Assembly: GCA_018817515.1 (NCBI GenBank)
Contig: JAHIUD010000083.1
Coordinates: 1 to 64,000, forward strand
Direction: 5' to 3'
DNA: 64,000 nucleotides
Origin: Pseudomonadota bacterium
GTDB taxonomy: Bacteria > Desulfobacterota > Desulfovibrionia > Desulfovibrionales > Desulfovibrionaceae
The position numbers were made by a program, and so were the translations under genes. Under the pieces are notes generated by a model, which was not told the DNA's origin, searched no databases, and saw nothing but the letters and a program-made list of their open reading frames with translations. Below are positions 1-64,000 of this stretch, piece by piece. Each line of letters begins with the position of its first letter. Within the stretch, counting starts at the first letter, position 1.

Positions 1-245
1 AGGGCCAGGGTGCAGCCTGGCGCGGCATGGTCGGCGTCGATGTCATCCACGGGCGAGCCGTCGAGGAACACGGTCTGTACGCGCTCCTCCACGCAGGTGG
101 GGCAGAACCCGAGGTCCTGGATCATTGTCTGGCGCAGCGAGAGGCCCGGGCGCAGGCCGATGCCCACGCCTTCGCGCAGGATGGGCGTCAGGGCCAGCAG
201 GGCCTCCGGCGCGGCGGTGACGGTCAATATGTGCTGCTGTGGCAT
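1..245 (-). CDS. Unknown protein, N-terminal part only (runs off left edge)
   Basis: The gene starts at an ATG (minus strand, base 245) preceded by a good ribosome site, GGAGAGGAG. About 81 residues are visible, starting MPQQHILTVTAAPEALLA, with a CPTC motif around residues 48-51 followed by a run of acidic residues (DDIDAD). There is no signal peptide or membrane segment in the visible part. It is divergent from the aldehyde:ferredoxin oxidoreductase gene and shares a roughly 150-base intergenic region with it, so common control is possible. I do not recognise the family. The CxxC could bind a metal or be redox active, but that is inference. Confidence 0.6.
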   Translation of the reverse strand, partial: MPQQHILTVTAAPEALLALTPILREGVGIGLRPGLSLRQTMIQDLGFCPTCVEERVQTVFLDGSPVDDIDADHAAPGCTLA

Positions 246-296
246 CTCCTCTCCTGCTTATGCCAGTAATGACGTATGTCACTGCTGACATAAATA

Positions 297-334
297 TCAA
301 ATATATTTGACTTTTCATTTCCAGTACGTATCTT
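297..334 (+). promoter_or_regulatory. Candidate promoter and operator for the AOR gene
   Basis: A perfect 14-base palindrome TCAAATATATTTGA (297-310) runs into a TTGACT -35-like box (307-312). This is followed after 16 bases by TATCTT (329-334). The region is strongly AT-rich compared with its surroundings. A further inverted repeat TGAC-N4-GTCA lies at about 270-281. Overlap of palindrome and -35 box suggests a regulator binding at the promoter. This is read by eye only. Confidence 0.4.
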
Positions 335-397
335 CATCACTACATCACGCTTAGTCAAGGCCGTGTGCCTGGGCAACCATAACCAAGGAGCGACGAC

Positions 398-2131
398 ATG
401 TCGAAGATACTGCGCATCAACACTCGCACCAAGGAATTTCATTTTGAGGAAGTGGGCAAGTACCTGGGCCTGGGCGGCCGCGCGCTGACCTCGCGCCTGG
501 TGCTGGACGAAGTCCCGGCCACGGCGCACGCCCTCTCCGCCGAGAACAAGCTGGTCATCGCCGCGGGCGTGCTCACGGGGACCACCGTGGCCAACTCCGG
601 CCGCATCTCCCTGGGCGCCAAGTCGCCGCTCACCGGCACCATCAAGGAGAGCAACTCCGGCGGCCAGTTCGCCCAGAAGCTCGCCAAGCTGGGCATCCTG
701 GCCATCGTGCTGGAGGACAAGCCCGAGGCTGACACGCCCTTCACCAACATCGCCATCACCAAGGACGGCGTGAAGTTCGAGGCCGCTGCCGAGCTGGAAG
801 GCCTGGGCACCTATGCCTGCATGGACAAGATCCTGGCCAAGTACGGCCCCAAGACCGGCACCATGCTCATCGGCCCCGCCGGCGAGACCTGCCGCATGGC
901 CGCCTCGGTGCAGTTCTCCGATCCCGAGGGGCGTCCGTCCCGCGCGGCTGGCCGTGGCGGCCTGGGCGCGGTCATGGGCTCCAAGAAGATCAAGGCCATC
1001 GTGCTCGACGACGCGGGCTGCGGCATGCTCGCGGCTGCGGAGCCGGAGAAGTTCAAGGCCGCGGCCAAGCGCTGGGTCGAGATCCTCAAGGGCCACCCGG
1101 TGACCAGCCAGGGCCTGCCGGCCTTTGGCACGGCCATCCTGGTGAACATCATCAACGAGGCCGGGGCGCTGCCCACCAAGAACTTCCGCGACGGCCGCTT
1201 TGAGCACGCCGCCGCCATCTCCGGCGAGGCCATCGCCGAGACCATCACCAAGCGCGGCGGCAAGGTGAAGCACGGCTGCCACACCGGCTGCATCATCCAG
1301 TGCTCCCAGGAGTACGTGGACAAGGCCGGCAAGTACCTGACCTCGGGCTTCGAGTACGAGACCGTGTGGGCCTTCGGCGCCAACACGCTGATCAAGGACC
1401 TGGACGACATCGCCGCGCTGGACCGCGCCTGCGACGACATGGGCCTGGATACCATCGACCTGGGCAACACCATGGCCATGGCCATGGAAGGCGGCATCAT
1501 CCCCTGGGGCGACGGCAAGGCCGCCGAGAAGCTCATCCGCCGCGTGGGCGACAAGAACGACGCCATGGGCCGCATCATCGGCAACGGCACGGGCTTCGCC
1601 GCCCAGGCCTTCGGTGTCGACCGCGTGCCCGTGGTCAAGAACCAGGCCCTGCCCGCCTACGACCCGCGCAGCGTCAAGGGCGTGGGCGTGACCTACTGCA
1701 CCACCACCCAGGGCGCGGACCACACCGCTGGCTACGCCGTGTGCCAGAACATCCTGAAGGTCGGCGGCGACGTGGCCCCCACGGGCAAGGCGGGCCAGAT
1801 CGAGATCAGCAAGAACCTGCAGATCGCCACCGCCGCCGTGGACGGCCTGGGCCTGTGCCTGTTCGTGGCCTTTGCCGTGCTGGACAACGCCGACGGCGTG
1901 CCCTGCATCGCCGACCTGGTGGCGGCCCTCACCGGCAAGCCCTACACCGTGGACGACGTGGTGAACCTCGGCGTGGCCTGCCTGAAGGACGAGATCGCCT
2001 TCAACACCGCGGCGGGCTTCACCGCCAAGGACGATCAGCTGCCGGACTTCTTCCGCAACGAGAAGCTGCCGCCCCACGGCACCACCTGGGACTTCACCGC
2101 CGAGGAGATGCAGGCCGCCAAGGTCAGCTAG
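398..2131 (+). CDS. aor: Tungsten-type aldehyde:ferredoxin oxidoreductase
   Basis: 577 residues, close to the usual 600 for the family. The enzyme oxidises aldehydes to carboxylic acids with ferredoxin as electron acceptor, using a bis-pterin tungsten (or molybdenum) cofactor and one [4Fe-4S] cluster in the cytoplasm. Visible family marks are the N-terminal glycine-rich GLGGRALTSRL, the segment GRGGLGAVMGSKKIKAI, cysteines at 294, 298 and 302 (HGCHTGCIIQC), and a fourth cysteine near 487 in GLGLCLF. The first cysteines are spaced C-x3-C-x3-C, slightly different from the C-x2-C-x3-C I recall for the Pyrococcus enzyme. It stands alone, with its own promoter-like region and a strong terminator. 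The likely role is detoxifying or using aldehydes formed during fermentation of organic acids and alcohols. The start is the ATG at 398. Confidence 0.93.
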   Translation: MSKILRINTRTKEFHFEEVGKYLGLGGRALTSRLVLDEVPATAHALSAENKLVIAAGVLTGTTVANSGRISLGAKSPLTGTIKESNSGGQFAQKLAKLGILAIVLEDKPEADTPFTNIAITKDGVKFEAAAELEGLGTYACMDKILAKYGPKTGTMLIGPAGETCRMAASVQFSDPEGRPSRAAGRGGLGAVMGSKKIKAIVLDDAGCGMLAAAEPEKFKAAAKRWVEILKGHPVTSQGLPAFGTAILVNIINEAGALPTKNFRDGRFEHAAAISGEAIAETITKRGGKVKHGCHTGCIIQCSQEYVDKAGKYLTSGFEYETVWAFGANTLIKDLDDIAALDRACDDMGLDTIDLGNTMAMAMEGGIIPWGDGKAAEKLIRRVGDKNDAMGRIIGNGTGFAAQAFGVDRVPVVKNQALPAYDPRSVKGVGVTYCTTTQGADHTAGYAVCQNILKVGGDVAPTGKAGQIEISKNLQIATAAVDGLGLCLFVAFAVLDNADGVPCIADLVAALTGKPYTVDDVVNLGVACLKDEIAFNTAAGFTAKDDQLPDFFRNEKLPPHGTTWDFTAEEMQAAKVS

Positions 2132-2154
2132 ATCAGACGAGGGAAGAAATGATG

Positions 2155-2190
2155 AAGGCCGGGGCTCGAAAGGGCTCCGGCCTTTTGTTT
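2155..2190 (+). terminator. Rho-independent terminator after aor
   Basis: Stem AAGGCCGG...CCGGCCTT followed by TTTTGTTT, 24 bases after the aor stop codon. Confidence 0.8.
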
Positions 2191-2254
2191 GTATTGTTCT
2201 TGTATTATGTGTGTTTTGTCGTGATGGGTGGTGCGCATAAAAAGGGAGACCTTG

Positions 2255-2980
2255 ATGGACTGGAGCCGGGGCAATTCTGCTGTGTTACTGAAGACAACTG
2301 ATGCGTTGAAACTGCTGCCAAATGTTAAACCAAGACTCGCGATGCAAAGATTGAGTGAAGCCAACAATATGTATTTTAGCTGTGACGAGAATGAGTTTCG
2401 CATTCTCGAGGAAGTCGATATTTGTGCTGGGCTCAGTGTAACGCGAGAAGCCTTTAATGAATTGATTATCTCGGACGAGTACACAGGAAGCAAAAAAGTT
2501 AGCCCTCGGGGTGCTAGTCTGCTTCTCAAGCTATATGATGCTGATTTTTTTGAGCTGAAAGGTTGCAAAGATACTTTTGAAGGTACGGAAGTGTTGCGGC
2601 AGTACGCCGAAAGCGAGGAGAAGCTGGCTGCTAAGGTTGAAAAACTGAATCATCTTAAGAAGGAAAGAAGCGAGCGCGAAGCGTATCTTATCGCAAATCC
2701 TGGACATGTGCTTGATCATGAGTTTACGCCATCTCTGTTGAATACGATAATGTACCGAAATGGAAAAATTGGAAGCCACACTGAAATGGTGATAGGTGGT
2801 GTCACCGTGACGAAAGATGTGAGTGCTTTTGCGAGTAACAGCGGCAAGAGCCGCAGTAACACCGTTATACTCTCCTGGACGGACAACTCTGGCAAGCAGC
2901 ACAAAGAAATACTGACACAATCGAGTTATGCTTCAAACAGGCGCAACGATGCGGAGCGCAATTGGGGATTACCTGAGTAG
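2255..2980 (+). CDS. AT-rich orphan protein of unknown function
   Basis: 241 residues from the ATG at 2255, which has AAGGGAGA about seven bases upstream. An in-frame GTG at 2228 would add nine residues but lacks a ribosome site. I recognise no family. The middle (about 115-150) is rich in Lys and Glu in a heptad-like pattern (EEKLAAKVEKLNHLKKE) and is probably coiled coil. The C-terminal 90 residues alternate hydrophobic and polar (TEMVIGGVTVTKDVSAF; NTVILSWTDNSGK) and look like a beta-rich domain. There is no signal peptide or membrane segment. Base composition and codon use are far more AT-rich than the neighbours, and the gene sits beside a decayed copy of the flanking RNase 3' end. Both suggest acquired DNA. 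Confidence 0.6.
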   Translation: MDWSRGNSAVLLKTTDALKLLPNVKPRLAMQRLSEANNMYFSCDENEFRILEEVDICAGLSVTREAFNELIISDEYTGSKKVSPRGASLLLKLYDADFFELKGCKDTFEGTEVLRQYAESEEKLAAKVEKLNHLKKERSEREAYLIANPGHVLDHEFTPSLLNTIMYRNGKIGSHTEMVIGGVTVTKDVSAFASNSGKSRSNTVILSWTDNSGKQHKEILTQSSYASNRRNDAERNWGLPE

Positions 2981-2983
2981 ATA

Positions 2984-3117
2984 TACTCCCCCCTCCCACG
3001 CATCCAACAACCTGAGTTTGTGAGTTAAATGGTGAAGCGTCCAAGAGGTTGGTCGTCGCCATGCCGGGCGGGCTTCCACCCAGTATGTTGCGGATCAGGC
3101 ACACCTGCGCTTGCAGG
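2984..3117 (-). pseudogene. Decayed duplicate of the RNase gene 3' end
   Basis: Compared by eye, this stretch aligns with bases 3340-3480, the last roughly 45 codons of the intact RNase gene on the same strand, over nearly its whole length. It has scattered substitutions and small gaps, with about two thirds of positions the same. Shared landmarks in order are CCTCCC-CGC-TCCAACA, TTGGTC-CG-CCATGCCGGG, ATGTTGCG and CAGGC-CACCTG. Read on the minus strand it gives RNILGGSPPGMATT where the intact gene has RNMLGEKAHPGMAVT, then loses frame. It has no start and no intact stop in frame, so it is a relic of a duplication or insertion event. Confidence 0.7.
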
Positions 3118-3340
3118 ATTCCTCTGCGTGATGCCGTGTGCTTTGGCCGGAATCGGATGAGTCATGAGTTTCTCTAGATCGATCGCTGCGCACGTGACTT
3201 GACCGCCTGGGCGGGTGCGCGGACAGGAAGGGGTTGTCGGGGGTGGAGCAACAGGCGCGGGGCGGAGCAGGGAACGCAGAGAGCCGAGGAATCGTGCAGT
3301 CGCGCAGGCCGACCGCGTTGCGCGTTGCGCCTTTTCTGCG
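3118..3340. other. Intergenic stretch without recognised features
   Basis: Between the RNase relic and the intact RNase stop codon. No gene, convincing hairpin with a T-run, or repeat unit was seen. Together with the relic it makes a 360-base gene-free stretch downstream of two converging genes. Confidence 0.5.
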
Positions 3341-5497
3341 CTACTCCGCCTCCCGCGCCTCCAACACCTTGAGTTCGTTGGTGAGCGGGTCGATGCGGCC
3401 GAACTGGATGGTCACGGCCATGCCGGGATGGGCCTTTTCACCGAGCATGTTGCGCGGCAGGCGCACCTGGAGCTGCAGGTCCGGCAGGGCCAGGGTGGGG
3501 TAGGGGCCGTTGTCGTCCACCACCACCGCCGGGAAGCTCTCGCGCTTGTGCTGGAGCAGGTACACCAGCTTCCAGTAGCGCGGGCGGAAGCGCTGGATCT
3601 GCCCCACTTCCTGGATGCGCGCCGAGAGCATGGGGAGCATGGCCTCCAGCTCGGCCAGGTTCAGGCGCGGCGCGCCCGTGGCGAGATATTCCTGCATTTG
3701 GGCCATGTTCAGGAAGTCGACGTAGCGGCGGATGGGCGAGGTGCACGTGGCGTAGGCCTCGCAGGCCAGGGCCGCGTGGCGGCGCGGCGTGCATTCCAGC
3801 GCGGGCGGGGCCAAAAGCTTGACCACGCGGGAGATGTCCACGGGGTCGTTGAACACGCCGGTGGCGCTGGGCGGCAGGGCGATGTTCTGGGTGCGGTGCA
3901 GGAGCGGAATTCCGGCCTCGCCAGCCCAGCGCGCCAGGCCGCAGTTGGCCAGGATCATGAACTCGCTGACCAGGAGTTCCGCGTCCGGGTTGCCTGGGCG
4001 GGTCTCGATGCGCACGCGCACGTCTTGCGGGTCGCCTTCCAGTTCCACCACGGGCTCGGGCCTGTCGATGACCACGGCCCCGCGCTCCAGGCGGCGCTCC
4101 AGGAGCAGGCGCGCCAGGCTCATGGCCAGGCTCAGGTGCGGTTCGGAATCCGCGTCCAGGGCGGCCTGGGCGTCTGGGTAGGTGATGTTGCGGGTGATGG
4201 TGGCCCAGGCCAGGCGGGGCGCGACGTCAAGCACCTCGCCCCGCTCGTCGAGCAGGAACTCGGCCACCAGGGCGGGCTTGGGCTGGCCCGCAGCCAGGCT
4301 GAAGTGGCCGGTGCCCAGGCTCTCGGGCATCATGTGGCCGGAGCCCTCGGGCAGGTACAGGCTGGTGACGCGGCTCATGACCTCGCGGTCGAGCCTGCCG
4401 CCGAAGTCCCAGGCCAGGGTGGGCCGGGCCAGGGCGATGGCGCAGCGGAAGCCCTGGCCGCCGCCGGGCAGCTCTGCCTGGGCCACGAAAAAGGCGTCGT
4501 CGATGTCGCGGGTGGTGGCCGCGTCGATGCTCACAAAGGGCGTGGGGTCGAGCCCGCCGTCCTGCTCCGCGCTGGCGGCCAGCTCGTCGAAGCGCCTGAG
4601 CTGGGCGGAAATCTCGTCGGCGAACCCGGAGGACCAGTCGTCGCCCCAGGTGTACCCGGCCTCGTCGAGCAGGTAGTTGTGGTGCGGCGGCAGAACGCCC
4701 CAGGCCTGGGCCAGCTGCAGGGCCAGGTGCGGCACGTCGGGCAGGGATTTCTTGAGGCTTTCCCAGAACTTGGCCAGGGCGTCGTAGTCGGCCCCGCTGC
4801 CCACGCTGCCGGGTGCCCGTCCTGTGGTCCTTCCGGCCACCTGGGCCAGAAGCACTTCGTGCAGGCGCACCAGCACCTCATCGTCGGAAATGCGGGCCTC
4901 GGGCAGGTCGCGCGTGCCCGGCGGCATCGGCGGCTGGCCGGACTTGACGCGGCTCCACAGCGCGGCGAACAGGGCGTGCCCGGCGTTGACCACGCCTTCG
5001 CGCTCCTTGGCCTCGCGCTCCTTCTCCATCCTGGCCTCGACCTTGTCCGCCGGGTGGATCTCGAAGTCCGGCGGATTGAACTTGAAGTGCGACTTGGCGT
5101 GCAGCAGGGCGCGGCCAAGGGCGGCCATCTCGTTGACGCCCGGCTCCTGCCAGAGCAGCGTGGCGAACCACTCCACGGGCGCGCGTTCAAGCTCCCCCTG
5201 GGCCATGTCCCAGAGTTCCAGCGGGTTCACCTCGGCCATGATCTCGCGCCGCCGCGTCTCCAGAGTCTCCAGGCGGTGGCCGATTTCCTCGCGGGTGGCG
5301 CCGGGCGGATAGTCCGGCCCGGACCAGGGCAAAAGGCGCGAGTCCGGCAGCTTGACCTCGCGGCGGGTGCGGGTGAGCAGGCGCAGGCGGCCGGCGGACT
5401 CCTCCAGGACCCAGGCGATGTGCGCCTCATTGTCCTGGAGGAATTCCACAACCGAGCCCGGCTTGGCAAAGCCGGAGAGCTTGGGGATTTTCGTCAT
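3341..5497 (-). CDS. RNB-domain exoribonuclease (RNase II/R superfamily)
   Basis: 718 residues. The catalytic RNB domain is recognised by DAATTRDIDDAFFV at about residues 322-335, which holds the clustered aspartates that bind Mg2+ in RNase II and RNase R. Later conserved segments include SEFMILANCGLARW and TCTSPIRRYVDFLNM (the TSPIRRY motif near the RNA channel). The N-terminal 300 residues do not show the usual paired cold-shock domains clearly. They resemble the divergent RNase II type, with a helical region before the RNB domain. The function is processive 3' to 5' degradation of RNA. The gene lies 20 bases downstream of the AICAR transformylase gene on the same strand, so the two are probably co-transcribed. 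The start ATG at 5497 fits the gap. Confidence 0.85.
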   Translation of the reverse strand: MTKIPKLSGFAKPGSVVEFLQDNEAHIAWVLEESAGRLRLLTRTRREVKLPDSRLLPWSGPDYPPGATREEIGHRLETLETRRREIMAEVNPLELWDMAQGELERAPVEWFATLLWQEPGVNEMAALGRALLHAKSHFKFNPPDFEIHPADKVEARMEKEREAKEREGVVNAGHALFAALWSRVKSGQPPMPPGTRDLPEARISDDEVLVRLHEVLLAQVAGRTTGRAPGSVGSGADYDALAKFWESLKKSLPDVPHLALQLAQAWGVLPPHHNYLLDEAGYTWGDDWSSGFADEISAQLRRFDELAASAEQDGGLDPTPFVSIDAATTRDIDDAFFVAQAELPGGGQGFRCAIALARPTLAWDFGGRLDREVMSRVTSLYLPEGSGHMMPESLGTGHFSLAAGQPKPALVAEFLLDERGEVLDVAPRLAWATITRNITYPDAQAALDADSEPHLSLAMSLARLLLERRLERGAVVIDRPEPVVELEGDPQDVRVRIETRPGNPDAELLVSEFMILANCGLARWAGEAGIPLLHRTQNIALPPSATGVFNDPVDISRVVKLLAPPALECTPRRHAALACEAYATCTSPIRRYVDFLNMAQMQEYLATGAPRLNLAELEAMLPMLSARIQEVGQIQRFRPRYWKLVYLLQHKRESFPAVVVDDNGPYPTLALPDLQLQVRLPRNMLGEKAHPGMAVTIQFGRIDPLTNELKVLEAREAE

Positions 5498-5517
5498 GAG
5501 GGCCTAGTGCTTGCCCA

Positions 5518-6792
5518 TTAGTGCTTGAATGACCGCTGGCCGGTGAAGACCATGGCTACCTGGGGGCTGGCCTCGTTCACCGCGCGGATGACTTCATGAT
5601 CGCGCATGGAGCCCCCGGGCTGGGCGATGGCCGTGACGCCCTGGGCCAGGCACAGGTCCACGCCGTCGCGGAAGGGGAAGAAGCCGTCGCTGACCAGCGC
5701 CGAGCCGGGCAGGCCGCCACGGGCCTCGTCCGAGCGCCTGCGGATGTCGGCCAGAAGCTCAGCCTTGCCCGCATCGGAGCGGGCGGCCAGCATGAGTTCG
5801 TAGATGGAGCAGCCCTGCTCCTTGAACGCCAGCAGGTCGGCGTACTTGGTGCGGGCCTTGGTGATGGTCAAGTCCACGCAGCCCACGCGGTCCTGCTCGC
5901 CGGTGCCGATGGCCGTGGTGGCGCCGTCGCGCACGAAGATCACCGAGTTGGAGCTGACTCCGGCCTCGATGGACCAGGCGAAGATCAGGTCCTGCAGCTC
6001 CTTGGCGCTGGGCGTGCGGGCGGTGGAGGTCGTTCCGTCCTTCTCAGCCGTGGCGGGCAGGAAGTCCGCGGCCTCGCGGATGCGGCTCTGGAACGAGCTC
6101 TGCAGCACCAGACCGCCGTCGAACAGGCTCTTGATGTCCAGAAACGGCGAGCGCGCCAGTTCATCCAGGCGGCTGATGCCGGGGATCTTCATGATGCGCA
6201 GGTTCTTGCGGGCTTTGAGGATGTCCACCACGCCGGGTTCGAACTCGGGCGCGGCCACAACCTCGAAATAGAAGGAGTTGATGAGCTCTGCGGCTTCCTT
6301 GGTGAGCGGGCGGTTGACCACGATGGCTCCGCCGAAGGCGGCGATGCGGTCGGACCAGAAGGCGCGGCTCACGGCCTCGGCGATGCCGAGCTCGGTCCAG
6401 GCGGCGCCGCAGGGGTTGTTGTGCTTGAGGATGACGGCGGCCGGGCGCGCGCTCAAGTACTGAAGGATGTTCAGCGCGTTGTCCACGTCGGTCAGGTTGG
6501 TCTTGCCGGGGTGCTTGCCGGCCTGGAGCATGTGCTCCTCGGTGAGGGCCGAGACAAGGCCCTGGCCAGGCCCGCGGAAGGTGACGCCGTCCAGGATCAG
6601 CTCGCCGCCCACCTGCTCGTACAGGGCCGCGGGCTGGTCCGGGTTCTCGCCGTAGCGCAGGCCGCGCACTTCGCCGCCGATGTTCCAGGTGCGCTTCTTG
6701 TAGACCAGTTCCTGGCTGCCGATCTGCAGGCGCAGGTCGTCGGGGAAGTGGTCGCGCAGCAGGGTGGTGTACATCTTCTTCAGTTCGCTCAT
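5518..6792 (-). CDS. Stand-alone AICAR transformylase (C-terminal half of PurH)
   Basis: 424 residues from the ATG at 6792; the frame is open further upstream, but homology starts here. It adds the formyl group from 10-formyl-tetrahydrofolate to AICAR, the ninth step of purine synthesis. Family marks are LRYGENPDQPAALYEQ near the N-terminus, the catalytic KHNNPCGAA at about 120-128, and the C-terminal SDGFFPFRDGVDL and QPGGSMRDHEVI. The usual N-terminal IMP cyclohydrolase (MGS-like) domain of bifunctional PurH is absent, so the last step must be done by another protein. purA lies 2 kb away on the other strand. It is co-directional with the RNase gene 20 bases downstream. Confidence 0.88.
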   Translation of the reverse strand: MSELKKMYTTLLRDHFPDDLRLQIGSQELVYKKRTWNIGGEVRGLRYGENPDQPAALYEQVGGELILDGVTFRGPGQGLVSALTEEHMLQAGKHPGKTNLTDVDNALNILQYLSARPAAVILKHNNPCGAAWTELGIAEAVSRAFWSDRIAAFGGAIVVNRPLTKEAAELINSFYFEVVAAPEFEPGVVDILKARKNLRIMKIPGISRLDELARSPFLDIKSLFDGGLVLQSSFQSRIREAADFLPATAEKDGTTSTARTPSAKELQDLIFAWSIEAGVSSNSVIFVRDGATTAIGTGEQDRVGCVDLTITKARTKYADLLAFKEQGCSIYELMLAARSDAGKAELLADIRRRSDEARGGLPGSALVSDGFFPFRDGVDLCLAQGVTAIAQPGGSMRDHEVIRAVNEASPQVAMVFTGQRSFKH

Positions 6793-6971
6793 GGCCGTAT
6801 CCTTATTGTATAAAGTCCTGTGCCCTCTGATGCAGCGGGCGTGGGCCAGACTAGCACAGCCTATGCCGCCGGGCAATGAGCCTGAGTGGGCAATGGGCCA
6901 TTGGCGAGCGCCGGGAATTCTGATAGCTACCCTGCACACGCCGCCCAAGCGGCCTACGGAGGTTCCTATCC

Positions 6972-7403
6972 ATGCCCGAGTCTTATCTGGAAAACGCCCT
7001 GGTCAAGCTTGCCCGGCAGATCGTCGCCTTCGACGAGGCCTCGCTCATGGATCTGTGGGAGAAATACGCGGAGGTGGTGCGCCGGTTCGAGCCCACCAGA
7101 CGCTGGGAAGAGGCTGCCCTGATCTTTGGCATCATCCAGTCGGTGCGCATGAAGAACCAGCTCTTCAACTACAATCTTTCGGCCTCGCGCGCCGGGACGC
7201 CTGGTCCCGGCCTGGGGCTGGACATGCTGAACCTGACCGTGCCGGAAACCAAGTCCAAGCCTGGGGCCCCCGGAACTGTCCAGCCCGCGCAGTCTGCTCC
7301 TGATTCTGCCCCGGCCCCGGCAAAGCCCGTGGCCCGCGGCTCAGCGCGCCAGGGCAAGCCGAAGGCCGGAAAGCTGATCCCGCTGCGGCCCGATTTGGAT
7401 TAA
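6972..7403 (+). CDS. Small hypothetical protein with Pro/Ala-rich tail
   Basis: 143 residues, ATG at 6972 preceded by ACGGAGG. The N-terminal 75 residues look like a helical domain (SYLENALVKLARQIVAFDEA, LMDLWEKYAEVVRRFEP). The rest is a Pro/Ala/Lys-rich, probably disordered tail. No family is recognised. The 3' end overlaps the 3' end of the convergent transglycosylase gene by 63 bases, which is unusual. The overlap falls in the disordered tail here and the last 21 codons there. The clear ribosome site and the composition of the N-terminal part support a real gene. Confidence 0.65.
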   Translation: MPESYLENALVKLARQIVAFDEASLMDLWEKYAEVVRRFEPTRRWEEAALIFGIIQSVRMKNQLFNYNLSASRAGTPGPGLGLDMLNLTVPETKSKPGAPGTVQPAQSAPDSAPAPAKPVARGSARQGKPKAGKLIPLRPDLD

Positions 7404-8702
7404 CCCCTTGATGGCGTAGGCGAAGTAGCGCACCTTATCCACGAAATCCACGGCCTCGAAGCCCCGGCACAGTCCGTGGCGGGTGTCCTTGGCCACGTCC
7501 TCGTCGGCCAGCGTGGGCAGCACCCGGCGCACGGCGGTCCAGGCGGGCAGGCTGGGGCGACCGGCCCGGGCGATCCCGATGGCGTCCTCCACGTGTCCCT
7601 GGCCGACGTTGAAGGCCGCCAGGCCGAGCAGCATGGCGTCATCGCGGCCATAGCCCTGCTCGATGAAATGCCCGCGCAGCATGTCCAGGTAGCGCGCACC
7701 GGCAGTGATGACCTGGGCGTCATCGCTTAAGTCGTCAACGCCCAGCCGCTCCCTGGTCACCCCGGTGAGCTGCATCAGGCCGTGCACACCCGTGACGCTC
7801 ACCGCGTCGGGGTCGAAATGGGATTCCTGGTGGATCACCGCCGTGAGCAGGAAGGGGTCAATCTTCCACCTGTGCGAGGCCTTGGCGATGCTGCTCGCGT
7901 GGGGCGGCACATAGAGCGCCAGGGTACGGCGCAGCATCTCCATCTCAAAGGGGTCCGGGTCCACGGGCAGAAAGCCCATGGTGCGCTCGCGCAGGGCGGG
8001 CAGGGTGCCATCGGCCGCCAGCTGCTTCCAGAAACTGCGCATGGCCTTGTCCAGCCTGGGCACGTCGGTGCGCCAGACAAAGCGGTAGGCGGCGTCTCTG
8101 CCTGTGGGGGCCACGTCGCGCACCTCGGGCAAGAAGGGCAGGAGCAGGTGCAGGGCGTCCAGCGGCAGGGCCGGCGCGAGCACCGGGTCCTGGGAGAAGG
8201 ACGCGGCCACGCGCAACAGCTCGTCCATGGCGGGGCGGACCTTGCCTGTGGGCAGGTAGCCCTCGTCCCAGTCCACCGCGTAGATGGGCTGGCGGTCATA
8301 TTCCGGGCCAAAGGCCATGCGCGGCAGCTTGTCCGCATCGGCGTTCTGGTGGCGGTCGGCCTCGGTGGGGGCCACGCCCAGGGCCAGGCCGATCTGGGCC
8401 TTGCCTTGTTCCACCAGTTCCAGGACTTCCTCGGGAGTGTTGGTGAACACGAAGCGCACCTCGACCCCGCCGTTGAGCTTGCGGAACCGTTCCAGCAGCT
8501 CTTTCTCCGGGCTCAAGCCGGGAGTATCTGACATGCGCGCCTGGTGCGGGGCGGCAACTACCAGGACGCTGGGCAGGGGCACGGTCCTTATGTAGTTGAA
8601 GACCAGCCCGAGCAGGGCGAGGGATAAGAGGCCCATGGTGATGTGCTCGCGCCTGAATTGGCGCGCCCATCTTGGGGCTTTATCCGGGGCAATTGTTGAC
8701 AT
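7341..8702 (-). CDS. MltF-like membrane-bound lytic transglycosylase
   Basis: 453 residues. An N-terminal hydrophobic segment (about 22-40, GLLSLALLGLVFNYI) anchors it to the inner membrane with the rest in the periplasm. Residues 45-260 match a solute-binding-protein type 3 fold (VLVVAAPHQ; PEEVLELVEQGKAQIGLALG). The C-terminal 170 residues are a soluble lytic transglycosylase domain with the catalytic glutamate in HQESHFDPDA at about 289, followed by GVHGLMQLT and LLGLAAFNVG. The domain order is that of MltF (YfhD), which cleaves peptidoglycan glycan strands with formation of anhydro-muramyl ends. It is divergent from purA, with an 86-base intergenic region. Confidence 0.85.
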   Translation of the reverse strand: MSTIAPDKAPRWARQFRREHITMGLLSLALLGLVFNYIRTVPLPSVLVVAAPHQARMSDTPGLSPEKELLERFRKLNGGVEVRFVFTNTPEEVLELVEQGKAQIGLALGVAPTEADRHQNADADKLPRMAFGPEYDRQPIYAVDWDEGYLPTGKVRPAMDELLRVAASFSQDPVLAPALPLDALHLLLPFLPEVRDVAPTGRDAAYRFVWRTDVPRLDKAMRSFWKQLAADGTLPALRERTMGFLPVDPDPFEMEMLRRTLALYVPPHASSIAKASHRWKIDPFLLTAVIHQESHFDPDAVSVTGVHGLMQLTGVTRERLGVDDLSDDAQVITAGARYLDMLRGHFIEQGYGRDDAMLLGLAAFNVGQGHVEDAIGIARAGRPSLPAWTAVRRVLPTLADEDVAKDTRHGLCRGFEAVDFVDKVRYFAYAIKGLIQIGPQRDQLSGLRLALAR

Positions 8703-8773
8703 GTGTTCATTCCTCTTTTACGAAAATCATCCGCTTGCCGCAAAACAATCGTCTGCGAAGACGGGGCAAGTAG

Positions 8774-10069
<1,296 letters not shown>

Positions 10070-10087
10070 GTCTGGCAACAGATAGGT

Positions 10088-10126
10088 CTGGCGCCGGGCT
10101 GGCGCCGGGCTGGCGCCGGGCTGGCG
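10088..10126. repeat. 11-base tandem repeat after purA
   Basis: Three and a half copies of CTGGCGCCGGG at 10088-10098, 10099-10109, 10110-10120 and 10121-10126. Just upstream, GATAGGTCTGGC around the purA stop is also duplicated (10065-10076 and 10081-10092). This looks like local replication slippage. It may also form nested hairpins after the gene. Confidence 0.75.
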
Positions 10127-10153
10127 AAAGGCGGGCCCGGCGTTTTGACGGAC

Positions 10154-10495
10154 CTACTGCACGTGGCCCAGGTGGGGCTTGATGCCCCAGCAGTCTGCCG
10201 GGATGGGTAGGCAGACGCTCTTCTCGGAGAGGTCCGCGCAGAGGATCAACCCGCCTGTGGCCTCGTTCCAGAACACGTGGTCCAGGAACAGGGCCAGCGC
10301 GCGTGACAGGGGCAGGTCCTCGGCGGCCATGCCGCTGACGCGGCGCAGCACCAGGACTGCGGCCTTGCGCACCAGCGCAAGCCCTGCTGCGGAAAGGGCG
10401 ACGTCCTCGTAATCCAGCTCATGCAGGCTGTCCTGGCTCTGGCCCAGGGCCTCAAGCACCTGATCGCGCACCGGCTGTCTCTGTGCTTCTGGCAT
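10154..10495 (-). CDS. Conserved-looking small hypothetical protein
   Basis: 113 residues from the ATG at 10495, chosen because GAAGGAGG lies six bases upstream; the frame stays open further upstream. Mostly helical (RDQVLEALGQSQDSLHELD; AALVLVRKAAVLVLRRVS), ending in a more mixed segment with CLPIPADCWGIKP. No signal peptide or known motif. It is convergent with purA and divergent from malQ. The function is unknown. Confidence 0.6.
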   Translation of the reverse strand: MPEAQRQPVRDQVLEALGQSQDSLHELDYEDVALSAAGLALVRKAAVLVLRRVSGMAAEDLPLSRALALFLDHVFWNEATGGLILCADLSEKSVCLPIPADCWGIKPHLGHVQ

Positions 10496-10664
10496 GTCGG
10501 CCTCCTTCAAGCCCTGTGACGGGCTCCATGGGCGAAAATACTGCACCTTGCGTGCCAGGGACATTTTGCCCGGCGCGCTTCCCTCTTCCGCTGGGCCCCG
10601 GTTGCGTGTAGCATGGGGCAAACAGCGGCCCGGATAAGCAACGGCAACGTTTTTAGGAGGCTAC

Positions 10665-12242
10665 ATGCGGCGAACCAGCGGCGTGCTTCTGCACCTGACC
10701 TCACTGCCCTCGCGCTTCGGCATCGGCGACATGGGGCCCGAGGCCCTGCGCTTTGCGGAATTTCTGGCCTTGGCCGGGCAGAGCCGCTGGCAGATGCTGC
10801 CCATCACCCCCACGGCCTCCAGCCTGGGCAACTCGCCGTACTCCAGCTTCTCGGCCTTTGCGGGAAACACCCTGTGCCTCAGCCCGGAAGGCTTGTGCGA
10901 CGACGGCCTGTTGACGCCCCAGGAGCTCGCCTCCTTTGCCCTGCCCGAGGGCGGCCGGGTGGATTTCGGGTCCGTGGAGCGCAGCAGGGAGGCCATGCTG
11001 CGCATGCTCTTCGAGCGCCGCCTGGCTGCGGGCGTCTTGACCGGCGGCCCTTCCGCGGCATTGGAGGACGAGCCCGGCTTTGCGGAGTTCCGCGGCCACA
11101 ACGCCGCCTGGCTGCCGGACTACGGCCTGTTCATGGCGCTCAAGCGGCATTTCGGCGGCGTGGCCTGGCCCGACTGGCCCGAGGACATCCGCCTGCGCCG
11201 CCAGGAGGCCCTGCAGAGCTACGGGGTGCTGCTGCACCGCGAGATCGTCTACCAGGAGTTCTGCCAGTGGCTGTTCTTCCGCCAGTGGGGCAGGCTCAAA
11301 TGGGAGCTGTCCAGGCTCGACGTGGAGGTGGTGGGCGACGTGCCCATCTACGTCACCCACGACTCGGCCGATGTCTGGGCCAACCAGCACCTGTTCAAGC
11401 TGGACCAGGACGGGCAGCCCCTGTTCGTGGCCGGGGTGCCGCCGGACTACTTCAGCAAGACCGGCCAGCGCTGGGGCAACCCGGTGTTTGACTGGGAGGC
11501 CAACCGGGCCGAGGGCTTCGCCTGGTGGCTCCGGCGCATGCGCCACAATTTCGGCCTGTTCGACCTGGTGCGCCTGGACCATTTCCGGGGCTTCGCCGGG
11601 TACTGGGAGATTGCCGCCGAGGAGAAGACGGCCATCAAAGGCGAGTGGGTCCCGGCCCTGGGCCTGGAGATGCTCACCGCGCTGAACGAAGCCCACGGGA
11701 GCCTGCCGCTCATCGCCGAGGACCTGGGCGTCATCACCGACGACGTGGTGGCCCTGAAGGAGCATTTCGGGCTGCCGGGCATGAAGATCCTGCAGTTCGG
11801 CTTCGGCCCGCACACGCCCACCTGCCCGGACGCGCCGCACAATCACGAGCAGAACTGCGTGGTCTACACCGGCACCCACGACAACAACACCACGCGCGGC
11901 TGGTTCGAGTCCGGCGAGGCCGGGCCCGGCGCGCGCCGGGTGCTGGCGCGCTACATGGGGCGCAAGGTCAACGCGGACAGCGTGGTGCGCGAGTTCATCC
12001 GCATGGCGCTTTCCAGCCCCGGCAAGGACGCCGTGCTCCCGGCCCAGGACCTGCTGGACCTGGACGCCAGCCACCGCATGAACATTCCCGGCACCACCGA
12101 GGGCAACTGGGGCTGGCGGCTGCCCCGGGATCAGCTCTGCCCGAGTGGTCCTGGCCGGGCCCGGGCCGAGGGCCTGCGCGGCATGTGCGAGCTGTTTGGG
12201 CGCACGCCCGTGCCGGTGGAAAGCGACGAGACGGCGGAGTAG
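10665..12242 (+). CDS. malQ: 4-alpha-glucanotransferase (amylomaltase, GH77)
   Basis: 525 residues, usual for GH77. It transfers alpha-1,4-glucan segments between chains, remodelling glycogen-derived maltodextrins in the cytoplasm. The start region RTSGVLLHLTSLPSRFGIGD and LGNSPYSSFSAFAGN are hallmarks. The catalytic nucleophile is the Asp in LVRLDHFRGF at about 304, the acid/base Glu is in LIAEDLG near 351, and the third Asp is in GTHDNNTTRG near 405. The ATG at 10665 follows TAGGAGG. It belongs functionally with pgm and glgA in this window. Confidence 0.96.
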   Translation: MRRTSGVLLHLTSLPSRFGIGDMGPEALRFAEFLALAGQSRWQMLPITPTASSLGNSPYSSFSAFAGNTLCLSPEGLCDDGLLTPQELASFALPEGGRVDFGSVERSREAMLRMLFERRLAAGVLTGGPSAALEDEPGFAEFRGHNAAWLPDYGLFMALKRHFGGVAWPDWPEDIRLRRQEALQSYGVLLHREIVYQEFCQWLFFRQWGRLKWELSRLDVEVVGDVPIYVTHDSADVWANQHLFKLDQDGQPLFVAGVPPDYFSKTGQRWGNPVFDWEANRAEGFAWWLRRMRHNFGLFDLVRLDHFRGFAGYWEIAAEEKTAIKGEWVPALGLEMLTALNEAHGSLPLIAEDLGVITDDVVALKEHFGLPGMKILQFGFGPHTPTCPDAPHNHEQNCVVYTGTHDNNTTRGWFESGEAGPGARRVLARYMGRKVNADSVVREFIRMALSSPGKDAVLPAQDLLDLDASHRMNIPGTTEGNWGWRLPRDQLCPSGPGRARAEGLRGMCELFGRTPVPVESDETAE

Positions 12243-12267
12243 AAGCGTTTTTTTCGCCGCGCGCGTG

Positions 12268-12295
12268 TTGACAGCGCGCCTGTGGTGTTTATCTT
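12268..12295 (+). promoter_or_regulatory. Candidate sigma-70 promoter for groES-groEL
   Basis: TTGACA (12268-12273), 16-base spacer, TATCTT (12290-12295). CCCCAT directly after it resembles a heat-shock sigma -10 element, but the distance to the TTGACA box (22 bases) is too long for that consensus. No CIRCE-type inverted repeat was seen. Confidence 0.5.
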
Positions 12296-12309
12296 CCCCA
12301 TGCCTGAAA

Positions 12310-12337
12310 CGCCCCGCGCCAAGTGCGGGGCGCTTTT
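12310..12337 (+). terminator. Hairpin plus T-run in the groES leader
   Basis: Perfect 8-base stem CGCCCCGC / GCGGGGCG with a 7-base loop, then CTTTTG. It could be the malQ terminator. It lies downstream of the candidate groESL promoter, so transcripts from that promoter would cross it and it could act as an attenuator. Confidence 0.6.
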
Positions 12338-12418
12338 GAGTCAACAGGCGCCCGTCCGCCGGATTTCGGCGCACGCTGCGCACAACAACACATCACACCC
12401 CTTTGGAGGATCGAAGCG

Positions 12419-12709
12419 ATGAAGTTGAAGCCACTCAATGACCGTGTTCTGGTGAAACGCCTGGAGTCCGAGGAAGTGACCGCCGGCGGCATCATCATTC
12501 CCGACAGCGCCAAAGAGAAGCCCCAGCGCGGCAAAGTCATCGCCGCCGGCCCCGGCAAGCTGGACGAGTCCGGCAAGCTGGTGAAGATGGCCGTCAAGGC
12601 TGGCGACATGGTTCTGTTTACCAAGTACGCGGGCACCGAGATCAAGATCGACGGCGACGAGCACCTGGTGCTGCGCGAGGAAGACATCCTCGCCATCGTC
12701 GAGAAATAA
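12419..12709 (+). CDS. groES: GroES co-chaperonin (Hsp10)
   Basis: 96 residues, the standard length. It forms the heptameric lid of the GroEL folding chamber. The sequence opens [14 protein letters not shown], contains the mobile loop [18 protein letters not shown], and ends [13 protein letters not shown], all typical. The ATG at 12419 follows TTTGGAGGATCG. It is followed 96 bases later by groEL, as in nearly all bacteria. Confidence 0.98.
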
Positions 12710-12805
12710 GCAGACGCAAGCCAAGACAGTCCGGCCCTGACACGGGACCGGAGCCACAGCCCGACAAAACGCCGCAAGGCATAAAATTTCTGCAAGGAGT
12801 CTGAC

Positions 12806-14464
<1,659 letters not shown>

Positions 14465-14495
14465 CCCCCAAGCTCCAAGCCATTAGAGAAACGAC

Positions 14496-14530
14496 AAGGC
14501 CGGGGTCCACTTAGGACTCCGGCCTTTTTT
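14496..14530 (+). terminator. Rho-independent terminator after groEL
   Basis: An 11-base stem starting AAGGCCGG and closing CCGGCCTT, with a 9-base loop and a run of six T. Confidence 0.9.
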
Positions 14531-14586
14531 AGCGCGTCGGGGTTGGCCTGCCGGGCTTGTGGGCAACAGGCCGTGGCCCTGCGGAC

Positions 14587-15459
14587 TTAGAAGTCGAGCT
14601 TGATTTCCTGGGCTTTGACGCCGGCCTGGGGGTTCTCGCGCTGGTAGGCCTCGGGGTCGCCGTAGATGCGCTGACTGGCGTCGGCGGCCAGGCGCAGGCC
14701 CTCCTGGTTGGTGGGGTTCTGCTTGAGCACCTCCTGGGCGTTGGCCAGGGCTTCCGCCCAGTTGCGGCGCTCCAGGGCGCCCTTGGCCAGGCGCAGGTTC
14801 ATGGTTTCGCTGGGGCCGAAGCGCCGCAGCGCCGCGCGCATGACCTCCTCGCCCTTCTCGGTCTCGCCCAGGGAGTCGTAGCATTGCACCAGGGGAGGGT
14901 AGGCGCGCTGGTCTCCCGGAGCCGCCTCGATGTTTTTCTGCAGGTATTCCAAGGCTTCCGCCAGGAGTCCAGCCTGCAGAAAACGGTTGCCGATGTCGGC
15001 GTAGAGCCCGGGCTCGTCGCCGCAGAGCTCCACCGCGCGGCGGAAATGCTTGCGCGCCTCCATGGGCTGCTTGCGGTCCAGCTCGGCCTGGCCGGCCAGG
15101 ACCAGTTCATCCAGCTCCGCCAGCATCTTGCGGCGGTCTTCCTTTTTGGCTTTGCCCAGCACCAGCTCCAGGGCGTTGGCCACGCGGTTGATGGTGGCCG
15201 AGAGTTCGCGTTCCTTGCCCTTCTTGTGGGCCAGTCCGGCGGGAAAGACGGCCTTGAGGGCTTCCTGCTCCATGACCAGGCGCACGGCCTCCTCCATGAG
15301 GATGTCGATCTCGATGCGCTCGCGTCCGAAGATCTGCCCGGAGCCCAGCAGCTCCAGCGCCAAGCCCAGGGACTTGAGGCTCTTCAGGAGATCCTTGCGC
15401 TGGAGGAAGAATTTGGAGCGGGCGATGTGCTCCCGCACGTTTTTGGGGCTGGTGTCCAT
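14587..15459 (-). CDS. Tetratricopeptide-repeat protein
   Basis: 290 residues from the ATG at 15459 (AGAGGAG upstream). The second half has TPR-like helical pairs, for example AGQAELDRKQPMEARKHFRR, GNRFLQAGLLAEALEYLQ and AKGALERRNWAEALANAQEV, with the characteristic A-x3-Y/F-x-A spacing. The first half is basic and helical. It has no signal peptide or membrane segment, so it is probably a cytoplasmic scaffold that binds partner proteins. It converges on groEL and has no close operon partner, so no partner can be named. Confidence 0.78.
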   Translation of the reverse strand: MDTSPKNVREHIARSKFFLQRKDLLKSLKSLGLALELLGSGQIFGRERIEIDILMEEAVRLVMEQEALKAVFPAGLAHKKGKERELSATINRVANALELVLGKAKKEDRRKMLAELDELVLAGQAELDRKQPMEARKHFRRAVELCGDEPGLYADIGNRFLQAGLLAEALEYLQKNIEAAPGDQRAYPPLVQCYDSLGETEKGEEVMRAALRRFGPSETMNLRLAKGALERRNWAEALANAQEVLKQNPTNQEGLRLAADASQRIYGDPEAYQRENPQAGVKAQEIKLDF

Positions 15460-15700
15460 GTGCTCCTCTTCGGTTGTCCTGGCCACGCGCCGCCATACGG
15501 CGGCAGCGTGTGGGGGGTGGTCCACGACTGAAGATACCTCAGCTATTGCGCATGATCAAGGGCGCAGGAGCGCAAGGGGCAGGAGATGGCCGCCCGGGAG
15601 GTCCAAGAGGAGGGAAAATCCGCCGCCAATGACCCTGCTCCCTTGCCCGTGGCGAAAGATTCAGGCATCTTGCATGTAAGAACCTTCCAGTGAGGTGCCC

Positions 15701-16183
15701 ATGATGAAGGAACATGAGTTCGACCCGACCAATGCCGAGACCCTGGACCAGTTCCGCCGGATTCCGGCCTTCTCTTCCCTGGAAGAGGAAATGATCCAGG
15801 AAGTCGTGCGCATGAGCCGCATGCGCAAGTACGAGCCGGGCGAAATGGTCATCCGCGAGGGCGATTTTGACGCCATGGTCTTTTTCCTGGTCAAGGGCGA
15901 CCTCCGGATCACCCACAAGGGCATCGAGGTGGGGACCATCCGCCGCCTGGGAGATGTCTTCGGCGAGATGGGCATCATCGACGGCAGCCCGCGCTCGGCC
16001 AGCATCGAGGCCCTGACACCGACCCTGTGCGTGGCTGTGGACGCCTCCCTCTTCGACCGCCAGGCCGCCAAGGATACCTACACGGTCCAGTCCATTCTCT
16101 ATCGTGTCTTTTGCGAGGTGCTGGCCGTGCGCCTGCGCGAGATGGACAAGAAGCTCTCGGAACTCACCGCCAATAGGGGCTAG
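15701..16183 (+). CDS. Single-domain cyclic-nucleotide-binding protein
   Basis: 160 residues from the ATG at 15701 (GAGG five bases before it; ATG 15704 and GTG 15695 are alternatives). Nearly the whole protein is a CAP_ED-type cyclic-nucleotide-binding domain: GEMVIREGDFDAMVFFLVKG, then the phosphate-binding cassette VFGEMGIIDGSPRSASIEA with the Arg-Ser that contacts the cyclic phosphate in CRP-like proteins. No helix-turn-helix follows, so it is probably not a DNA-binding regulator by itself. It is followed 27 bases later by pgm on the same strand, which hints at control of carbohydrate metabolism. An adenylate cyclase gene is present in the window. Confidence 0.82.
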   Translation: MMKEHEFDPTNAETLDQFRRIPAFSSLEEEMIQEVVRMSRMRKYEPGEMVIREGDFDAMVFFLVKGDLRITHKGIEVGTIRRLGDVFGEMGIIDGSPRSASIEALTPTLCVAVDASLFDRQAAKDTYTVQSILYRVFCEVLAVRLREMDKKLSELTANRG

Positions 16184-16210
16184 CCCCTGGCGCAACCATA
16201 CGGAGGCAGA

Positions 16211-17863
16211 ATGGCCGTTCACCCTCTGGCGGGAAAGCCAGCACCCAGCGAACTCCTCGCCGACATCCCCCGCCTGCTGGCTGATTACGAGCGCGTGGCC
16301 CCCGATGCCGGGAACCCGGCGCAAAGGGTCAGCTTCGGCACTTCCGGCCACCGGGGCTGCAGCATGGACGGCAGTTTCAACGAGGCCCACATCGTGGCCA
16401 TCAGCCAGGCCATAGTGGAGCACCGCCAGGCGGCAGGCATCCGCGGACCGCTGTTCATGGGCATGGACACCCACGCGCTCAGCGCCCCGGCCCTGGCCAC
16501 TGCGCTCACGGTCTTCGCGGCCCACGGCCTGGACGTGATGATCCAGGCGGGCGGCGGGTTCACGCCCACGCCGGTGATCTCCCACGCCATCCTGTGCCAC
16601 AATAGAAATCCCCGGAACAGCCGGGCCGACGGCGTGGTGGTGACGCCCTCGCACAACCCGCCCCGGGACGGGGGCTTCAAGTACAACCCGCCCGAGGGCG
16701 GACCGGCGGACGCGGGCACGACCAGGGCCATCCAGGACCGCGCCAACGAGCTCTTGCGCTCCGGGCTGGCCGGGGTGCGCCGCCTGAGCCTGGAGCGCGC
16801 GCTCGCGGCCGGCACCACGCACCAGATCGACTTTGTGGCGCCCTACGTGGAGGACCTCGGCAACATCCTCGACATGCAGGCCATCAAGGACTCGGGCATC
16901 TCCATCGGGGCCGACCCGCTGGGCGGCTCGGGCGTCGGCTTCCTCGCGCCCATCGCCGAGCGCTGGGGCATAAACCTGACCGTGGTCAACAAGACCGTGG
17001 ACCCGACCTTTTCCTTCATGACCGTGGACAAGGACGGCAAGATCCGCATGGACTGCTCCTCGCCCTACGCCATGCAGGGGCTCATCGCGCACAAGGACGC
17101 CTTTGATGTGGCCTTTGGCAACGACCCGGACTTCGACCGCCACGGCATCGTCACCCGCAGCGCCGGGCTCATGAATCCCAACCACTACCTCGCCGTGGCC
17201 GTGGACTACCTGTTCCGCAACCGGCCCGGCTGGCGCGCGGACGCGGCGGTGGGCAAGACCCTGGTCTCCAGCTCCATGCTCGACCGCGTGGCTGCTGGCC
17301 TGGGGCGCAGGCTCTCGGAGGTGCCCGTGGGCTTCAAGTGGTTTGTGGACGGCCTGCTGGACGGGTCGTACGGGTTCGGCGGCGAGGAGAGCGCCGGGGC
17401 CAGCTTCCTGCGCCACGACGGCACGGTCTGGACCACGGACAAGGACGGCATCATCATGGGGCTTTTGGCGGCGGAGATCACCGCGCGCACGGGCAAGGAC
17501 CCGGGCCAGCACTACGCCGCGCTTGAGGCGCGCTACGGCAGCCCGGTGTATGAGCGCATGGACGCCCCGGCCACGCCCGCCCAGAAGGCGGCCTTCAAGA
17601 CGCTGACGCCGGAGATGGTCACGGCCACGACGCTCGCCGGGGAGGCCATTCTGGCCAAGCTGACGCGCGCCCCGGGCAACGGCGCGGACATCGGCGGGCT
17701 CAAGGTGGTGACGGAGAACGGCTGGTTCGCCGCGCGGCCCTCGGGCACGGAGGACATCTACAAGATCTACGCCGAAAGTTTTCAGGGGCGCGAGCATCTG
17801 ACGCTGCTGCAGCACGAGGCCCAGGGGATCGTGAACGCGGCCTTTGTGGCGGCCGGGGCGTAG
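16211..17863 (+). CDS. pgm: Phosphoglucomutase (alpha-D-glucose-specific)
   Basis: 550 residues, matching the bacterial alpha-PGM subgroup. It interconverts glucose 1-phosphate and glucose 6-phosphate, supplying glucose 1-phosphate for ADP-glucose and glycogen. The catalytic phospho-serine lies in [19 protein letters not shown] (Ser near 148), the Mg2+ site in DPDFDRHGI (near 306), and the substrate-specificity loop in [12 protein letters not shown]. The C-terminal phosphate-binding [13 protein letters not shown] is present. The ATG at 16211 follows ACGGAGGCAG. It is downstream of the cyclic-nucleotide-binding gene. Confidence 0.96.
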
Positions 17864-17888
17864 CCGAAAGACGCTCTCGAAACCGTTG

Positions 17889-17935
17889 AGGCCAGGGCGG
17901 AAGCTGTCGAACAGCCTGTCCTGGCCTTTTGTTTT
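17889..17935 (+). terminator. Rho-independent terminator after pgm
   Basis: Outer stem AGGCCAGG / CCTGGCCT enclosing a second small hairpin (GCTGT-CGA-ACAGC), followed by TTTTGTTTT. Confidence 0.75.
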
Positions 17936-17960
17936 GCCCGTCGCCGGGCGCACTGGGCGC

Positions 17961-17991
17961 AAAAAAAGCGGCCCCGCTTGCGCAGGGCCGC
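17961..17991 (-). terminator. Rho-independent terminator of the outer-membrane protein gene
   Basis: On the minus strand: stem GCGGCCC / GGGCCGC with a 10-base loop and then seven T. Confidence 0.85.
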
Positions 17992-18015
17992 CTGATATGA
18001 TCGCAGTCGCTTGCT

Positions 18016-18711
18016 TTAGAACTGGTAGCGCAGGCCGAGCAGAGCCTCGTGGGAGGTGAGATCCTTGGGCTGGAAGGTCAGGGTGCCACTCTCATACTTC
18101 TTGGCATCGCCGAAGTTGGAGTAGCGGTAGCCCAGATCGACGACGATGTTGTCGGTCAGTGAGTAGCCCACGCCAGCGCCCAGGTTCCAGGCGAAGTTGG
18201 TGGTGTCGTAGTTGCCGCTCGTGCCACCCGGGAAGGTGCTGTCGATCTTCTGGTTGATCCAGGCAACACCGAGGCCTGCGCCCACATACGGGGTGAAGGC
18301 GGTGCTGGTCTTGATGTCGTAATAGAAGTTGGCGAACACGGTGTGGATGTCGATCTTGGAGGTGAAGGTGCCGGTGCTTGTGGCAGCCGTGCCGTTGGTG
18401 GCGTTGTACTTGAACTGGTCGTGGTACAGGTACTCAGCCTCTGCGCGCAGGGGCAGGCCCATGCCGACGAAGTTGTAGCCGATGGCGCCGCCGACGGTGT
18501 AACCGCTCTTGTCGGACCAGCTCTTCGTGGCGTTCTGGTTGGTGGCGGCTGCAGTGCTGTCCTGCACGCTGGCATCGTTGTGGTCTTTGTACTCATAGCC
18601 GCCCTTGACGCCGATGTAGACTCCGCCCTTGTCGGCAGCAAACGCAGTTCCCATGGCCAGGGTGGCCACAAGCGCCAGCGTGGTCAGGAATACCAACTGG
18701 GTCTTTTTCAT
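18016..18711 (-). CDS. Small outer-membrane beta-barrel protein
   Basis: 231 residues from the ATG at 18711 (GAAGGAAAC upstream). A textbook signal peptide, MKKTQLVFLTTLALVATLA ending in TAFA-A, is followed by amphipathic strands (GGVYIGVKGGYEYKD; FTPYVGAGLGVAWINQ; NIVVDLGYRYSNFGD). It ends in the C-terminal aromatic signature LLGLRYQF recognised by the BAM complex. Its size and strand pattern fit an 8-stranded barrel of the OmpA-N/OmpX/Opa-like porin superfamily. The substrate is unknown. It has its own strong promoter, a leader hairpin and a terminator, so it is probably abundant. Confidence 0.85.
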   Translation of the reverse strand: MKKTQLVFLTTLALVATLAMGTAFAADKGGVYIGVKGGYEYKDHNDASVQDSTAAATNQNATKSWSDKSGYTVGGAIGYNFVGMGLPLRAEAEYLYHDQFKYNATNGTAATSTGTFTSKIDIHTVFANFYYDIKTSTAFTPYVGAGLGVAWINQKIDSTFPGGTSGNYDTTNFAWNLGAGVGYSLTDNIVVDLGYRYSNFGDAKKYESGTLTFQPKDLTSHEALLGLRYQF

Positions 18712-18746
18712 GGTTGTTTCCTTCCTCGTAGACCTTAAAAGGTATG

Positions 18747-18767
18747 CACCTGCTGGGGGAGCAGGTG
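18747..18767 (-). promoter_or_regulatory. Stem-loop in the 5' leader of the barrel-protein mRNA
   Basis: Perfect 8-base stem CACCTGCT / AGCAGGTG with a five-base loop, lying between the promoter and the start codon. Such 5' stems stabilise abundant outer-membrane protein mRNAs such as ompA; that role here is inferred. Confidence 0.5.
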
Positions 18768-18783
18768 AGAGTTCAATAAGACT

Positions 18784-18810
18784 ATTATCCTCATCAATAC
18801 GTAATGTCAA
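18784..18810 (-). promoter_or_regulatory. Candidate strong sigma-70 promoter of the barrel-protein gene
   Basis: Minus strand: TTGACA (18805-18810) and GATAAT (18784-18789) with a 15-base spacer, or TAATAG at 17-base spacing. It lies in an AT-rich segment about 75 bases before the start codon. Confidence 0.6.
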
Positions 18811-18891
18811 CGCCCCCGGTTCAGTTTTTTTTACTTTTCTTGCCTGCACCCAGGGCTCGACTCTCCGGGCGTTCCACTATATGAATATCCG

Positions 18892-21800
18892 ATGAGTCTG
18901 TCTGCTGAAGAAATCGCAGGAGCCCTCAGGCGGTACGTGCGATCCGAAAAGGACGACGCCCTCAAGGTCCTGCCTGCAATCCTTTCGGAATTGGCGGAGC
19001 TGCCCCCAGGCCATGGCGACACCCCCCAGGGCGCCGCCGCCGCCGGGGAGATCGCCTGCCTGCTCTTTGGCATCGTGCGCCCCCTGCGCGACGTCGCCCT
19101 GATGTCGCGCACCTTGCAGGCGCTTTCGTCTCTGGGCCGGTATGGCCGCAGTCTGGTGATGTCGTACATCCAGGCCCGCAACATCGCCCTGCCGCAGATC
19201 ACGCCGATCTTGCAGGCCCTGCCCGGCGGGGAGTTCTTGGCCCTTGTCAACGAGATGTTCCTGGCCCCCCTGGGCGATGACAAGCAGTACATGGCCTGGC
19301 TCAAGGGCCTGCTGCCCGTGCCCGGGCGTTGCGACCCCAGGGGCGCGATGCTCTTTCTGCGGGCCCTGGCCGACGAGGGCACGCCCCTGGCCAAGCCCCT
19401 GCGCGACGCCCTGCTCACGGCCTGCCTCGCCGAGGCCCTGCCCCAGGTCTTTGCAGGCAAGCCTGCGGCGGCAACCTCCGAGGCCATGCTCAAGTCCGCC
19501 GAGAGCCTTTCCAGCCCGGCCATCCACGTGGAGGCCCTGGGCTATGCGCTGCGCGTGTCCGGCACCAGCGGGCCAAGCCGCCTGGCTCCCCTCTTGGCCG
19601 CCGCCCCGGACCTGGAGGTCCGCGAATCCACCCTGCTGGTCGAGCTGCGTCGCCTGGCCGCGCTGCCCTCTGCCCCGGCGCTGTTGCTCCCGGCAGCCCA
19701 GGCCGAGCCGGAACTTCTTGGCCTTGTGCTGGCCGACATGCTGCGCCAGGGCGGCGAGTTGCGCGAGCGCGCCCTCGGGCTGGCGCCGCTTTTGCCCAGG
19801 ACCGGGCTCGCGCCCCTTTTGGCGGATGTTCCTGACGCCGAGCGCCAGGCCGTGCTGGGCCGCATGTTTCTCGCCCTTGTCCGCCAGGACCCGGATTTCC
19901 TGCGCCGCGCGGCCAAGGCCATGCAAAACATGCTGGACACGGCCTCGCTGCAGGCCCTGACCAATTTGTTCGCAGCCCAGGTGGCCCGTGACGAGGCCGA
20001 GAGCGCCGCGCTCATGGCCCCGGCCGCCCGCCCCGCGCCGGGCAAGGCCCCAGCCGCCCGCCGCCCCTCCCTGGCCGAGGTCCTGAAGGACGCCCTGAGC
20101 CCCCTGAAGGACCAGGACTACTCGCATTCGGCCCTGAACGGCGAGACCCTGGAGGGCTCCACCCTTGTTTCCGTGAACCTTACGACCAGCAAGTTCTCCT
20201 CGGTCACCTTCCGCAGGGTCCGCCTGAGCGCCTGCGCCCTGCAGGGCAGCCAGTTCGAGGCCTGCACCTTCCAGGCTTGCACCTTTGCGGGCGTCGATCT
20301 GTGCGACACGATCTTCCAGAGTTGCCGCTTCGAGGGCTGTGTGTTCGAGCGTTGCGATGCCGCGCGGCTGCGCCTGTCCTCCAGCGTCCTGGCCGGGTGC
20401 TCCGTGGCCGAGAGCAACCTGGCGGGCGCGCATCTGGCCAAGACCCGCCTGGACCGTCTCACGGCCCGGCTCAGCGCCTTCTCCGGCCTGCGCGCCCAGG
20501 AGAGCGCCCTGACGCATTGTTGTTTCACGCACTGCGACCTCTCCGGCTCGGTGCTGGAGCGCTGCGCCCTGCGCGGCTCGGAGTTCATCGACAGCGCCCT
20601 GGCCCTGCTCAGCCTGCGCCAGTGTGAGGCCCTGGGGGTGAACTTCATGCGCTGTTCCCTGCCTGGCCTGGCCCTGTCGGGCGGGCATACGGACAATCCG
20701 CATCTCCTTGCCGCCCGGAGCGCCTCTCTGGCGGCCCTGCTGGCCATGCCGGACAGGCCCGGCAGCGCGTTGACGGACCTGCCGCAGGGGCTGCAGAGCG
20801 CCTCCGGCGCGGCCTTTGTGGCCGCCTGCGTGGGCCGCCATGTCCGCGTGGACGAGGCCCGGCGCACCCTGGCGGCCATGCGTGGGCAGAACCAGCGGCG
20901 CACCGAGCTGGCCCTGCAGCGCTTGACCGAGCCGCAGGGCGTGTTCTTGCGCCTCTTGCCGCAACTCCTGATCACGGATGTCTTCGAGAAGGCTCAGGGC
21001 CTCAAGGGCGTCCCGTCCTGCTCCCTGGGCGGGGCCGAAGTCCGGCTGGACGGCGCGTTGCTGGAAAAATTCTTCCCCGGCCAGCCGCCCACGCCCGCAG
21101 CCGCGCCGCTTCTGGACCCGGTTTTGAGCATTGAGGCTCTGTATGCCATAGGCAGCCTGGGCTCCGTGGCCCAGAAACCCTCCTCGGACATCGACTGCTG
21201 GGTCTGCCACAGCGAGCCCGAGGGCCTCACGCCGGAGGTCCGGGAGGGGCTGCGGCGCAAGCTCGCGGCCCTGGAGGTCTGGGCCGACGAGCAGTTCGGC
21301 CTGGAGGTGCACTTCTTCGCCATGACGCTCGACGAGGTGCGCACCAATTCCTTTGGCATGAGCGACAAGGAGAGCTCCGGCTCGGCCCAGGCGGCCCTGC
21401 TCAAGGAGGAGTTCTACCGCACGGCGCTCAGGCTCGCGGGCAAGGACCTGCTCTGGTGGGCCACGCCTCCGGGCATGGACGCCGCCGCCGCGCAGTCGCT
21501 TCTGGCTGACATCACGGTCCTGGACCCGCGCCTGGCCGCGGAACTGGTGGACCTGGGCCAGCCCGAGCCCATCCCGGCCAGCGAATATTTCGGGGCCTGC
21601 CTGTGGCAGATGGTCAAGGCCCTGCACAGCCCCTACAAATCGGTGATGAAGCTTGGGCTGCTGGAGAAGTATGCGGACAAGGGCGAGGCCATGCGCCTGC
21701 TTTGTGACCGCATCAAGGAGGCCGTGCAGCGGGGCCGGTCCCGGCCGGAATGGGTGGACCCGTACCTGGCGCTGTTTTCCTCCATCCACTCGCACTACGC

Positions 21801-22704
21801 CGGTCTGGGCGACGAGGGGTCGCTGGGGCTGCTGGCCGAATGCCTGCGCCTCAAGGCCGATGTGGACCCCGATGACCTGCCGCCGGAGTTCGGCCAGGTG
21901 GCCCAGGCCGCGCCCACAAGCGGCACCTTTGCGCACTCCCTGCGCCTGGGCGGACTGGTGAACCAGTTCATGATCGCGGCCTACCGCCGCATCCAGGGCG
22001 GCATCAAGGCCGACCGCGCGGCGGCGAGCATCACCCCGCAGGATATGACGCGCCTGGGTCGGCGCATCGCCGCAAACTTCGCCCAGCGCGAGCACAAGGT
22101 CAGCCTGGTGCCGTTTCTGTCCGAGGATGTGGCCTTCACGGAGCTGTTCTTCTACGCCGAAAAGGCCCCGGGCAAGCGCCCCATCTGGGCGGTGAAGGGC
22201 AAGGAGAAGGCCACGGGCAAGGCCGCGGTGGAGTCGCTGGCGCCCATCCGCAGGGATACGGACGTGGCGCGGCTGCTGGCGTGGGTGGTGGTCAACGGCA
22301 TCTATGATCCGGGGCTGGCGGTGCAGGCGGAGAAGACCCTGGCCCCCATCGCGGTGATGGACGTCCAGGCCCTGCTCCAGGACCTCGCGGCATTTTTCCC
22401 CCGGCGCGAGATACTGGACCCGGACATGGAGGAATACCTGCAGGACGAGCGCGTGACCCGGGCCTACCTGATCCTGAACCTGCCGGTAGCGCCGGACAAG
22501 AACAAGATCGTCCAGGCCTCGGTGATCTATTCCACCAATTGGGGCGAGCTGTTCTGCCAGGGCTTCGACAACCCGCCCCAGCTCCTGTCCGTGTCGCCGC
22601 TGACCTTCCTGCGCGAGAACCTGGCCAGGCCCGTGCCGCCCAGGCCGGAGGTCAAGATCTTCGTCCCCAAGAAGTCGGCCTGCCCCAGGATCAAGGCCTT
22701 CTAA
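18892..22704 (+). CDS. Class I adenylate cyclase with pentapeptide-repeat region
   Basis: 1270 residues in one frame. Residues about 740-900 match the class I (CyaA-type) adenylate cyclase catalytic core: LYAIGSLGSVAQKPSSDIDC, then WVCH, corresponding to the GS-x-GS-VGQ and SD-D-WVCH motifs of enterobacterial CyaA. LLKEEFYRTALRLAGKDLLW follows, as in CyaA. Residues about 410-600 form an array of pentapeptide-like repeats A(D/N)LXX (FEACTFQACTFAGVDLCDT; LAGCSVAESNLAGAHLAKT), which fold as a right-handed beta helix. The N-terminal 400 residues are Leu/Ala-rich helical repeats, perhaps HEAT-like. There is no membrane segment, so it is cytoplasmic. The product should be cAMP from ATP. Two cyclic-nucleotide-binding proteins are encoded at 15.7 and 29.8 kb. 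It sits alone and no promoter is obvious. Confidence 0.85.
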   Translation: MSLSAEEIAGALRRYVRSEKDDALKVLPAILSELAELPPGHGDTPQGAAAAGEIACLLFGIVRPLRDVALMSRTLQALSSLGRYGRSLVMSYIQARNIALPQITPILQALPGGEFLALVNEMFLAPLGDDKQYMAWLKGLLPVPGRCDPRGAMLFLRALADEGTPLAKPLRDALLTACLAEALPQVFAGKPAAATSEAMLKSAESLSSPAIHVEALGYALRVSGTSGPSRLAPLLAAAPDLEVRESTLLVELRRLAALPSAPALLLPAAQAEPELLGLVLADMLRQGGELRERALGLAPLLPRTGLAPLLADVPDAERQAVLGRMFLALVRQDPDFLRRAAKAMQNMLDTASLQALTNLFAAQVARDEAESAALMAPAARPAPGKAPAARRPSLAEVLKDALSPLKDQDYSHSALNGETLEGSTLVSVNLTTSKFSSVTFRRVRLSACALQGSQFEACTFQACTFAGVDLCDTIFQSCRFEGCVFERCDAARLRLSSSVLAGCSVAESNLAGAHLAKTRLDRLTARLSAFSGLRAQESALTHCCFTHCDLSGSVLERCALRGSEFIDSALALLSLRQCEALGVNFMRCSLPGLALSGGHTDNPHLLAARSASLAALLAMPDRPGSALTDLPQGLQSASGAAFVAACVGRHVRVDEARRTLAAMRGQNQRRTELALQRLTEPQGVFLRLLPQLLITDVFEKAQGLKGVPSCSLGGAEVRLDGALLEKFFPGQPPTPAAAPLLDPVLSIEALYAIGSLGSVAQKPSSDIDCWVCHSEPEGLTPEVREGLRRKLAALEVWADEQFGLEVHFFAMTLDEVRTNSFGMSDKESSGSAQAALLKEEFYRTALRLAGKDLLWWATPPGMDAAAAQSLLADITVLDPRLAAELVDLGQPEPIPASEYFGACLWQMVKALHSPYKSVMKLGLLEKYADKGEAMRLLCDRIKEAVQRGRSRPEWVDPYLALFSSIHSHYAGLGDEGSLGLLAECLRLKADVDPDDLPPEFGQVAQAAPTSGTFAHSLRLGGLVNQFMIAAYRRIQGGIKADRAAASITPQDMTRLGRRIAANFAQREHKVSLVPFLSEDVAFTELFFYAEKAPGKRPIWAVKGKEKATGKAAVESLAPIRRDTDVARLLAWVVVNGIYDPGLAVQAEKTLAPIAVMDVQALLQDLAAFFPRREILDPDMEEYLQDERVTRAYLILNLPVAPDKNKIVQASVIYSTNWGELFCQGFDNPPQLLSVSPLTFLRENLARPVPPRPEVKIFVPKKSACPRIKAF

Positions 22705-22953
22705 AGCCCGCCCCGGCACGGGCGCTGCGTCCGTGCGTATCCCCGCCGTATCCCGTCCATCTCTGCCGGTTCGTTTGCCGCCAGTATGGCCGCGTGCGGT
22801 CTACCCTATGTCTATCCGATTATTGCCCGCTTCCTGTCGCGCAGGAAGCCGGGCTCTTCGGCACGGCCAATAGCCCGCGCCCGGAGGCGTTATTTCGCCC
22901 GCCGACAGGGTGAAGTGGCGCAAAGAAGTACTGCGGGTTCTGCGGGGGCGGCG

Positions 22954-23811
22954 TCAGCCCTTGGCGATCATGGCCGTGGCGATCCAGTCCAGCACCAGCG
23001 CGGGCATCACCGTGGGCTGGTTCAGCGCCTCCTGGGCCTGGCCCAGCACCAGGTCGAAGCGCCGCAGGCCGGAAGGTCCGAGCCGCGCCAGCCGTTTGGC
23101 GGCGGGGGATCCCTGGGTGTCGCCCGCCACGGCCAGGGTCAGCTCGCGCTGGCAGGCCGAGAGCAGCCGCAGGGCCAGCGCGCGGTCTGCCGCGCCCTTG
23201 GTGCCGGTGCGCTCGAACCAGCCCTGTCCGGTGTCCCAGAAATTGAGCAGCGCGGCCAGCCACTCGGCAACGTCGGGCTCCGGGGCCTTTGGCCCGGGCC
23301 AGGGCAGGGTGAGAACGAAGCTGCGCGAGACCAGCGTCTGGAGCAGGCGTTCGCGCTGGGGCGCCAGGAGCACGAAGACGTTGCCCGGCCGGGGTTCCTC
23401 CAGGGTCTTGAGGAGCAGGTTGGCCACGGCGGGGTGGAACTCGTGCGCGCCGAAGAAGATGCTCACGCGCCGGCCGTTGCCGCGCGGCGGCTGGCCCCAT
23501 TCGGGCAGGGCCTCGCGCACCTCGTCGGTGGTGATCTTCTCCTGGTCGCCAAAGACCTTTAAGTCCATGAACACGCCCTGGGCGATCTGCACGCAGGCCG
23601 GGCACTGGCAGCAGGGGCGCGCCTCGGGCTGGCCGGTGCAATTGAGGGTGGCGGCCCAGGCCAGGGCCGCGGTCTTGCGGTCGGCCTCGGTGCCGCCCTC
23701 GATGACCAGGCTCTGGGGCGCGTGGGCCGAGAGCGTGCGCAGGCGCGCCAGGATCTGCGCGGCCCCGGCAAAGGCGCACAGGGCTGTGGGGGAGCACGCC
23801 GTCCCGGTCAT
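22954..23811 (-). CDS. holB: DNA polymerase III delta' subunit-like protein
   Basis: 285 residues. Belongs to the clamp-loader AAA+ group. A zinc module C-C-x-C-P-A-C lies at about residues 62-68, followed by the conserved FHPAVANLLLKTLEEPRPG segment and LLAPQRERLLQTLVSRSFV (sensor region). The P-loop is degenerate (EGGTEADRKTAAL in place of GxxGxGKT), which is usual for delta', a subunit that does not hydrolyse ATP. The role is loading the sliding clamp during replication. It runs in the same direction as glgA and the CBM48 gene upstream, separated by about 100 bases. The C-terminal domain is shorter than in E. coli. Confidence 0.85.
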   Translation of the reverse strand: MTGTACSPTALCAFAGAAQILARLRTLSAHAPQSLVIEGGTEADRKTAALAWAATLNCTGQPEARPCCQCPACVQIAQGVFMDLKVFGDQEKITTDEVREALPEWGQPPRGNGRRVSIFFGAHEFHPAVANLLLKTLEEPRPGNVFVLLAPQRERLLQTLVSRSFVLTLPWPGPKAPEPDVAEWLAALLNFWDTGQGWFERTGTKGAADRALALRLLSACQRELTLAVAGDTQGSPAAKRLARLGPSGLRRFDLVLGQAQEALNQPTVMPALVLDWIATAMIAKG

Positions 23812-23910
23812 GGGCGGCCTGCGGCTGTCGCTTGGGGTGTTGCTGCGGGCGGAGCGCTTCTGCGTGGCGTCATGGGCAAGGCTTACCGCACAAGCGCGCC
23901 GGACCGCAAG

Positions 23911-24216
23911 CTAGAGCACGACCACGGAGTTGTCGGCGTCGGCAAAGGCGCTGTAAACGTAGCAGTCGGCCTCGGTGTCATTGAGCCAGACGCCCGCGTC
24001 GGTGACGAAGCGGTACTGGTAGGGCGTGGCCGCGGGCAGCGTCAGGCTGGCGGTGAACTGGCCTTTGGCCTTGCGCATGGCTTGCTTGGTGGGGCTCCAC
24101 TCGTTGAACTCTCCGGCCAGGTACAGCTTCGTTGCCCCGGCGGCGGCCTCCACGGGCAGGGAAAAAACCACCTTGCACGTGCTCTTGTCCTTGGAATAGG
24201 TCTTGGTCAGCGGCAT
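23911..24216 (-). CDS. Free-standing CBM48/AMPK-type glycogen-binding protein
   Basis: 101 residues, essentially one carbohydrate-binding module: KLYLAGEFNEWSPTKQAMRK, then FTASLTLPAATPYQYRFV and WLNDTEADCYVYSAF. These are the hallmarks of CBM48/glycogen-binding domains (AG-FN-W, Y-Y-F-V, W-D). In most proteins this module is attached to an enzyme such as branching enzyme or to the AMPK beta subunit; here it is alone. It is 48 bases downstream of glgA on the same strand, so a role in glycogen targeting or regulation is likely but inferred. Confidence 0.82.
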   Translation of the reverse strand: MPLTKTYSKDKSTCKVVFSLPVEAAAGATKLYLAGEFNEWSPTKQAMRKAKGQFTASLTLPAATPYQYRFVTDAGVWLNDTEADCYVYSAFADADNSVVVL

Positions 24217-24264
24217 GATACATCCCCCTCAGCGCAGTCCCCGCGGACCGCATGACAGGTTCAA

Positions 24265-25722
24265 TTACACTCGCGCGCCGAGCGAACGGTACAGCTCGAT
24301 GTACCGGGCGGCGGAGCTCTCCCAACTGAAGTCCTGGCTCATGGCGCGCTCGACCATGCCGCGCCAGTACGCCTTCTTGTTCTTCCACAGGTCCACGGCC
24401 TCGATGATGGTCTGGTAGAAGGTCTCGGGGTCGGGGTCGGAAAAGGTGAAGCCCGTGGCCTGGGGGTGCGGGTAGGGCACGATGGTGTCGCGCAGGCCGC
24501 CCACGTTGGTGGCCACCGGCGGGGTGCCGAAGCGCAGGGCGTACATCTGCGTCAGCCCGCAGGGCTCGTAGCGCGAGGGCATGAGGAAGATGTCCGACCC
24601 GGCCTGGATGCGGTGGGCCAGGTCCTCGGAGTAGCCCACGATGACGCAGAGGCGGTCGTGGTGCTCCTCGGCCAGCTCCTGCAGCCTGGCCTCGTGCTCC
24701 AGCTTGCCCTCGCCCAGGACGATGAGCCCGATCTCCTGCTCCATGAGCCTGGGGATGATGTCGGTCAAGAGGTCCACGCCCTTCTGGCCCCGGAAGCGCC
24801 CGATGAAGCTGAGCAGGGGCTTGTCCTCCAGTTGGTCGGGCAGGCACATTTCCTTTAAGAGCGCGCGCTTGCAGTCGAGCTTCCCCTCCGGGCTGCCGGA
24901 GCGGTAGATGCAGGGCAGAAACTTGTCGTCGCGCGGGTCCCATACGGAATAGTCCGCGCCATTGAGGATGCCGCGCAGGGCTCCCCGGCGGCGGCGCAGC
25001 ATGCCCTCCAGCCCGCAGCCGAACTCCGGGGTCAGGATCTCCTCGGCGTAGGTGGGGCTCACCGTGGTCACGGCATCGGCGTAGGCGATGCCCGTCTTGA
25101 GCAGGTTGAAGTCGCCGAAGAATTCGGCTCCGTTCATGTTCCAGGCCTCGGCGGGCAGGCCGGACTCGAAGAACAGGCGCGAGGCGAAGCGGCCCTGGAA
25201 GGCCAAGTTGTGGATGGTCAGGACAGTCTTGGTGTCCTTCCAGTAGGGGTCGGTGCGCCGCCAGAAGTGCAGGTAGGCGGGCACGAGCGCGCTCTGCCAG
25301 TCGTGGGCGTGGATGACCGCCGGGGCCCAGTCGAGCCTGCGGGCCCATTCCAGCGTGGCCCGGCAGAAGAAGTTGAAGCGCTCGCAGTTGTCGAAATAGT
25401 CGCCCGCGTGGGTGTTGTACAGGAAGCGGCGGTCGAAGTATTCGCCCCGGCCCACGAAGTACACGGGCATGCCGTAGTAGTCGGCCTGGTAGATCTCTGC
25501 GGTGATGGGCGCCCAGGGGTAGCCCACGGGGCAGCGCTCGGTCAAAAGGCGCAGGTTGAAGCCGGAGGTGGCGAAGCGGCCATACATGGGCGTGACCACG
25601 GCGGTGTTGACCCCCAGGCGGTGCAGGGTCAGCGGCAGCGCGCCCAGCACGTCGGCCAGGCCGCCGGTCTTGGAGAAGGGGTACATCTCCGAGGTCATGA
25701 ACAGGACAAGAGGCTTGGCCAT
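24265..25722 (-). CDS. glgA: Glycogen synthase (ADP-glucose, GT5)
   Basis: 485 residues, usual for bacterial GlgA. It transfers glucose from ADP-glucose to the growing alpha-1,4-glucan. The N-terminal [20 protein letters not shown] holds the ADP-glucose-binding KTGGL motif. [14 protein letters not shown] and the C-terminal domain segments [14 protein letters not shown] and [20 protein letters not shown] carry the catalytic Glu and nucleotide-binding residues of the GT-B fold. The ATG at 25722 follows GAGAGGAGCC. The free CBM48 gene lies just downstream. Confidence 0.96.
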
Positions 25723-25766
25723 TGGCTCCTCTCAGCAGGGTCGGGCCCGGAGCGCCCGGACCGGGG

Positions 25767-26216
25767 TCAGGCTTGCGCCGCCGCGCCCGGCGGGCGCAGG
25801 CTGGCGAGCCGGGTGACATAGTCGCTCACAATGCGCCCGTGGTCAAAGGCCAGGGGCGGCAGGTCGTTCAGCGGAAATATCGCCGCCCGGGCCGCGTCGT
25901 CGCCGGCCATGAGCTGCGCCGGGTCCAGAGCCTGGGCCAGATACACGGCGCTGGCGGTGTGGCCGCGCGGATCGCGCGCCGGGTCGGAATACACGCCGAG
26001 CAGCGCCGTGAGCTCCACCTCAAGGCCGGTCTCCTCGCGCATCTCGCGCAGGGCGGCGGCCTCGCAGCTCTCGCCCACATCCACGAAACCGCCGGGCAGG
26101 GCCCAGCCGTGGGGCGGGTTCTTGCGTTCCACAAGCACGAGGCCTTGTCCGGGCAGGTGCACCAGCACATCCACGGTCAAAAGCGGCGTTTGCGGACGCT
26201 GGCCAGCTGCGGACAT
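25767..26216 (-). CDS. Nudix hydrolase, ADP-ribose pyrophosphatase-like
   Basis: 149 residues. A complete Nudix box, GGFVDVGESCEAAALREMRE followed by ETGLEV, lies at about 41-66 with the metal-binding glutamates (RE-x2-EE). The pattern just after it (LGVYSDPARDPRGHTASAVY) is typical of ADP-ribose pyrophosphatase-like Nudix enzymes. Those cleave nucleoside diphosphates linked to another group; the exact substrate cannot be read. The ATG at 26216 follows GGGGAGGAGG. It is 44 bases upstream of glgA on the same strand. An ADP-sugar substrate is therefore conceivable (inference). Confidence 0.88.
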   Translation of the reverse strand: MSAAGQRPQTPLLTVDVLVHLPGQGLVLVERKNPPHGWALPGGFVDVGESCEAAALREMREETGLEVELTALLGVYSDPARDPRGHTASAVYLAQALDPAQLMAGDDAARAAIFPLNDLPPLAFDHGRIVSDYVTRLASLRPPGAAAQA

Positions 26217-26717
26217 GGACCTCCTCCCCGAAAAACGGGAAACGCTTGAGGCTGTTACCGAACGATCATTTAGTTAGATGAACCTGCGGCATATGACAAG
26301 CATAATTCGGTTACGAAGCTGCAAATATGCGCAGCAGGCGCAAGGGCGGGATGCGGGGAGCGCAGGGGCACATGCCGAAACGGCCAGGCGCAAAACGTCA
26401 CGGCAGGGCTGGGAGACAGGGGGGCTCAGGAAAGTGGGGGGCAATGGCCGGAGCTGGAAATGAAATCGGCTTCCGTGGGACCACCCCAGGGAAGCCGGTT
26501 TCTGCAAAGGAAGGAAGGATACTTGGCATAGAGCAGGATGCGTGCCAAAGGTGGGCGTTCAGTGAAATAAAAAATAAAAGTGTTTGATTTTGGTGTGTTG
26601 CGAGCAAAACGATTTTTAGATTCCAGGCTCGCAGCCCAGAAAACCCCAAAAACCGGTGTAAAATCTTGAACCGCAGCCCCGCTCGTACCAGCGATCTTGC
26701 CCCTGGGGTTAAAAAAA
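26217..26717. other. 500-base AT-richer intergenic region
   Basis: Lies between two minus-strand genes. I see no gene: short open frames at 26278-26587 have no ribosome site and no protein-like composition. The last 170 bases contain A/T runs and GGGGTTAAAAAAACTAAAC just beyond the tsaC-like stop codon, with no convincing terminator stem. No repeat, tRNA-like cloverleaf or recognisable small RNA was found. Confidence 0.5.
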
Positions 26718-27341
26718 CTAAACTGCCGAGGTCAGGGCGAAGTGGTCCGTGAGGGCGAGCGTAGGCACGGCCCCGGAGCGCAGCACGGCCAGGCGTCCGT
26801 GTCCCAGCAGGCGCACCAGGGTGGACGGCGCGCCGCCAGCGGGCCAGGGCTGGTCCAGGACCGCTCCGGCCGAGCCCGCCACCAGGGCCGGGTCCAACTG
26901 GCCGGGGTCCGCCGTGGCGGGCTGGCCGCTGGCGTTGGCGCTGGTGGCCACGATGGCTCCGCCAGCCAGGCGGCAGAGCTCCCTGGCCAGGGGGTGCGGG
27001 CTGATGCGCACCGAGGTCAGGCCCTGGGTGTCGCGCACCAGGGAGGGCAGATCGGGCCGGGTGGGCAAAAGCACCGAGAGCGGGCCGGGCCAGAAGCGCG
27101 CGGCGACCAGGGCCAGGTCGATCTCCAGGGCCTGGGGCAGAGGGGCCAAAAGCTCGCGCAGGCCCGCCATGTCGGCCACGATGAGCGGAAACGGCTTGCT
27201 CTGCGGGCGGTTCTTCAGCGCGGCCACCAGGGCGCAGGCCTCGGCGTTGTCCGCCGCGCAGCCCAGGGCGTAGAGGGTCTCCGTGGGGTAGATGACGACC
27301 CCGCCGGAGCGGACGGCATCTGCCGCAGCCTGAATGTCCAT
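26718..27341 (-). CDS. Threonylcarbamoyl-AMP synthase family protein (Sua5/YrdC/TsaC)
   Basis: 207 residues from the ATG at 27341, which has AGGAGG six bases upstream. The N-terminal GGVVIYPTETLYALGC, then KNRPQSKPFPLIV, FWPGPLSVLLP, SVRISPHPLA and ATSANASGQPA are the standard motifs. The enzyme makes threonylcarbamoyl-AMP from threonine, bicarbonate and ATP for the t6A37 modification of ANN-decoding tRNAs. There is no Sua5 C-terminal domain, so it is the short TsaC/YrdC type. Divergent from the glycosyltransferase gene. Confidence 0.92.
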   Translation of the reverse strand: MDIQAAADAVRSGGVVIYPTETLYALGCAADNAEACALVAALKNRPQSKPFPLIVADMAGLRELLAPLPQALEIDLALVAARFWPGPLSVLLPTRPDLPSLVRDTQGLTSVRISPHPLARELCRLAGGAIVATSANASGQPATADPGQLDPALVAGSAGAVLDQPWPAGGAPSTLVRLLGHGRLAVLRSGAVPTLALTDHFALTSAV

Positions 27342-27506
27342 GCCTGATCCTCCTGTGGGCCGGGCCCGTTGCGCTGTCCCGATCTCCGGTAAAAGCCGCG
27401 CGTACCGCAGCCCATGCTGTCTCTGGAAGGCCGCGCTTTTCATCCGCGCCCACATCAAGTAAGCAGCACCAAGAATAGCCAAGTAGCGGACAATCAAGGA
27501 GGACCC

Positions 27507-29204
27507 ATGGCCCACCCGCTCCCGCCCGGCTTCCCGGCCCCATCCATAGCCCCCCCGGCCCTTGCTGACAAGCTTCGGCTTGCCCTGCCGCAGTGGGTCA
27601 TGGGTCTGGAAGAGCCCGGCCTGGCCCGGCACCTGGCGGCCCGGGCGCTTTTGTCCGGCGATGGCGAGCTTTTCGCCTGCGGCGCGGGCCTGGCCCTGTG
27701 GAGCTGGCAGCGCGCCCCGCTGGAGCCCGGCCGGGTGGAGCTGCTGCTGGAGGCCCTGGCCTCCTTTGGCCCCTCCGCGAGCAGTCCCGGCGCCCTTGCA
27801 GAATTTTTGAACCGCCTCAAGGCGAGCCTAAGCGGCCAGCCCGATTCTGACGAGGTGGCCGCGCTTCTGGCCTCGGGCGACACCTCCCTGGCCGTGCGCC
27901 TGCTCTTGCCGCGCCTGCGCGACCCGGCCCAGGGCGTGGGCTGGCTGGCCTCGGCCTGGGACGGCATGCTGCGCCTGGGCAGCCCGGACCTCTGCGCCGC
28001 CGCGCTCTCGGCCTGCCCCTGGCCCGAGGCGCTTTTGCCCCTGCGCGCGCGCCTGGCCGCAGAGCTGTCCTTCCTTTTCGATGAGCCCGAGACCGCGCTC
28101 CTCGCTTTGGCTGAGGTGGATGAAGCCCTGTTCGGAGCCTGGGCCATATACCTGCGCGCCGAGCTGCTGCTGCGTCTCGGCCGGGCTGAAGCCGGGCGGG
28201 AGCTTCTGGCCGGGCTTTTCGCGGTCCTGCCCTGGCACACGCACCTGGGGCTCAAGCTGCACGCCCTGGCCTTTCCCCTGCCGGTGGCCCCGCCCGAGGC
28301 GGCAGGTGACGCCACCATCCTCGTCTATTCCTGGAACAAGGCCAAGCTTGTGCGCCAGACCCTGGAAAGCCTGGCGCGCACGGACATCGCAGGCGCGCGC
28401 ATCGTGGCCCTGGACAACGGGTCGACTGACAGTACGGGAAAGGCTGACGGAACGGGCGAGGTCATGGAGGCCTGCCGGGCGCTGTTCCCGCCGGGTGTCA
28501 TGCGGGTGGTGCGCCTGCCGGTGAACATCGGCGCGCCCGCCGCGCGCAACTGGCTCTTGTCCCTGCCCGAGGTGCGTGAGCGCGCCTGGACCGTGTTCCT
28601 GGACGACGACGTGCTCCTGCCGGAGCATTGGCTCCTGCGGCTGCTCGGCGCGGGCCTGGCCCATGAGCAAGCCGGGGCCGTGGGCTGCCGTATCGTCTCC
28701 GCCAGTCCGCCCGCCTGCCTGCAGTCCGCCGACTACCAGCTCTTCCGGCCCGGCGCAGGCGCGCGGACCTTTGAGGGCAGGCCGGACCTGGTCAACGTCT
28801 TCGACAACTGCTCGGGCGGCCTGGACTTTGGGCTGTTTACCTACACGCGCCCGGCCGCCCATGTGTCCGGCTGCTGCCACGCCCTGCGCACCAGCGTCCT
28901 GGCGGAGCTGGGCGGCTTCGACATCGCCTTCTCGCCCACCCAGTTCGACGACCTGGAGCGCGACCTGCGCTCCGCCGTGGCCGGGCGCGGGGCCGTGTAC
29001 TGCGGCGATGTGGCTGTGGCCCACGTGCAGCACTCCAGCCTGGCCAAGGCCAAGGGCCCGGCGGCCATCGGCCAGGTCATGGGCAACAAGATCAAGCTGG
29101 AGGGCAAATTCGCCCCGGCGGACCTGGAGGCCGTGTCCGAGGCCGGGCTGGCGGCCCTGTGGGCGGATCTGACGGCCAAATGGACGCGACTGGCGGGCGG
29201 ATAG
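27507..29204 (+). CDS. Family 2 glycosyltransferase with N-terminal helical domain
   Basis: 565 residues from the ATG at 27507 (CAAGGAGGACCC upstream). The first 260 residues are Leu/Ala-rich helices of unknown role. A GT-A type glycosyltransferase domain follows: ATILVYSWNKAKLVRQTLES, ALDNGSTDSTG, NIGAPAARNWLL, and the metal-binding FLDDDVLLPEHWL near 363. CCHALRTSVLAELGGFDIAF is the typical acceptor-side segment. No membrane segment. Donor and acceptor are unknown. It is followed by a lipoprotein gene and a Crp/Fnr-like gene in the same direction. Confidence 0.82.
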   Translation: MAHPLPPGFPAPSIAPPALADKLRLALPQWVMGLEEPGLARHLAARALLSGDGELFACGAGLALWSWQRAPLEPGRVELLLEALASFGPSASSPGALAEFLNRLKASLSGQPDSDEVAALLASGDTSLAVRLLLPRLRDPAQGVGWLASAWDGMLRLGSPDLCAAALSACPWPEALLPLRARLAAELSFLFDEPETALLALAEVDEALFGAWAIYLRAELLLRLGRAEAGRELLAGLFAVLPWHTHLGLKLHALAFPLPVAPPEAAGDATILVYSWNKAKLVRQTLESLARTDIAGARIVALDNGSTDSTGKADGTGEVMEACRALFPPGVMRVVRLPVNIGAPAARNWLLSLPEVRERAWTVFLDDDVLLPEHWLLRLLGAGLAHEQAGAVGCRIVSASPPACLQSADYQLFRPGAGARTFEGRPDLVNVFDNCSGGLDFGLFTYTRPAAHVSGCCHALRTSVLAELGGFDIAFSPTQFDDLERDLRSAVAGRGAVYCGDVAVAHVQHSSLAKAKGPAAIGQVMGNKIKLEGKFAPADLEAVSEAGLAALWADLTAKWTRLAGG

Positions 29205-29274
29205 GAGCGGCGGGCTTGGTTGCGCGCGCCGGAAGTGCTTTGCCTTTCCGGCCGCTTGTGCTAGGGCTGGAACC

Positions 29275-29814
29275 ATGGAACAGAAATTTCGTTCAGCCCA
29301 GGCCACTGCTGGCCGGGCGCCCTTGCGCCTGGCCGTCCTGGCGTTGACGGCGTTGGCTTTGGCGCTCTGCTCCTGCGCCCCGACTCCCCAGGACGTGGGG
29401 CATCTGCGCCGCGACGCCTGGTCGCTGGAGGAACCGCGCTCCCTCTTGGTGAAGTTCATGCGCTTCGACTACCAGGTGCTGCCCGTGGGCGGCGAGGTGG
29501 CCGGGGTCAAGGGCTGGGCCTATCTGGACACCAGCAGGGTGCCCCAGTGGGCAAAGTGGGTCGAGTCCATGACCCTGACGGTCTATCTGAGCGACCCCGA
29601 GGGCCACGTGATGGCCCAGGACTCGCACAGCTTCCTGCCCCGCGCGGCCAGCGCCGACGAGGGCGTGCCCTTTGAGTTCTCCCTGCGCCCGGAGCAGTGG
29701 GGCAGGCGGGCGCTGTTCGTCACCTTCGGCTACAGGCTGGTGCTGACCGAGGGCCGCGACGTTGAGGGCGGCAAGCAGACATTTTTCGCCAGCGAAGACG
29801 CAATCACGAGGTGA
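29275..29814 (+). CDS. Putative lipoprotein of unknown function
   Basis: 179 residues. A hydrophobic stretch near the N-terminus (LRLAVLALTALALALCSC) ends in a lipobox-like LCS-C at about residues 34-37, so it is probably a lipid-anchored envelope protein. The mature part has beta-rich segments (MTLTVYLSDPEGHVMAQDSH; ALFVTFGYRLVLTEGRDV). No family recognised. Four bases separate its stop from the next gene's ATG, so the two are certainly co-transcribed. Confidence 0.7.
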   Translation: MEQKFRSAQATAGRAPLRLAVLALTALALALCSCAPTPQDVGHLRRDAWSLEEPRSLLVKFMRFDYQVLPVGGEVAGVKGWAYLDTSRVPQWAKWVESMTLTVYLSDPEGHVMAQDSHSFLPRAASADEGVPFEFSLRPEQWGRRALFVTFGYRLVLTEGRDVEGGKQTFFASEDAITR

Positions 29815-29817
29815 GCC

Positions 29818-30504
29818 ATGCCACTACCCGGCGGTCAAGACACAGTCGTCATGAAGCGCGTGAGCCAGGGCTCGTTCCTGCAGCGCACCGTGCTCAAGCA
29901 CAACGTCATCTTCACCGAGGGCAGCAAGGGCGACGAGGCCTATCTGCTGGTGGACGGCAAGGTGGAGATCTCCGGCGCCGTGGATGGCCGCAAGAAGGTC
30001 TTCGCGGTGCTCCAGCCCGTGTCCATGTTCGGGGAGATGGCGCTGTTCCTGGATGACCGAGGGCGCACGGCCACGGCCATCGCGCTGGAGGACAGCAAGG
30101 TCGTGGTGCTCAACCGCGATGACCTCGAGGGCTTCATCGACTCCGCGCCGCCAGCCATCTCGGCCATGCTGAACACCCTGGTGGCCCGGCTCAAGAGCAC
30201 CACCAAGAAGGCCCTGCGCGCGCCAAACGTGCCCATGGGCATCGTGCGCATCCTGGACCTCTTCGAGTCCAACGGCTTGATGGAAGTCGGCTACGACCAG
30301 ACGGTGCGGCACATGTCGGACATCTTCGTCTGCGGCCCGCAGACCATCGAGGGCTATCTCCAGGGGCTCGTGTCCAAGGGCCACATCAGCGTGGACACCA
30401 GCGGCGCCAGCGGCCCGGCGGCAAGCGGGCGGCGCGTGCTGCGCATCCTGACCCCGCAGCTGCTGCACACGGTCATCAACACTCCCAAGCCCGAGAGCGC
30501 GTAA
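29818..30504 (+). CDS. Crp/Fnr-family cyclic-nucleotide-binding protein
   Basis: 228 residues. Residues 20-125 form a cyclic-nucleotide-binding domain (VIFTEGSKGDEAYLLVDGKV; SMFGEMALFLDDRGRTATAI, with the phosphate-binding Arg-Thr). Residues about 150-215 could be a winged helix (VRHMSDIFVCGPQTIEGYLQ followed by GLVSKGHISV). It resembles Crp/Fnr regulators, but its DNA-recognition helix is atypical. It lacks the Fnr-type N-terminal cysteines. It is a possible cAMP effector for the cyclase encoded in this window. Confidence 0.78.
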   Translation: MPLPGGQDTVVMKRVSQGSFLQRTVLKHNVIFTEGSKGDEAYLLVDGKVEISGAVDGRKKVFAVLQPVSMFGEMALFLDDRGRTATAIALEDSKVVVLNRDDLEGFIDSAPPAISAMLNTLVARLKSTTKKALRAPNVPMGIVRILDLFESNGLMEVGYDQTVRHMSDIFVCGPQTIEGYLQGLVSKGHISVDTSGASGPAASGRRVLRILTPQLLHTVINTPKPESA

Positions 30505-30544
30505 GGCGGGCAGACCGCCACGAGTCACCGACAAGGCTTGTCGA

Positions 30545-31297
30545 CTAGCCTTCCAGGGCCACCAGCTCCATCTTGCCCCACACCGCGAGCTTGCCTCCGG
30601 CCTGGGCGAACACGCCCTCCAGGCCGAGCGGGGCCATCTTGCGCGCGCTCTTCAGCACCAGGTCCAGGTCGTCGCCGCTGTCGATGAGGTTGGCCAGGGC
30701 CGTGGCTGCGGCGTCGGCAAAGGCGCCGCTTTTGGAGCGCACCACGACCAGATCGCCCTGGCCCAGCGACAGCGACGGCCCGATGGTGGCCGAGGACGCG
30801 CACAGGCTCACCGGAAACTCGTTCTTCTTCAGCCGCAGGCCGAGCCGCGCGCCGCCCTCGGGGTCGCCGAGCAGGGCCACCAGGCGCTCGCGGGTGGAGT
30901 GCAGGGTGATGTCGCCGCCGTTCTCCACGATGATGTTTGGGCTTAACTTGGCGAAATGGTCGGCCACCAGCTGGGCGAAGGTTCCGGCCACGGCGGCCAT
31001 GGGCCCGACGTTGACCAACTCGGCGGCGCGCGCCATCTCCCGCGCCACCAGCGGGGCGGTGTCCGGCGCGGGCACGGGGCGCAGGCTCTCGCGAAAGCCC
31101 GGGGTCAGCAGCATGAAGCTCTTGAGCTCGCCGCGCAGCACCCGCACCAGGTCGAGCATGGGCTCGGCGAGGTCGCGCTCGGCGGTGACGAAGAGGTCGG
31201 TCTGCTCCAGCACGACCTGGAAGCTGACCTCGCCGTGCTGCGGGGTGATGGCCTCGCGATAGTTGCGGTGGGCAGAAAGGAAGGCTTGCTTCGTCAT
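30545..31297 (-). CDS. UPF0280 family protein (ApbE superfamily)
   Basis: 250 residues. [20 protein letters not shown] and [13 protein letters not shown] are signature stretches of UPF0280, related to the flavin transferase ApbE. The C-terminal half contains [19 protein letters not shown]. No biochemical role is established that I can name; relatives suggest flavin or metal-cofactor related chemistry. It converges on the preceding Crp-like gene and is divergent from rpmH. Confidence 0.83.
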
Positions 31298-31378
31298 GCG
31301 TTAGAGGGTACCAGAACGAATCGGCGGCGGAAAGGGACATCTCGCGCTGCCGAACGAACCGGGTTGCCCTTCGGGGGC

Positions 31379-31407
31379 TTGACGAGCGCCGTCGACCCGG
31401 CTATAGG
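31379..31407 (+). promoter_or_regulatory. Sigma-70 promoter of the rpmH-rnpA-yidD-yidC-jag-mnmE cluster
   Basis: TTGACG (31379-31384), 17-base spacer, TATAGG (31402-31407), ideally spaced, about 55 bases before rpmH. Confidence 0.7.
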
Positions 31408-31462
31408 GCTTGGTTCCGCGCTGGCGGAAAAAATAAAGACCGACACTTCCAGGAGAAATAAT

Positions 31463-31600
31463 ATGAGCAAGCGTACTTATCAGCCCAGCAAGATCAGAAG
31501 GAAGCGCACCCACGGATTCCTCGTCCGCTCCCGCACCAAGGGCGGCCAGGCGATGATCCGCCGTCGCCGTCAGAAGGGGCGCAAGAGATTAGCCCTCTAG
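31463..31600 (+). CDS. rpmH: 50S ribosomal protein L34
   Basis: 45 residues, highly basic, opening [20 protein letters not shown] and ending GRKRLAL. The standard L34 sequence in the large ribosomal subunit. AGGAGAAATA lies before the ATG at 31463. First gene of a conserved cluster; its end overlaps the rnpA reading frame. Confidence 0.98.
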
Positions 31601-31977
31601 GCTGGCCAAAAAGCCGCCGCCTGCTCGCAAGTTCCCGGTTCACCACCTGTTACGAGCAGGGCCGGAAGTTTTATACCCGGCATTTCGTCCTCTTTGTTCT
31701 GCCCCGTGATGACGCGGGCGAGGGCCTGAGGCTCGGGCTCACCGTGAGCCGGAAGGTCGGACGGGCGGCGCGGCGCAACCGCATTCGACGCGTGTTGCGC
31801 GAGTTTTTCAGGCTGCACCAGGAAGAGATCGACAGGCCCCTGGACATCGTCGTTGTCCCGAAACGTAATCTGGACCCGAAGACCGTCGATCTGGCCCTGG
31901 TGGAACAGGAGTTCCCCCCCGTGCTCTCCCGCGTGCTGCAGGAGACCACGGCGGCGGCGCCCCACGAGAGGCCCTGA
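31588..31977 (+). CDS. rnpA: Ribonuclease P protein component
   Basis: About 129 residues if translation starts at ATT 31588. The protein part of RNase P, which removes 5' leaders from tRNA precursors. The family motif is clear: [20 protein letters not shown], with the RNR core at the RNA-binding face, then LREFFRLHQ. The start is unresolved. There is no ATG, GTG or TTG in frame before the first conserved residues ([20 protein letters not shown]). The only site with a ribosome signal is ATT at 31588, eight bases after AAGGGG, which overlaps the end of rpmH by 13 bases. A GTG at 31744 would delete the first third of the domain. Confidence 0.88.
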
Positions 31978-32261
31978 TGCGCATAGACCTGCGCTCTTCA
32001 TTGCGCGAAGCCGCGCGCTGCGTGCTGCTGGCGCTCATATGGCTGTACCAGCGGCTGCTCTCCCCCCTGTTTGCGGGCTCCTGCCGCTTTGAGCCCTCCT
32101 GCTCTGAATATGCCCGGCAGGCCGTGCTGATCCACGGTCCGGCCAAGGGCAGCCTGCTGGCTGCGTGGCGCGTTTTGCGTTGCCAGCCCCTGTGCCGAGG
32201 CGGGTATGATCCCGTACCCCGGCCCATTTCCCCTAACGTCCCCGACCCCCACGCGAGCTGA
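31977..32261 (+). CDS. yidD: Membrane protein insertion efficiency factor YidD
   Basis: 94 residues. LIWLYQRLLSPLFAGSCRFE, PSCSEYARQAV and RCQPLCRGGYDPVP are the conserved YidD segments with the invariant cysteines. It assists YidC-dependent membrane protein insertion at the inner membrane. Its ATG shares one base with the rnpA stop (TGATG), indicating coupled translation. Confidence 0.95.
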   Translation: MRIDLRSSLREAARCVLLALIWLYQRLLSPLFAGSCRFEPSCSEYARQAVLIHGPAKGSLLAAWRVLRCQPLCRGGYDPVPRPISPNVPDPHAS

Positions 32262-32265
32262 CACC

Positions 32266-33882
32266 ATGGATACCAAACGCCTGATCATCGCCCTGTCTCT
32301 TTCGCTCATTGTCCTGTTCGGCTGGAGCTACCTCTTCCCGCCCGCCGAGCCCGTCACCCCGGCCGCCCCTGTGGCCCAGCCCGATTCCAAGCTTGAGCCC
32401 GGCGCCAGCGCCCCGTCCGCAGTCCAGGCCGTGCAGGCCGTGGCCCCCGCCAGCCAGGCACGCAAGATTTCCGTCACCACCCCGCTGTTCTTCGCCCGCT
32501 TCAGCAGCCAGGGCGGCGTGCTCGAGCGCTTCGACCTGCTCAAGTACCACCAGACCATCGACCCCCAGTCCCCGCCCATCGACATGGTCGGCGACAAGGC
32601 CCGCGACCGCTCGGCCCTGGGCGTGGTTCTCCAGCCCACCGGCCAGGAGATCCACACCTGGAACAGCCCCAACTGGACCTCCGACGGCCAGGACACGGAT
32701 ATGAAGGCCGGGGAGAAGAAGACACTGACCTTCACCGGCGAAGTGGGCGGCCTGCGCCTTGAGCGCCGCCTGACCCTGAGCGCCGACTCCTACCTCATCA
32801 CCGAAGAGCTGCTGGTGACCAACCCCGGCACGAGCGCCATAACCGGGCACGTGGCCTTCACCGCAGCCACGGCGGGCCTCACCGCCCACGGCGATGACCA
32901 GTACAACCCCACGCGCATCGCCTTCGGCTCGGCCAAAACCGGGTTCGAAGAAGTGACCAGCCTTGACGATCTGGAAAAGCAGGGCATCAGCTCCAAGGAC
33001 AAGGGCAACGTCAACTGGGGCGCCATCGAGAGCAACTACTTCCTCATGGCCATCCTGCCCGGCGCGCCCGAGGCCCAGCTCAGCGGCCTGTACAAGTCCG
33101 GAGTGTTCAACATGGCCGTGTCCCAGCCCGCCAGCATCGCCGCCGGGCAGACCCAGGTCTTCAAGTGCTCCTACTACGTGGGCCCGGCCGACCGCGCCAT
33201 CCTGGCCGACATGCCCAACAAGCTGGCCGAGGCCGTGGACTTCGGCTGGTTCCACATCATCGCCGTGCCGCTTCTCAAGCTGCTGAACTGGTTCTACAAG
33301 TACGTGCACAACTACGGCGTGGCCATCATCCTGCTGACCGTGCTCATCAAGCTCATCTTCTGGCCCCTGTCGCAGAAGAGCTACAAGTCCATGGACCAGA
33401 TGAAGCGGCTGCAGCCCATGCTGACCAAGCTGCGCGAGAAGTACGCCGACGACAAGGAGCGCCTGAACCAGGAAGTCATGCAGCTCTACAAGACGTACAA
33501 GGTGAATCCGGCCGGCGGCTGCCTGCCCATGGTCGTGCAGATCCCCGTATTCTTCGGCCTGTACAAGGCGCTGCTCGGCTCCATCGAGCTCCGGCACGCC
33601 TCGTTCATCAGCCATGTGCCGTTCACGGACCTGGTCTGGCTGGCCGACCTGTCGGTGAAGGACCCCTACTATGTCACGCCCCTGATCATGGGGGCCACCA
33701 TGTTCCTGCAGCAGAAGATGACGCCCACCGGGGGCGATCCCATGCAGGCCAAGATCATGCTGTTCATGCCCGTGGTCTTCACCTTCATGTTCCTGAACTT
33801 CCCCGCGGGCCTGGTCGTCTACTGGCTGGTGAACAACGTTCTCTCCATCGGCCAGCAGTGGTGGATGATGCGCAAGGCTTAA
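32266..33882 (+). CDS. yidC: Membrane protein insertase YidC (Oxa1 family)
   Basis: 538 residues from the ATG at 32266. N-terminal membrane segment (LIIALSLSLIVLFGWSYLF), a large periplasmic beta domain (about 70-350, with LKYHQTIDPQ and RLTLSADSYLI), then the insertase core of four further membrane segments: FHIIAVPLLKLLNWFYKYVH, GVAIILLTVLIKLIFWPLSQ, GGCLPMVVQIPVFFGLYKAL, and two segments after residue 450. This is the Gram-negative YidC architecture. It inserts and folds inner-membrane proteins, alone or with SecYEG. Immediately follows yidD. Confidence 0.97.
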   Translation: MDTKRLIIALSLSLIVLFGWSYLFPPAEPVTPAAPVAQPDSKLEPGASAPSAVQAVQAVAPASQARKISVTTPLFFARFSSQGGVLERFDLLKYHQTIDPQSPPIDMVGDKARDRSALGVVLQPTGQEIHTWNSPNWTSDGQDTDMKAGEKKTLTFTGEVGGLRLERRLTLSADSYLITEELLVTNPGTSAITGHVAFTAATAGLTAHGDDQYNPTRIAFGSAKTGFEEVTSLDDLEKQGISSKDKGNVNWGAIESNYFLMAILPGAPEAQLSGLYKSGVFNMAVSQPASIAAGQTQVFKCSYYVGPADRAILADMPNKLAEAVDFGWFHIIAVPLLKLLNWFYKYVHNYGVAIILLTVLIKLIFWPLSQKSYKSMDQMKRLQPMLTKLREKYADDKERLNQEVMQLYKTYKVNPAGGCLPMVVQIPVFFGLYKALLGSIELRHASFISHVPFTDLVWLADLSVKDPYYVTPLIMGATMFLQQKMTPTGGDPMQAKIMLFMPVVFTFMFLNFPAGLVVYWLVNNVLSIGQQWWMMRKA

Positions 33883-33919
33883 GCATGGTGGCCAAGAACG
33901 ACCTGCTGGGAGGACAATC

Positions 33920-35350
33920 GTGAGCGAAGCCAAAGAATTCCAGGGCAAAAACCTGGATGAGGCCATTGAGGCCGCCTGCAAGCATTATGATGTGAAACGC
34001 GACAAGCTGGAGATCGAGATCATCTCCGGCGGCTCCTCGGGCATCTTCGGCCTGGTGGGCGTCAAGAAGGCCACCGTGCGCGCCAAGCCGCGCGGCAGCC
34101 TGAAGTCCCTGGTGGAGGACCACGCGGAGGCCAAGCCCGAACGCCAGTCCGATCGTCAGTCCGAGCGGCCCCGTCGCGAAGACCGCCCGCGCCAGGAAGA
34201 ACGCCCGCGCCAGGAAGAACGCCCGCGCCGTGAGCCCGAGCCCAAGCCCGCCCCGGCGGCCCAGGCCGAGCCCGGCCAGCCCTCTGGCGAGGCCCAAGAG
34301 GGCCGTGGCGAAGCTCGTGGTGGCGAGCCCCGGCGCAGCGAACGCGGCCGCCGTGGCCGTGGCCGTGGCCGTGGAGAACGCCAGCCGGAGGGGGCCCCCC
34401 GTCAGCCGGAGCGTGGCGACCGCCAGCCCGAGCCCAATGGCAACCGTCCCCCCGAGGAAAGGCCCGAACCCAACGGCAACCGCATCCCCGAGGTGCGCCC
34501 CATGCCGCCTGACCGCGACGGCAACCGCGACCCTGGCCGCGATTCCGGTCGTGCTTCCAACCGTTCCGACTCTGGCCGTTCCGACTCTGGCCGTGGCCGT
34601 GGCCGTGGCCGCGACAGTGGCCGTGACAGTGGCCGTGACAATGACCGCCCCCGTCGCGATTCCGGCGATTCCCGGCCCCCGCGCCGCGATGCCCAGGTCA
34701 GCGACTTCGGCTCCGAGGAGGAGAACGGCGCGCCCCAGGGCATCGGCCACCTCGACCAGGCTCTGCTTGAGCAGGTCACCCTTGAGGTGACGCACAAGCT
34801 GTTGCTGCCCCTTGTGGAGAACGCCCAGGTCAGCGTGACCCTGCAGAGCGACCGCGTCAGCGTGCGCATCGAGGACCCCGAGAATTCCGGCCTGCTCATC
34901 GGCCGCGAGGGCCAGACCCTGGCCAGCATCCAGTACCTGGTGAACCGGCTCGTCAGCAAACGCATGGACGCCTCCGTGCGCGTGCAGATCGACGCCGGGG
35001 ACTACCGCGAGAACCAGGACGAGAGATTGCGCCAGATCGCCCGGCACCTGGCCGACAAGGCCATGAGCTCGGGCCGCACCCAGAGCACCCGGCCCATGAG
35101 CTCGTATCACCGCCGCGTGGTGCACCTGACCCTGCAGGACGACGAGCACGTCTTCACCCGCAGCAAGGGCGAGGGCTCCATGAAGCGCGTGCTCATCATG
35201 ACCAAGCGCAAGGGCAAGAACGGCGAGTACATCGAGGACGGCCCTGCGGACGCGCCCTACCAGGGCGACCAGCCCGGCCAGTCCCAGATGACCCAGCAGG
35301 AAAACCTGGACGAGGTCTACAAGGACCTGAGCGAACCCGCCGCGGAGTAA
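33920..35350 (+). CDS. jag: Jag/KhpB-like RNA-binding protein with long charged linker
   Basis: 476 residues, far longer than the usual 200-300. GTG start with GGGAGGAC upstream. Jag_N domain at 1-55 (AKEFQGKNLDEAIEAACKHY; GIFGLVGVKKATVRAK), then about 200 residues of Arg/Glu/Pro/Gly-rich disorder. A KH domain follows at about 290-345 (VRIEDPENSGLLIGREGQTL) and an R3H domain at about 365-430 (RPMSSYHRRVVHLTLQ). It binds RNA near the membrane insertion machinery. The linker DNA contains many short direct repeats (GGCCGT-type hexamers at about 34349-34376 and 34561-34640), so its length probably varies between strains. Confidence 0.92.
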   Translation: MSEAKEFQGKNLDEAIEAACKHYDVKRDKLEIEIISGGSSGIFGLVGVKKATVRAKPRGSLKSLVEDHAEAKPERQSDRQSERPRREDRPRQEERPRQEERPRREPEPKPAPAAQAEPGQPSGEAQEGRGEARGGEPRRSERGRRGRGRGRGERQPEGAPRQPERGDRQPEPNGNRPPEERPEPNGNRIPEVRPMPPDRDGNRDPGRDSGRASNRSDSGRSDSGRGRGRGRDSGRDSGRDNDRPRRDSGDSRPPRRDAQVSDFGSEEENGAPQGIGHLDQALLEQVTLEVTHKLLLPLVENAQVSVTLQSDRVSVRIEDPENSGLLIGREGQTLASIQYLVNRLVSKRMDASVRVQIDAGDYRENQDERLRQIARHLADKAMSSGRTQSTRPMSSYHRRVVHLTLQDDEHVFTRSKGEGSMKRVLIMTKRKGKNGEYIEDGPADAPYQGDQPGQSQMTQQENLDEVYKDLSEPAAE

Positions 35351-35434
35351 GCCCCGGCCAAAGACCCGACACCGCCGCCGGGGCAGGGGACGTTTAGCGC
35401 GTTCCCGCCCCGGCGTTCTCTTTGGAGGCCCAGC

Positions 35435-36901
35435 GTGAGCAGCACAGCCCCCGGCTCTGGCCGCGATACCGCCCGTGACACCGCCCGCGACACAATCGTG
35501 GCCATCGCCACGGCCTCCGGCCCAGGCGCGGTGGGCATCGTGCGCGTCAGCGGGACTGCGGCCCAGACCCTGGCGCATGCCCTGTTCCGCTCCTCCCACC
35601 CGGAATTCTCGGGCCTCAAGCCCCGCCGCTTGCACCACGGCAGCCTCGTCGACGCCTCTGGCCGCATATTGGACGAGGGCCTCGTGGCCTTCATGCCCGG
35701 TCCGGGCTCCTTCACCGGCGAGGACACGGCGGAGTTCTTCTGCCACGGCGGACCTGCGGTGCTGCGCGCCGTGCTGGAGGAGCTGCTGGCCCTGGGGGCG
35801 CGGCTGGCCAACCCCGGCGAGTTCACCCTGCGCGCCTTTCTCAGCGGCAAGCTCGACCTGACCCAGGCCGAGGCCGTGGCCGAAGCGATCGCCGCACCCA
35901 CCCGCGCGGCCTTGCACCTGGCCCAGATGAAGCTCTCCGGCGCGCTCTCCCGTCGCATCGCAACCCTGCGCGAGGCGCTGGAAGGCCTGCGCGCGCGGCT
36001 CTGCCTGGCCGTGGATTTCCCGGAGGAGGACGTGGAGTGCCTGCCCCTGCCGGTGTTGCGCCAGGAGGCCCTGGCCGCTGGCGAAGACGTGGCGCGGCTG
36101 CTTGCCGGGGTGGAGCGCGCGCGGGCCTGGCGCGAGGGCGTGCTGGCCGTGCTGGCGGGCCGGGTCAACGCGGGCAAGTCCAGCCTGCTGAACTCCCTGG
36201 TGGGCCGCAGGCGGGCCCTGGTGTCGGCCACGCCGGGCACCACCCGCGACTACCTGGAGGAGCAACTGGACCTCTCCGGGCTGCTGGTGCGCCTGGTGGA
36301 CACAGCCGGGCTGCGCGGCCCGGAAGTTGGCGTGGAGGCTGTGGACCCGGTGGAGGCCGTGGACCCGGTGGAGCGGGAAGGCCAGGACCTGAGCCGCGCG
36401 TTCATGGGCCGCGCCGAGGCCGTGCTCTATGTGCTCGACGCCGCAGCGCCGCTTCATTTTGTCGACCGCGCAGCCTTGGCTGGCCTTGCGCCCGGGCGCA
36501 CCCTGGTGGTGCTGAACAAGTCCGACCTGCCCGGCAGCCGGGAGTGCGGCGGCGAGGCTGAGGACGCCGCCCGCGCCCTTGGGCTGGCCTTTGTGCGCGT
36601 GTCGGCCAAGACCGGCGAGGGGCTGGAGGAGCTGTGCGCGCGGCTTCGTGAAATTTTGTTGGGAGCGTGCGCCGAGCCCGACCCGGACGAGGTCGCGCCC
36701 AACGCGCGCCAGGCCTCGGTGCTGCGCCAGGCGCGGGAGGAGCTTGTGGCCCTGGCCGACGACGCCGAAGCCGGGCTGCCCTACGACATCCTGGGTGTGC
36801 GCCTGGAGGCGGCCTGCCGCCTGCTTTCGGAGCTCACCGGAGAGATCGCCCCCGATGAGGTGCTCAACACCATCTTCTCGAAGTTCTGCCTCGGAAAATA
36901 G
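35435..36901 (+). CDS. mnmE: tRNA uridine-5-carboxymethylaminomethyl modification GTPase MnmE
   Basis: 488 residues, GTG start with TTTGGAGG upstream. The N-terminal formyl-THF-binding domain begins at IVAIATASGPGAVGIVRVSG, with PGSFTGEDTAEFFCHGG. A helical domain holds an inserted Ras-like G domain: G1 GRVNAGKSSLLN (242-253), DTAGLRG (near 289), NKSD (near 361). It ends FSKFCLGK with the catalytic C-terminal Cys (commonly FCIGK). With MnmG it modifies the wobble uridine of several tRNAs. A short repeated stretch, VEAVDPVEAVDPVE, lies just after the switch region. Last gene of the rpmH cluster. Confidence 0.96.
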   Translation: MSSTAPGSGRDTARDTARDTIVAIATASGPGAVGIVRVSGTAAQTLAHALFRSSHPEFSGLKPRRLHHGSLVDASGRILDEGLVAFMPGPGSFTGEDTAEFFCHGGPAVLRAVLEELLALGARLANPGEFTLRAFLSGKLDLTQAEAVAEAIAAPTRAALHLAQMKLSGALSRRIATLREALEGLRARLCLAVDFPEEDVECLPLPVLRQEALAAGEDVARLLAGVERARAWREGVLAVLAGRVNAGKSSLLNSLVGRRRALVSATPGTTRDYLEEQLDLSGLLVRLVDTAGLRGPEVGVEAVDPVEAVDPVEREGQDLSRAFMGRAEAVLYVLDAAAPLHFVDRAALAGLAPGRTLVVLNKSDLPGSRECGGEAEDAARALGLAFVRVSAKTGEGLEELCARLREILLGACAEPDPDEVAPNARQASVLRQAREELVALADDAEAGLPYDILGVRLEAACRLLSELTGEIAPDEVLNTIFSKFCLGK

Positions 36902-36927
36902 CCGGGGCCACACGGCGCGCCGACGGG

Positions 36928-38880
36928 TTACTTAATTTTCTTCAGCCGGATCTTTTCGTCGAAGATGAGCATGCCCTTTTCCAGCTTCCAGTGCATGGAA
37001 TGCGGCGCAGCGCCAATGATGTCCCAGATCATGAGGTCATCGTTCACTGTGTAGGTTCCCTTCTGGGCGGCGATGACCGGGTTCACGGAGCCCTTGGGCA
37101 TCTTCTTCAGCACTTCCGGCGTCAGCCGTGAATTGAAGTCGAAGGTGCCGTTCCTGTTCAGGACCACGGTGTACAAGGCCTGCGGCAGTCCGTCGTGGAA
37201 GCCCTTCCAGGTGCCGACCAGTTCGCCGACGATGACGCCCTTGCGGACGATGGGAGCCTCCGGCTTGACGCCCTTGGACTCCAGCAGCGTGGTGTTGTCC
37301 TTGCTGCCGGAACGCTTGGCGTAGCTCATCACGGTTTCGCCCGCGCCATTCTTCCTGTTCACGTCCGCGCCCTTTTCGATGAGCAGCTTGACCAGCTTCT
37401 CGTTGCCTGCGCCAGCGGCCAGCATCAGCGCCGTCTCGCCCTTGTCGTTCACCGCATCGAGCTTCGCGCCCTTGTCGATGAGCAGGGCCGCGCGGTCGTA
37501 CCCGTCGGAATGGTCGGGCTTCCGGGCGGCGGCCATGAGCGGGGTGGTGCCGTTGGAGGACGGGAAGTTGATGTCGCCCTTGTGGCTCAGCAGGTACTTG
37601 ATGATGGCGACGTTCTTTCTGTGCTCAAGAGGATTGGGATTGCCTGCCGCATGCACCATGGGCGTCACAAGAGGGTTTACGGTGGACTTCACGTTGATGT
37701 TTGCGCCCGCGTCCACCAGCACCTCCACCATGTCCGGGTCCATGGCCAGGGCGGCGGTCAAGAGCGGGGTGGAGCCGAACTTGTCGACGATCTCCAGGTT
37801 GGCCTTGCGCTTGATGAGCATCTTGGCGAAGTCGACCTGATGCGCGCTGGCGGCGGTGTGCAGCGGCGTGCCGCCGGTGAGCAGGCTCTTGATGTCGAGG
37901 GTCGCGCCGTTGTCCAGCAGGAGCGTGCCGATGTCCACAAGCCCGAAACGCGCGGCCAGGTGCATGGCGGAAAAGCCGCCGTCGCCCTTGAGCTGCATGA
38001 AGTCCAGCTTGGGCTTGTAGGTGAGGAATTTCTCCATCCACCTGTAGGTCTCCTTCGGCTTATTGCCGCCGAGCGGGACGGCCTGCATCAGCGGGGACTG
38101 GCCGTTATTGTCCGACATGTTGATGTCCGCGCCGTTGGCGAGAAGATACTCCAGCACCTCGTACTTCTTGTGCAGCACTGTGCCCAGGAGCATGGAGGCG
38201 CCCGTGTTGTTCCGGTGGTTGATCTTGGCCCCGTGGCTGTGCAGGAGCTTCACCGCCTCCAGATCCTCCGCCTCAACGACCAGGGAGAGCGGGGTATGGC
38301 CTTCCTTGGTCTGCGCATCGACGGTGATGCCCTTGCCCTGGGTGACAAGCACCCGGATGACTTCCGTATGATCTCGTTGCGCGGCCTTGATGAGCGCTGT
38401 ATTCCCGCGCGCCTCGGGTGTGCTGTCCGTCCGGTCGCGCGCGTTGACGCTGGCCCCGCGCTGCAGCAGCAGGGCCACGATCTCCGCCTGGCCCATGTGC
38501 GCGGCGAGGATCAGCGGCGTGCGCTCCCACTCGCCGAAGCTGTCGTAAGAGACGCCCCGCTTGTTCACGTCGAGCCGGGGCGTCTGGAGCAGCAGCTTGG
38601 TGATCTCCTGATTCTTGTTGCGCAGGGCCCAGCAGAGCATGGTGTCCCGGTCGTGCACGGCGTTTACGTCGGCGCCGCCAGCAATGGCGGCCTGCGCACG
38701 GGCCAGGTCGCCACGATCAATGGCTGCGTAGAGTTCAGGCTTGGGCTGGCTGCTCCCCCACGGCCAGGCGGAAAGAGGGGAAAACGCCCCGCACGTGAGC
38801 AGCAGCGCCAGGGCGATCCCAAGCGCGCGCATTGCCTTCAGGGGGCGATGCTTCGGAGGCGAGACGACGTTTGTTTTCAT
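36928..38880 (-). CDS. Exported ankyrin-repeat protein
   Basis: 650 residues from the ATG at 38880; an ATG at 38832 gives a tighter signal peptide (MRALGIALALLLTCGAFSPL, cleavage after LSA). About 12 to 13 ankyrin repeats span residues 48-530, with units such as GDLARAQAAIAGGADVNAV, GQAEIVALLLQRGASVNARD and GNEKLVKLLIEKGADVNRKN. The last 110 residues are a separate small domain (VGELVGTWKGFHDGLPQALY; KKMPKGSVNPVIAAQKGTYT) that reads as a beta-sheet module describing a lipocalin-like fold (inference). The export signal places it in the periplasm or outside. Bacterial periplasmic ankyrin proteins are often protein-binding or protective factors; no partner is evident. Confidence 0.85.
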   Translation of the reverse strand: MKTNVVSPPKHRPLKAMRALGIALALLLTCGAFSPLSAWPWGSSQPKPELYAAIDRGDLARAQAAIAGGADVNAVHDRDTMLCWALRNKNQEITKLLLQTPRLDVNKRGVSYDSFGEWERTPLILAAHMGQAEIVALLLQRGASVNARDRTDSTPEARGNTALIKAAQRDHTEVIRVLVTQGKGITVDAQTKEGHTPLSLVVEAEDLEAVKLLHSHGAKINHRNNTGASMLLGTVLHKKYEVLEYLLANGADINMSDNNGQSPLMQAVPLGGNKPKETYRWMEKFLTYKPKLDFMQLKGDGGFSAMHLAARFGLVDIGTLLLDNGATLDIKSLLTGGTPLHTAASAHQVDFAKMLIKRKANLEIVDKFGSTPLLTAALAMDPDMVEVLVDAGANINVKSTVNPLVTPMVHAAGNPNPLEHRKNVAIIKYLLSHKGDINFPSSNGTTPLMAAARKPDHSDGYDRAALLIDKGAKLDAVNDKGETALMLAAGAGNEKLVKLLIEKGADVNRKNGAGETVMSYAKRSGSKDNTTLLESKGVKPEAPIVRKGVIVGELVGTWKGFHDGLPQALYTVVLNRNGTFDFNSRLTPEVLKKMPKGSVNPVIAAQKGTYTVNDDLMIWDIIGAAPHSMHWKLEKGMLIFDEKIRLKKIK

Positions 38881-39035
38881 GGGAGGGGTTCCTGTTGTGT
38901 CTGAACAAGGCCAAGCGCGTGCTGTCCATTACCGCCCAAAATCGCAAAACAAATTCTGGTGATACTGTACGCGAGCGCGGTCGGAATGGGAAGAGGGAAG
39001 GGGTGTGGCGAGGGTGGCTGGGCGCCACCTGCCCC

Positions 39036-39065
39036 AAAGAAAACGGCCCGCCGAAGCGGGCCGTC
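39036..39065 (-). terminator. Rho-independent terminator of gpsA
   Basis: Minus strand: perfect 9-base stem ACGGCCCGC / GCGGGCCGT closed by a TTCG tetraloop, followed by TTTCTTT. Confidence 0.9.
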
Positions 39066-39090
39066 CGAAAGGCGAGAGGATCGTTGCGGG

Positions 39091-40083
39091 CTACTCGCCC
39101 TTGAGTTCCCGGCTCATGAGGTCGCGCACGGCCTGGGAGGGGTCCTTGTCCTCGTAGAGGATGCGGTAGACCTGCTCGGTGAGCGGCAGCTCCACGCCCA
39201 GGTTGCGCGCCAGGAAGTGCACGGACTCGGTGGTGCGCACGCCCTCGGCCACGGTCTTGGTCTCGGCCAGGATATCCTTGAGTTTGCGGCCCTGGCCAAG
39301 CTTCATGCCCACCTGGCGGTTGCGCGAGAGGTCGCCGGTGCAGGTCAGCACCAGGTCGCCCATGCCCGAGAGGCCCATGAAGGTCTTGGGCTTGGCGCCC
39401 ATGACCTTGCCCAGGCGGCTCATTTCGGCCAGGCCGCGGGTGATGAGCGCGGCGCGGGCATCGTGCCCGAAGCCCAGGCCGTCGCAGATACCTGCGGCGA
39501 TGGCCATGACGTTTTTCAGCGCCCCGCCAAGCTCCACCCCCAGGAAATCTTCGTTGGTGTAGACCCGGAAGGAGTCGGTGGAGAACAGCGCCTGCAACTC
39601 CTTGCCGAGCTTCTTGTCGGCGCAGCCCAGGCTCACGGTGGTGGGCATGCCCAGCGCCACCTCCTTGGCGAAGCTGGGGCCGGAGAGCACGGCGTAGCGG
39701 GGCGAGAGCGATTCAAGCGCCTCGGCCACCACCTGGGACATGGGGGCCAGGGTGCCGTTCTCGATGCCCTTGCTGGCGCAGACCACGATGGGTTTCTTGG
39801 GCAGGATGTCGCGAAAACTCGTGAGGGTGGAGCGCAAAAACTGGCTGGGCACCACCAGCAAAAAAACCTTGGCTCCGGCAAAGGCCCGGGCCGGATTGGC
39901 GTGCAGGGCCAAGTCCGGGGAGAGCTGGTGCTCGGGCAAAAACCAGGTGTTGCGGCCCTTTTCTTTCATCTCGGCCAAGAGCTCGGGCTCGCGCACCCAG
40001 AGCGTGGTGCCCACGCCCTTGCGGGCCAGCATGTCGGCCAGGGTGGTGCCCCAGGCACCAGCGCCGACGACGGCGATCTTCAT
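39091..40083 (-). CDS. gpsA: NAD(P)-dependent glycerol-3-phosphate dehydrogenase
   Basis: 330 residues from the ATG at 40083 (CCAAGGAGCAAC upstream). Reduces dihydroxyacetone phosphate to sn-glycerol 3-phosphate for phospholipid synthesis. N-terminal Rossmann motif VVGAGAWGTTLADML, then CASKGIENGTL, VLSGPSFAKEVALGMPT, and the substrate-binding LGGALKNVMAIAAGICDGLG with the catalytic Lys. LSGMGDLVLTCTGDLSRNR is also conserved. Stands alone and ends at a strong terminator. Confidence 0.97.
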   Translation of the reverse strand: MKIAVVGAGAWGTTLADMLARKGVGTTLWVREPELLAEMKEKGRNTWFLPEHQLSPDLALHANPARAFAGAKVFLLVVPSQFLRSTLTSFRDILPKKPIVVCASKGIENGTLAPMSQVVAEALESLSPRYAVLSGPSFAKEVALGMPTTVSLGCADKKLGKELQALFSTDSFRVYTNEDFLGVELGGALKNVMAIAAGICDGLGFGHDARAALITRGLAEMSRLGKVMGAKPKTFMGLSGMGDLVLTCTGDLSRNRQVGMKLGQGRKLKDILAETKTVAEGVRTTESVHFLARNLGVELPLTEQVYRILYEDKDPSQAVRDLMSRELKGE

Positions 40084-40312
40084 TGGGTTGCTCCTTGGCG
40101 GGTTTGCCGTCCCCATGCGCCAGGCACGTGGACGGATTTGCCCTTCTACCCCGTCCGGGGCCTGGGACGCAACCCCCTTTGGGCTACGTACCCGCTGAGC
40201 CCCGGCCCTGCCCGCCGGACGAGTTGCAAGCGCCCGCGCTTGCGGGTACAAGTACCCGTCCTTGGCCGATACCTGTCCTGATAATGACCCGAACAAGCGA
40301 GCGCCACATCCC

Positions 40313-40813
40313 ATGAGCCACACCGCCCGAAAGAAAGTCGCGCCCACCTTTACCGAGACCGAGGCGCGCATCCTGGCCCTGGCCGGGGCCGACATCCCCG
40401 ACGGATCCGCTCCCTTCGCCGCCATCGCGGCCGAGGCCGGCTGCACCGAGGACGAGGTGCTCTCTCTGCTCACCCGGCTGAAGGACGGGGGCGTCATCCG
40501 CCGCTTCGGGGCCACCCTGCGCCACCAGAAGGCCGGCTACGGCCACAACGCCATGGTCGCCTGGCGCGTGGACGATCCGGATGAGGCCCAGCGTGTGGGC
40601 AAGCTCATGGCCGAGCGCCCGGAGATCAGCCACTGCTACATCCGCCGCACCTACCCGCAGTGGAAGTACAACCTCTACACCATGATCCACGGCAAGAACC
40701 CCGGCGACTGCATGGAGGTGGTCAACGCCATCTCCCAGGCCACGGGCGTGACCGACTACCAGATCCTGCAAAGCGTCCGGGAGCTCAAGAAGATCTCCAT
40801 GCGCTACTTCTAA
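40313..40813 (+). CDS. Siroheme decarboxylase subunit (AhbA/AhbB, Lrp/AsnC-like)
   Basis: 166 residues. An N-terminal AsnC-type helix-turn-helix ([38 protein letters not shown]) is followed by an AsnC-like alpha/beta domain with [20 protein letters not shown] and [20 protein letters not shown]. These are conserved in AhbA/AhbB, the two subunits that decarboxylate siroheme to didecarboxysiroheme in the alternative heme pathway. The family was once annotated as NirD/NirH-like or AsnC regulators. hemL begins 23 bases downstream, supporting a tetrapyrrole role. I cannot decide between the A and B subunits without an alignment; a paralogue should exist elsewhere. Confidence 0.85.
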
Positions 40814-40836
40814 CCGCCAAACGACGGAGAGCCTTC

Positions 40837-42108
40837 ATGCCCAGCAAATCCGAAGCATTGTTCCAGCGCGCCGCCAACGTCCTGCCCGGCGGCGTCAACA
40901 GCCCGGTGCGCGCCTGCAAGAGCGTGGGCTGCGAGCCCGTGTTCATCGACCGCGCCGCTGGCAGCCGCATGTGGACCGTCGATGGCGCTGAACTCATCGA
41001 CTACGTCATGAGCTGGGGCCCCATGCTGCTCGGCCATGCTGACAGAAACGTGCGTGACGCCGCGCTGGCCGCCATGGACAAGGGCGCCAGCTTCGGCGCG
41101 CCCTGCCCGGCGGAGGTCGAGCTGGGCGAGCTCATCCGCCAGATCATGCCCGGCATGGAGATGCTGCGCATGGTCAGCTCCGGCACCGAGGCCACCATGA
41201 GCGCCGTGCGCCTGGCGCGCGGCTATACCAAGCGCGACAAGGTCCTCAAGTTCGACGGCTGCTACCACGGCCACAGCGACGGCTTTCTGGTGGCCGCAGG
41301 CTCCGGCGTGGCCACGCTGTGCATCCCCGGCACCCCCGGCGTGCCGGACGCCATCGCAAACCTGACGCTCCTGGCCCCGTACAACGACCTTGCCGCCGTG
41401 GAGGCCCAGTTCAAGGCGCATGGCCCGGACATCGCCTGCGTCATCGTGGAGCCCGTGGCCGGAAACGTCGGCCTCATCCCGCCCGCCAAAGGCTTCCTTG
41501 AGGGCCTGCGCGAAATCTGCACCCGCTTTGGCGCGCTGCTTATTTTTGATGAAGTCATCACCGGTTTCCGCGTGGCCCTGGGCGGCGCGCAAGAGCGCTT
41601 CGGCGTCAAGCCCGACCTGACCACGCTGGGCAAGATCATCGGCGGCGGCTTCCCCGTGGGCTGCTACGGCGGCAAGCGCGAGATCATGGAGCACATCGCG
41701 CCCAGCGGGCCGGTGTACCAGGCAGGCACCCTGTCCGGTAACCCCGTGGCCATGGCCGCTGGCATCGCCACCTTGCGCGGGCTTATGGCCAGCGACTACG
41801 CCGCCTTGGAGGCCCGCACCCTGGCCTTTGCGTCGGAAATGGCCGAGATCCTGCGCGCCAAGGGCCAGGCAGTGACCCTGAACCACCTGGCGAGCATCTT
41901 CACGCTGTTCTTCACGGCCACCCCGGTGACCGACTACGAGACCGCCAAGACCTGCAACTCCGCCACCTATGGCGAGTTCTACCGCCAGATGCGCGCACTG
42001 GGCGTGAACCTCGCGCCCTCGGGCTTCGAGTGCGGCTTCACGTCCTTCGCCCATACGGACGCGGACCTGCAGAAGACCCTGGACGCCGCACGCCAGGTCA
42101 AGCTGTAG
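40837..42108 (+). CDS. hemL: Glutamate-1-semialdehyde 2,1-aminomutase
   Basis: 423 residues. Makes 5-aminolevulinate from glutamate 1-semialdehyde, the C5 entry to tetrapyrroles. PLP enzyme: [16 protein letters not shown] at the start, [32 protein letters not shown], and the PLP-binding Lys in [14 protein letters not shown] near 266. [14 protein letters not shown] is also typical. ATG at 40837 with ACGGAGAG upstream. Pairs with the upstream siroheme decarboxylase gene, giving siroheme and heme b synthesis in one operon. Confidence 0.97.
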
Positions 42109-42120
42109 GCGAAGAAAAGA

Positions 42121-42350
42121 GCCTCCGGCGGCCTGGGGCCTGAGGCCCCCGGACCCCCCCATTGGCCTGGGCCGGGTTGGCCGGGGCAAGAGCTACGGTT
42201 GGGCTGGCCCTGGCAATGCGTGCGGATTTTCGAGGGGTGACCCTCGAAAATCCGAGCGCGATTGGCCCGTTTTAGAGTCTTGGTGAAAAGGCTGAGATGT
42301 TTTTCCCTGACCCACACAAGCCGAAGGGGGGGCTGGGGGCGGCGCCCCTG
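42121..42350. repeat. Composite dispersed repeat, copy A
   Basis: Starts with a GC-rich block at 42121-42164 (CCTCCGGCGGCCTGGGGCC, then TGAGGCCCCC and a C-run ending in ATT). This is nearly identical, in reverse complement, to 56268-56312. A spacer ending in CTGGCCCTGGCAATG follows, then a perfect 14-base inverted repeat with a four-base loop (42223-42254, arms CGGATTTTCGAGGG). About 60 bases later a degenerate inverted version of the GC block ends the stretch (42316-42350, G-run plus GGCGCCCC). It fills the gap between the convergent hemL and 42351-42920 genes. The hairpin has no T-run, so it is not a standard terminator. Confidence 0.7.
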
Positions 42351-42920
42351 CTAGGCGACGGACACTTGGCCGCCCTGGATCTCCCGGCGCACGTCCTCCA
42401 GGTCGATGACCACGGGGTCGATCATGCTGTGGTCTCCGCGTTCTCCCCAGAGGTGCTCCGTGGCGAAGTGGCCGTCGTAGCGCGCATCGTCCACGATGAA
42501 GAACCCGTCCTCGTGCATGAGCCGGTCCCAGCGGTGCACAAAGAAATCGAACCGCAGCGGATCGAAGCGGACCACGTTCTCCCAGCGCCAGGTGAGCGAG
42601 CAGACCTCGTCCACGTAGCCCATGAGGGTGAGGAAGCGGGCCTTGCTGTCCAGGTACATGCGCCGACGCAGCAACACCGCCGCGTCCTTGATGGCCTTCG
42701 GGTCGTAGGACACCTGCTCGCCGTCCAGGGTCACCTCCACCATGGAGTCGTCGTCGAGCTTCATGCCGCAGGTGCAGGTGTTGCCCTTGCGCCACCACTC
42801 CAGGTACTTTGTCTTGTAGATGCCACGGCCCTCCTCCCGAACCTTTTCCGCAGTGGCATGGGACACGGGGTGAAGAGCGAGGTCACAGCAGCGGCCGGTG
42901 ATGGTCATGCATAGTTCCAT
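42351..42920 (-). CDS. Unknown cysteine-containing protein
   Basis: 189 residues; ATG at 42920 with CCAGGAGGACC upstream. Cysteines cluster in the N-terminal quarter (ELCMTITGRCCDLALHPVSH; GNTCTCGMKL), suggesting a metal site. The rest is mixed, with many aromatic residues (LTWRWENVVRFDPLRFDFFV). No signal peptide or membrane segment, and no family recognised. It lies just downstream of the coo operon direction but is separated from cooF by 270 bases, so co-transcription is uncertain. Confidence 0.7.
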   Translation of the reverse strand: MELCMTITGRCCDLALHPVSHATAEKVREEGRGIYKTKYLEWWRKGNTCTCGMKLDDDSMVEVTLDGEQVSYDPKAIKDAAVLLRRRMYLDSKARFLTLMGYVDEVCSLTWRWENVVRFDPLRFDFFVHRWDRLMHEDGFFIVDDARYDGHFATEHLWGERGDHSMIDPVVIDLEDVRREIQGGQVSVA

Positions 42921-43193
42921 GGGGTCCTCCTGGTTGTCTTGTTGGGTTGAGGGGGTGGGACAAGATCCGGGTTCAGACCTGCCTCCAGCACTCTGGAGCC
43001 CTATTCATCCTTGAACCTTTTGCCGTCAGAGCCTGTTGCTGCGGGACGTCCCATATCTTTGGGGGCGATTCTGCCCATGCAGACCATCCGCGTACTTCTT
43101 TGAGTTCCCAGCTCTGTGAGCCGGTCCGCCTCAATTTCTCGCCCGCTTCGGCCACCTGATTCGGCACCTGATTTGGCCGCAGGCTGGTCCGGC
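42921..43193. other. Intergenic region after cooF
   Basis: 273 bases. A minus-strand frame stays open across most of it in a different phase from cooF, without a start codon with a ribosome site. The segment AATCAGGTG occurs twice close together (about 43150-43175 on the minus strand). No terminator with a T-run was found. Confidence 0.4.
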
Positions 43194-43820
43194 TTATCTC
43201 AACTTGGGCGCGTCCATGGCCTTTCCCGCCGCCGGGGGCATAGTCTGCTCCCGGCGAGCCTGGCGAAGCCGAAAGAGCTGGGTGGCGCTCATTTTCGCGG
43301 CGAGTTCGGCATAGGGCGAGGAGATGTCCACGATCTCCAGCGCGTTCTTCGGGCACGCCTCCACGCAGGCGAAAACGTCCTTGCCGTTTTCTGCGCGCCA
43401 ATCCTTGCACAGGTCGCACTTCTTGGCCGAGGCCTGATTCTTGCGACCGCAGAAGCCCGTCTCGCCCTCCAGGCCAACCTCGATGGCGCCAAACGGGCAG
43501 GCCATGACGCACATCTTGCACCCCACGCACATCTCCTCGTTGACCATGACCACGCCGCCGACATGGTGGATGAGCCCGAACTGGCATGCGTTGGCGCAGG
43601 GGGCGTCGACGCAGTGGTGGCACTGGGTCGGGAACTTGAGGTTGCCGACCTTCACGACCTTGATGCGCGGCATGACCGGCAGTCCGCGCTTCTTGGCCTC
43701 CTTGTAGGGCATGTTGATATGGGCGTTCACACAGGCCATCTCGCACTTCTTGCAGCCGATGCACTTGTCCGGGTTGGCGTGAACGATGTAGTTGTGGGTA
43801 ACCTTCGGCATGTCCGTCAC
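43194..43820 (-). CDS. cooF: CooF-type polyferredoxin electron carrier of the CO-linked hydrogenase
   Basis: 208 residues with cysteine groups for four [4Fe-4S] clusters: CIGCKKCEMAC, CHHCVDAPCANAC, CVGCKMCVMAC and CDLCKD...CVEACP. This is the HycB/CooF family, which carries electrons between CO dehydrogenase (or another donor) and the membrane hydrogenase. ATG at 43820 overlaps the hypA stop by four bases (ATGA), so translation is coupled; an ATG at 43811 is an alternative start. It is the last gene of the operon, as in Desulfovibrio. The C-terminal 40 residues are basic and unlike ferredoxins. Confidence 0.9.
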   Translation of the reverse strand: MTDMPKVTHNYIVHANPDKCIGCKKCEMACVNAHINMPYKEAKKRGLPVMPRIKVVKVGNLKFPTQCHHCVDAPCANACQFGLIHHVGGVVMVNEEMCVGCKMCVMACPFGAIEVGLEGETGFCGRKNQASAKKCDLCKDWRAENGKDVFACVEACPKNALEIVDISSPYAELAAKMSATQLFRLRQARREQTMPPAAGKAMDAPKLR

Positions 43821-44173
43821 CTTTGCAGAGTGTTTTCGACTTCAATGCTCTCCACGTAGAACTCCCGCCCCGTGGCCAGCTTCACAGGGCCGGTCTGGCA
43901 CACGGGGCACTTCAGCATCCTGCCGCGCCCGCTGGCCGCCGTTCCGCAAACCGTGCACGTCCCGGTGGCCGGGATGCGCTTGATGATCAGTCGCGCCTTG
44001 TCCGAGGCGGTCCCTTGGGCCAGCATCTCAAAGCAGGCCGTGAGGGTTGTCGCCTCCACCCCGGCCAGGTCCCCGATGCACAGGCGCACCTGAGTCACGG
44101 CGCTCACCTGGGCCTTTTGCGCCTCGTCGTTCACAATGCCCAGGATGCTTATGGCCATTGATGACTCATGCAT
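43817..44173 (-). CDS. hypA: Hydrogenase nickel-insertion protein HypA
   Basis: 118 residues from MHESSMAISI (ATG at 44173); the N-terminal His2-Glu3 binds nickel in HypA. The C-terminal zinc site is present as CTVCG and CPVC. Delivers nickel to the hydrogenase large subunit precursor together with HypB. The gene lies between cooH and cooF, an arrangement known for Desulfovibrio coo operons. The ribosome site is weak. The 147 bases between cooH and hypA contain nothing recognisable. Confidence 0.93.
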   Translation of the reverse strand: MHESSMAISILGIVNDEAQKAQVSAVTQVRLCIGDLAGVEATTLTACFEMLAQGTASDKARLIIKRIPATGTCTVCGTAASGRGRMLKCPVCQTGPVKLATGREFYVESIEVENTLQR

Positions 44174-44320
44174 TGCCACGGCCTTGCCCTGTTTCCACAC
44201 ACGTTCTGCTGGCCATGCGCCTCTGGCGTTCGACTTCCCTCAGCAAGACTGCGCTTGAACTTCTGCATTGATGTCTTTCCGAACCGTTCCTTCCACTGAA
44301 TGCTGAGAAAGTATGCCGTT

Positions 44321-45409
44321 CTAGCGTTCCGTGCAGGAAATGCACGGATCGATGCTGTTCACGATCAGCGCGATGTCGGCCACCTGGCAGTTTGCCAGCA
44401 TGACCTGCAGCGCTTCCCAGTTCATGTAGGTCGGCACACGCCACTTGAGGCGCTGGGGGGTGTCCGTGCCGTCGGAGCGCACATAGTAGAAGACCTCGCC
44501 TCTGGGGGCTTCGCTGCGGGCCACGGCCTCTCCCGGCGGGATCACCGGGACTTCCCTGGTGTTGATGGGGCCGCCGGGCATTTGGCGCAGGCACTGCTCA
44601 ACGATCTTCACCGACTCCACCGCCTCGCGCAGGCGCAGCAGCGCACGGGAGTGCACGTCGCCCTTGGTGTCGGTCTGCACCTCGAAGTCGAGATCGGGGT
44701 ACACCGCATACGGCGCCTTGCGGCGCAGGTCGTAGGCCACGCCGGAAGCCCGGGCCACGGGGCCGACAACGGCGTGGCGCCTGGCCTCCGCATGGGACAG
44801 AAGGCCGATGCCCTGGGTTCTGGTGCGGATGAGCGGGTCGCGTTCAAAGACCCCGTAGAGCTCGTGAAGCTGGGGCTTGAGCAGTTCGAGCTGGCCGAGG
44901 AGAAAGGGCGCGGTGGAGTCGTCGATGTCGCGGCGGCAACCGCCGATGATGCACTGGCCGAGGTTCATGCGGTTGCCGTACACGCCTTCCTTGGCATCCT
45001 GCATGATTTCCCGGACTTCCATGGCGTGCATGAACAGGGAGTCGAAGCCGGTCAGGTGGGCCATGATGCCGACGTTGAAGAGGTGCGACGCGATGCGCTT
45101 CACCTCGTCGGCGATGACCCGCAGATACCTGGCCCGCTCGGGCACGATGAGCCCGCTCAAGTTCTCCACGGCCATGCAGTAGGTGGCCGGGTGGCTGTTG
45201 GAGCACAGCGAGCAGACCCGCTCGACCAGCGTGACGTTCTGGAAGTAGTTGCGCTGCATGGCCAGGGCTTCCATGCCGCGGTGCACATGGCCGGCGGAGA
45301 GCTCCACAGAGCGCACGGTTTCACCCTCGACCTGGATGTCGAAGTACATGGGTTCTTCCAGGGCCACGTGCAGCGGGCCGATGGGCAGTGTGTAGGTGGT
45401 GGAGGGCAT
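44321..45409 (-). CDS. cooH: CooH, catalytic large subunit of group 4 [NiFe] hydrogenase
   Basis: 362 residues. Related to complex I NuoD, but it keeps all four nickel ligands: RVCSLCSNSH (near 65-72) and DPCISC at the very end, so it is a true hydrogenase. The protein stops three residues after the last Cys (CTER), so there is no C-terminal extension for a maturation protease. As I recall, CooH and EchE are known for this. It makes H2 from protons, with electrons from CooF via CooX and CooL. Start ATG overlaps the cooU stop by one base (TGATG). Confidence 0.95.
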   Translation of the reverse strand: MPSTTYTLPIGPLHVALEEPMYFDIQVEGETVRSVELSAGHVHRGMEALAMQRNYFQNVTLVERVCSLCSNSHPATYCMAVENLSGLIVPERARYLRVIADEVKRIASHLFNVGIMAHLTGFDSLFMHAMEVREIMQDAKEGVYGNRMNLGQCIIGGCRRDIDDSTAPFLLGQLELLKPQLHELYGVFERDPLIRTRTQGIGLLSHAEARRHAVVGPVARASGVAYDLRRKAPYAVYPDLDFEVQTDTKGDVHSRALLRLREAVESVKIVEQCLRQMPGGPINTREVPVIPPGEAVARSEAPRGEVFYYVRSDGTDTPQRLKWRVPTYMNWEALQVMLANCQVADIALIVNSIDPCISCTER

Positions 45410-45966
45410 CAGTTGTTTCCTCCCTTGGCCCATTCGGGCAGTTGCTTTCCCGCAAAGACCTTTTCCCACAGGGTGGTGGTCGAGGCGCCGTTCATCATGG
45501 TGGAGAGCGGAACCAGCCGGTTCAGTATGGCCGCGTCGAGGCCCTTGTCGAGGAACAGGCGGCGCGGGTTCGGATGGTCTTCCAGGACGATGCCGTAGAG
45601 CTCGGCGAACTCGCGTTCGTTCCAGTCCGCGTTCTTGAACCACGGGGTGATGGAAGCAACCCTGGGCGGGTCGTCGGGCAGGCAGACCGAGACGGTCAGC
45701 ACCACGCCCTCCAGATCGAAATGGTAGGCGATCTCGTGCCCATCCGACTCCAGACGGCCAAACTTGTCGTTGCGGTAGGCGGTGACGGTCATCAGCCGGG
45801 CGCCGCAGTCGGCGAGCAGGGGCGCCAGTGCGAGCAGCTCCGCCGTTGCGCCAAGCTTCACCCACCCGGAATGATTGCCATGCACGTCCGAGGTCCAGTT
45901 CAGCAGTTGAGCGCCAAGCGCCGTTGCGACCGCCATTTCCAAGGTGTTCTTCGCGATGTCGTTCAT
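45409..45966 (-). CDS. cooU: CooU, NuoC-like 30 kDa subunit
   Basis: 185 residues. The complex I 30-kDa signature is visible as WFKNADWNEREFAELYGIVL followed by DHPNPRRLFLDKG. Structural partner of CooH in the hydrophilic arm of the energy-converting hydrogenase. Overlaps cooX by four bases and cooH by one base. Confidence 0.92.
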   Translation of the reverse strand: MNDIAKNTLEMAVATALGAQLLNWTSDVHGNHSGWVKLGATAELLALAPLLADCGARLMTVTAYRNDKFGRLESDGHEIAYHFDLEGVVLTVSVCLPDDPPRVASITPWFKNADWNEREFAELYGIVLEDHPNPRRLFLDKGLDAAILNRLVPLSTMMNGASTTTLWEKVFAGKQLPEWAKGGNN

Positions 45967-46490
45967 GGGTTCTCCTGCCTGCGGGTGGGCCGGGCCTGCG
46001 CGACGTTCTGGACAATGCCCTGGCGCTTGCACTGCGGGCACAGCAGAAACCGGTCGGGACTGCGCGCGCCGAGCGTGTCGATGATGGTCTGCGGGCGCGG
46101 CTGGATCTTGGCCCCGCACTGGGCGCATGCGCCAAAGGGGATGAAATCCGAAATGCAGTTGGAGAACATCTCCGCGCCCGAATGGGCAAGGTGCCAGTTG
46201 TCGGACATGGTCAGCGCGCCGGTGGGGCAGTAGTGGGCGCACATCCCGCAGAAAACGCAGGAGTTGTGCCACAGCAGGTACTGCATTCCCGAGCCGTCCT
46301 CGCTGGGGTGGATCTGGATCGCGCCCGCAGCGCAGACATGGCGGCAGATGCCGCAGAGAATGCACTTCTCCGGATCGTGCTCGGCGCAGCCGCGGAAGTT
46401 CTTGTGGGTCTTGGCTGGCGCAAAGGGAAACGGGTCCGTGGAGGGCCCAAGAAGCAGATTGCGCAGCATGATCTTCAGGAATGGCAGCAT
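45963..46490 (-). CDS. cooX: CooX, two-cluster ferredoxin subunit
   Basis: 175 residues. Two [4Fe-4S] motifs typical of NuoI/HycF: CILCGICRHVC and CVFCGMCAHYC. After them come two more Cys pairs (CAQCG, CPQCK) that resemble a zinc or rubredoxin-like knuckle, an addition not found in plain NuoI. Passes electrons to CooL. The N-terminus (LPFLKIMLRNLLLGP) is amphipathic, consistent with contact to the membrane arm. Confidence 0.92.
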   Translation of the reverse strand: MLPFLKIMLRNLLLGPSTDPFPFAPAKTHKNFRGCAEHDPEKCILCGICRHVCAAGAIQIHPSEDGSGMQYLLWHNSCVFCGMCAHYCPTGALTMSDNWHLAHSGAEMFSNCISDFIPFGACAQCGAKIQPRPQTIIDTLGARSPDRFLLCPQCKRQGIVQNVAQARPTRRQENP

Positions 46491-46930
46491 ACGCTCTCCT
46501 CAAGCCTGGCGCGCCAGACCTCCACGGCCTTCAAGATGCCTTCCATGATGGCCTGGGGCCTTGGCGGGCAGCCGGGGACGATGACGTCCAGCGGGATGTA
46601 GTGGTCGATGTCCGCGCCCACGCTGTAGCCGTCGCGGAAGCACCCGCCGGAGACCGGGCACACGCCCACCGCCACCGTGACCTTGGGGTGGGGGATCTCG
46701 TTGTAGACCCGGAGCACCTTGTCGCGCACGCGCAGGGTCAGCGGCCCGGAAATGAGCACCACGTCCGCATGCCGCGGGCTGCCGCAATACTTGCAGCCCA
46801 GGCGCTCCACGTCATAGCGGGGGATGAGCGCGGTGGTGGCCATCTCCACATCGCAGCCGTTGCACGAGCCCGCGTTGATCCGGTAGATCCAGGGGGACCG
46901 CGAGGCGAGTTTGCAGAGCAGTTGAAGCAT
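46475..46930 (-). CDS. cooL: CooL, NuoB-like small subunit with proximal cluster
   Basis: 151 residues from the ATG at 46930. Conserved cysteines SCNGCDVE, CPVSGGC and PGCPPRP hold the proximal [4Fe-4S] cluster next to the nickel site; CKYCG contributes further cysteines. Matches the small subunit of group 4 hydrogenases. Overlaps cooX by 16 bases. The ribosome site is GGAAGGG. Confidence 0.94.
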   Translation of the reverse strand: MLQLLCKLASRSPWIYRINAGSCNGCDVEMATTALIPRYDVERLGCKYCGSPRHADVVLISGPLTLRVRDKVLRVYNEIPHPKVTVAVGVCPVSGGCFRDGYSVGADIDHYIPLDVIVPGCPPRPQAIMEGILKAVEVWRARLEESVCCHS

Positions 46931-46943
46931 CAAGCACCCTTCC

Positions 46944-47948
46944 TTAGCGCAGCAGGAACGCCAGCCCCAGGCTGGCGAGGGCCAGCGGTGAGGTATACTT
47001 CACGAAGAACGAGAAGCCCTGGTCCAGGCGCAGCCGACCAGTGGCGGCCCGGAAACACGTCACCGAAACCATGAGCAGCACCAGACACTTGCAGATGTGC
47101 CAGAGCAGGTTCACCATTACCCCGCCGTCTCCAGTGGCCACGAGGGGATTGGGGAAGAACAGCGCGACGGCCAGCTCCAGCACCACCACCAGCTTCACCG
47201 CGCTCATGAGGTGGAATGCCGCAAGCAGCGGGCCGGAGTATTCGAGCAGGGGGCCTTCGATGACCTCGGGCTCGGCCTCGGGGATGTCGAACAGTCCGCT
47301 GCCCATGGTGCCGGGGATGAACAGGAGCAGCGCCAGGGCGGCTGGCAGCATCACCGGGTCGAAGAGCAGCGGTCCGTGCAGGTACTGGTAGTCCATGATG
47401 GCGGGCAGCGACAAAAGCGAGCCGCCGGAGCCGCCAGCCCCGCCCACGCGCACCGCCACTGCCAAAAACGAGGCGATGAGCGGCATCTCGTAGGCGAACA
47501 TCATGCACATCTCGCGCGAGAAGCCCAGCGCGCCGTAGGGCGAGCTGGAGGAGCCGCCAGCGAGCATCAGCCCCATGGCGGGGATGGGCAGCAGGTAGAG
47601 CAGGATCAGCAGGTCGCCCAAACCAGTCACGCCGTTCCACACGCCGCCGATGGGCAGCAGCGCCGCAGTCACCAGCATGCCGGTCAAGCCCAGCACCGGC
47701 GCCAGTTGGAAGGCTCCCTCGTTGGCCGTGTCCGGGATGAGCGTTTCCTTGGTCGCGAGCTTGAGGATGTCGAGCACGGGCTGGTACAGGGGCGGGCCCA
47801 CGCGCCGCTGCAGCCGGGCCAGCACCTTCCTGTCCACGCCCTTGAGGAAGAGCCCCAGGGCCAGGACAAAGAGCCCGCCGGGGAAGATCAGCATGGCGAA
47901 AACCGCTTGCAGGCTGTTGGTCAGAATGCCGGTCAGAACGTTAGTCAT
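46944..47948 (-). CDS. cooK: CooK, NuoH-like membrane subunit
   Basis: 334 residues from the ATG at 47948, with about eight membrane segments (LTNSLQAVFAMLIFPGGLFV; LLILLYLLPIPAMGLMLAGG). Family loops GVDRKVLARLQRRVGPPLYQ and FDIPEAEPEVIEGPLLEYSG contain the charged residues at the junction between the hydrophilic and membrane arms of complex I-like enzymes. Overlaps the cooM stop by eight bases. Confidence 0.94.
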   Translation of the reverse strand: MTNVLTGILTNSLQAVFAMLIFPGGLFVLALGLFLKGVDRKVLARLQRRVGPPLYQPVLDILKLATKETLIPDTANEGAFQLAPVLGLTGMLVTAALLPIGGVWNGVTGLGDLLILLYLLPIPAMGLMLAGGSSSSPYGALGFSREMCMMFAYEMPLIASFLAVAVRVGGAGGSGGSLLSLPAIMDYQYLHGPLLFDPVMLPAALALLLFIPGTMGSGLFDIPEAEPEVIEGPLLEYSGPLLAAFHLMSAVKLVVVLELAVALFFPNPLVATGDGGVMVNLLWHICKCLVLLMVSVTCFRAATGRLRLDQGFSFFVKYTSPLALASLGLAFLLR

Positions 47949-50900
47949 GCTGTCCTCCCAGGCGCTTGAGAGAGAAATACCCCTTGGACATGCCGGCCAG
48001 CAGCTTGATCGGGGCGGCGTAGAGATCCCCGGCGCTGATGCGCGTGAGCCGCTGGTCCACGCTGGTTTCGCCGCAGGTGTGGATGGCCGTGCGTCGCACC
48101 CCCCTGGCAGTGAGGCGCGAGACGGCCAGCCACACGCCGCCACCCACGGCGAAGAGCATGAAGCTTAAGAGCGCCATGTTGCAGGCGCCGTATCCGGAGA
48201 TGATGCCCGAGAGCCCGACCTGCGGCGGCGTGAGGCCCAGGCTCTGCACCAACCCGGCGATGGGAATAAGCGCCAGACCCGGGAACACGCCGGTGAGCAG
48301 GCACAGCCCGGCCAGGAGCATGATGGGCAGGCGCATGGCCAGGCCGACTTCGCTGGCGCGCTCTGCGGCGGGCGTCAACTGGCCGAAGAACGCCCCGTGC
48401 ATGAACTTGAGGAAGTAGGCCAGGGTGATGACGCTGGACAGGATGGCGATGATGGCCAGCAGGAGCTCGCCGCGTTCGATGAGGGCATAGTAGATGACCA
48501 GCTTGGACGTGAACCCGTTGAAGGGCGGCATGCCCGCCGCCGAGAACAGGGCCGCGCTGAAGCATAGGAAGGTCACCGGCATCTTGCGGCCCATGCCGCC
48601 GAGCTCCTCCAGGTTGTGGGCGTGGCTGGCGAACATGAGCGCCCCGGCGCACAAGAACGCCAGGTCCTTGAAGAGCATGTGGTTGAACAGGTGCAGCAGG
48701 CCACCGGCCACGCCAAGCGACGTGCCCAGGCAGATGCCGAGCACCACGTAGCCGAGCTGACTCACGGTGGAGTAGATGAGCATCTCCTTGATGCCGGTCT
48801 GCAACAGGGCCTGGATGCCCGCGTACAGGATGGTGACGCCGCCGATCCAGGCGCCCACGTACATGGCCGTGTCCAGGGCCTGGGCCGCATCGCCGCTGGC
48901 GCCGGATGCCAGGACAAAACGCAGCAGCAGGATGCCGAAGGGGCCGCTCTTGAGCAGCATGGCCGAGATGTAGCCGCTCACCGGGGTGGGCGCTGTGGCC
49001 GGGTGCATCTGCCAGTCGATGCGCACAGGCAGCATGGCCGCCTTCATGAGCATGCCGACGCCCATGAGGCAGATGCCGGGCAGCCAGACGGCTACGGGCA
49101 GGGAGCCCACGCCCTTGGTCACATCGGCGAAGCCGTAGCCGCCGCAGGCGTGTCCGAGCAGCAGCACGCCCAGGAACAGCAGCGAAGCGCCCGCGATGTT
49201 GAACAGGAAGTACTTGGTGCCTTCCTTGAGGGCCGAGGGTGTTTCCTCGTGGATGATGGCGAAGAACAGCGGCCAGCTGCTCATGATCTCCCAGAAGCAG
49301 AAGAAGGCCACCAGCGAGCTGACGGTCGTCATGCCCACCAGGCCGCTGATCATGGTCAAGAAGACCGCAAAGAAGCGCCAGGGGCTGTGGCTGTGCGACA
49401 TGTAGCCGGTGGAGTAGGCGAGGTTGAGGACGCCCAGGGCCAGCACCAGCAGGGCGAAATAGCGCTGCAGCTCGGTCGGGAACCCGGTTCCGGCAATGGC
49501 CCACCCCAGGGCCAGCACAAGGCTCAAGGTGGCTGCGGCGCCGCAGAGCTTCAGGTTCTTGCGCAGCATAATGGCCAGCACCGCGCCCAGCAGCGGGATC
49601 ACAGCCGCCAGCGGCCAGTGGATGGCGATGTCGGGCAGGCTCCCTCCGGCGGGGAAAAGAGCGCTGGCAGCAGGCAGGACAAGCGCCACCCACTGGGAGG
49701 AGAACACGCCCGAACACAGCGCCAGCGCGGCCAGGGTTCCCATGGCGAGGTTCATGGTCAGCGGCAGTGGGGCCAAGGCCGCGCCCTTGTACGGGCTGAA
49801 GAACAACACCTTGATGATCCGGCCATAGTAGATGCAGCCCATGAGCCCGCCCACCAGGATCAGCGCGGCCATCCAGATTTGTCCGGCGTCCAGCGCGGCC
49901 TTGAGCATCAGGAACTTGCTGAAGAAGCCGCCCATGGGCGGCAGCCCCATGATGGACACCAGGCCCACGGCCATGCAGGCGCCGGTGAAGGGCATGGCCT
50001 TGCCCAGGCCCGCCAGATCGCCGAGGCGCTGGCTGCCTGCGCGCAGGATGAGCCCGCCCGCCGCGAGGAAGAGCAGGTCCTTCATCACCGCGTGGTTCAG
50101 CACGTGGGTGAGCGCGCCTGCCGTGGCGGCAAAGGTCCCCAGGCTCAGCACAAGGCCGATCTCGCCGATCTGGGCCAGGGTGGAATAGGCGAGCATGCGC
50201 TTGATGTCCTGCTGCACAAGCGCCATGACCTCGCCGAGGATGAAGGTCGCCGCCGCCATGGCGGTCACAAGCCACAGCACCCACTGGCCGTAGCCGCCCT
50301 CTAGCGGGGCGCTGGCCAGGGCCGAGACCACCAGGGCCACGCCGAACACGCCGACCTTGGTCAGCAGGCCGGACAGCGGGGCCGAGATGGAGGACGGCGC
50401 CACCGGGTGCGCGGCGGGGAGCCAGGAGTGCAGCGGGAAAAGGCCCGCCTTCACCGCAAAGCCAGCCAGCACCAGGAGCGCCACGCCTGCGGAGGCAGCA
50501 GGACTAAAGGCCGCCAGCGCTCCGGCCAGGCCCCCCGGGGCGAACAGGTCAACGGGAGCCAGGCCAGAGGAAGCACCGGTTGCAACCAGGGCAAGCAGGC
50601 CCACCTGCATGACGCCCGCTCCGCCCACGCACATCACCAGGTACTTTGCGCCAGCCGCCAGGGCTTCGTCCGTGCGCTTGTGCACCACGAGCATGTACGA
50701 GGAGAAGGTCATGATCTCGAAGCTGCTGTAGAAGGCGGCCACCTCCGTGGCCGAGGCCAGGCCCAGGAGCGAGGCGAGCAGGAGGAACAGGAAGAAATAA
50801 TAGCGGTCCTCGCCTTCATGGCCCTCCATGTAGCCGATGGAGTAAACTACGACCAGACCGCCGCCCAGGGCGAAGAGCAGAGTGAAGAGCTGGCGCAGCG

Positions 50901-51726
50901 GGTCGATTGCAGGCACCGGCGCGGCCAGCACCGCCCCGAGCGTTGCGGCGGCCAGGGCCAGCGCGGCCAGGCCACGCAGCTTCGGCGCGAAACGGACCAT
51001 GGCGAACATGGCGAACGCGCCCAGAAAGGCAATGACCACCGGGAGCGGCCAGGCCCCCAGCCCGGCAGTGTGGCCTGCGGTTTCGACGGGGCCAGCCAGC
51101 CAGCCGTGAACACTCTCAGCCAGCGTCCCGGAGAAGAGGCAGGCCAGGGCCAGCGCTCCCGCCAACATCAGGCTGCCAGCACCGACACCGGCGAAGTAGG
51201 CGGGCTTGGGCTCCGGCATTTCTCCCGTCTTGAGGCACACCTCATGGATGACGCGCACCGTGTACAGCGCGGCGAAAATTCCGGCTGCGGCAAGGGCAAG
51301 GGCGGCCCAAATACCTCCACCCTGCACGGCGGCGAGGAGCAGGAACTCCTTGCCCGGAGGTGCGGTGAAAGGAGTCAGGCCGATGGCCGTGAACATGGAG
51401 AAACCCAGCAGCAGCGTAAGCCCCGGACGGCGCGCCCCCGCCCCAGCCAGCGCCTGAAGTGAAAAGCCGCCTTGCTCCGTGGCCAAGCGGCGCAGGCACA
51501 GGAACCATACGGTCCTGGCCGCTGCCTGGTAGAGTAACTGCAAGGCGGCGCCCACCACCCCGCCCGTTTCCCCGGAGCCAAGGCCGACCAGTGCGTATCC
51601 GAGCTGGGCAAAGGCGGAGTAGGCCATAAGGCGCTTGAGATCCTTCAGGGAACGGAACGCCAACACCTCGCTCACGAGGGCGATCATGGCGCCAACATAC
51701 ATTGCGAACGGGGCGTATGTTTGCAA
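47941..51726 (-). CDS. cooM: CooM, giant fused antiporter-type membrane subunit
   Basis: 1261 residues and about 35 or more membrane segments. Three Mrp/NuoL-M-N-like modules can be aligned by their core helix: LKRLMAYSAFAQLGYALVGL (residue near 30), IKRMLAYSTLAQIGEIGLVL (near 515) and IKEMLIYSTVSQLGYVVLGI (near 985), each a quarter-turn-rich antiporter motif with conserved Lys. The first module starts inside the core, so its N-terminal half is missing. The C-terminal 60 residues are soluble and basic. The start is TTG at 51726, chosen because AAGGAG lies six bases upstream; the ATG at 51759 lacks a ribosome site. The subunit translocates H+ or Na+ driven by electron flow to the hydrogenase. 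Confidence 0.9.
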   Translation of the reverse strand: MQTYAPFAMYVGAMIALVSEVLAFRSLKDLKRLMAYSAFAQLGYALVGLGSGETGGVVGAALQLLYQAAARTVWFLCLRRLATEQGGFSLQALAGAGARRPGLTLLLGFSMFTAIGLTPFTAPPGKEFLLLAAVQGGGIWAALALAAAGIFAALYTVRVIHEVCLKTGEMPEPKPAYFAGVGAGSLMLAGALALACLFSGTLAESVHGWLAGPVETAGHTAGLGAWPLPVVIAFLGAFAMFAMVRFAPKLRGLAALALAAATLGAVLAAPVPAIDPLRQLFTLLFALGGGLVVVYSIGYMEGHEGEDRYYFFLFLLLASLLGLASATEVAAFYSSFEIMTFSSYMLVVHKRTDEALAAGAKYLVMCVGGAGVMQVGLLALVATGASSGLAPVDLFAPGGLAGALAAFSPAASAGVALLVLAGFAVKAGLFPLHSWLPAAHPVAPSSISAPLSGLLTKVGVFGVALVVSALASAPLEGGYGQWVLWLVTAMAAATFILGEVMALVQQDIKRMLAYSTLAQIGEIGLVLSLGTFAATAGALTHVLNHAVMKDLLFLAAGGLILRAGSQRLGDLAGLGKAMPFTGACMAVGLVSIMGLPPMGGFFSKFLMLKAALDAGQIWMAALILVGGLMGCIYYGRIIKVLFFSPYKGAALAPLPLTMNLAMGTLAALALCSGVFSSQWVALVLPAASALFPAGGSLPDIAIHWPLAAVIPLLGAVLAIMLRKNLKLCGAAATLSLVLALGWAIAGTGFPTELQRYFALLVLALGVLNLAYSTGYMSHSHSPWRFFAVFLTMISGLVGMTTVSSLVAFFCFWEIMSSWPLFFAIIHEETPSALKEGTKYFLFNIAGASLLFLGVLLLGHACGGYGFADVTKGVGSLPVAVWLPGICLMGVGMLMKAAMLPVRIDWQMHPATAPTPVSGYISAMLLKSGPFGILLLRFVLASGASGDAAQALDTAMYVGAWIGGVTILYAGIQALLQTGIKEMLIYSTVSQLGYVVLGICLGTSLGVAGGLLHLFNHMLFKDLAFLCAGALMFASHAHNLEELGGMGRKMPVTFLCFSAALFSAAGMPPFNGFTSKLVIYYALIERGELLLAIIAILSSVITLAYFLKFMHGAFFGQLTPAAERASEVGLAMRLPIMLLAGLCLLTGVFPGLALIPIAGLVQSLGLTPPQVGLSGIISGYGACNMALLSFMLFAVGGGVWLAVSRLTARGVRRTAIHTCGETSVDQRLTRISAGDLYAAPIKLLAGMSKGYFSLKRLGGQHD

Positions 51727-51781
51727 GGCGGTCTCCTTGTGGTGCGTTCCTGCTCGCATGCAGCTCGTCAGTGAAGTGGCA

Positions 51782-51797
51782 TGTGAATTCGATCACA
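51782..51797. promoter_or_regulatory. CRP-family operator before cooM
   Basis: TGTGA-ATTCGA-TCACA, perfect arms with a six-base spacer, the consensus shape for Crp/Fnr-type regulators (also HcpR and similar in Desulfovibrio). Centre 63 bases upstream of the TTG start. The minus strand reads towards cooM. Confidence 0.6.
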
Positions 51798-51803
51798 AGG
51801 TAT

Positions 51804-51837
51804 GCTTCCCCTCAGTGCAGAGTCAATTGACTGTGCA
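51804..51837 (-). promoter_or_regulatory. Second palindrome overlapping a candidate coo promoter
   Basis: TGCA-N-AGTCAATTGACT-N-TGCA (51816-51837), symmetric except for one base per arm. On the minus strand it contains a TTGACT -35-like box (51821-51826), which is followed by 18 bases and TACCTT. The promoter assignment is tentative. Confidence 0.45.
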
Positions 51838-51930
51838 TATGGATTATCCTGGGCGAGGCTTCGGCCCAGACGAAAGCTGAGCCGAATACGGCCGATCAGG
51901 ACCGACCAAAGTACGGTCAGTGCCGGTCGG

Positions 51931-51960
51931 AGGGGCTGGCGGGAGGGGCTGGCGGGAGGG
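51931..51960. repeat. 13-base tandem repeat
   Basis: AGGGGCTGGCGGG twice (51931-51943, 51944-51956) plus a partial third copy. Lies between the coo promoter region and the 3' end of the DUF1566 gene. The remainder of this 330-base gap holds only imperfect short inverted repeats (ACCGACC...GGTCGG). Confidence 0.7.
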
Positions 51961-52056
51961 ACAAGGCGTCACTGCCTATGGGGTCACAGGATCTGCGAAG
52001 AATTTGCTGTGGCGCTGATGGCGGAGGGGGCAAGGGCCAGGATGCATGCCCCCCGG

Positions 52057-53028
52057 CTACGGCTGGGCCTCGTGCACCGGCCAGACGTGGAACTCCGCGC
52101 CAGGCTTGAAGCCCACGCCCACAGCTCCTTTTTGCACGTAGAGCACGAAGGCCCAGGCCGGGTCGAAGCCGCTGCTGGTGCTCGACCAGAGACCTTCCGC
52201 CGAGAGGGCTATGGGCAGGGCCAGGGTCGTGGTGAGTTCCGGGTGCAGGGCCGGGTTGGCGCGGTCCGCGTCCACCAGGGACTCCAGCTCGTCGATGTTC
52301 GGCAGCCGCCAGCCAGGGCCGAAGGAGGCTGCGTAGGCCACTGCCTCGTGCCAGGTGTTGACCTCGCCAGTAAGGCGTTTCGGCTCCAGCCAGCACAGGC
52401 CGGTGAGCAGGTCCAGGGCGCCTTGGGGTGTGTGCTGGAAGCGTGGCGCGGGCCAGGGCACGCCTGTCCGCAGGTCGGCGTCCTGGCCGGTGCCGGGGCA
52501 GGGCACGGCCACGCCGGTGGCATCGTAGCAGACGCTTTGTCCGGTTTGCGCCAGCACGTTGCTTTGGCCGCGCACGGGCCAGAGCAGGCGGAATTCGTCC
52601 TTGCGGCTGTAGAACATGCGCCCGCCTTCCAGGTGCACGTTCCAGGCGTAGGCGCTTTGCCCGGCTTTTGTGGTGGAGGTCCAGCACCAGCCGAGGAACA
52701 CCTCGCGGAAGGGGTGGCCTGGCGGCAGGGCGGGCTGTTTCGCGCAGTGGCAGATGAGCGAGCGCAGCTCGCGGCGGTTGGGCATGCGCCAGTCGTGCGC
52801 GCCGAGGAAGCCCTCGCGGTTCATGGCGTTCACGGCGATGAGGGCGTCCGGCCAGGACAGCGGTTCGCGCAGCGGGTTGGCCGAGCGCGTCCAGACCAGC
52901 CCGGTGCGGCGGTCCTCCACCACCTCGCCATATTCCACAAAGCGCTGCCCGGCCTGCACAAGGCCGTCAGCGTCTGTACTGTCGTCGTAGCCGGCGCAGT
53001 CGTCGGGGTCGGGGATACGGATGGCCAT
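52057..53028 (-). CDS. Protein with two DUF1566 (Lcl C-terminal-like) domains
   Basis: 323 residues from the ATG at 53028. Two homologous halves each carry the DUF1566 pattern: GLVWTRSANPLREPLSWPDA ... DWRMPNRRELRSLI ... YAWNVHLEGGRM, and GLCWLEPKRLTGEVNTWHEA ... GWRLPNIDELESLVD ... AFVLYVQKGAV. No signal peptide is seen, although such domains are usually exported. Function unknown; relatives are linked to surface attachment. It is the only gene between the coo promoter and the threonine aldolase gene. Confidence 0.82.
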   Translation of the reverse strand: MAIRIPDPDDCAGYDDSTDADGLVQAGQRFVEYGEVVEDRRTGLVWTRSANPLREPLSWPDALIAVNAMNREGFLGAHDWRMPNRRELRSLICHCAKQPALPPGHPFREVFLGWCWTSTTKAGQSAYAWNVHLEGGRMFYSRKDEFRLLWPVRGQSNVLAQTGQSVCYDATGVAVPCPGTGQDADLRTGVPWPAPRFQHTPQGALDLLTGLCWLEPKRLTGEVNTWHEAVAYAASFGPGWRLPNIDELESLVDADRANPALHPELTTTLALPIALSAEGLWSSTSSGFDPAWAFVLYVQKGAVGVGFKPGAEFHVWPVHEAQP

Positions 53029-53103
53029 GCGTCCTCGCTGCTTCGGATTTTGAAGCAACTGTACGTCCAGGCGGGCGGAAATCGCAAGCGCGGAGTGGCA
53101 GCC

Positions 53104-54174
53104 TCAGCCTGCCAGGGCTTCCTCGCGCACTGCGGCGGCAAAGGCCTCCACCTCGGCTTTGGTGGTGGCGAAGGACGTCATCCAGCGCACCACGTTGGTC
53201 TCGTGGTTCCACACGTAGAAGGCGAAGCGGGCCTGCAGCCGGGCGATGACCGCAGGGGCCAGCTGGGCGAACACGGCGTTGGTCGCAACATTCTGGGTGA
53301 GGCTGACGCCGGGGACGGCCGCCACTTGTTCGGCCAGCAGGCGGGCCATGGCGTTGGCCTGGGCGGCGTTTTCGCGCCAAAGCGCGCCTGCGCCGGTGCC
53401 GTCGACATCCCCCTCCAGCAAAGCCAAAAACTGGGCGGCGATGAAGCGCATCTTGGAGCAGAGCTGCATGGCCTGCTTGCGGATGAAGGCAAAGTCCTGC
53501 GCCAGCTCCGGCCGAAAAAAGACGACAGCCTCGCCGAACATGAGCCCGTTCTTGGTGCCGCCGAAGCTGAGCGCGTCCACGCCCGCGCCGCTGGTCATGT
53601 CGCGCAGGCCGCAGCCCAGGGCCACGGCGGCGTTGCCCAGGCGGGCGCCGTCCATGTGCAGGAGCAGGCCGTGGTCGTGGGCGAAGCTTGCCAGGCTGCG
53701 GATCTCCTCGAGGGTGTAGAGGGTGCCGAGCTCCGTGGCCTGGGCGATGGAGACCACGCGCGGCTGGTTGTGGTGCTCGTTGCCCAGGTGATGCAGGAAG
53801 GGCCGCAAAAGCTCCGGGGTGAGCTTGCCGTCGGGGCTGTCCACGCACATGAGCTTGCAGCCCAGGTGCCGCTCCGGCGCGCCGCACTCGTCCACGTTGA
53901 TGTGGGCGCTGGCGGCGCAGAGCACCGCGTGGTGCGGCCTGGTCATGACCGAAAGCGCCAGCACGTTGGCCGCGGTGCCCAGGAACACGAAATAGGCCTC
54001 GGCGGTGTCGCCCAGCAGCTCCTTGAAGCGCTGGCGGGCGGCCTGGGTCAGGGCGTCGGCTCCGTAGGCGGGCGCAGGCCCGCCATATTCCGGACCATCG
54101 TTGGCCGCTGCCAGGGCGGCCATGACGCGCGGATGCACGCCCGCGTAGTTGTCGCTGGCGAAGCAGGGCTGCAT
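53104..54174 (-). CDS. Low-specificity L-threonine aldolase
   Basis: 356 residues. Cleaves threonine/allo-threonine to glycine and acetaldehyde. ASDNYAGVHPRVMAALAAAN at the start, FVFLGTAANVLALSV, LHMDGARLGNAAVALG, and the PLP-binding Lys in DALSFGGTKNG near 206. The ATG at 54174 lies only five bases past the gltX stop, so the two are co-transcribed. Acetaldehyde formed could feed the aldehyde oxidoreductase in this window, but that is inference. Confidence 0.9.
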   Translation of the reverse strand: MQPCFASDNYAGVHPRVMAALAAANDGPEYGGPAPAYGADALTQAARQRFKELLGDTAEAYFVFLGTAANVLALSVMTRPHHAVLCAASAHINVDECGAPERHLGCKLMCVDSPDGKLTPELLRPFLHHLGNEHHNQPRVVSIAQATELGTLYTLEEIRSLASFAHDHGLLLHMDGARLGNAAVALGCGLRDMTSGAGVDALSFGGTKNGLMFGEAVVFFRPELAQDFAFIRKQAMQLCSKMRFIAAQFLALLEGDVDGTGAGALWRENAAQANAMARLLAEQVAAVPGVSLTQNVATNAVFAQLAPAVIARLQARFAFYVWNHETNVVRWMTSFATTKAEVEAFAAAVREEALAG

Positions 54175-54179
54175 GACAG

Positions 54180-55583
54180 CTAGAGCGCCAGTGCCCGCTT
54201 GATGCGCGCCAGACTCTCGGCGCGGCCCAGCACGCACATGGTCTCGAACAGGCCGGGGCTGGCGGTCTTGCCGGTGAGGGCCACGCGCAGGGGCTGGGCC
54301 ACGGCCTTGAACTTGAGCTCGCGCTTGTCCAGGAAGGCCTGGGTGGCGGCTTCGAGCGCCTTGTGGTCAGAGTAGTCGCCAGCAGCCTCGTAGATAGGCA
54401 GCAGCGCGGCCAGCAGCTCGCGGGATTCCGGCTTGAGCTGGTCGGCCACGGCCTTCTCGTCGTACACGAGCTTGTCCGTGGGCAGGAGGAAGAAGCGGGC
54501 CATGTCGGCCATCTCCACCAGGGTCTTGGCGCGCGGCTGGAGCAGGGGCATGATGCTCGCCAGATACGCCGGGTCAAGGTTCAGCCCGTCGAGAGGGCCA
54601 GCCTCAGCCAGGAACTCCGGCAGCAGGGCGGCCAGGCGCTCAGGCGCGGCTTCCTTGATGTAGTGGGCGTTGAGCCACTCCAGCTTTTTCAGGTCGAACA
54701 CCGAGGGCGAGTTGCCCAGGTTGCCCGCCGGGAAGAGCTTCACCAGCTCCTCGCGGCTGAAGATCTCCTGGTCGCCGCAGGCCCAGCCCAGGCGCGCCAG
54801 ATAATTCACCAACGCCTCGGGCAGGTAGCCGAGCTTCTTGTACTCCATCACCGAGAGCGCGCTGTGGCGCTTGGAGAGCTTGGCCTTGTCCGGGCCGAGG
54901 ATCATGGGCACGTGGCCGAATTTCGGCACGTCCCAGCCAAAGGCCTGGTACAGCAATATCTGGCGCGGGGTATTGGCCACGTGGTCGTCGCCGCGCAAAA
55001 CGTCCGTCACGCCCATGGCGTGGTCGTCCACCACCACGGCCAGATTATAGGTGGGCGCGCCGTCGCTGCGGCGCAGGATCATGTCGTCCATTTCGGCGTT
55101 CTGCACGGCCGTGGGGCCTTTCACCATGTCGTGAAAGGCGGTGACGCCGTCCTGTGGGGTCTTGAACCGCACCACGCGTCCAGCGCCGGGTCCGAGGCCC
55201 AGCTCGCGGCAGCGGCCGTCGTACTTTGGCTTCTTGCCCTCGGCACGGGCCTTTTCGCGCATGGCCTCGACCTCTTCCGGCGTGCAGGAGCACCAGTAGG
55301 CGCGGCCAGCAGCCAGCAACTGGTCGATGTGGCTGTTGTAGAGATCGAAGCGCTCGCTCTGGAACACGGCGGTGCCCTCGGCGGCAAGGTCCAGCCAGGC
55401 CATGGCCTCGATGATGGCGTCGGTGGCCTGCTTGGTGCTGCGCTCGCGGTCGGTGTCCTCCACGCGCAGCAGGAACGTGCCGCCCTTGCTCTTGGCCAAA
55501 AGCCAGCTGAACAGCGCGGTGCGCGCGCCGCCGATATGCAGGTAGCCCGTGGGGCTGGGCGCGAAGCGGGTGACGGTGGTCAT
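54180..55583 (-). CDS. gltX: Glutamyl-tRNA synthetase
   Basis: 467 residues. HIGH-type motif APSPTGYLHIGGARTALFSW, KLSKR near residue 241, and LLRVEDTDRERS. Charges tRNA-Glu, which also feeds the C5 heme pathway through hemL (and possibly tRNA-Gln by the indirect route). The CSCTPEEVE segment resembles the zinc-binding insertion of many GluRS. Opens the gltX-threonine aldolase operon. Confidence 0.97.
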   Translation of the reverse strand: MTTVTRFAPSPTGYLHIGGARTALFSWLLAKSKGGTFLLRVEDTDRERSTKQATDAIIEAMAWLDLAAEGTAVFQSERFDLYNSHIDQLLAAGRAYWCSCTPEEVEAMREKARAEGKKPKYDGRCRELGLGPGAGRVVRFKTPQDGVTAFHDMVKGPTAVQNAEMDDMILRRSDGAPTYNLAVVVDDHAMGVTDVLRGDDHVANTPRQILLYQAFGWDVPKFGHVPMILGPDKAKLSKRHSALSVMEYKKLGYLPEALVNYLARLGWACGDQEIFSREELVKLFPAGNLGNSPSVFDLKKLEWLNAHYIKEAAPERLAALLPEFLAEAGPLDGLNLDPAYLASIMPLLQPRAKTLVEMADMARFFLLPTDKLVYDEKAVADQLKPESRELLAALLPIYEAAGDYSDHKALEAATQAFLDKRELKFKAVAQPLRVALTGKTASPGLFETMCVLGRAESLARIKRALAL

Positions 55584-55653
55584 GTGGATATGTCTCCTGA
55601 AGCTGTGGTGGCTGGGGGAATCGGTGGGAGGGCGCTGGCTGGGTTGCGGGGTT

Positions 55654-55893
55654 TTAGGTCTCTTCCACGGCGTCTACGGATTCTACGGCCTTGATGCCGC
55701 GCACCTCGCGAAGGACGATGCGCTCCACGCTGCCCTGCAGGGTCTGCTGCGACATTGGGCAGGTCTTGCAACGGCCCGTGAGGCGCACCTTGACGATGCC
55801 CTTGTCGGTGATCTCCACCAGCTCGACGTCGCCGCCGTCTGCCTGGAGCATGGGCCGCACCTTGGCCAGGGCAGCCTCGACCTTCTCGCGCAT
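55654..55893 (-). CDS. NifU C-terminal-domain iron-sulfur scaffold
   Basis: 79 residues from the ATG at 55893 (CGGGAGGAATTGCCC). Sequence VRPMLQADGGDVELVEITDK and VRLTGRCKTCPMSQQTLQGS, the conserved CxxC of the NifU-C/NfuA domain. A minimal scaffold that receives and passes [4Fe-4S] clusters, fitting an organism full of iron-sulfur enzymes. It is 70 bases upstream of gltX on the same strand. Confidence 0.92.
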   Translation of the reverse strand: MREKVEAALAKVRPMLQADGGDVELVEITDKGIVKVRLTGRCKTCPMSQQTLQGSVERIVLREVRGIKAVESVDAVEET

Positions 55894-55999
55894 GGGCAAT
55901 TCCTCCCGAAATCGATGCGGGCAGAACTACGGCGTTTGGCCTGGGCTGTCAACGCAGGCGGCCAGGGGCGCTGCCCCTGGACCCGGCCAGAGCCGTGAG

Positions 56000-56342
56000 G
56001 CCTCCGGAGGCTGTGGGGCCTGAGGCCCCCCAGACCCCCCCATTACGCGAAAGGTTCCTGTCGACGCAAAGCCGTCAACAGGAACCTTTCGCTTTGGTGG
56101 GTCATGGGAAGTTACGGGAGGATATAGCCTCCTTTCGGTTTCGGCACGCCTTCCCTCTCAAGAAGGGGCCAACCGTGCGCGAGCTTTTGAGCGTCTCCGC
56201 TCAAAAGCTCGCGCACATTGCCAGGGCCAGGCCAAGCCGAGGCCTATGGCCCAGCCGCCCGGGCCCAGGCCAATGGGGGGGGCGGGGGCCTCAGGCCCCA
56301 GGCCGCCGGAGGCATCTCCCGGCTTTGGCCGCCGGAGGCATT
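56000..56342. repeat. Composite dispersed repeat, copies B and C in inverted orientation
   Basis: Copy B begins with a GC-rich block at 56000-56044 (CCTCCGGAGGCTGTGGGGCC, then TGAGGCCCCC and a C-run ending in ATT). Next is a long inverted repeat at 56047-56092 (19-base arms with one mismatch). Copy C is inverted: a perfect 19-base-arm hairpin at 56175-56216, a spacer containing CATTGCCAGGGCCAGG (matching copy A reverse complement), then the GC block at 56268-56312 and a partial echo at 56329-56342. The whole stretch looks like a MITE-like unit with GC-rich inverted ends. It occupies the gap between the NifU-C and DIM-like genes. A smaller hairpin CCAGGGGC-GCT-GCCCCTGG lies just before (about 55961-55979). 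Confidence 0.65.
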
Positions 56343-56356
56343 TCCTGGCCTTGGGG

Positions 56357-56737
56357 CTAGTGGCCCTCGCCGTGGTGGCATTCGTGTCCGTCGCCGTGGG
56401 CCATGCAGAGGATCTGCTTGTCGGCCAGCTTGCCTTCTTTCCAGGCTTGCAGGGCTTCGCCCACGGGGCCGGCGGCGCCGCGGATGACTGTGAGGCCGGC
56501 CTTGCGCAGGTTGGCCACGGCGCCCTCGCCCATGTTTCCGGCGATGAGCGTGGACACGCCCATTTCCACCAGGGTGGGGATGAGGTTTGATTTGCAGCCG
56601 CAGGCCGGGGGCGGGGTGAAGCTCTCCTGGGCGGCCACGGACTTGTCGTCGTTCAGGCTGTAGATGGTGAAGGATTCGCAGTGGCCGAAATGCTCGTCCA
56701 CGGCGCCGCTGCGGGTGGGGATGGCGATCTTGAGCAT
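56357..56737 (-). CDS. Dinitrogenase Fe-Mo cofactor (NifX/NafY-like) family protein
   Basis: 126 residues. MLKIAIPTRSGAVDEHFGHC ESFTIY-type start, a CGC motif, and the conserved region STLIAGNMGEGAVANLRKAG characterise the NifX/VnfX/MTH1175 group, which binds iron-molybdenum or related clusters. The C-terminal His-rich tail HGDGHECHHGEGH suggests metal binding. These small proteins occur in many anaerobes without nitrogenase, where their role is unclear. It follows the DUF134 gene by 18 bases, probably one operon. Confidence 0.88.
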   Translation of the reverse strand: MLKIAIPTRSGAVDEHFGHCESFTIYSLNDDKSVAAQESFTPPPACGCKSNLIPTLVEMGVSTLIAGNMGEGAVANLRKAGLTVIRGAAGPVGEALQAWKEGKLADKQILCMAHGDGHECHHGEGH

Positions 56738-56755
56738 GGGGTGTCTCCGTTTGGG

Positions 56756-57235
56756 TTAGGCGTTGGGGTCGTTGCTGTTGGGGTCGTTGATGACGGTGTG
56801 GCAGGCGGAGGGGCCGTAGCAGCCGCTGCGCTGGAAATTGGCGTCGCCGCAGGCCGGGCAGGCGTGGGGCCGCCCGGTGCCGAAGGGCTCTTCCCAGGCG
56901 TGGGAGCAGGCGGGGCAGATGAAGGCGCGCGCCGTGGGCAGGGCCGCAAGCTCGTCCTGCGGCACCTCAATGCGCAAAACGAGGCCCAGCACCAGCGCGC
57001 GGGCGACCTTCCTGCGCGCGGCCTCAATGGTCCGGCCGAAGGTCTGGCGCGAGACGCCCATGCGCCCGGCGGCCTGCTCCTGGTACAGGCCCTCGAAGTC
57101 CGCCAGGCGGATGGCCTCGTACTCGTCCAGGGTCAGCACAGCCTCGTCCACGCTGGACGCGGGCACGCCCATGGGCTTGAACAGTTTGCAGGCTGGCTTG
57201 CCGAGGATGTTGCGGCAGCATTTTGGTCGCGGCAT
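56756..57235 (-). CDS. DUF134-family DNA-binding protein
   Basis: 159 residues. Opens MPRPKCCRNILGKPACKLFK, then LTLDEYEAIRLADFEGLYQE and a sigma-like helix-turn-helix QEQAAGRMGVSRQTFGRTIE (residues about 50-75). The C-terminal third adds a zinc-ribbon-like module, CPACSHAW and CPACG. DUF134 proteins commonly sit beside NifX/DIM-like genes, as here. A perfect 20-base palindrome lies just upstream of its start, which suggests autoregulation. Confidence 0.9.
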   Translation of the reverse strand: MPRPKCCRNILGKPACKLFKPMGVPASSVDEAVLTLDEYEAIRLADFEGLYQEQAAGRMGVSRQTFGRTIEAARRKVARALVLGLVLRIEVPQDELAALPTARAFICPACSHAWEEPFGTGRPHACPACGDANFQRSGCYGPSACHTVINDPNSNDPNA

Positions 57236-57259
57236 GAGCGTCCTCCGTGAGAGGACAGG

Positions 57260-57279
57260 TTATGGGCATATGCCCATAA
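57260..57279. promoter_or_regulatory. 20-base perfect palindrome upstream of the DUF134-DIM operon
   Basis: Core ATGGGCATATGCCCAT flanked by TT and AA, about 25 bases before the DUF134 start codon. An outer GACA (57254-57257) and TGTC (57280-57283) add partial symmetry. Position and symmetry fit an operator for the DUF134 protein. Confidence 0.7.
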
Positions 57280-57392
57280 TGTCAAGAGGGGGACGCAGCC
57301 CAGGGGAGGCAGCAGGGGCTCGCGCGTGGCGTCATCCCGTCATGCCATCATCCATGGACCCTGTCAGGCCAGCGGTGGAGGCGGGGCTTCTG

Positions 57393-59117
57393 CTATGGAT
57401 TCTTCTCGACCCAGTCCTTAAGGATGGCGCAATTGCTTATGGCTGTCTTGGACAGGGAGGAAGCCTCACGGAGCATCGCATCGGCGAAGAGTTGGTACTC
57501 CGGATTAATCGTGTTGTCCGCCATGCAGAGGCGGTCGTAAAGTAGTTTCACCCCTACCTTGCCATTCAGCCTTTTGGCGTTTGTCATAACAAGCGTTGCG
57601 TTTGAGAATTGCGAGGCCGCCGCAACGAGTGCCGAGCGCGCACTTTCAGAAACGATCGAGTCGCTCGATTTCATGAGCGCGGCATTATATGTCGTGAAAT
57701 CTGTAAACGCATTTGTTATGTCGCCGGCGGCGTCTCCGTTCCACTTCTCCACGGAGAATATCAGGTGCGTGTGCAGGGCGTACTGGCTGAGCACCGCGCC
57801 GAGTTTCGGCACGATGACGATGGGATACTGGAAGTTGTAGCGCATCAGGTAATCTCCTGAGTGGCGCGGGCAGGATTTGTACCAAGACACCGGCTTTCCT
57901 GTCTTCGCATCAAAAACCTTGACGTTCTTGTCCCATTCCCCAGAGCTTCGCAGGCTTTGATAGAATGAGGAAAGAATGGCCGAGTTTGCAGAGCGGTACA
58001 TATAATATGGGCCAGGATGTGTGGCATTCATACCGATTGCTGCGCAACACATCTCTTTGCACGTACTGTTTGATATGAGCGTTGAGGAATCGCTTGTTTG
58101 GTTGCATGCGATGTCGTAATGCTTAATGTCATGCATTGTAATGATCCGTTTGTTATCATTATCACATTTTTCGCAGATGTAATCAGTTTTGGGCTTGTCT
58201 GTGGCATTATCGAATATCGTTAGCCTATATAATCTGTGAGAGTCCTTGTCAAAGCGAAGCTCGGAAAGGGCCGGTGCATAGCCAGCCTGTGGCGTCATCT
58301 TTGCGATGGTGCTGTCAACCATGAAGTCTTCCTGTTGCAGCAGAACATATGTTCCATACAAGAGCTCATTGCTTGTCGTGTTTTGTTTTGTGTTTTGGCT
58401 GTCCTGCCTGTGAAGTGCAAAGCGATGGTCGAATACAACATCGTCGTTGTTCGTGCTGATGAGCATGTCCGCAATGGGCTGAGCGACCTTGAGCACCATT
58501 CCGGCGGCGGGTTGAACGGCAAGCGCCATCTCTGAAGCAAGTCGCAGCGTTCGCTGCATTTCTGCGTTGTCCTTTTTGTCGCTCTCGATGATGACGATGC
58601 GCATCAGAAGATCGTTGCCCGTGACTGTGACTGGGCCAAGGAAGGGCCAGTCGTCCAGGTCGAGCATGGACCCCAGAGTCTGGCGCTCGCTGCCGAAGAC
58701 GACGAAGCTCTCTCTTTTGTTGATTGAGCTCGCGGATTTTTCGTTGTTTGATGTGGCGTCAAAGGAGACAACCACAACGATTTGCCCTGTCTTGTCTACT
58801 ATGCCAGATTCCTTGAAATACTTGATGAATGCCGAGTTGAGCCGGACCAGTATCCTGTCGTTCTGTCCCACCACTCTGTCGGTGTCGCTCTTACTGGCGC
58901 GCTTGTGGACCAAAGGAACGAATCTTGGCTGCCCGCACAACTGCTGCGGGATACTCTCGCCCTGGCAGTTCCATTCGTCATGCACGCGATAGAGCGAAGC
59001 CGTGCCGGCGTGGACGGCGCGGTCATTCTTGCCCGTGTCGACCTGGTTCGCACATGCGGCAACGAGCAGGGCGAGGCCTATGACCAGAACCGTGATTTTG
59101 GGGATGCGCAGATGCAT
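57393..59117 (-). CDS. AT-rich orphan lipoprotein
   Basis: 574 residues. Signal peptide with lipobox: KITVLVIGLALLVAAC, Cys near 22, so a lipid-anchored envelope protein. The mature part is long, with many Asn/Ser/Asp and about a dozen further cysteines, including CEKCDNDNKR and STCKEMCCAA near the middle (disulfides likely). No family recognised; no coiled coil or repeat stands out. Codon use is much more AT-rich than the neighbours, indicating acquired DNA. It is monocistronic: a terminator-like stem lies beyond the DUF134 promoter only, and none is obvious for this gene. ATG at 59117. Confidence 0.75.
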   Translation of the reverse strand: MHLRIPKITVLVIGLALLVAACANQVDTGKNDRAVHAGTASLYRVHDEWNCQGESIPQQLCGQPRFVPLVHKRASKSDTDRVVGQNDRILVRLNSAFIKYFKESGIVDKTGQIVVVVSFDATSNNEKSASSINKRESFVVFGSERQTLGSMLDLDDWPFLGPVTVTGNDLLMRIVIIESDKKDNAEMQRTLRLASEMALAVQPAAGMVLKVAQPIADMLISTNNDDVVFDHRFALHRQDSQNTKQNTTSNELLYGTYVLLQQEDFMVDSTIAKMTPQAGYAPALSELRFDKDSHRLYRLTIFDNATDKPKTDYICEKCDNDNKRIITMHDIKHYDIACNQTSDSSTLISNSTCKEMCCAAIGMNATHPGPYYMYRSANSAILSSFYQSLRSSGEWDKNVKVFDAKTGKPVSWYKSCPRHSGDYLMRYNFQYPIVIVPKLGAVLSQYALHTHLIFSVEKWNGDAAGDITNAFTDFTTYNAALMKSSDSIVSESARSALVAAASQFSNATLVMTNAKRLNGKVGVKLLYDRLCMADNTINPEYQLFADAMLREASSLSKTAISNCAILKDWVEKNP

Positions 59118-59276
59118 GGTGTTCCCTCGCTGTTTATACGACGCAACGATGCGCCTGACGTCCGGTTCGCCCAGCGGGGGGGCTTTGTAAGTGGCGAACT
59201 TTATTTAATCTAATTTATAATATGGCATACTGTACAGGCCAAGTCAATAGTATGTGTGGCCCGGTTGAGGCGCAGG

Positions 59277-59301
59277 AAAAAAGGCCCGCAATGCGCGGGC
59301 C
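59277..59301 (-). terminator. Rho-independent terminator of the zra operon
   Basis: Minus strand: stem GGCCCGC / GCGGGCC, then a run of six T, 35 bases after the response-regulator stop. Confidence 0.85.
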
Positions 59302-59335
59302 AGGGAAAGGGGGTGCAATGTTGCGCAGGCCGCAG

Positions 59336-60744
<1,409 letters not shown>

Positions 60745-60748
<4 letters not shown>

Positions 60749-62880
60749 GCTGGGTCACCTCCGGAGTCGGGAGCTGTTGTCTGGTCGGCGGGGTGGCGAG
60801 CGGGCCCGCCGCTGTCGCCATTGCCGCCATCATTGTCGTTGTCGTCGTCGAGCTTGGGCTTGGCCTCGAGGGCGTAGCCCGGGCAGTCGGGGAAGAAAAG
60901 GCTCACCGTGGTGCCCTCGCCCGGCGTGGAGTCGATGACGGCGCGGCCCTTGTGGGCGCGCATGATGCCCTGGACGATGGCCAGGCCAAGACCCGTGCCC
61001 TGGCGCTTGGCCGTGAAGAAGGGCTCGAAGGCCTGGCTGCGCACCTCCTCGTCCATGCCCTTGCCGGTGTCGGACACGCTGACCCAGACGCCCGGAGCAT
61101 CGGCGGCCACCGAACGTGTGGAGGCCAGGGTGATGCTTCCTCCTCCTACCCCCCTGGTCTGGGCTTCGGTCTGGACCTCGGGCAGGGCGTCCAGGGCGTT
61201 GACCATGAGGTTCAACAGCGCCTGCTTGAGGCCGTCCTCGTCGGCGCAGATCTCGGTCACGTCGAGGTTGAGCACCGGGGTCACGCCCTTGGCCTCCAGG
61301 TCGAAGCGCAGCAGGCCTTGCAGGCCCTCGGCCACCTGGACCAGGTCGATGGGGTCCGGGCTGAGCTCGCGCGGGCGGGCCAGGTAGAGCAGGTCCGTGA
61401 CCACGCGGTTCAGGCGGTCGGCCTCCTGGACCATGGTGCAGGCATACGAGGACAAGGGCTCCTGGCCCTTGAGCTTGGTGGCGAAGAGCTGGGCGAAGCC
61501 GCGCAGGGAGGAGAGCGGGTTTCTGATCTCGTGGGCCACGCCTGCGGCCAGCGAGCCGATGGCCGCCAGGCGCTTGGCCTCGGCCAGATCGTCCTCCAGG
61601 CTCTTCATGCGGGTGCGGTCGCGCAGGAGCACGAGCTTTTCCTCAGTCGGAGCCGCGGCCTGGCCTGCGCCCTTGCAGAGGGGCTGGCAGGCTCCGTCCT
61701 CGACCTGCAAGGGCAGGCAGAGCACTTCCAGCATGCGTCCGTCGTGCTCATATTGCCGCCATTCGTCCGGGCGGGAGCCGTCTGTGGCGGCCATTTCGGC
61801 AAAGGGGAAATCGCGGAAGCTGTGGCCGATGAGGTCCGCTTCGGCCCCGGAATCCGAGCCGTTGTCTCCCAAGAGCAGGCGCGCGGCGGAGCCGTTGGCC
61901 GAGACGATCAGCCCGCCGGGGCCGAGGGTCAACAGGCCGTCGGGCATGTTGTCCAAAAGCTTGGAGTGGAAGCGTTCCAGGCGCGCGGCCTTGAGCGCCT
62001 GGTTGCGGCGGCTCAAGTAGGCCAGGGCGAGGAACCAGAGCACTGCGGCCGCGCCGAGCACGTAGCCGGTCTGGAGCAGCGCCGCGCGGCGGTAGGCGTC
62101 GAACTGCGCCAGATGCTTGGCGGGGCTTAAGGCCGCCACCAGGAAGACGGAGGGCACCTCCGGCATGCGGACGCTGTCGAGCTCGTCGGGCGGCGGGCCC
62201 ATCATGCCGTTTGGGCCCATGCCCATGCCGGGTCCCATGCCAGGCCCTTGGCCGCGCCCCATGCCAGGCCCTTGGCCGCGCCCCATGCCAGGTCCTTGGC
62301 CGCGCCCTTGGCCGCGCCCCAGGCCCTGGCCAGAGCCGGGTCCGCGGGGCCGCAGCTCAAAGGGCAGAACAGGCACGCCCTGGGCCACATCAGAGCAGAT
62401 GCGCGAGAGGCTGGGCCGCGCGCGCAGGGCCGCGAACAGGGCGGTCTTGCCCTGGTAGCGCAGGGGGCCTTCCCAGTGGCCCCTGGTCTCCAGCTCGGCC
62501 AGGATCTCCTCGGGCAGGGCGATGGACTCAGGCTTGTCGTCCTTGGCCGAGGAGACGATGAGTGCGCCGTCGTCGCCGAAAACGCCGAGGAACACGATGT
62601 CGCCCGAGGCGGTGATCTCCTGGAAAAATTCCTTGATGGTCGGGGACAGGTTGTCGGTCATGCCCGGCGCGCGTCCCAGGCCGTGCATGATGCGCATGAG
62701 GTTGGCCTCGACCCCGTGCAGCACCGCCCCGGCGGAGAGCAGCAGGTGCTGGTCCACAAGCTCGCGCTGGCGGCGGATGTTCTGCCAGGTCAGGAAAATG
62801 CTGCCCGCGCCCAGGATCAGGAGCGCGACCACCGCCGCCAGGACCGGGCCTTTGTCTTTGTGAATGGTGCGCAGTTCCAT
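60745..62880 (-). CDS. zraS: ZraS-type sensor histidine kinase with Gly/Met-rich periplasmic loop
   Basis: 711 residues from the ATG at 62880; the open frame extends further but without a ribosome site. Two membrane segments (about 11-31 and 271-290) flank a 240-residue periplasmic sensor. Its last part (178-231) is a low-complexity run of Gly, Pro, Gln, Arg and Met repeats (GRGQGPGMG). PAS-like region near 310-420, then dimerisation/phosphorylation His near 450 in LAAGVAHEIRNPLSSLRG, and ATPase motifs NLMVNALDALPE, SDTGKGMDEEV and GTGLGLAIVQGIM. Pairs with zraR. The DNA of the loop contains 15-base direct repeats (about 62188-62343). Confidence 0.92.
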
Positions 62881-62992
62881 GTTCCTGTATCCGGTGCCAT
62901 CGTGTTTTGGGGGCGTGGCCTGGACGATGCTCAAGCCTGTTTGTGAATGGCCGCTTCACGGGCGGCTGTCAACAATGCGTGGTCTTTCATGG

Positions 62993-63030
62993 AAAAGGCG
63001 GCCCGGCTGGGGGGAGCCAACCGGACCGCC
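62993..63030 (-). terminator. Partial terminator between zraP and zraS
   Basis: Minus strand: stem GGCGGTCCGG / CCGGGCCGCC with one mismatch and a 14-base loop, followed by TTTT. Probably lowers expression of the kinase-regulator pair relative to zraP. Confidence 0.65.
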
Positions 63031-63062
63031 AGAGGGAAGGTCGCTGTCGCGTGGGTTGGGGG

Positions 63063-63569
63063 CTAGTAGCCGCCGCCCATCATGCCGCCACGGGGGCCAT
63101 AGCCGCCGCCAGCGCCCGGGCAGTCGCCGGCGGAGATGCCTGGGCAGCCTTCGCCAGCGCCGTAGCCCATGCCGGGGCCGCCGCCGAAGCCGCCGCCGCG
63201 ATGATAGCCGCGGCCAAAGGCCTTGATGCCGGTTTCCTTCTCAATCTCGGTGCGCAGGGCGTCGCGCTCGACGTTCATGCTGGTGCGCAGCTTGGTGATG
63301 TCGCTGATGAGCGACTGGATGTCGGAGCGCTCGGCCTTGCCGGAGCGGCTCAGGGCCTGGAGTTCGGTCTGCTTGGCCCAGATCTGCTCGCGCAGCTCGA
63401 CGAGCTTGACGTGGTGCTTGTCCACGATCTTCTCGACGGCGGCCTGCTTTTCCGGGGTCAGGGTGGGCTCGACGTTGCGGGCGCGGGTGCCCTTGCCAGC
63501 GGCCATTGCGAAGGCCGACATGGAGACCAGGGCCAGGACGGTGAAGGTGACGATGATGCGCTTTCTCAT
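63063..63569 (-). CDS. zraP: ZraP/Spy-like periplasmic stress protein
   Basis: 168 residues. Signal peptide KRIIVTFTVLALVSMSAFAM with cleavage near AMA-A. Helical middle with LTPEKQAAVEKIVDKHHVKL and DIQSLISDITKLRTSMNVER (heavy-metal-resistance/ZraP family, LTxxQ motif). The C-terminal 45 residues are Gly/Met-rich (GGGPGMGYG, GGMMGGG) with two CPG motifs. ZraP proteins are zinc-responsive periplasmic chaperones. First gene of a zraP-zraS-zraR operon with a sigma-54 promoter. Confidence 0.9.
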   Translation of the reverse strand: MRKRIIVTFTVLALVSMSAFAMAAGKGTRARNVEPTLTPEKQAAVEKIVDKHHVKLVELREQIWAKQTELQALSRSGKAERSDIQSLISDITKLRTSMNVERDALRTEIEKETGIKAFGRGYHRGGGFGGGPGMGYGAGEGCPGISAGDCPGAGGGYGPRGGMMGGGY

Positions 63570-63651
63570 GGGATGCTCCTAGTATGGTTTGCTCAGGTGA
63601 AGGTGAGCTGTCCTTTGTGGACGGCGTTCCGTCCGGTGTTGCCTCATTATA

Positions 63652-63667
63652 AGCATGTGCCGTGCCA
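63652..63667 (-). promoter_or_regulatory. Sigma-54 promoter of the zra operon
   Basis: Minus strand TGGCACG-GCAC-ATGCT, matching TGGCACG-N4-TTGCW except for one base. The -24 GG and -12 GC are at the exact spacing. Start codon of zraP 85 bases downstream. Confidence 0.85.
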
Positions 63668-63717
63668 AATATTTTATGCTGTTATTTTAGACTATTGCGC
63701 AGTCGATTGAAACGGAT

Positions 63718-63748
63718 TTGTGCACTGCGTTGCACAAGCATTGCACAA
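63718..63748. promoter_or_regulatory. Upstream activator site for ZraR-type regulator
   Basis: TTGTGCA-CTGCGT-TGCACAA (63718-63737), perfect seven-base arms, followed by a third half-site TTGCACAA (63741-63748). It lies about 50-80 bases upstream of the -24 element, a usual distance for an enhancer-binding protein. Confidence 0.75.
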
Positions 63749-63846
63749 GCGGCCTTGCGCATGGGCTGCACATGGGGGGCCAGGCTTGACAGCGCTGCCG
63801 GGCGGATACACCTTTATGGTCGAAAGCTTGGAAAAGGAGGCGGCCC

Positions 63847-64000
63847 ATGCCCATCTACGAATATGCCTGCGGAAAATGCGGGAAGCTGTTTGAGGAGCTG
63901 GTGTTCTCTGCTGCGGACGAGACCGGGGTGGCCTGCCCGGCCTGCGGGGCCTTGGAGGTGAAACGCTGCCTCTCGGCCTGCGCCTCGGTCATTGCCGGGG
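63847..64000 (+). CDS. FmdB-family zinc-ribbon protein, N-terminal part (runs off right edge)
   Basis: 51 residues visible: MPIYEYACGKCGKLFEELVF, with CPACG and CLSAC, the FmdB-type zinc ribbon (two CxxC pairs). AAGGAGG lies before the ATG at 63847. Small putative regulatory proteins of this kind are common in Desulfovibrio-like bacteria; function unclear. The C-terminus is outside the window. Confidence 0.9.
   Translation, partial: MPIYEYACGKCGKLFEELVFSAADETGVACPACGALEVKRCLSACASVIAG

Follow-up and report, generated by a model that had tools for sequence, protein, structure and literature searches.

The window (the whole stretch of 64,000 nt that was analysed) carries, near one end, a zraP-like gene followed by genes for a sensor kinase and a response regulator, which raises the question of which promoter drives this gene set, which protein activates it and which DNA site that protein reads. 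A sequence-only reading of the locus had seen here a complete sigma-54 control region for a zra operon and, with ZraR as precedent, a clear prediction of the regulator's binding site. We examined this claim through the layout of the region, its behavior against chance expectation, its conservation within the genus, the spacing of its elements, and its association with the regulator across the family.

A sigma-54-type promoter and four half-sites upstream of the zraP-like gene

Read 5' to 3' on the minus strand, the region passes through half-site A, half-site B, the palindrome formed by half-sites C and D, 50 bp of intervening sequence, the element TGGCACggcacATGCT, and the zraP ATG at 63569 (Table 1). 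TGGCACggcacATGCT departs from TGGCAC-N5-TTGCW by one mismatch and contains both the GG and the GC by which a -24/-12 sigma-54 promoter is recognized. Counted from its -12 element, transcription would start at about 63641, which would place the center of the palindrome at about -87. On the minus strand the palindrome reads TTGTGCA-ACGCAG-TGCACAA (63737-63718), and its position, upstream of the promoter, fits that of an activator dimer site at enhancer distance, as predicted from the sequence.

The near-consensus -24/-12 element (with exact coordinates), the perfect palindrome, the third half-site upstream of it (B) and the enhancer-type distance, all described in the sequence-only reading, were recovered here, and the last is echoed by phased gaps in relatives (see below). 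The control region was not complete as drawn, a fourth half-site (A), as conserved as the palindrome, having been overlooked.

Table 1. Features of the zraP-like operon and its upstream region (positions in the window)
Feature	Position	Strand	Details
Half-site A, ATGTGCA	63773-63767	-	25 bp upstream of B; TGTGCA in 13/13 aligned same-genus orthologues
Half-site B, TTGTGCA	63748-63742	-	11 bp upstream of half-site C, direct repeat; in 12/13 orthologues, absent in G009
Perfect palindrome TTGTGCA-N6-TGCACAA (half-sites C and D), predicted regulator dimer site	63718-63737	both	GTGCA-N6-TGCAC in 13/13
-24/-12 sigma-54 promoter element, TGGCACggcacATGCT	63667-63652	-	TTGGCA and TGCT kept in 13/13 aligned same-genus orthologues
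zraP-like gene (heavy-metal-resistance family)	63569-63063	-	168 aa; signal-like N-terminus (by eye); Pfam Metal_resist
Terminator-like hairpin with T tract, between zraP and kinase gene	63030-62997	-	14 pairs, 11 of them G-C
Sensor histidine kinase gene	60745-62880	-	start taken at MELRT; HisKA, HATPase_c
Sigma-54-dependent response regulator gene	59336-60748	-	receiver, AAA+ with GAFTGA, Fis-type HTH

Gene content of the operon

The zraP-like, kinase and regulator genes follow one another in this order and in the same direction. The zraP-like protein scores 32.1 bits with Pfam Metal_resist (cut-off 29.2), and its place beside a kinase and a GAFTGA regulator marks the set as a ZraP-like sigma-54 two-component operon; the gene for sigma-54 itself is present in the genome. 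The sensor part of the kinase holds two hydrophobic stretches and a Gly/Met-rich repeat. Similar Gly/Met-rich stretches occur in all seven related kinases that we examined, and may possibly act as a metal-binding linker. At the DNA level, the stretch is encoded by a 24-bp tandem repeat (GPGMGRGQ repeats; 62227-62319, minus strand).

The hairpin that follows zraP may be a partial terminator that lowers kinase and regulator expression relative to zraP, with three terminator-like sites found in 1.2 kb versus 1.2 in shuffles. No TGTGCA word, the mark of a second regulator site before the kinase gene, occurs between 62880 and 63062. Searches found no sigma-70 promoter in 62800-64000 and, at the gathering threshold, no Rfam match to an RNA element between 59000 and 64000. 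A frame of 574 aa (57393-59117, minus strand) downstream of the regulator gene has no Pfam match and an N-terminus that resembles, by eye, a lipoprotein signal.

The palindrome-promoter combination against chance and within the genus

A single perfect palindrome is present in the window, compared with no copy in 100 dinucleotide shuffles, and it is unique in the 3.6-Mb genome assembly (approximately 95% complete), where the base composition of the window would predict about 0.003 copies. When up to three mismatches are allowed its excess in the window is modest (5 versus a mean of 1.95). TGTGCA is itself rarer than expected in the window (24 versus 36), and 4 of these 24 words lie within 54 bp, at the half-sites. 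Taken by itself, the -24/-12 element is no more frequent than chance predicts, with 27 matches at up to two mismatches versus 40 expected in the window; four of the 27 have a single mismatch, one of them inside the half-sites. The element becomes significant only in combination with the palindrome and through its conservation, and the case rests on the combination of palindrome and promoter and on the conservation of that combination.

Upstream regions from 13 of the 15 same-genus genomes were aligned (leaving out G006, whose best match is cut by a contig end, and G011, whose sole match is a paralogue), and in these 13 orthologues the four half-sites and the promoter stand out against poorly conserved surroundings. 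At 38 of the 39 same-genus ZraP-like matches, the cut G006 match being left out, we searched the upstream 1 kb for palindrome-promoter pairs, defined as a palindrome with at most two mismatches located 40-110 bp before a promoter (at most two mismatches, GG and GC required). Such a pair was found upstream of all zraP orthologues (13/13), and at 11 of the 25 other ZraP-like genes of the genus (14/25 had none), whereas not a single pair came from the controls, which comprised 38 reversed sequences, 38 downstream flanks and 50 shuffled sets. The best pair in the orthologues is spaced by 49-52 bp in ten cases and by 60-61 bp in three; two of these three (G004 and G014) passed via half-sites B and C instead of C and D, and carry more mismatches in the C-D palindrome.

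Among 40 relatives (own genome counted), a palindrome with at most one mismatch is present in 25, and in 14 of the 15 members of the genus, compared with 5 of 40 for the reversed palindrome. Moreover, the exact composite TGTGCA-N6-TGCAC-(45-70)-TGGCAC occurs in 18 of the 40, and its reversed form in none, although in two of the 18 the sole match is doubtful, that of G011 facing away from the ZraP-like gene and that of G006 lacking the -12 element.

Helical phasing of the gap

An activator that must face sigma-54 from one side of the helix would be expected to leave phased gaps between its site and the promoter. The gaps were measured from TGCAC to TGGCAC, which gives values 2 longer than the spacings quoted above, at the 73 places with the composite in the family survey described below (in genera that are not fully independent, and with some places unlikely to be regulator sites). 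They form three clusters, 50-55, 60-66 and 71-75, and the intervals 56-59 and 67-70 are empty; since the pattern allows gaps of 45-75 only, the last cluster is truncated at 75. The lone outlier, with a gap of 47, is a match on contig C96 that faces away from its gene. The periodicity persists when each genus and gap is counted once (43 values), and none of 5000 uniform draws was as periodic when the strongest of six trial periods (9.5 to 12) was taken.

Four same-genus places have a gap of 75, of which three were inspected (C55 of the source genome, G008:C27 and G013:C49). In each the composite lies before a phage-type frame (L241 966 for G000:C55, L234 1501 for G008:C27 and L139 1502 for G013:C49); that on C55 matches a head-tail adaptor family, and the other two are phage-type by resemblance. 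We take these gap-75 composites for either a control site belonging to a prophage or a chance match of shared inheritance.

Association with the regulator across the family

To follow the site beyond the genus, we surveyed 189 family genomes with the composite gap widened to 45-75, and found the exact composite in 52 of them and the reversed composite in 3. With a close regulator orthologue defined by an E value of at most 1e-140, the composite is present in 51 of the 109 genomes with such an orthologue versus 1 of the 80 without one at this cut-off, in some of which an orthologue may have been missed, given that at most eight candidates were scored per genome (Fisher p 4e-14, uncorrected for shared ancestry). 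The remaining 58 of the 109 regulator-bearing genomes lack the exact composite, an absence that is expected with an exact-match pattern, yet is not explained away by it.

We also inspected 20 of the 109 regulator loci, hand-picked for spread and judged with looser thresholds (up to three mismatches in the palindrome) and no control. Thirteen of these 20 have an upstream palindrome-promoter pair oriented toward the operon, including one locus (L206) with only three-mismatch palindromes, at 115-127 bp, and 7 of the 20 do not. Two loci outside the 13 (L203 and L205) have a perfect palindrome and an exact composite with a poorer -12 element, and the other five have no pair. Furthermore, the recognition helix of the regulator, SRRTLQYKLK, is identical in 32 of the 33 loci read (the best-scoring matches), the remaining one being cut off.

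A model for control of the operon, and its alternatives

We conclude that the control region is real and very probably functional, and we hold with considerable confidence that it comprises a sigma-54 promoter and an upstream activating sequence that serve an autoregulated operon of zraP, kinase and regulator. The earlier proposal of a zra-type operon under sigma-54 and its own regulator is supported as the best reading by the 13/13 orthologues, the 51/109 versus 1/80 genomes, and DVU3381 of D. vulgaris, with three amendments: the control region was incomplete, the E. coli site is not transferable, and the Zra names apply by resemblance.

What is observed is the set of elements with their conservation, phased spacing and co-occurrence with the regulator; the bound protein, its phosphorylation, the signal, the start site and the read-through are inferred in the following model. 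The host appears to be a sulfate reducer of the Humidesulfovibrio type. There, sigma-54 RNA polymerase would wait at the -24/-12 element in a closed complex. Envelope or metal stress would cause the sensor kinase to phosphorylate the regulator encoded two genes downstream, dimers of which would bind the C-D palindrome, with half-sites B and A as possible further contacts that aid assembly of the AAA+ ring. The ring would then contact sigma-54 by a short loop and the promoter would open, and read-through past the hairpin after zraP would yield kinase and regulator in smaller, self-amplifying amounts.

The alternative that fares best, though we judge it unlikely, accepts the sigma-54 promoter and has the palindrome read by another NtrC-type regulator, the neighboring regulator acting elsewhere or sharing the site. 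NtrC-type relatives are indeed many (114 first-look candidates in the genome, of which 8 were scored), and the available part of one report on D. vulgaris describes two paralogous regulators that bind one motif, and a further regulator, DVU0621, that shares the target DVU3384 with DVU3381 (PMC3333781). One genome without a close orthologue at the cut-off also carries the composite. However, the sites precede the regulator's own operon across the genus and in 13 of the 20 sampled family loci, the composite is nearly absent where the regulator was not found, the recognition helix is constant, and DVU3381 is published on the same target in the accessible portion of PMC4641369.

Far less probable is a role of the half-sites mainly in serving or repressing the divergent zinc-ribbon gene (Pfam Zn_ribbon_8) that starts at 63847, with the zraP promoter as incidental. 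The half-sites lie 74-129 bp from the start of this gene, and a promoter facing it is suggested, at one mismatch, by TTGCACaagcaTTGCA (63730-63745, plus strand); yet TTGCACaagcaTTGCA has no GG at the -24 element and owes its resemblance to the half-sites themselves, and the divergent side differs, by eye, in at least 5 of the 13 loci (G001, G007, G010, G005 and G004), where the half-sites and the zraP-side promoter stay in place. A chance arrangement without function, toward which the chance frequency of the -24/-12 element by itself might point, is scarcely credible given the conservation, the control sets and the phased spacing.

The probable autoregulated sigma-54 operon supplies a concrete, testable operator prediction for a regulator that is widespread in Desulfovibrionaceae, and whose targets in D. 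vulgaris, for a regulator of the DVU3381 type, are called hypothetical in the literature passages available. The prediction joins ZraP-like genes from several loci in a single regulon, and the sites offer a natural record of how the distance between activator and promoter may change, in steps of whole helical turns.

A predicted regulon beyond the operon

The suggestion that a genome search would reveal the regulon bore fruit in part, in the form of a second candidate locus. Among the matches listed, the next best palindrome in the genome has one mismatch and lies on contig C96 (L002 680-1520). It is flanked by genes for a multicopper oxidase and a second Metal_resist protein, and the promoter-like CGGCACagcaaCTGCA follows 51 bp further on. 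Two further candidates were set aside: a two-mismatch site between two Metal_resist genes (C105:27057-27076), which has no credible promoter, and the composite match at C55:6938-7035, which precedes the phage-type frame of the head-tail adaptor family. Altogether, 3 of the 5 Metal_resist genes of the genome lack a palindrome-promoter pair. At the 11 other ZraP-like genes of the genus that have one, the spacing is 51-53 bp (six genes), 102-104 bp (four) or, weakly, 108 bp (one), and the pair is located about 0.3-0.9 kb before the matched stretch of the gene, so that further genes can intervene.

In G009 (L161 ~1501-1560), the palindrome lies between divergent chromate-transporter and CusB/HlyD-type genes (Pfam), with the promoter-like TGGCACgaaacTCGCA directed toward the CusB/HlyD-type gene and, on the chromate-transporter side, a TGGCAC without the GC of a -12 element. 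The arrangement in G005 (L148 ~1107) is similar by resemblance.

Taken together, we tentatively propose, as a joint claim that may well fail in one part or another, that TTGTGCA-N6-TGCACAA is the operator of a Desulfovibrionaceae-wide envelope/metal regulon, in which one regulator would control several unlinked ZraP-like genes, one of them adjacent to a multicopper oxidase, together with a CusB/HlyD-type gene in some species, through four ordered half-sites at a promoter distance fixed modulo the helical turn, with copper-like metals, and not zinc, as the signal. The Gly/Met-rich sensor and the multicopper oxidase beside a predicted target are hints of a copper-like signal. Expression of zraP in D. 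alaskensis (Dde_0111) fell strongly under copper (log2 -8.56) in the part of PMC8836040 at hand, which counts against such a signal if Dde_0111 belongs to the same operon type.

Comparison with known systems

That ZraR activates zraP through sigma-54, as the earlier reading stated, is published for E. coli in the text available of PMC7657598. The E. coli system likewise consists of a ZraP-type periplasmic protein, a kinase and a sigma-54 regulator, to which the proteins encoded here are 30% (zraP-like protein and ZraP, over 99 residues), 38.7% (kinase and ZraS, over the kinase core) and 42.5% (regulator and ZraR) identical. However, zraP is divergent from zraSR in E. coli, whereas all three genes are co-directional here, and the DNA sites are not the same. 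No TTGTGCA site is found in the E. coli zraP-zraS intergenic region, where the best palindrome match has 6/14 mismatches; the region instead holds another inverted repeat, ATGACTCGC-N12-GCGAGTCAT, which E. coli ZraR presumably binds. Read by eye, the long inverted repeat in this region of E. coli K-12 (L245 2283-2328) consists of GAGTAAAAATGACTCGC and its complement, with arms of at least 9 bp, the greatest arm length covered by the automated search. The recognition helices differ as well (TRKTLLAKL in E. coli ZraR, SRRTLQYKL here). The E. coli precedent does not supply the DNA site found here, and the E. coli ZraR site should not be carried over to these bacteria.

All three proteins fall below the cut-offs of the NCBIfam Zra models (388.5 bits versus 760 for ZraR, 37 versus 200 for ZraP and 215.4 versus 479 for ZraS), so that 'ZraR' and 'ZraP' are names by resemblance: the system works like the Zra system and lies outside strict ZraPSR membership. 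The regulator scores higher with the NCBIfam models for AtoC (441 bits) and NtrC (433) than with that for ZraR (388), and remains under the cut-offs of all three (714, 558.6 and 760, respectively). Its neighbors here are a ZraP-like gene and a kinase gene, and not the nitrogen or acetoacetate genes that accompany NtrC and AtoC.

D. vulgaris belongs to the same order of bacteria, and its gene DVU3384 is, we assume, zraP-like. Rajeev et al. 2011 (PMC3333781, in the sections available) mapped DVU3381 in D. vulgaris Hildenborough, report a motif tested by gel shift, and describe the regulator and its sites as conserved among closely related species; its targets are given as DVU3382-DVU3381 and DVU3384, within an envelope stress response (Kazakov et al. 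2015, PMC4641369, likewise in part). These two papers are the only ones found in the open full-text literature for the three D. vulgaris locus tags. As far as their accessible text goes, the likeness is that of a GAFTGA sigma-54 two-component regulator acting on its own operon and a neighboring gene, and the difference is that the papers name two target units, whereas here several ZraP-like genes bear the site; orthology between the two systems is proposed from gene layout and description. The system is known in kind from D. vulgaris, and the present operon is a further instance of it, to which the fourth half-site, the predicted multi-target regulon and the spacing rule are newly described additions.
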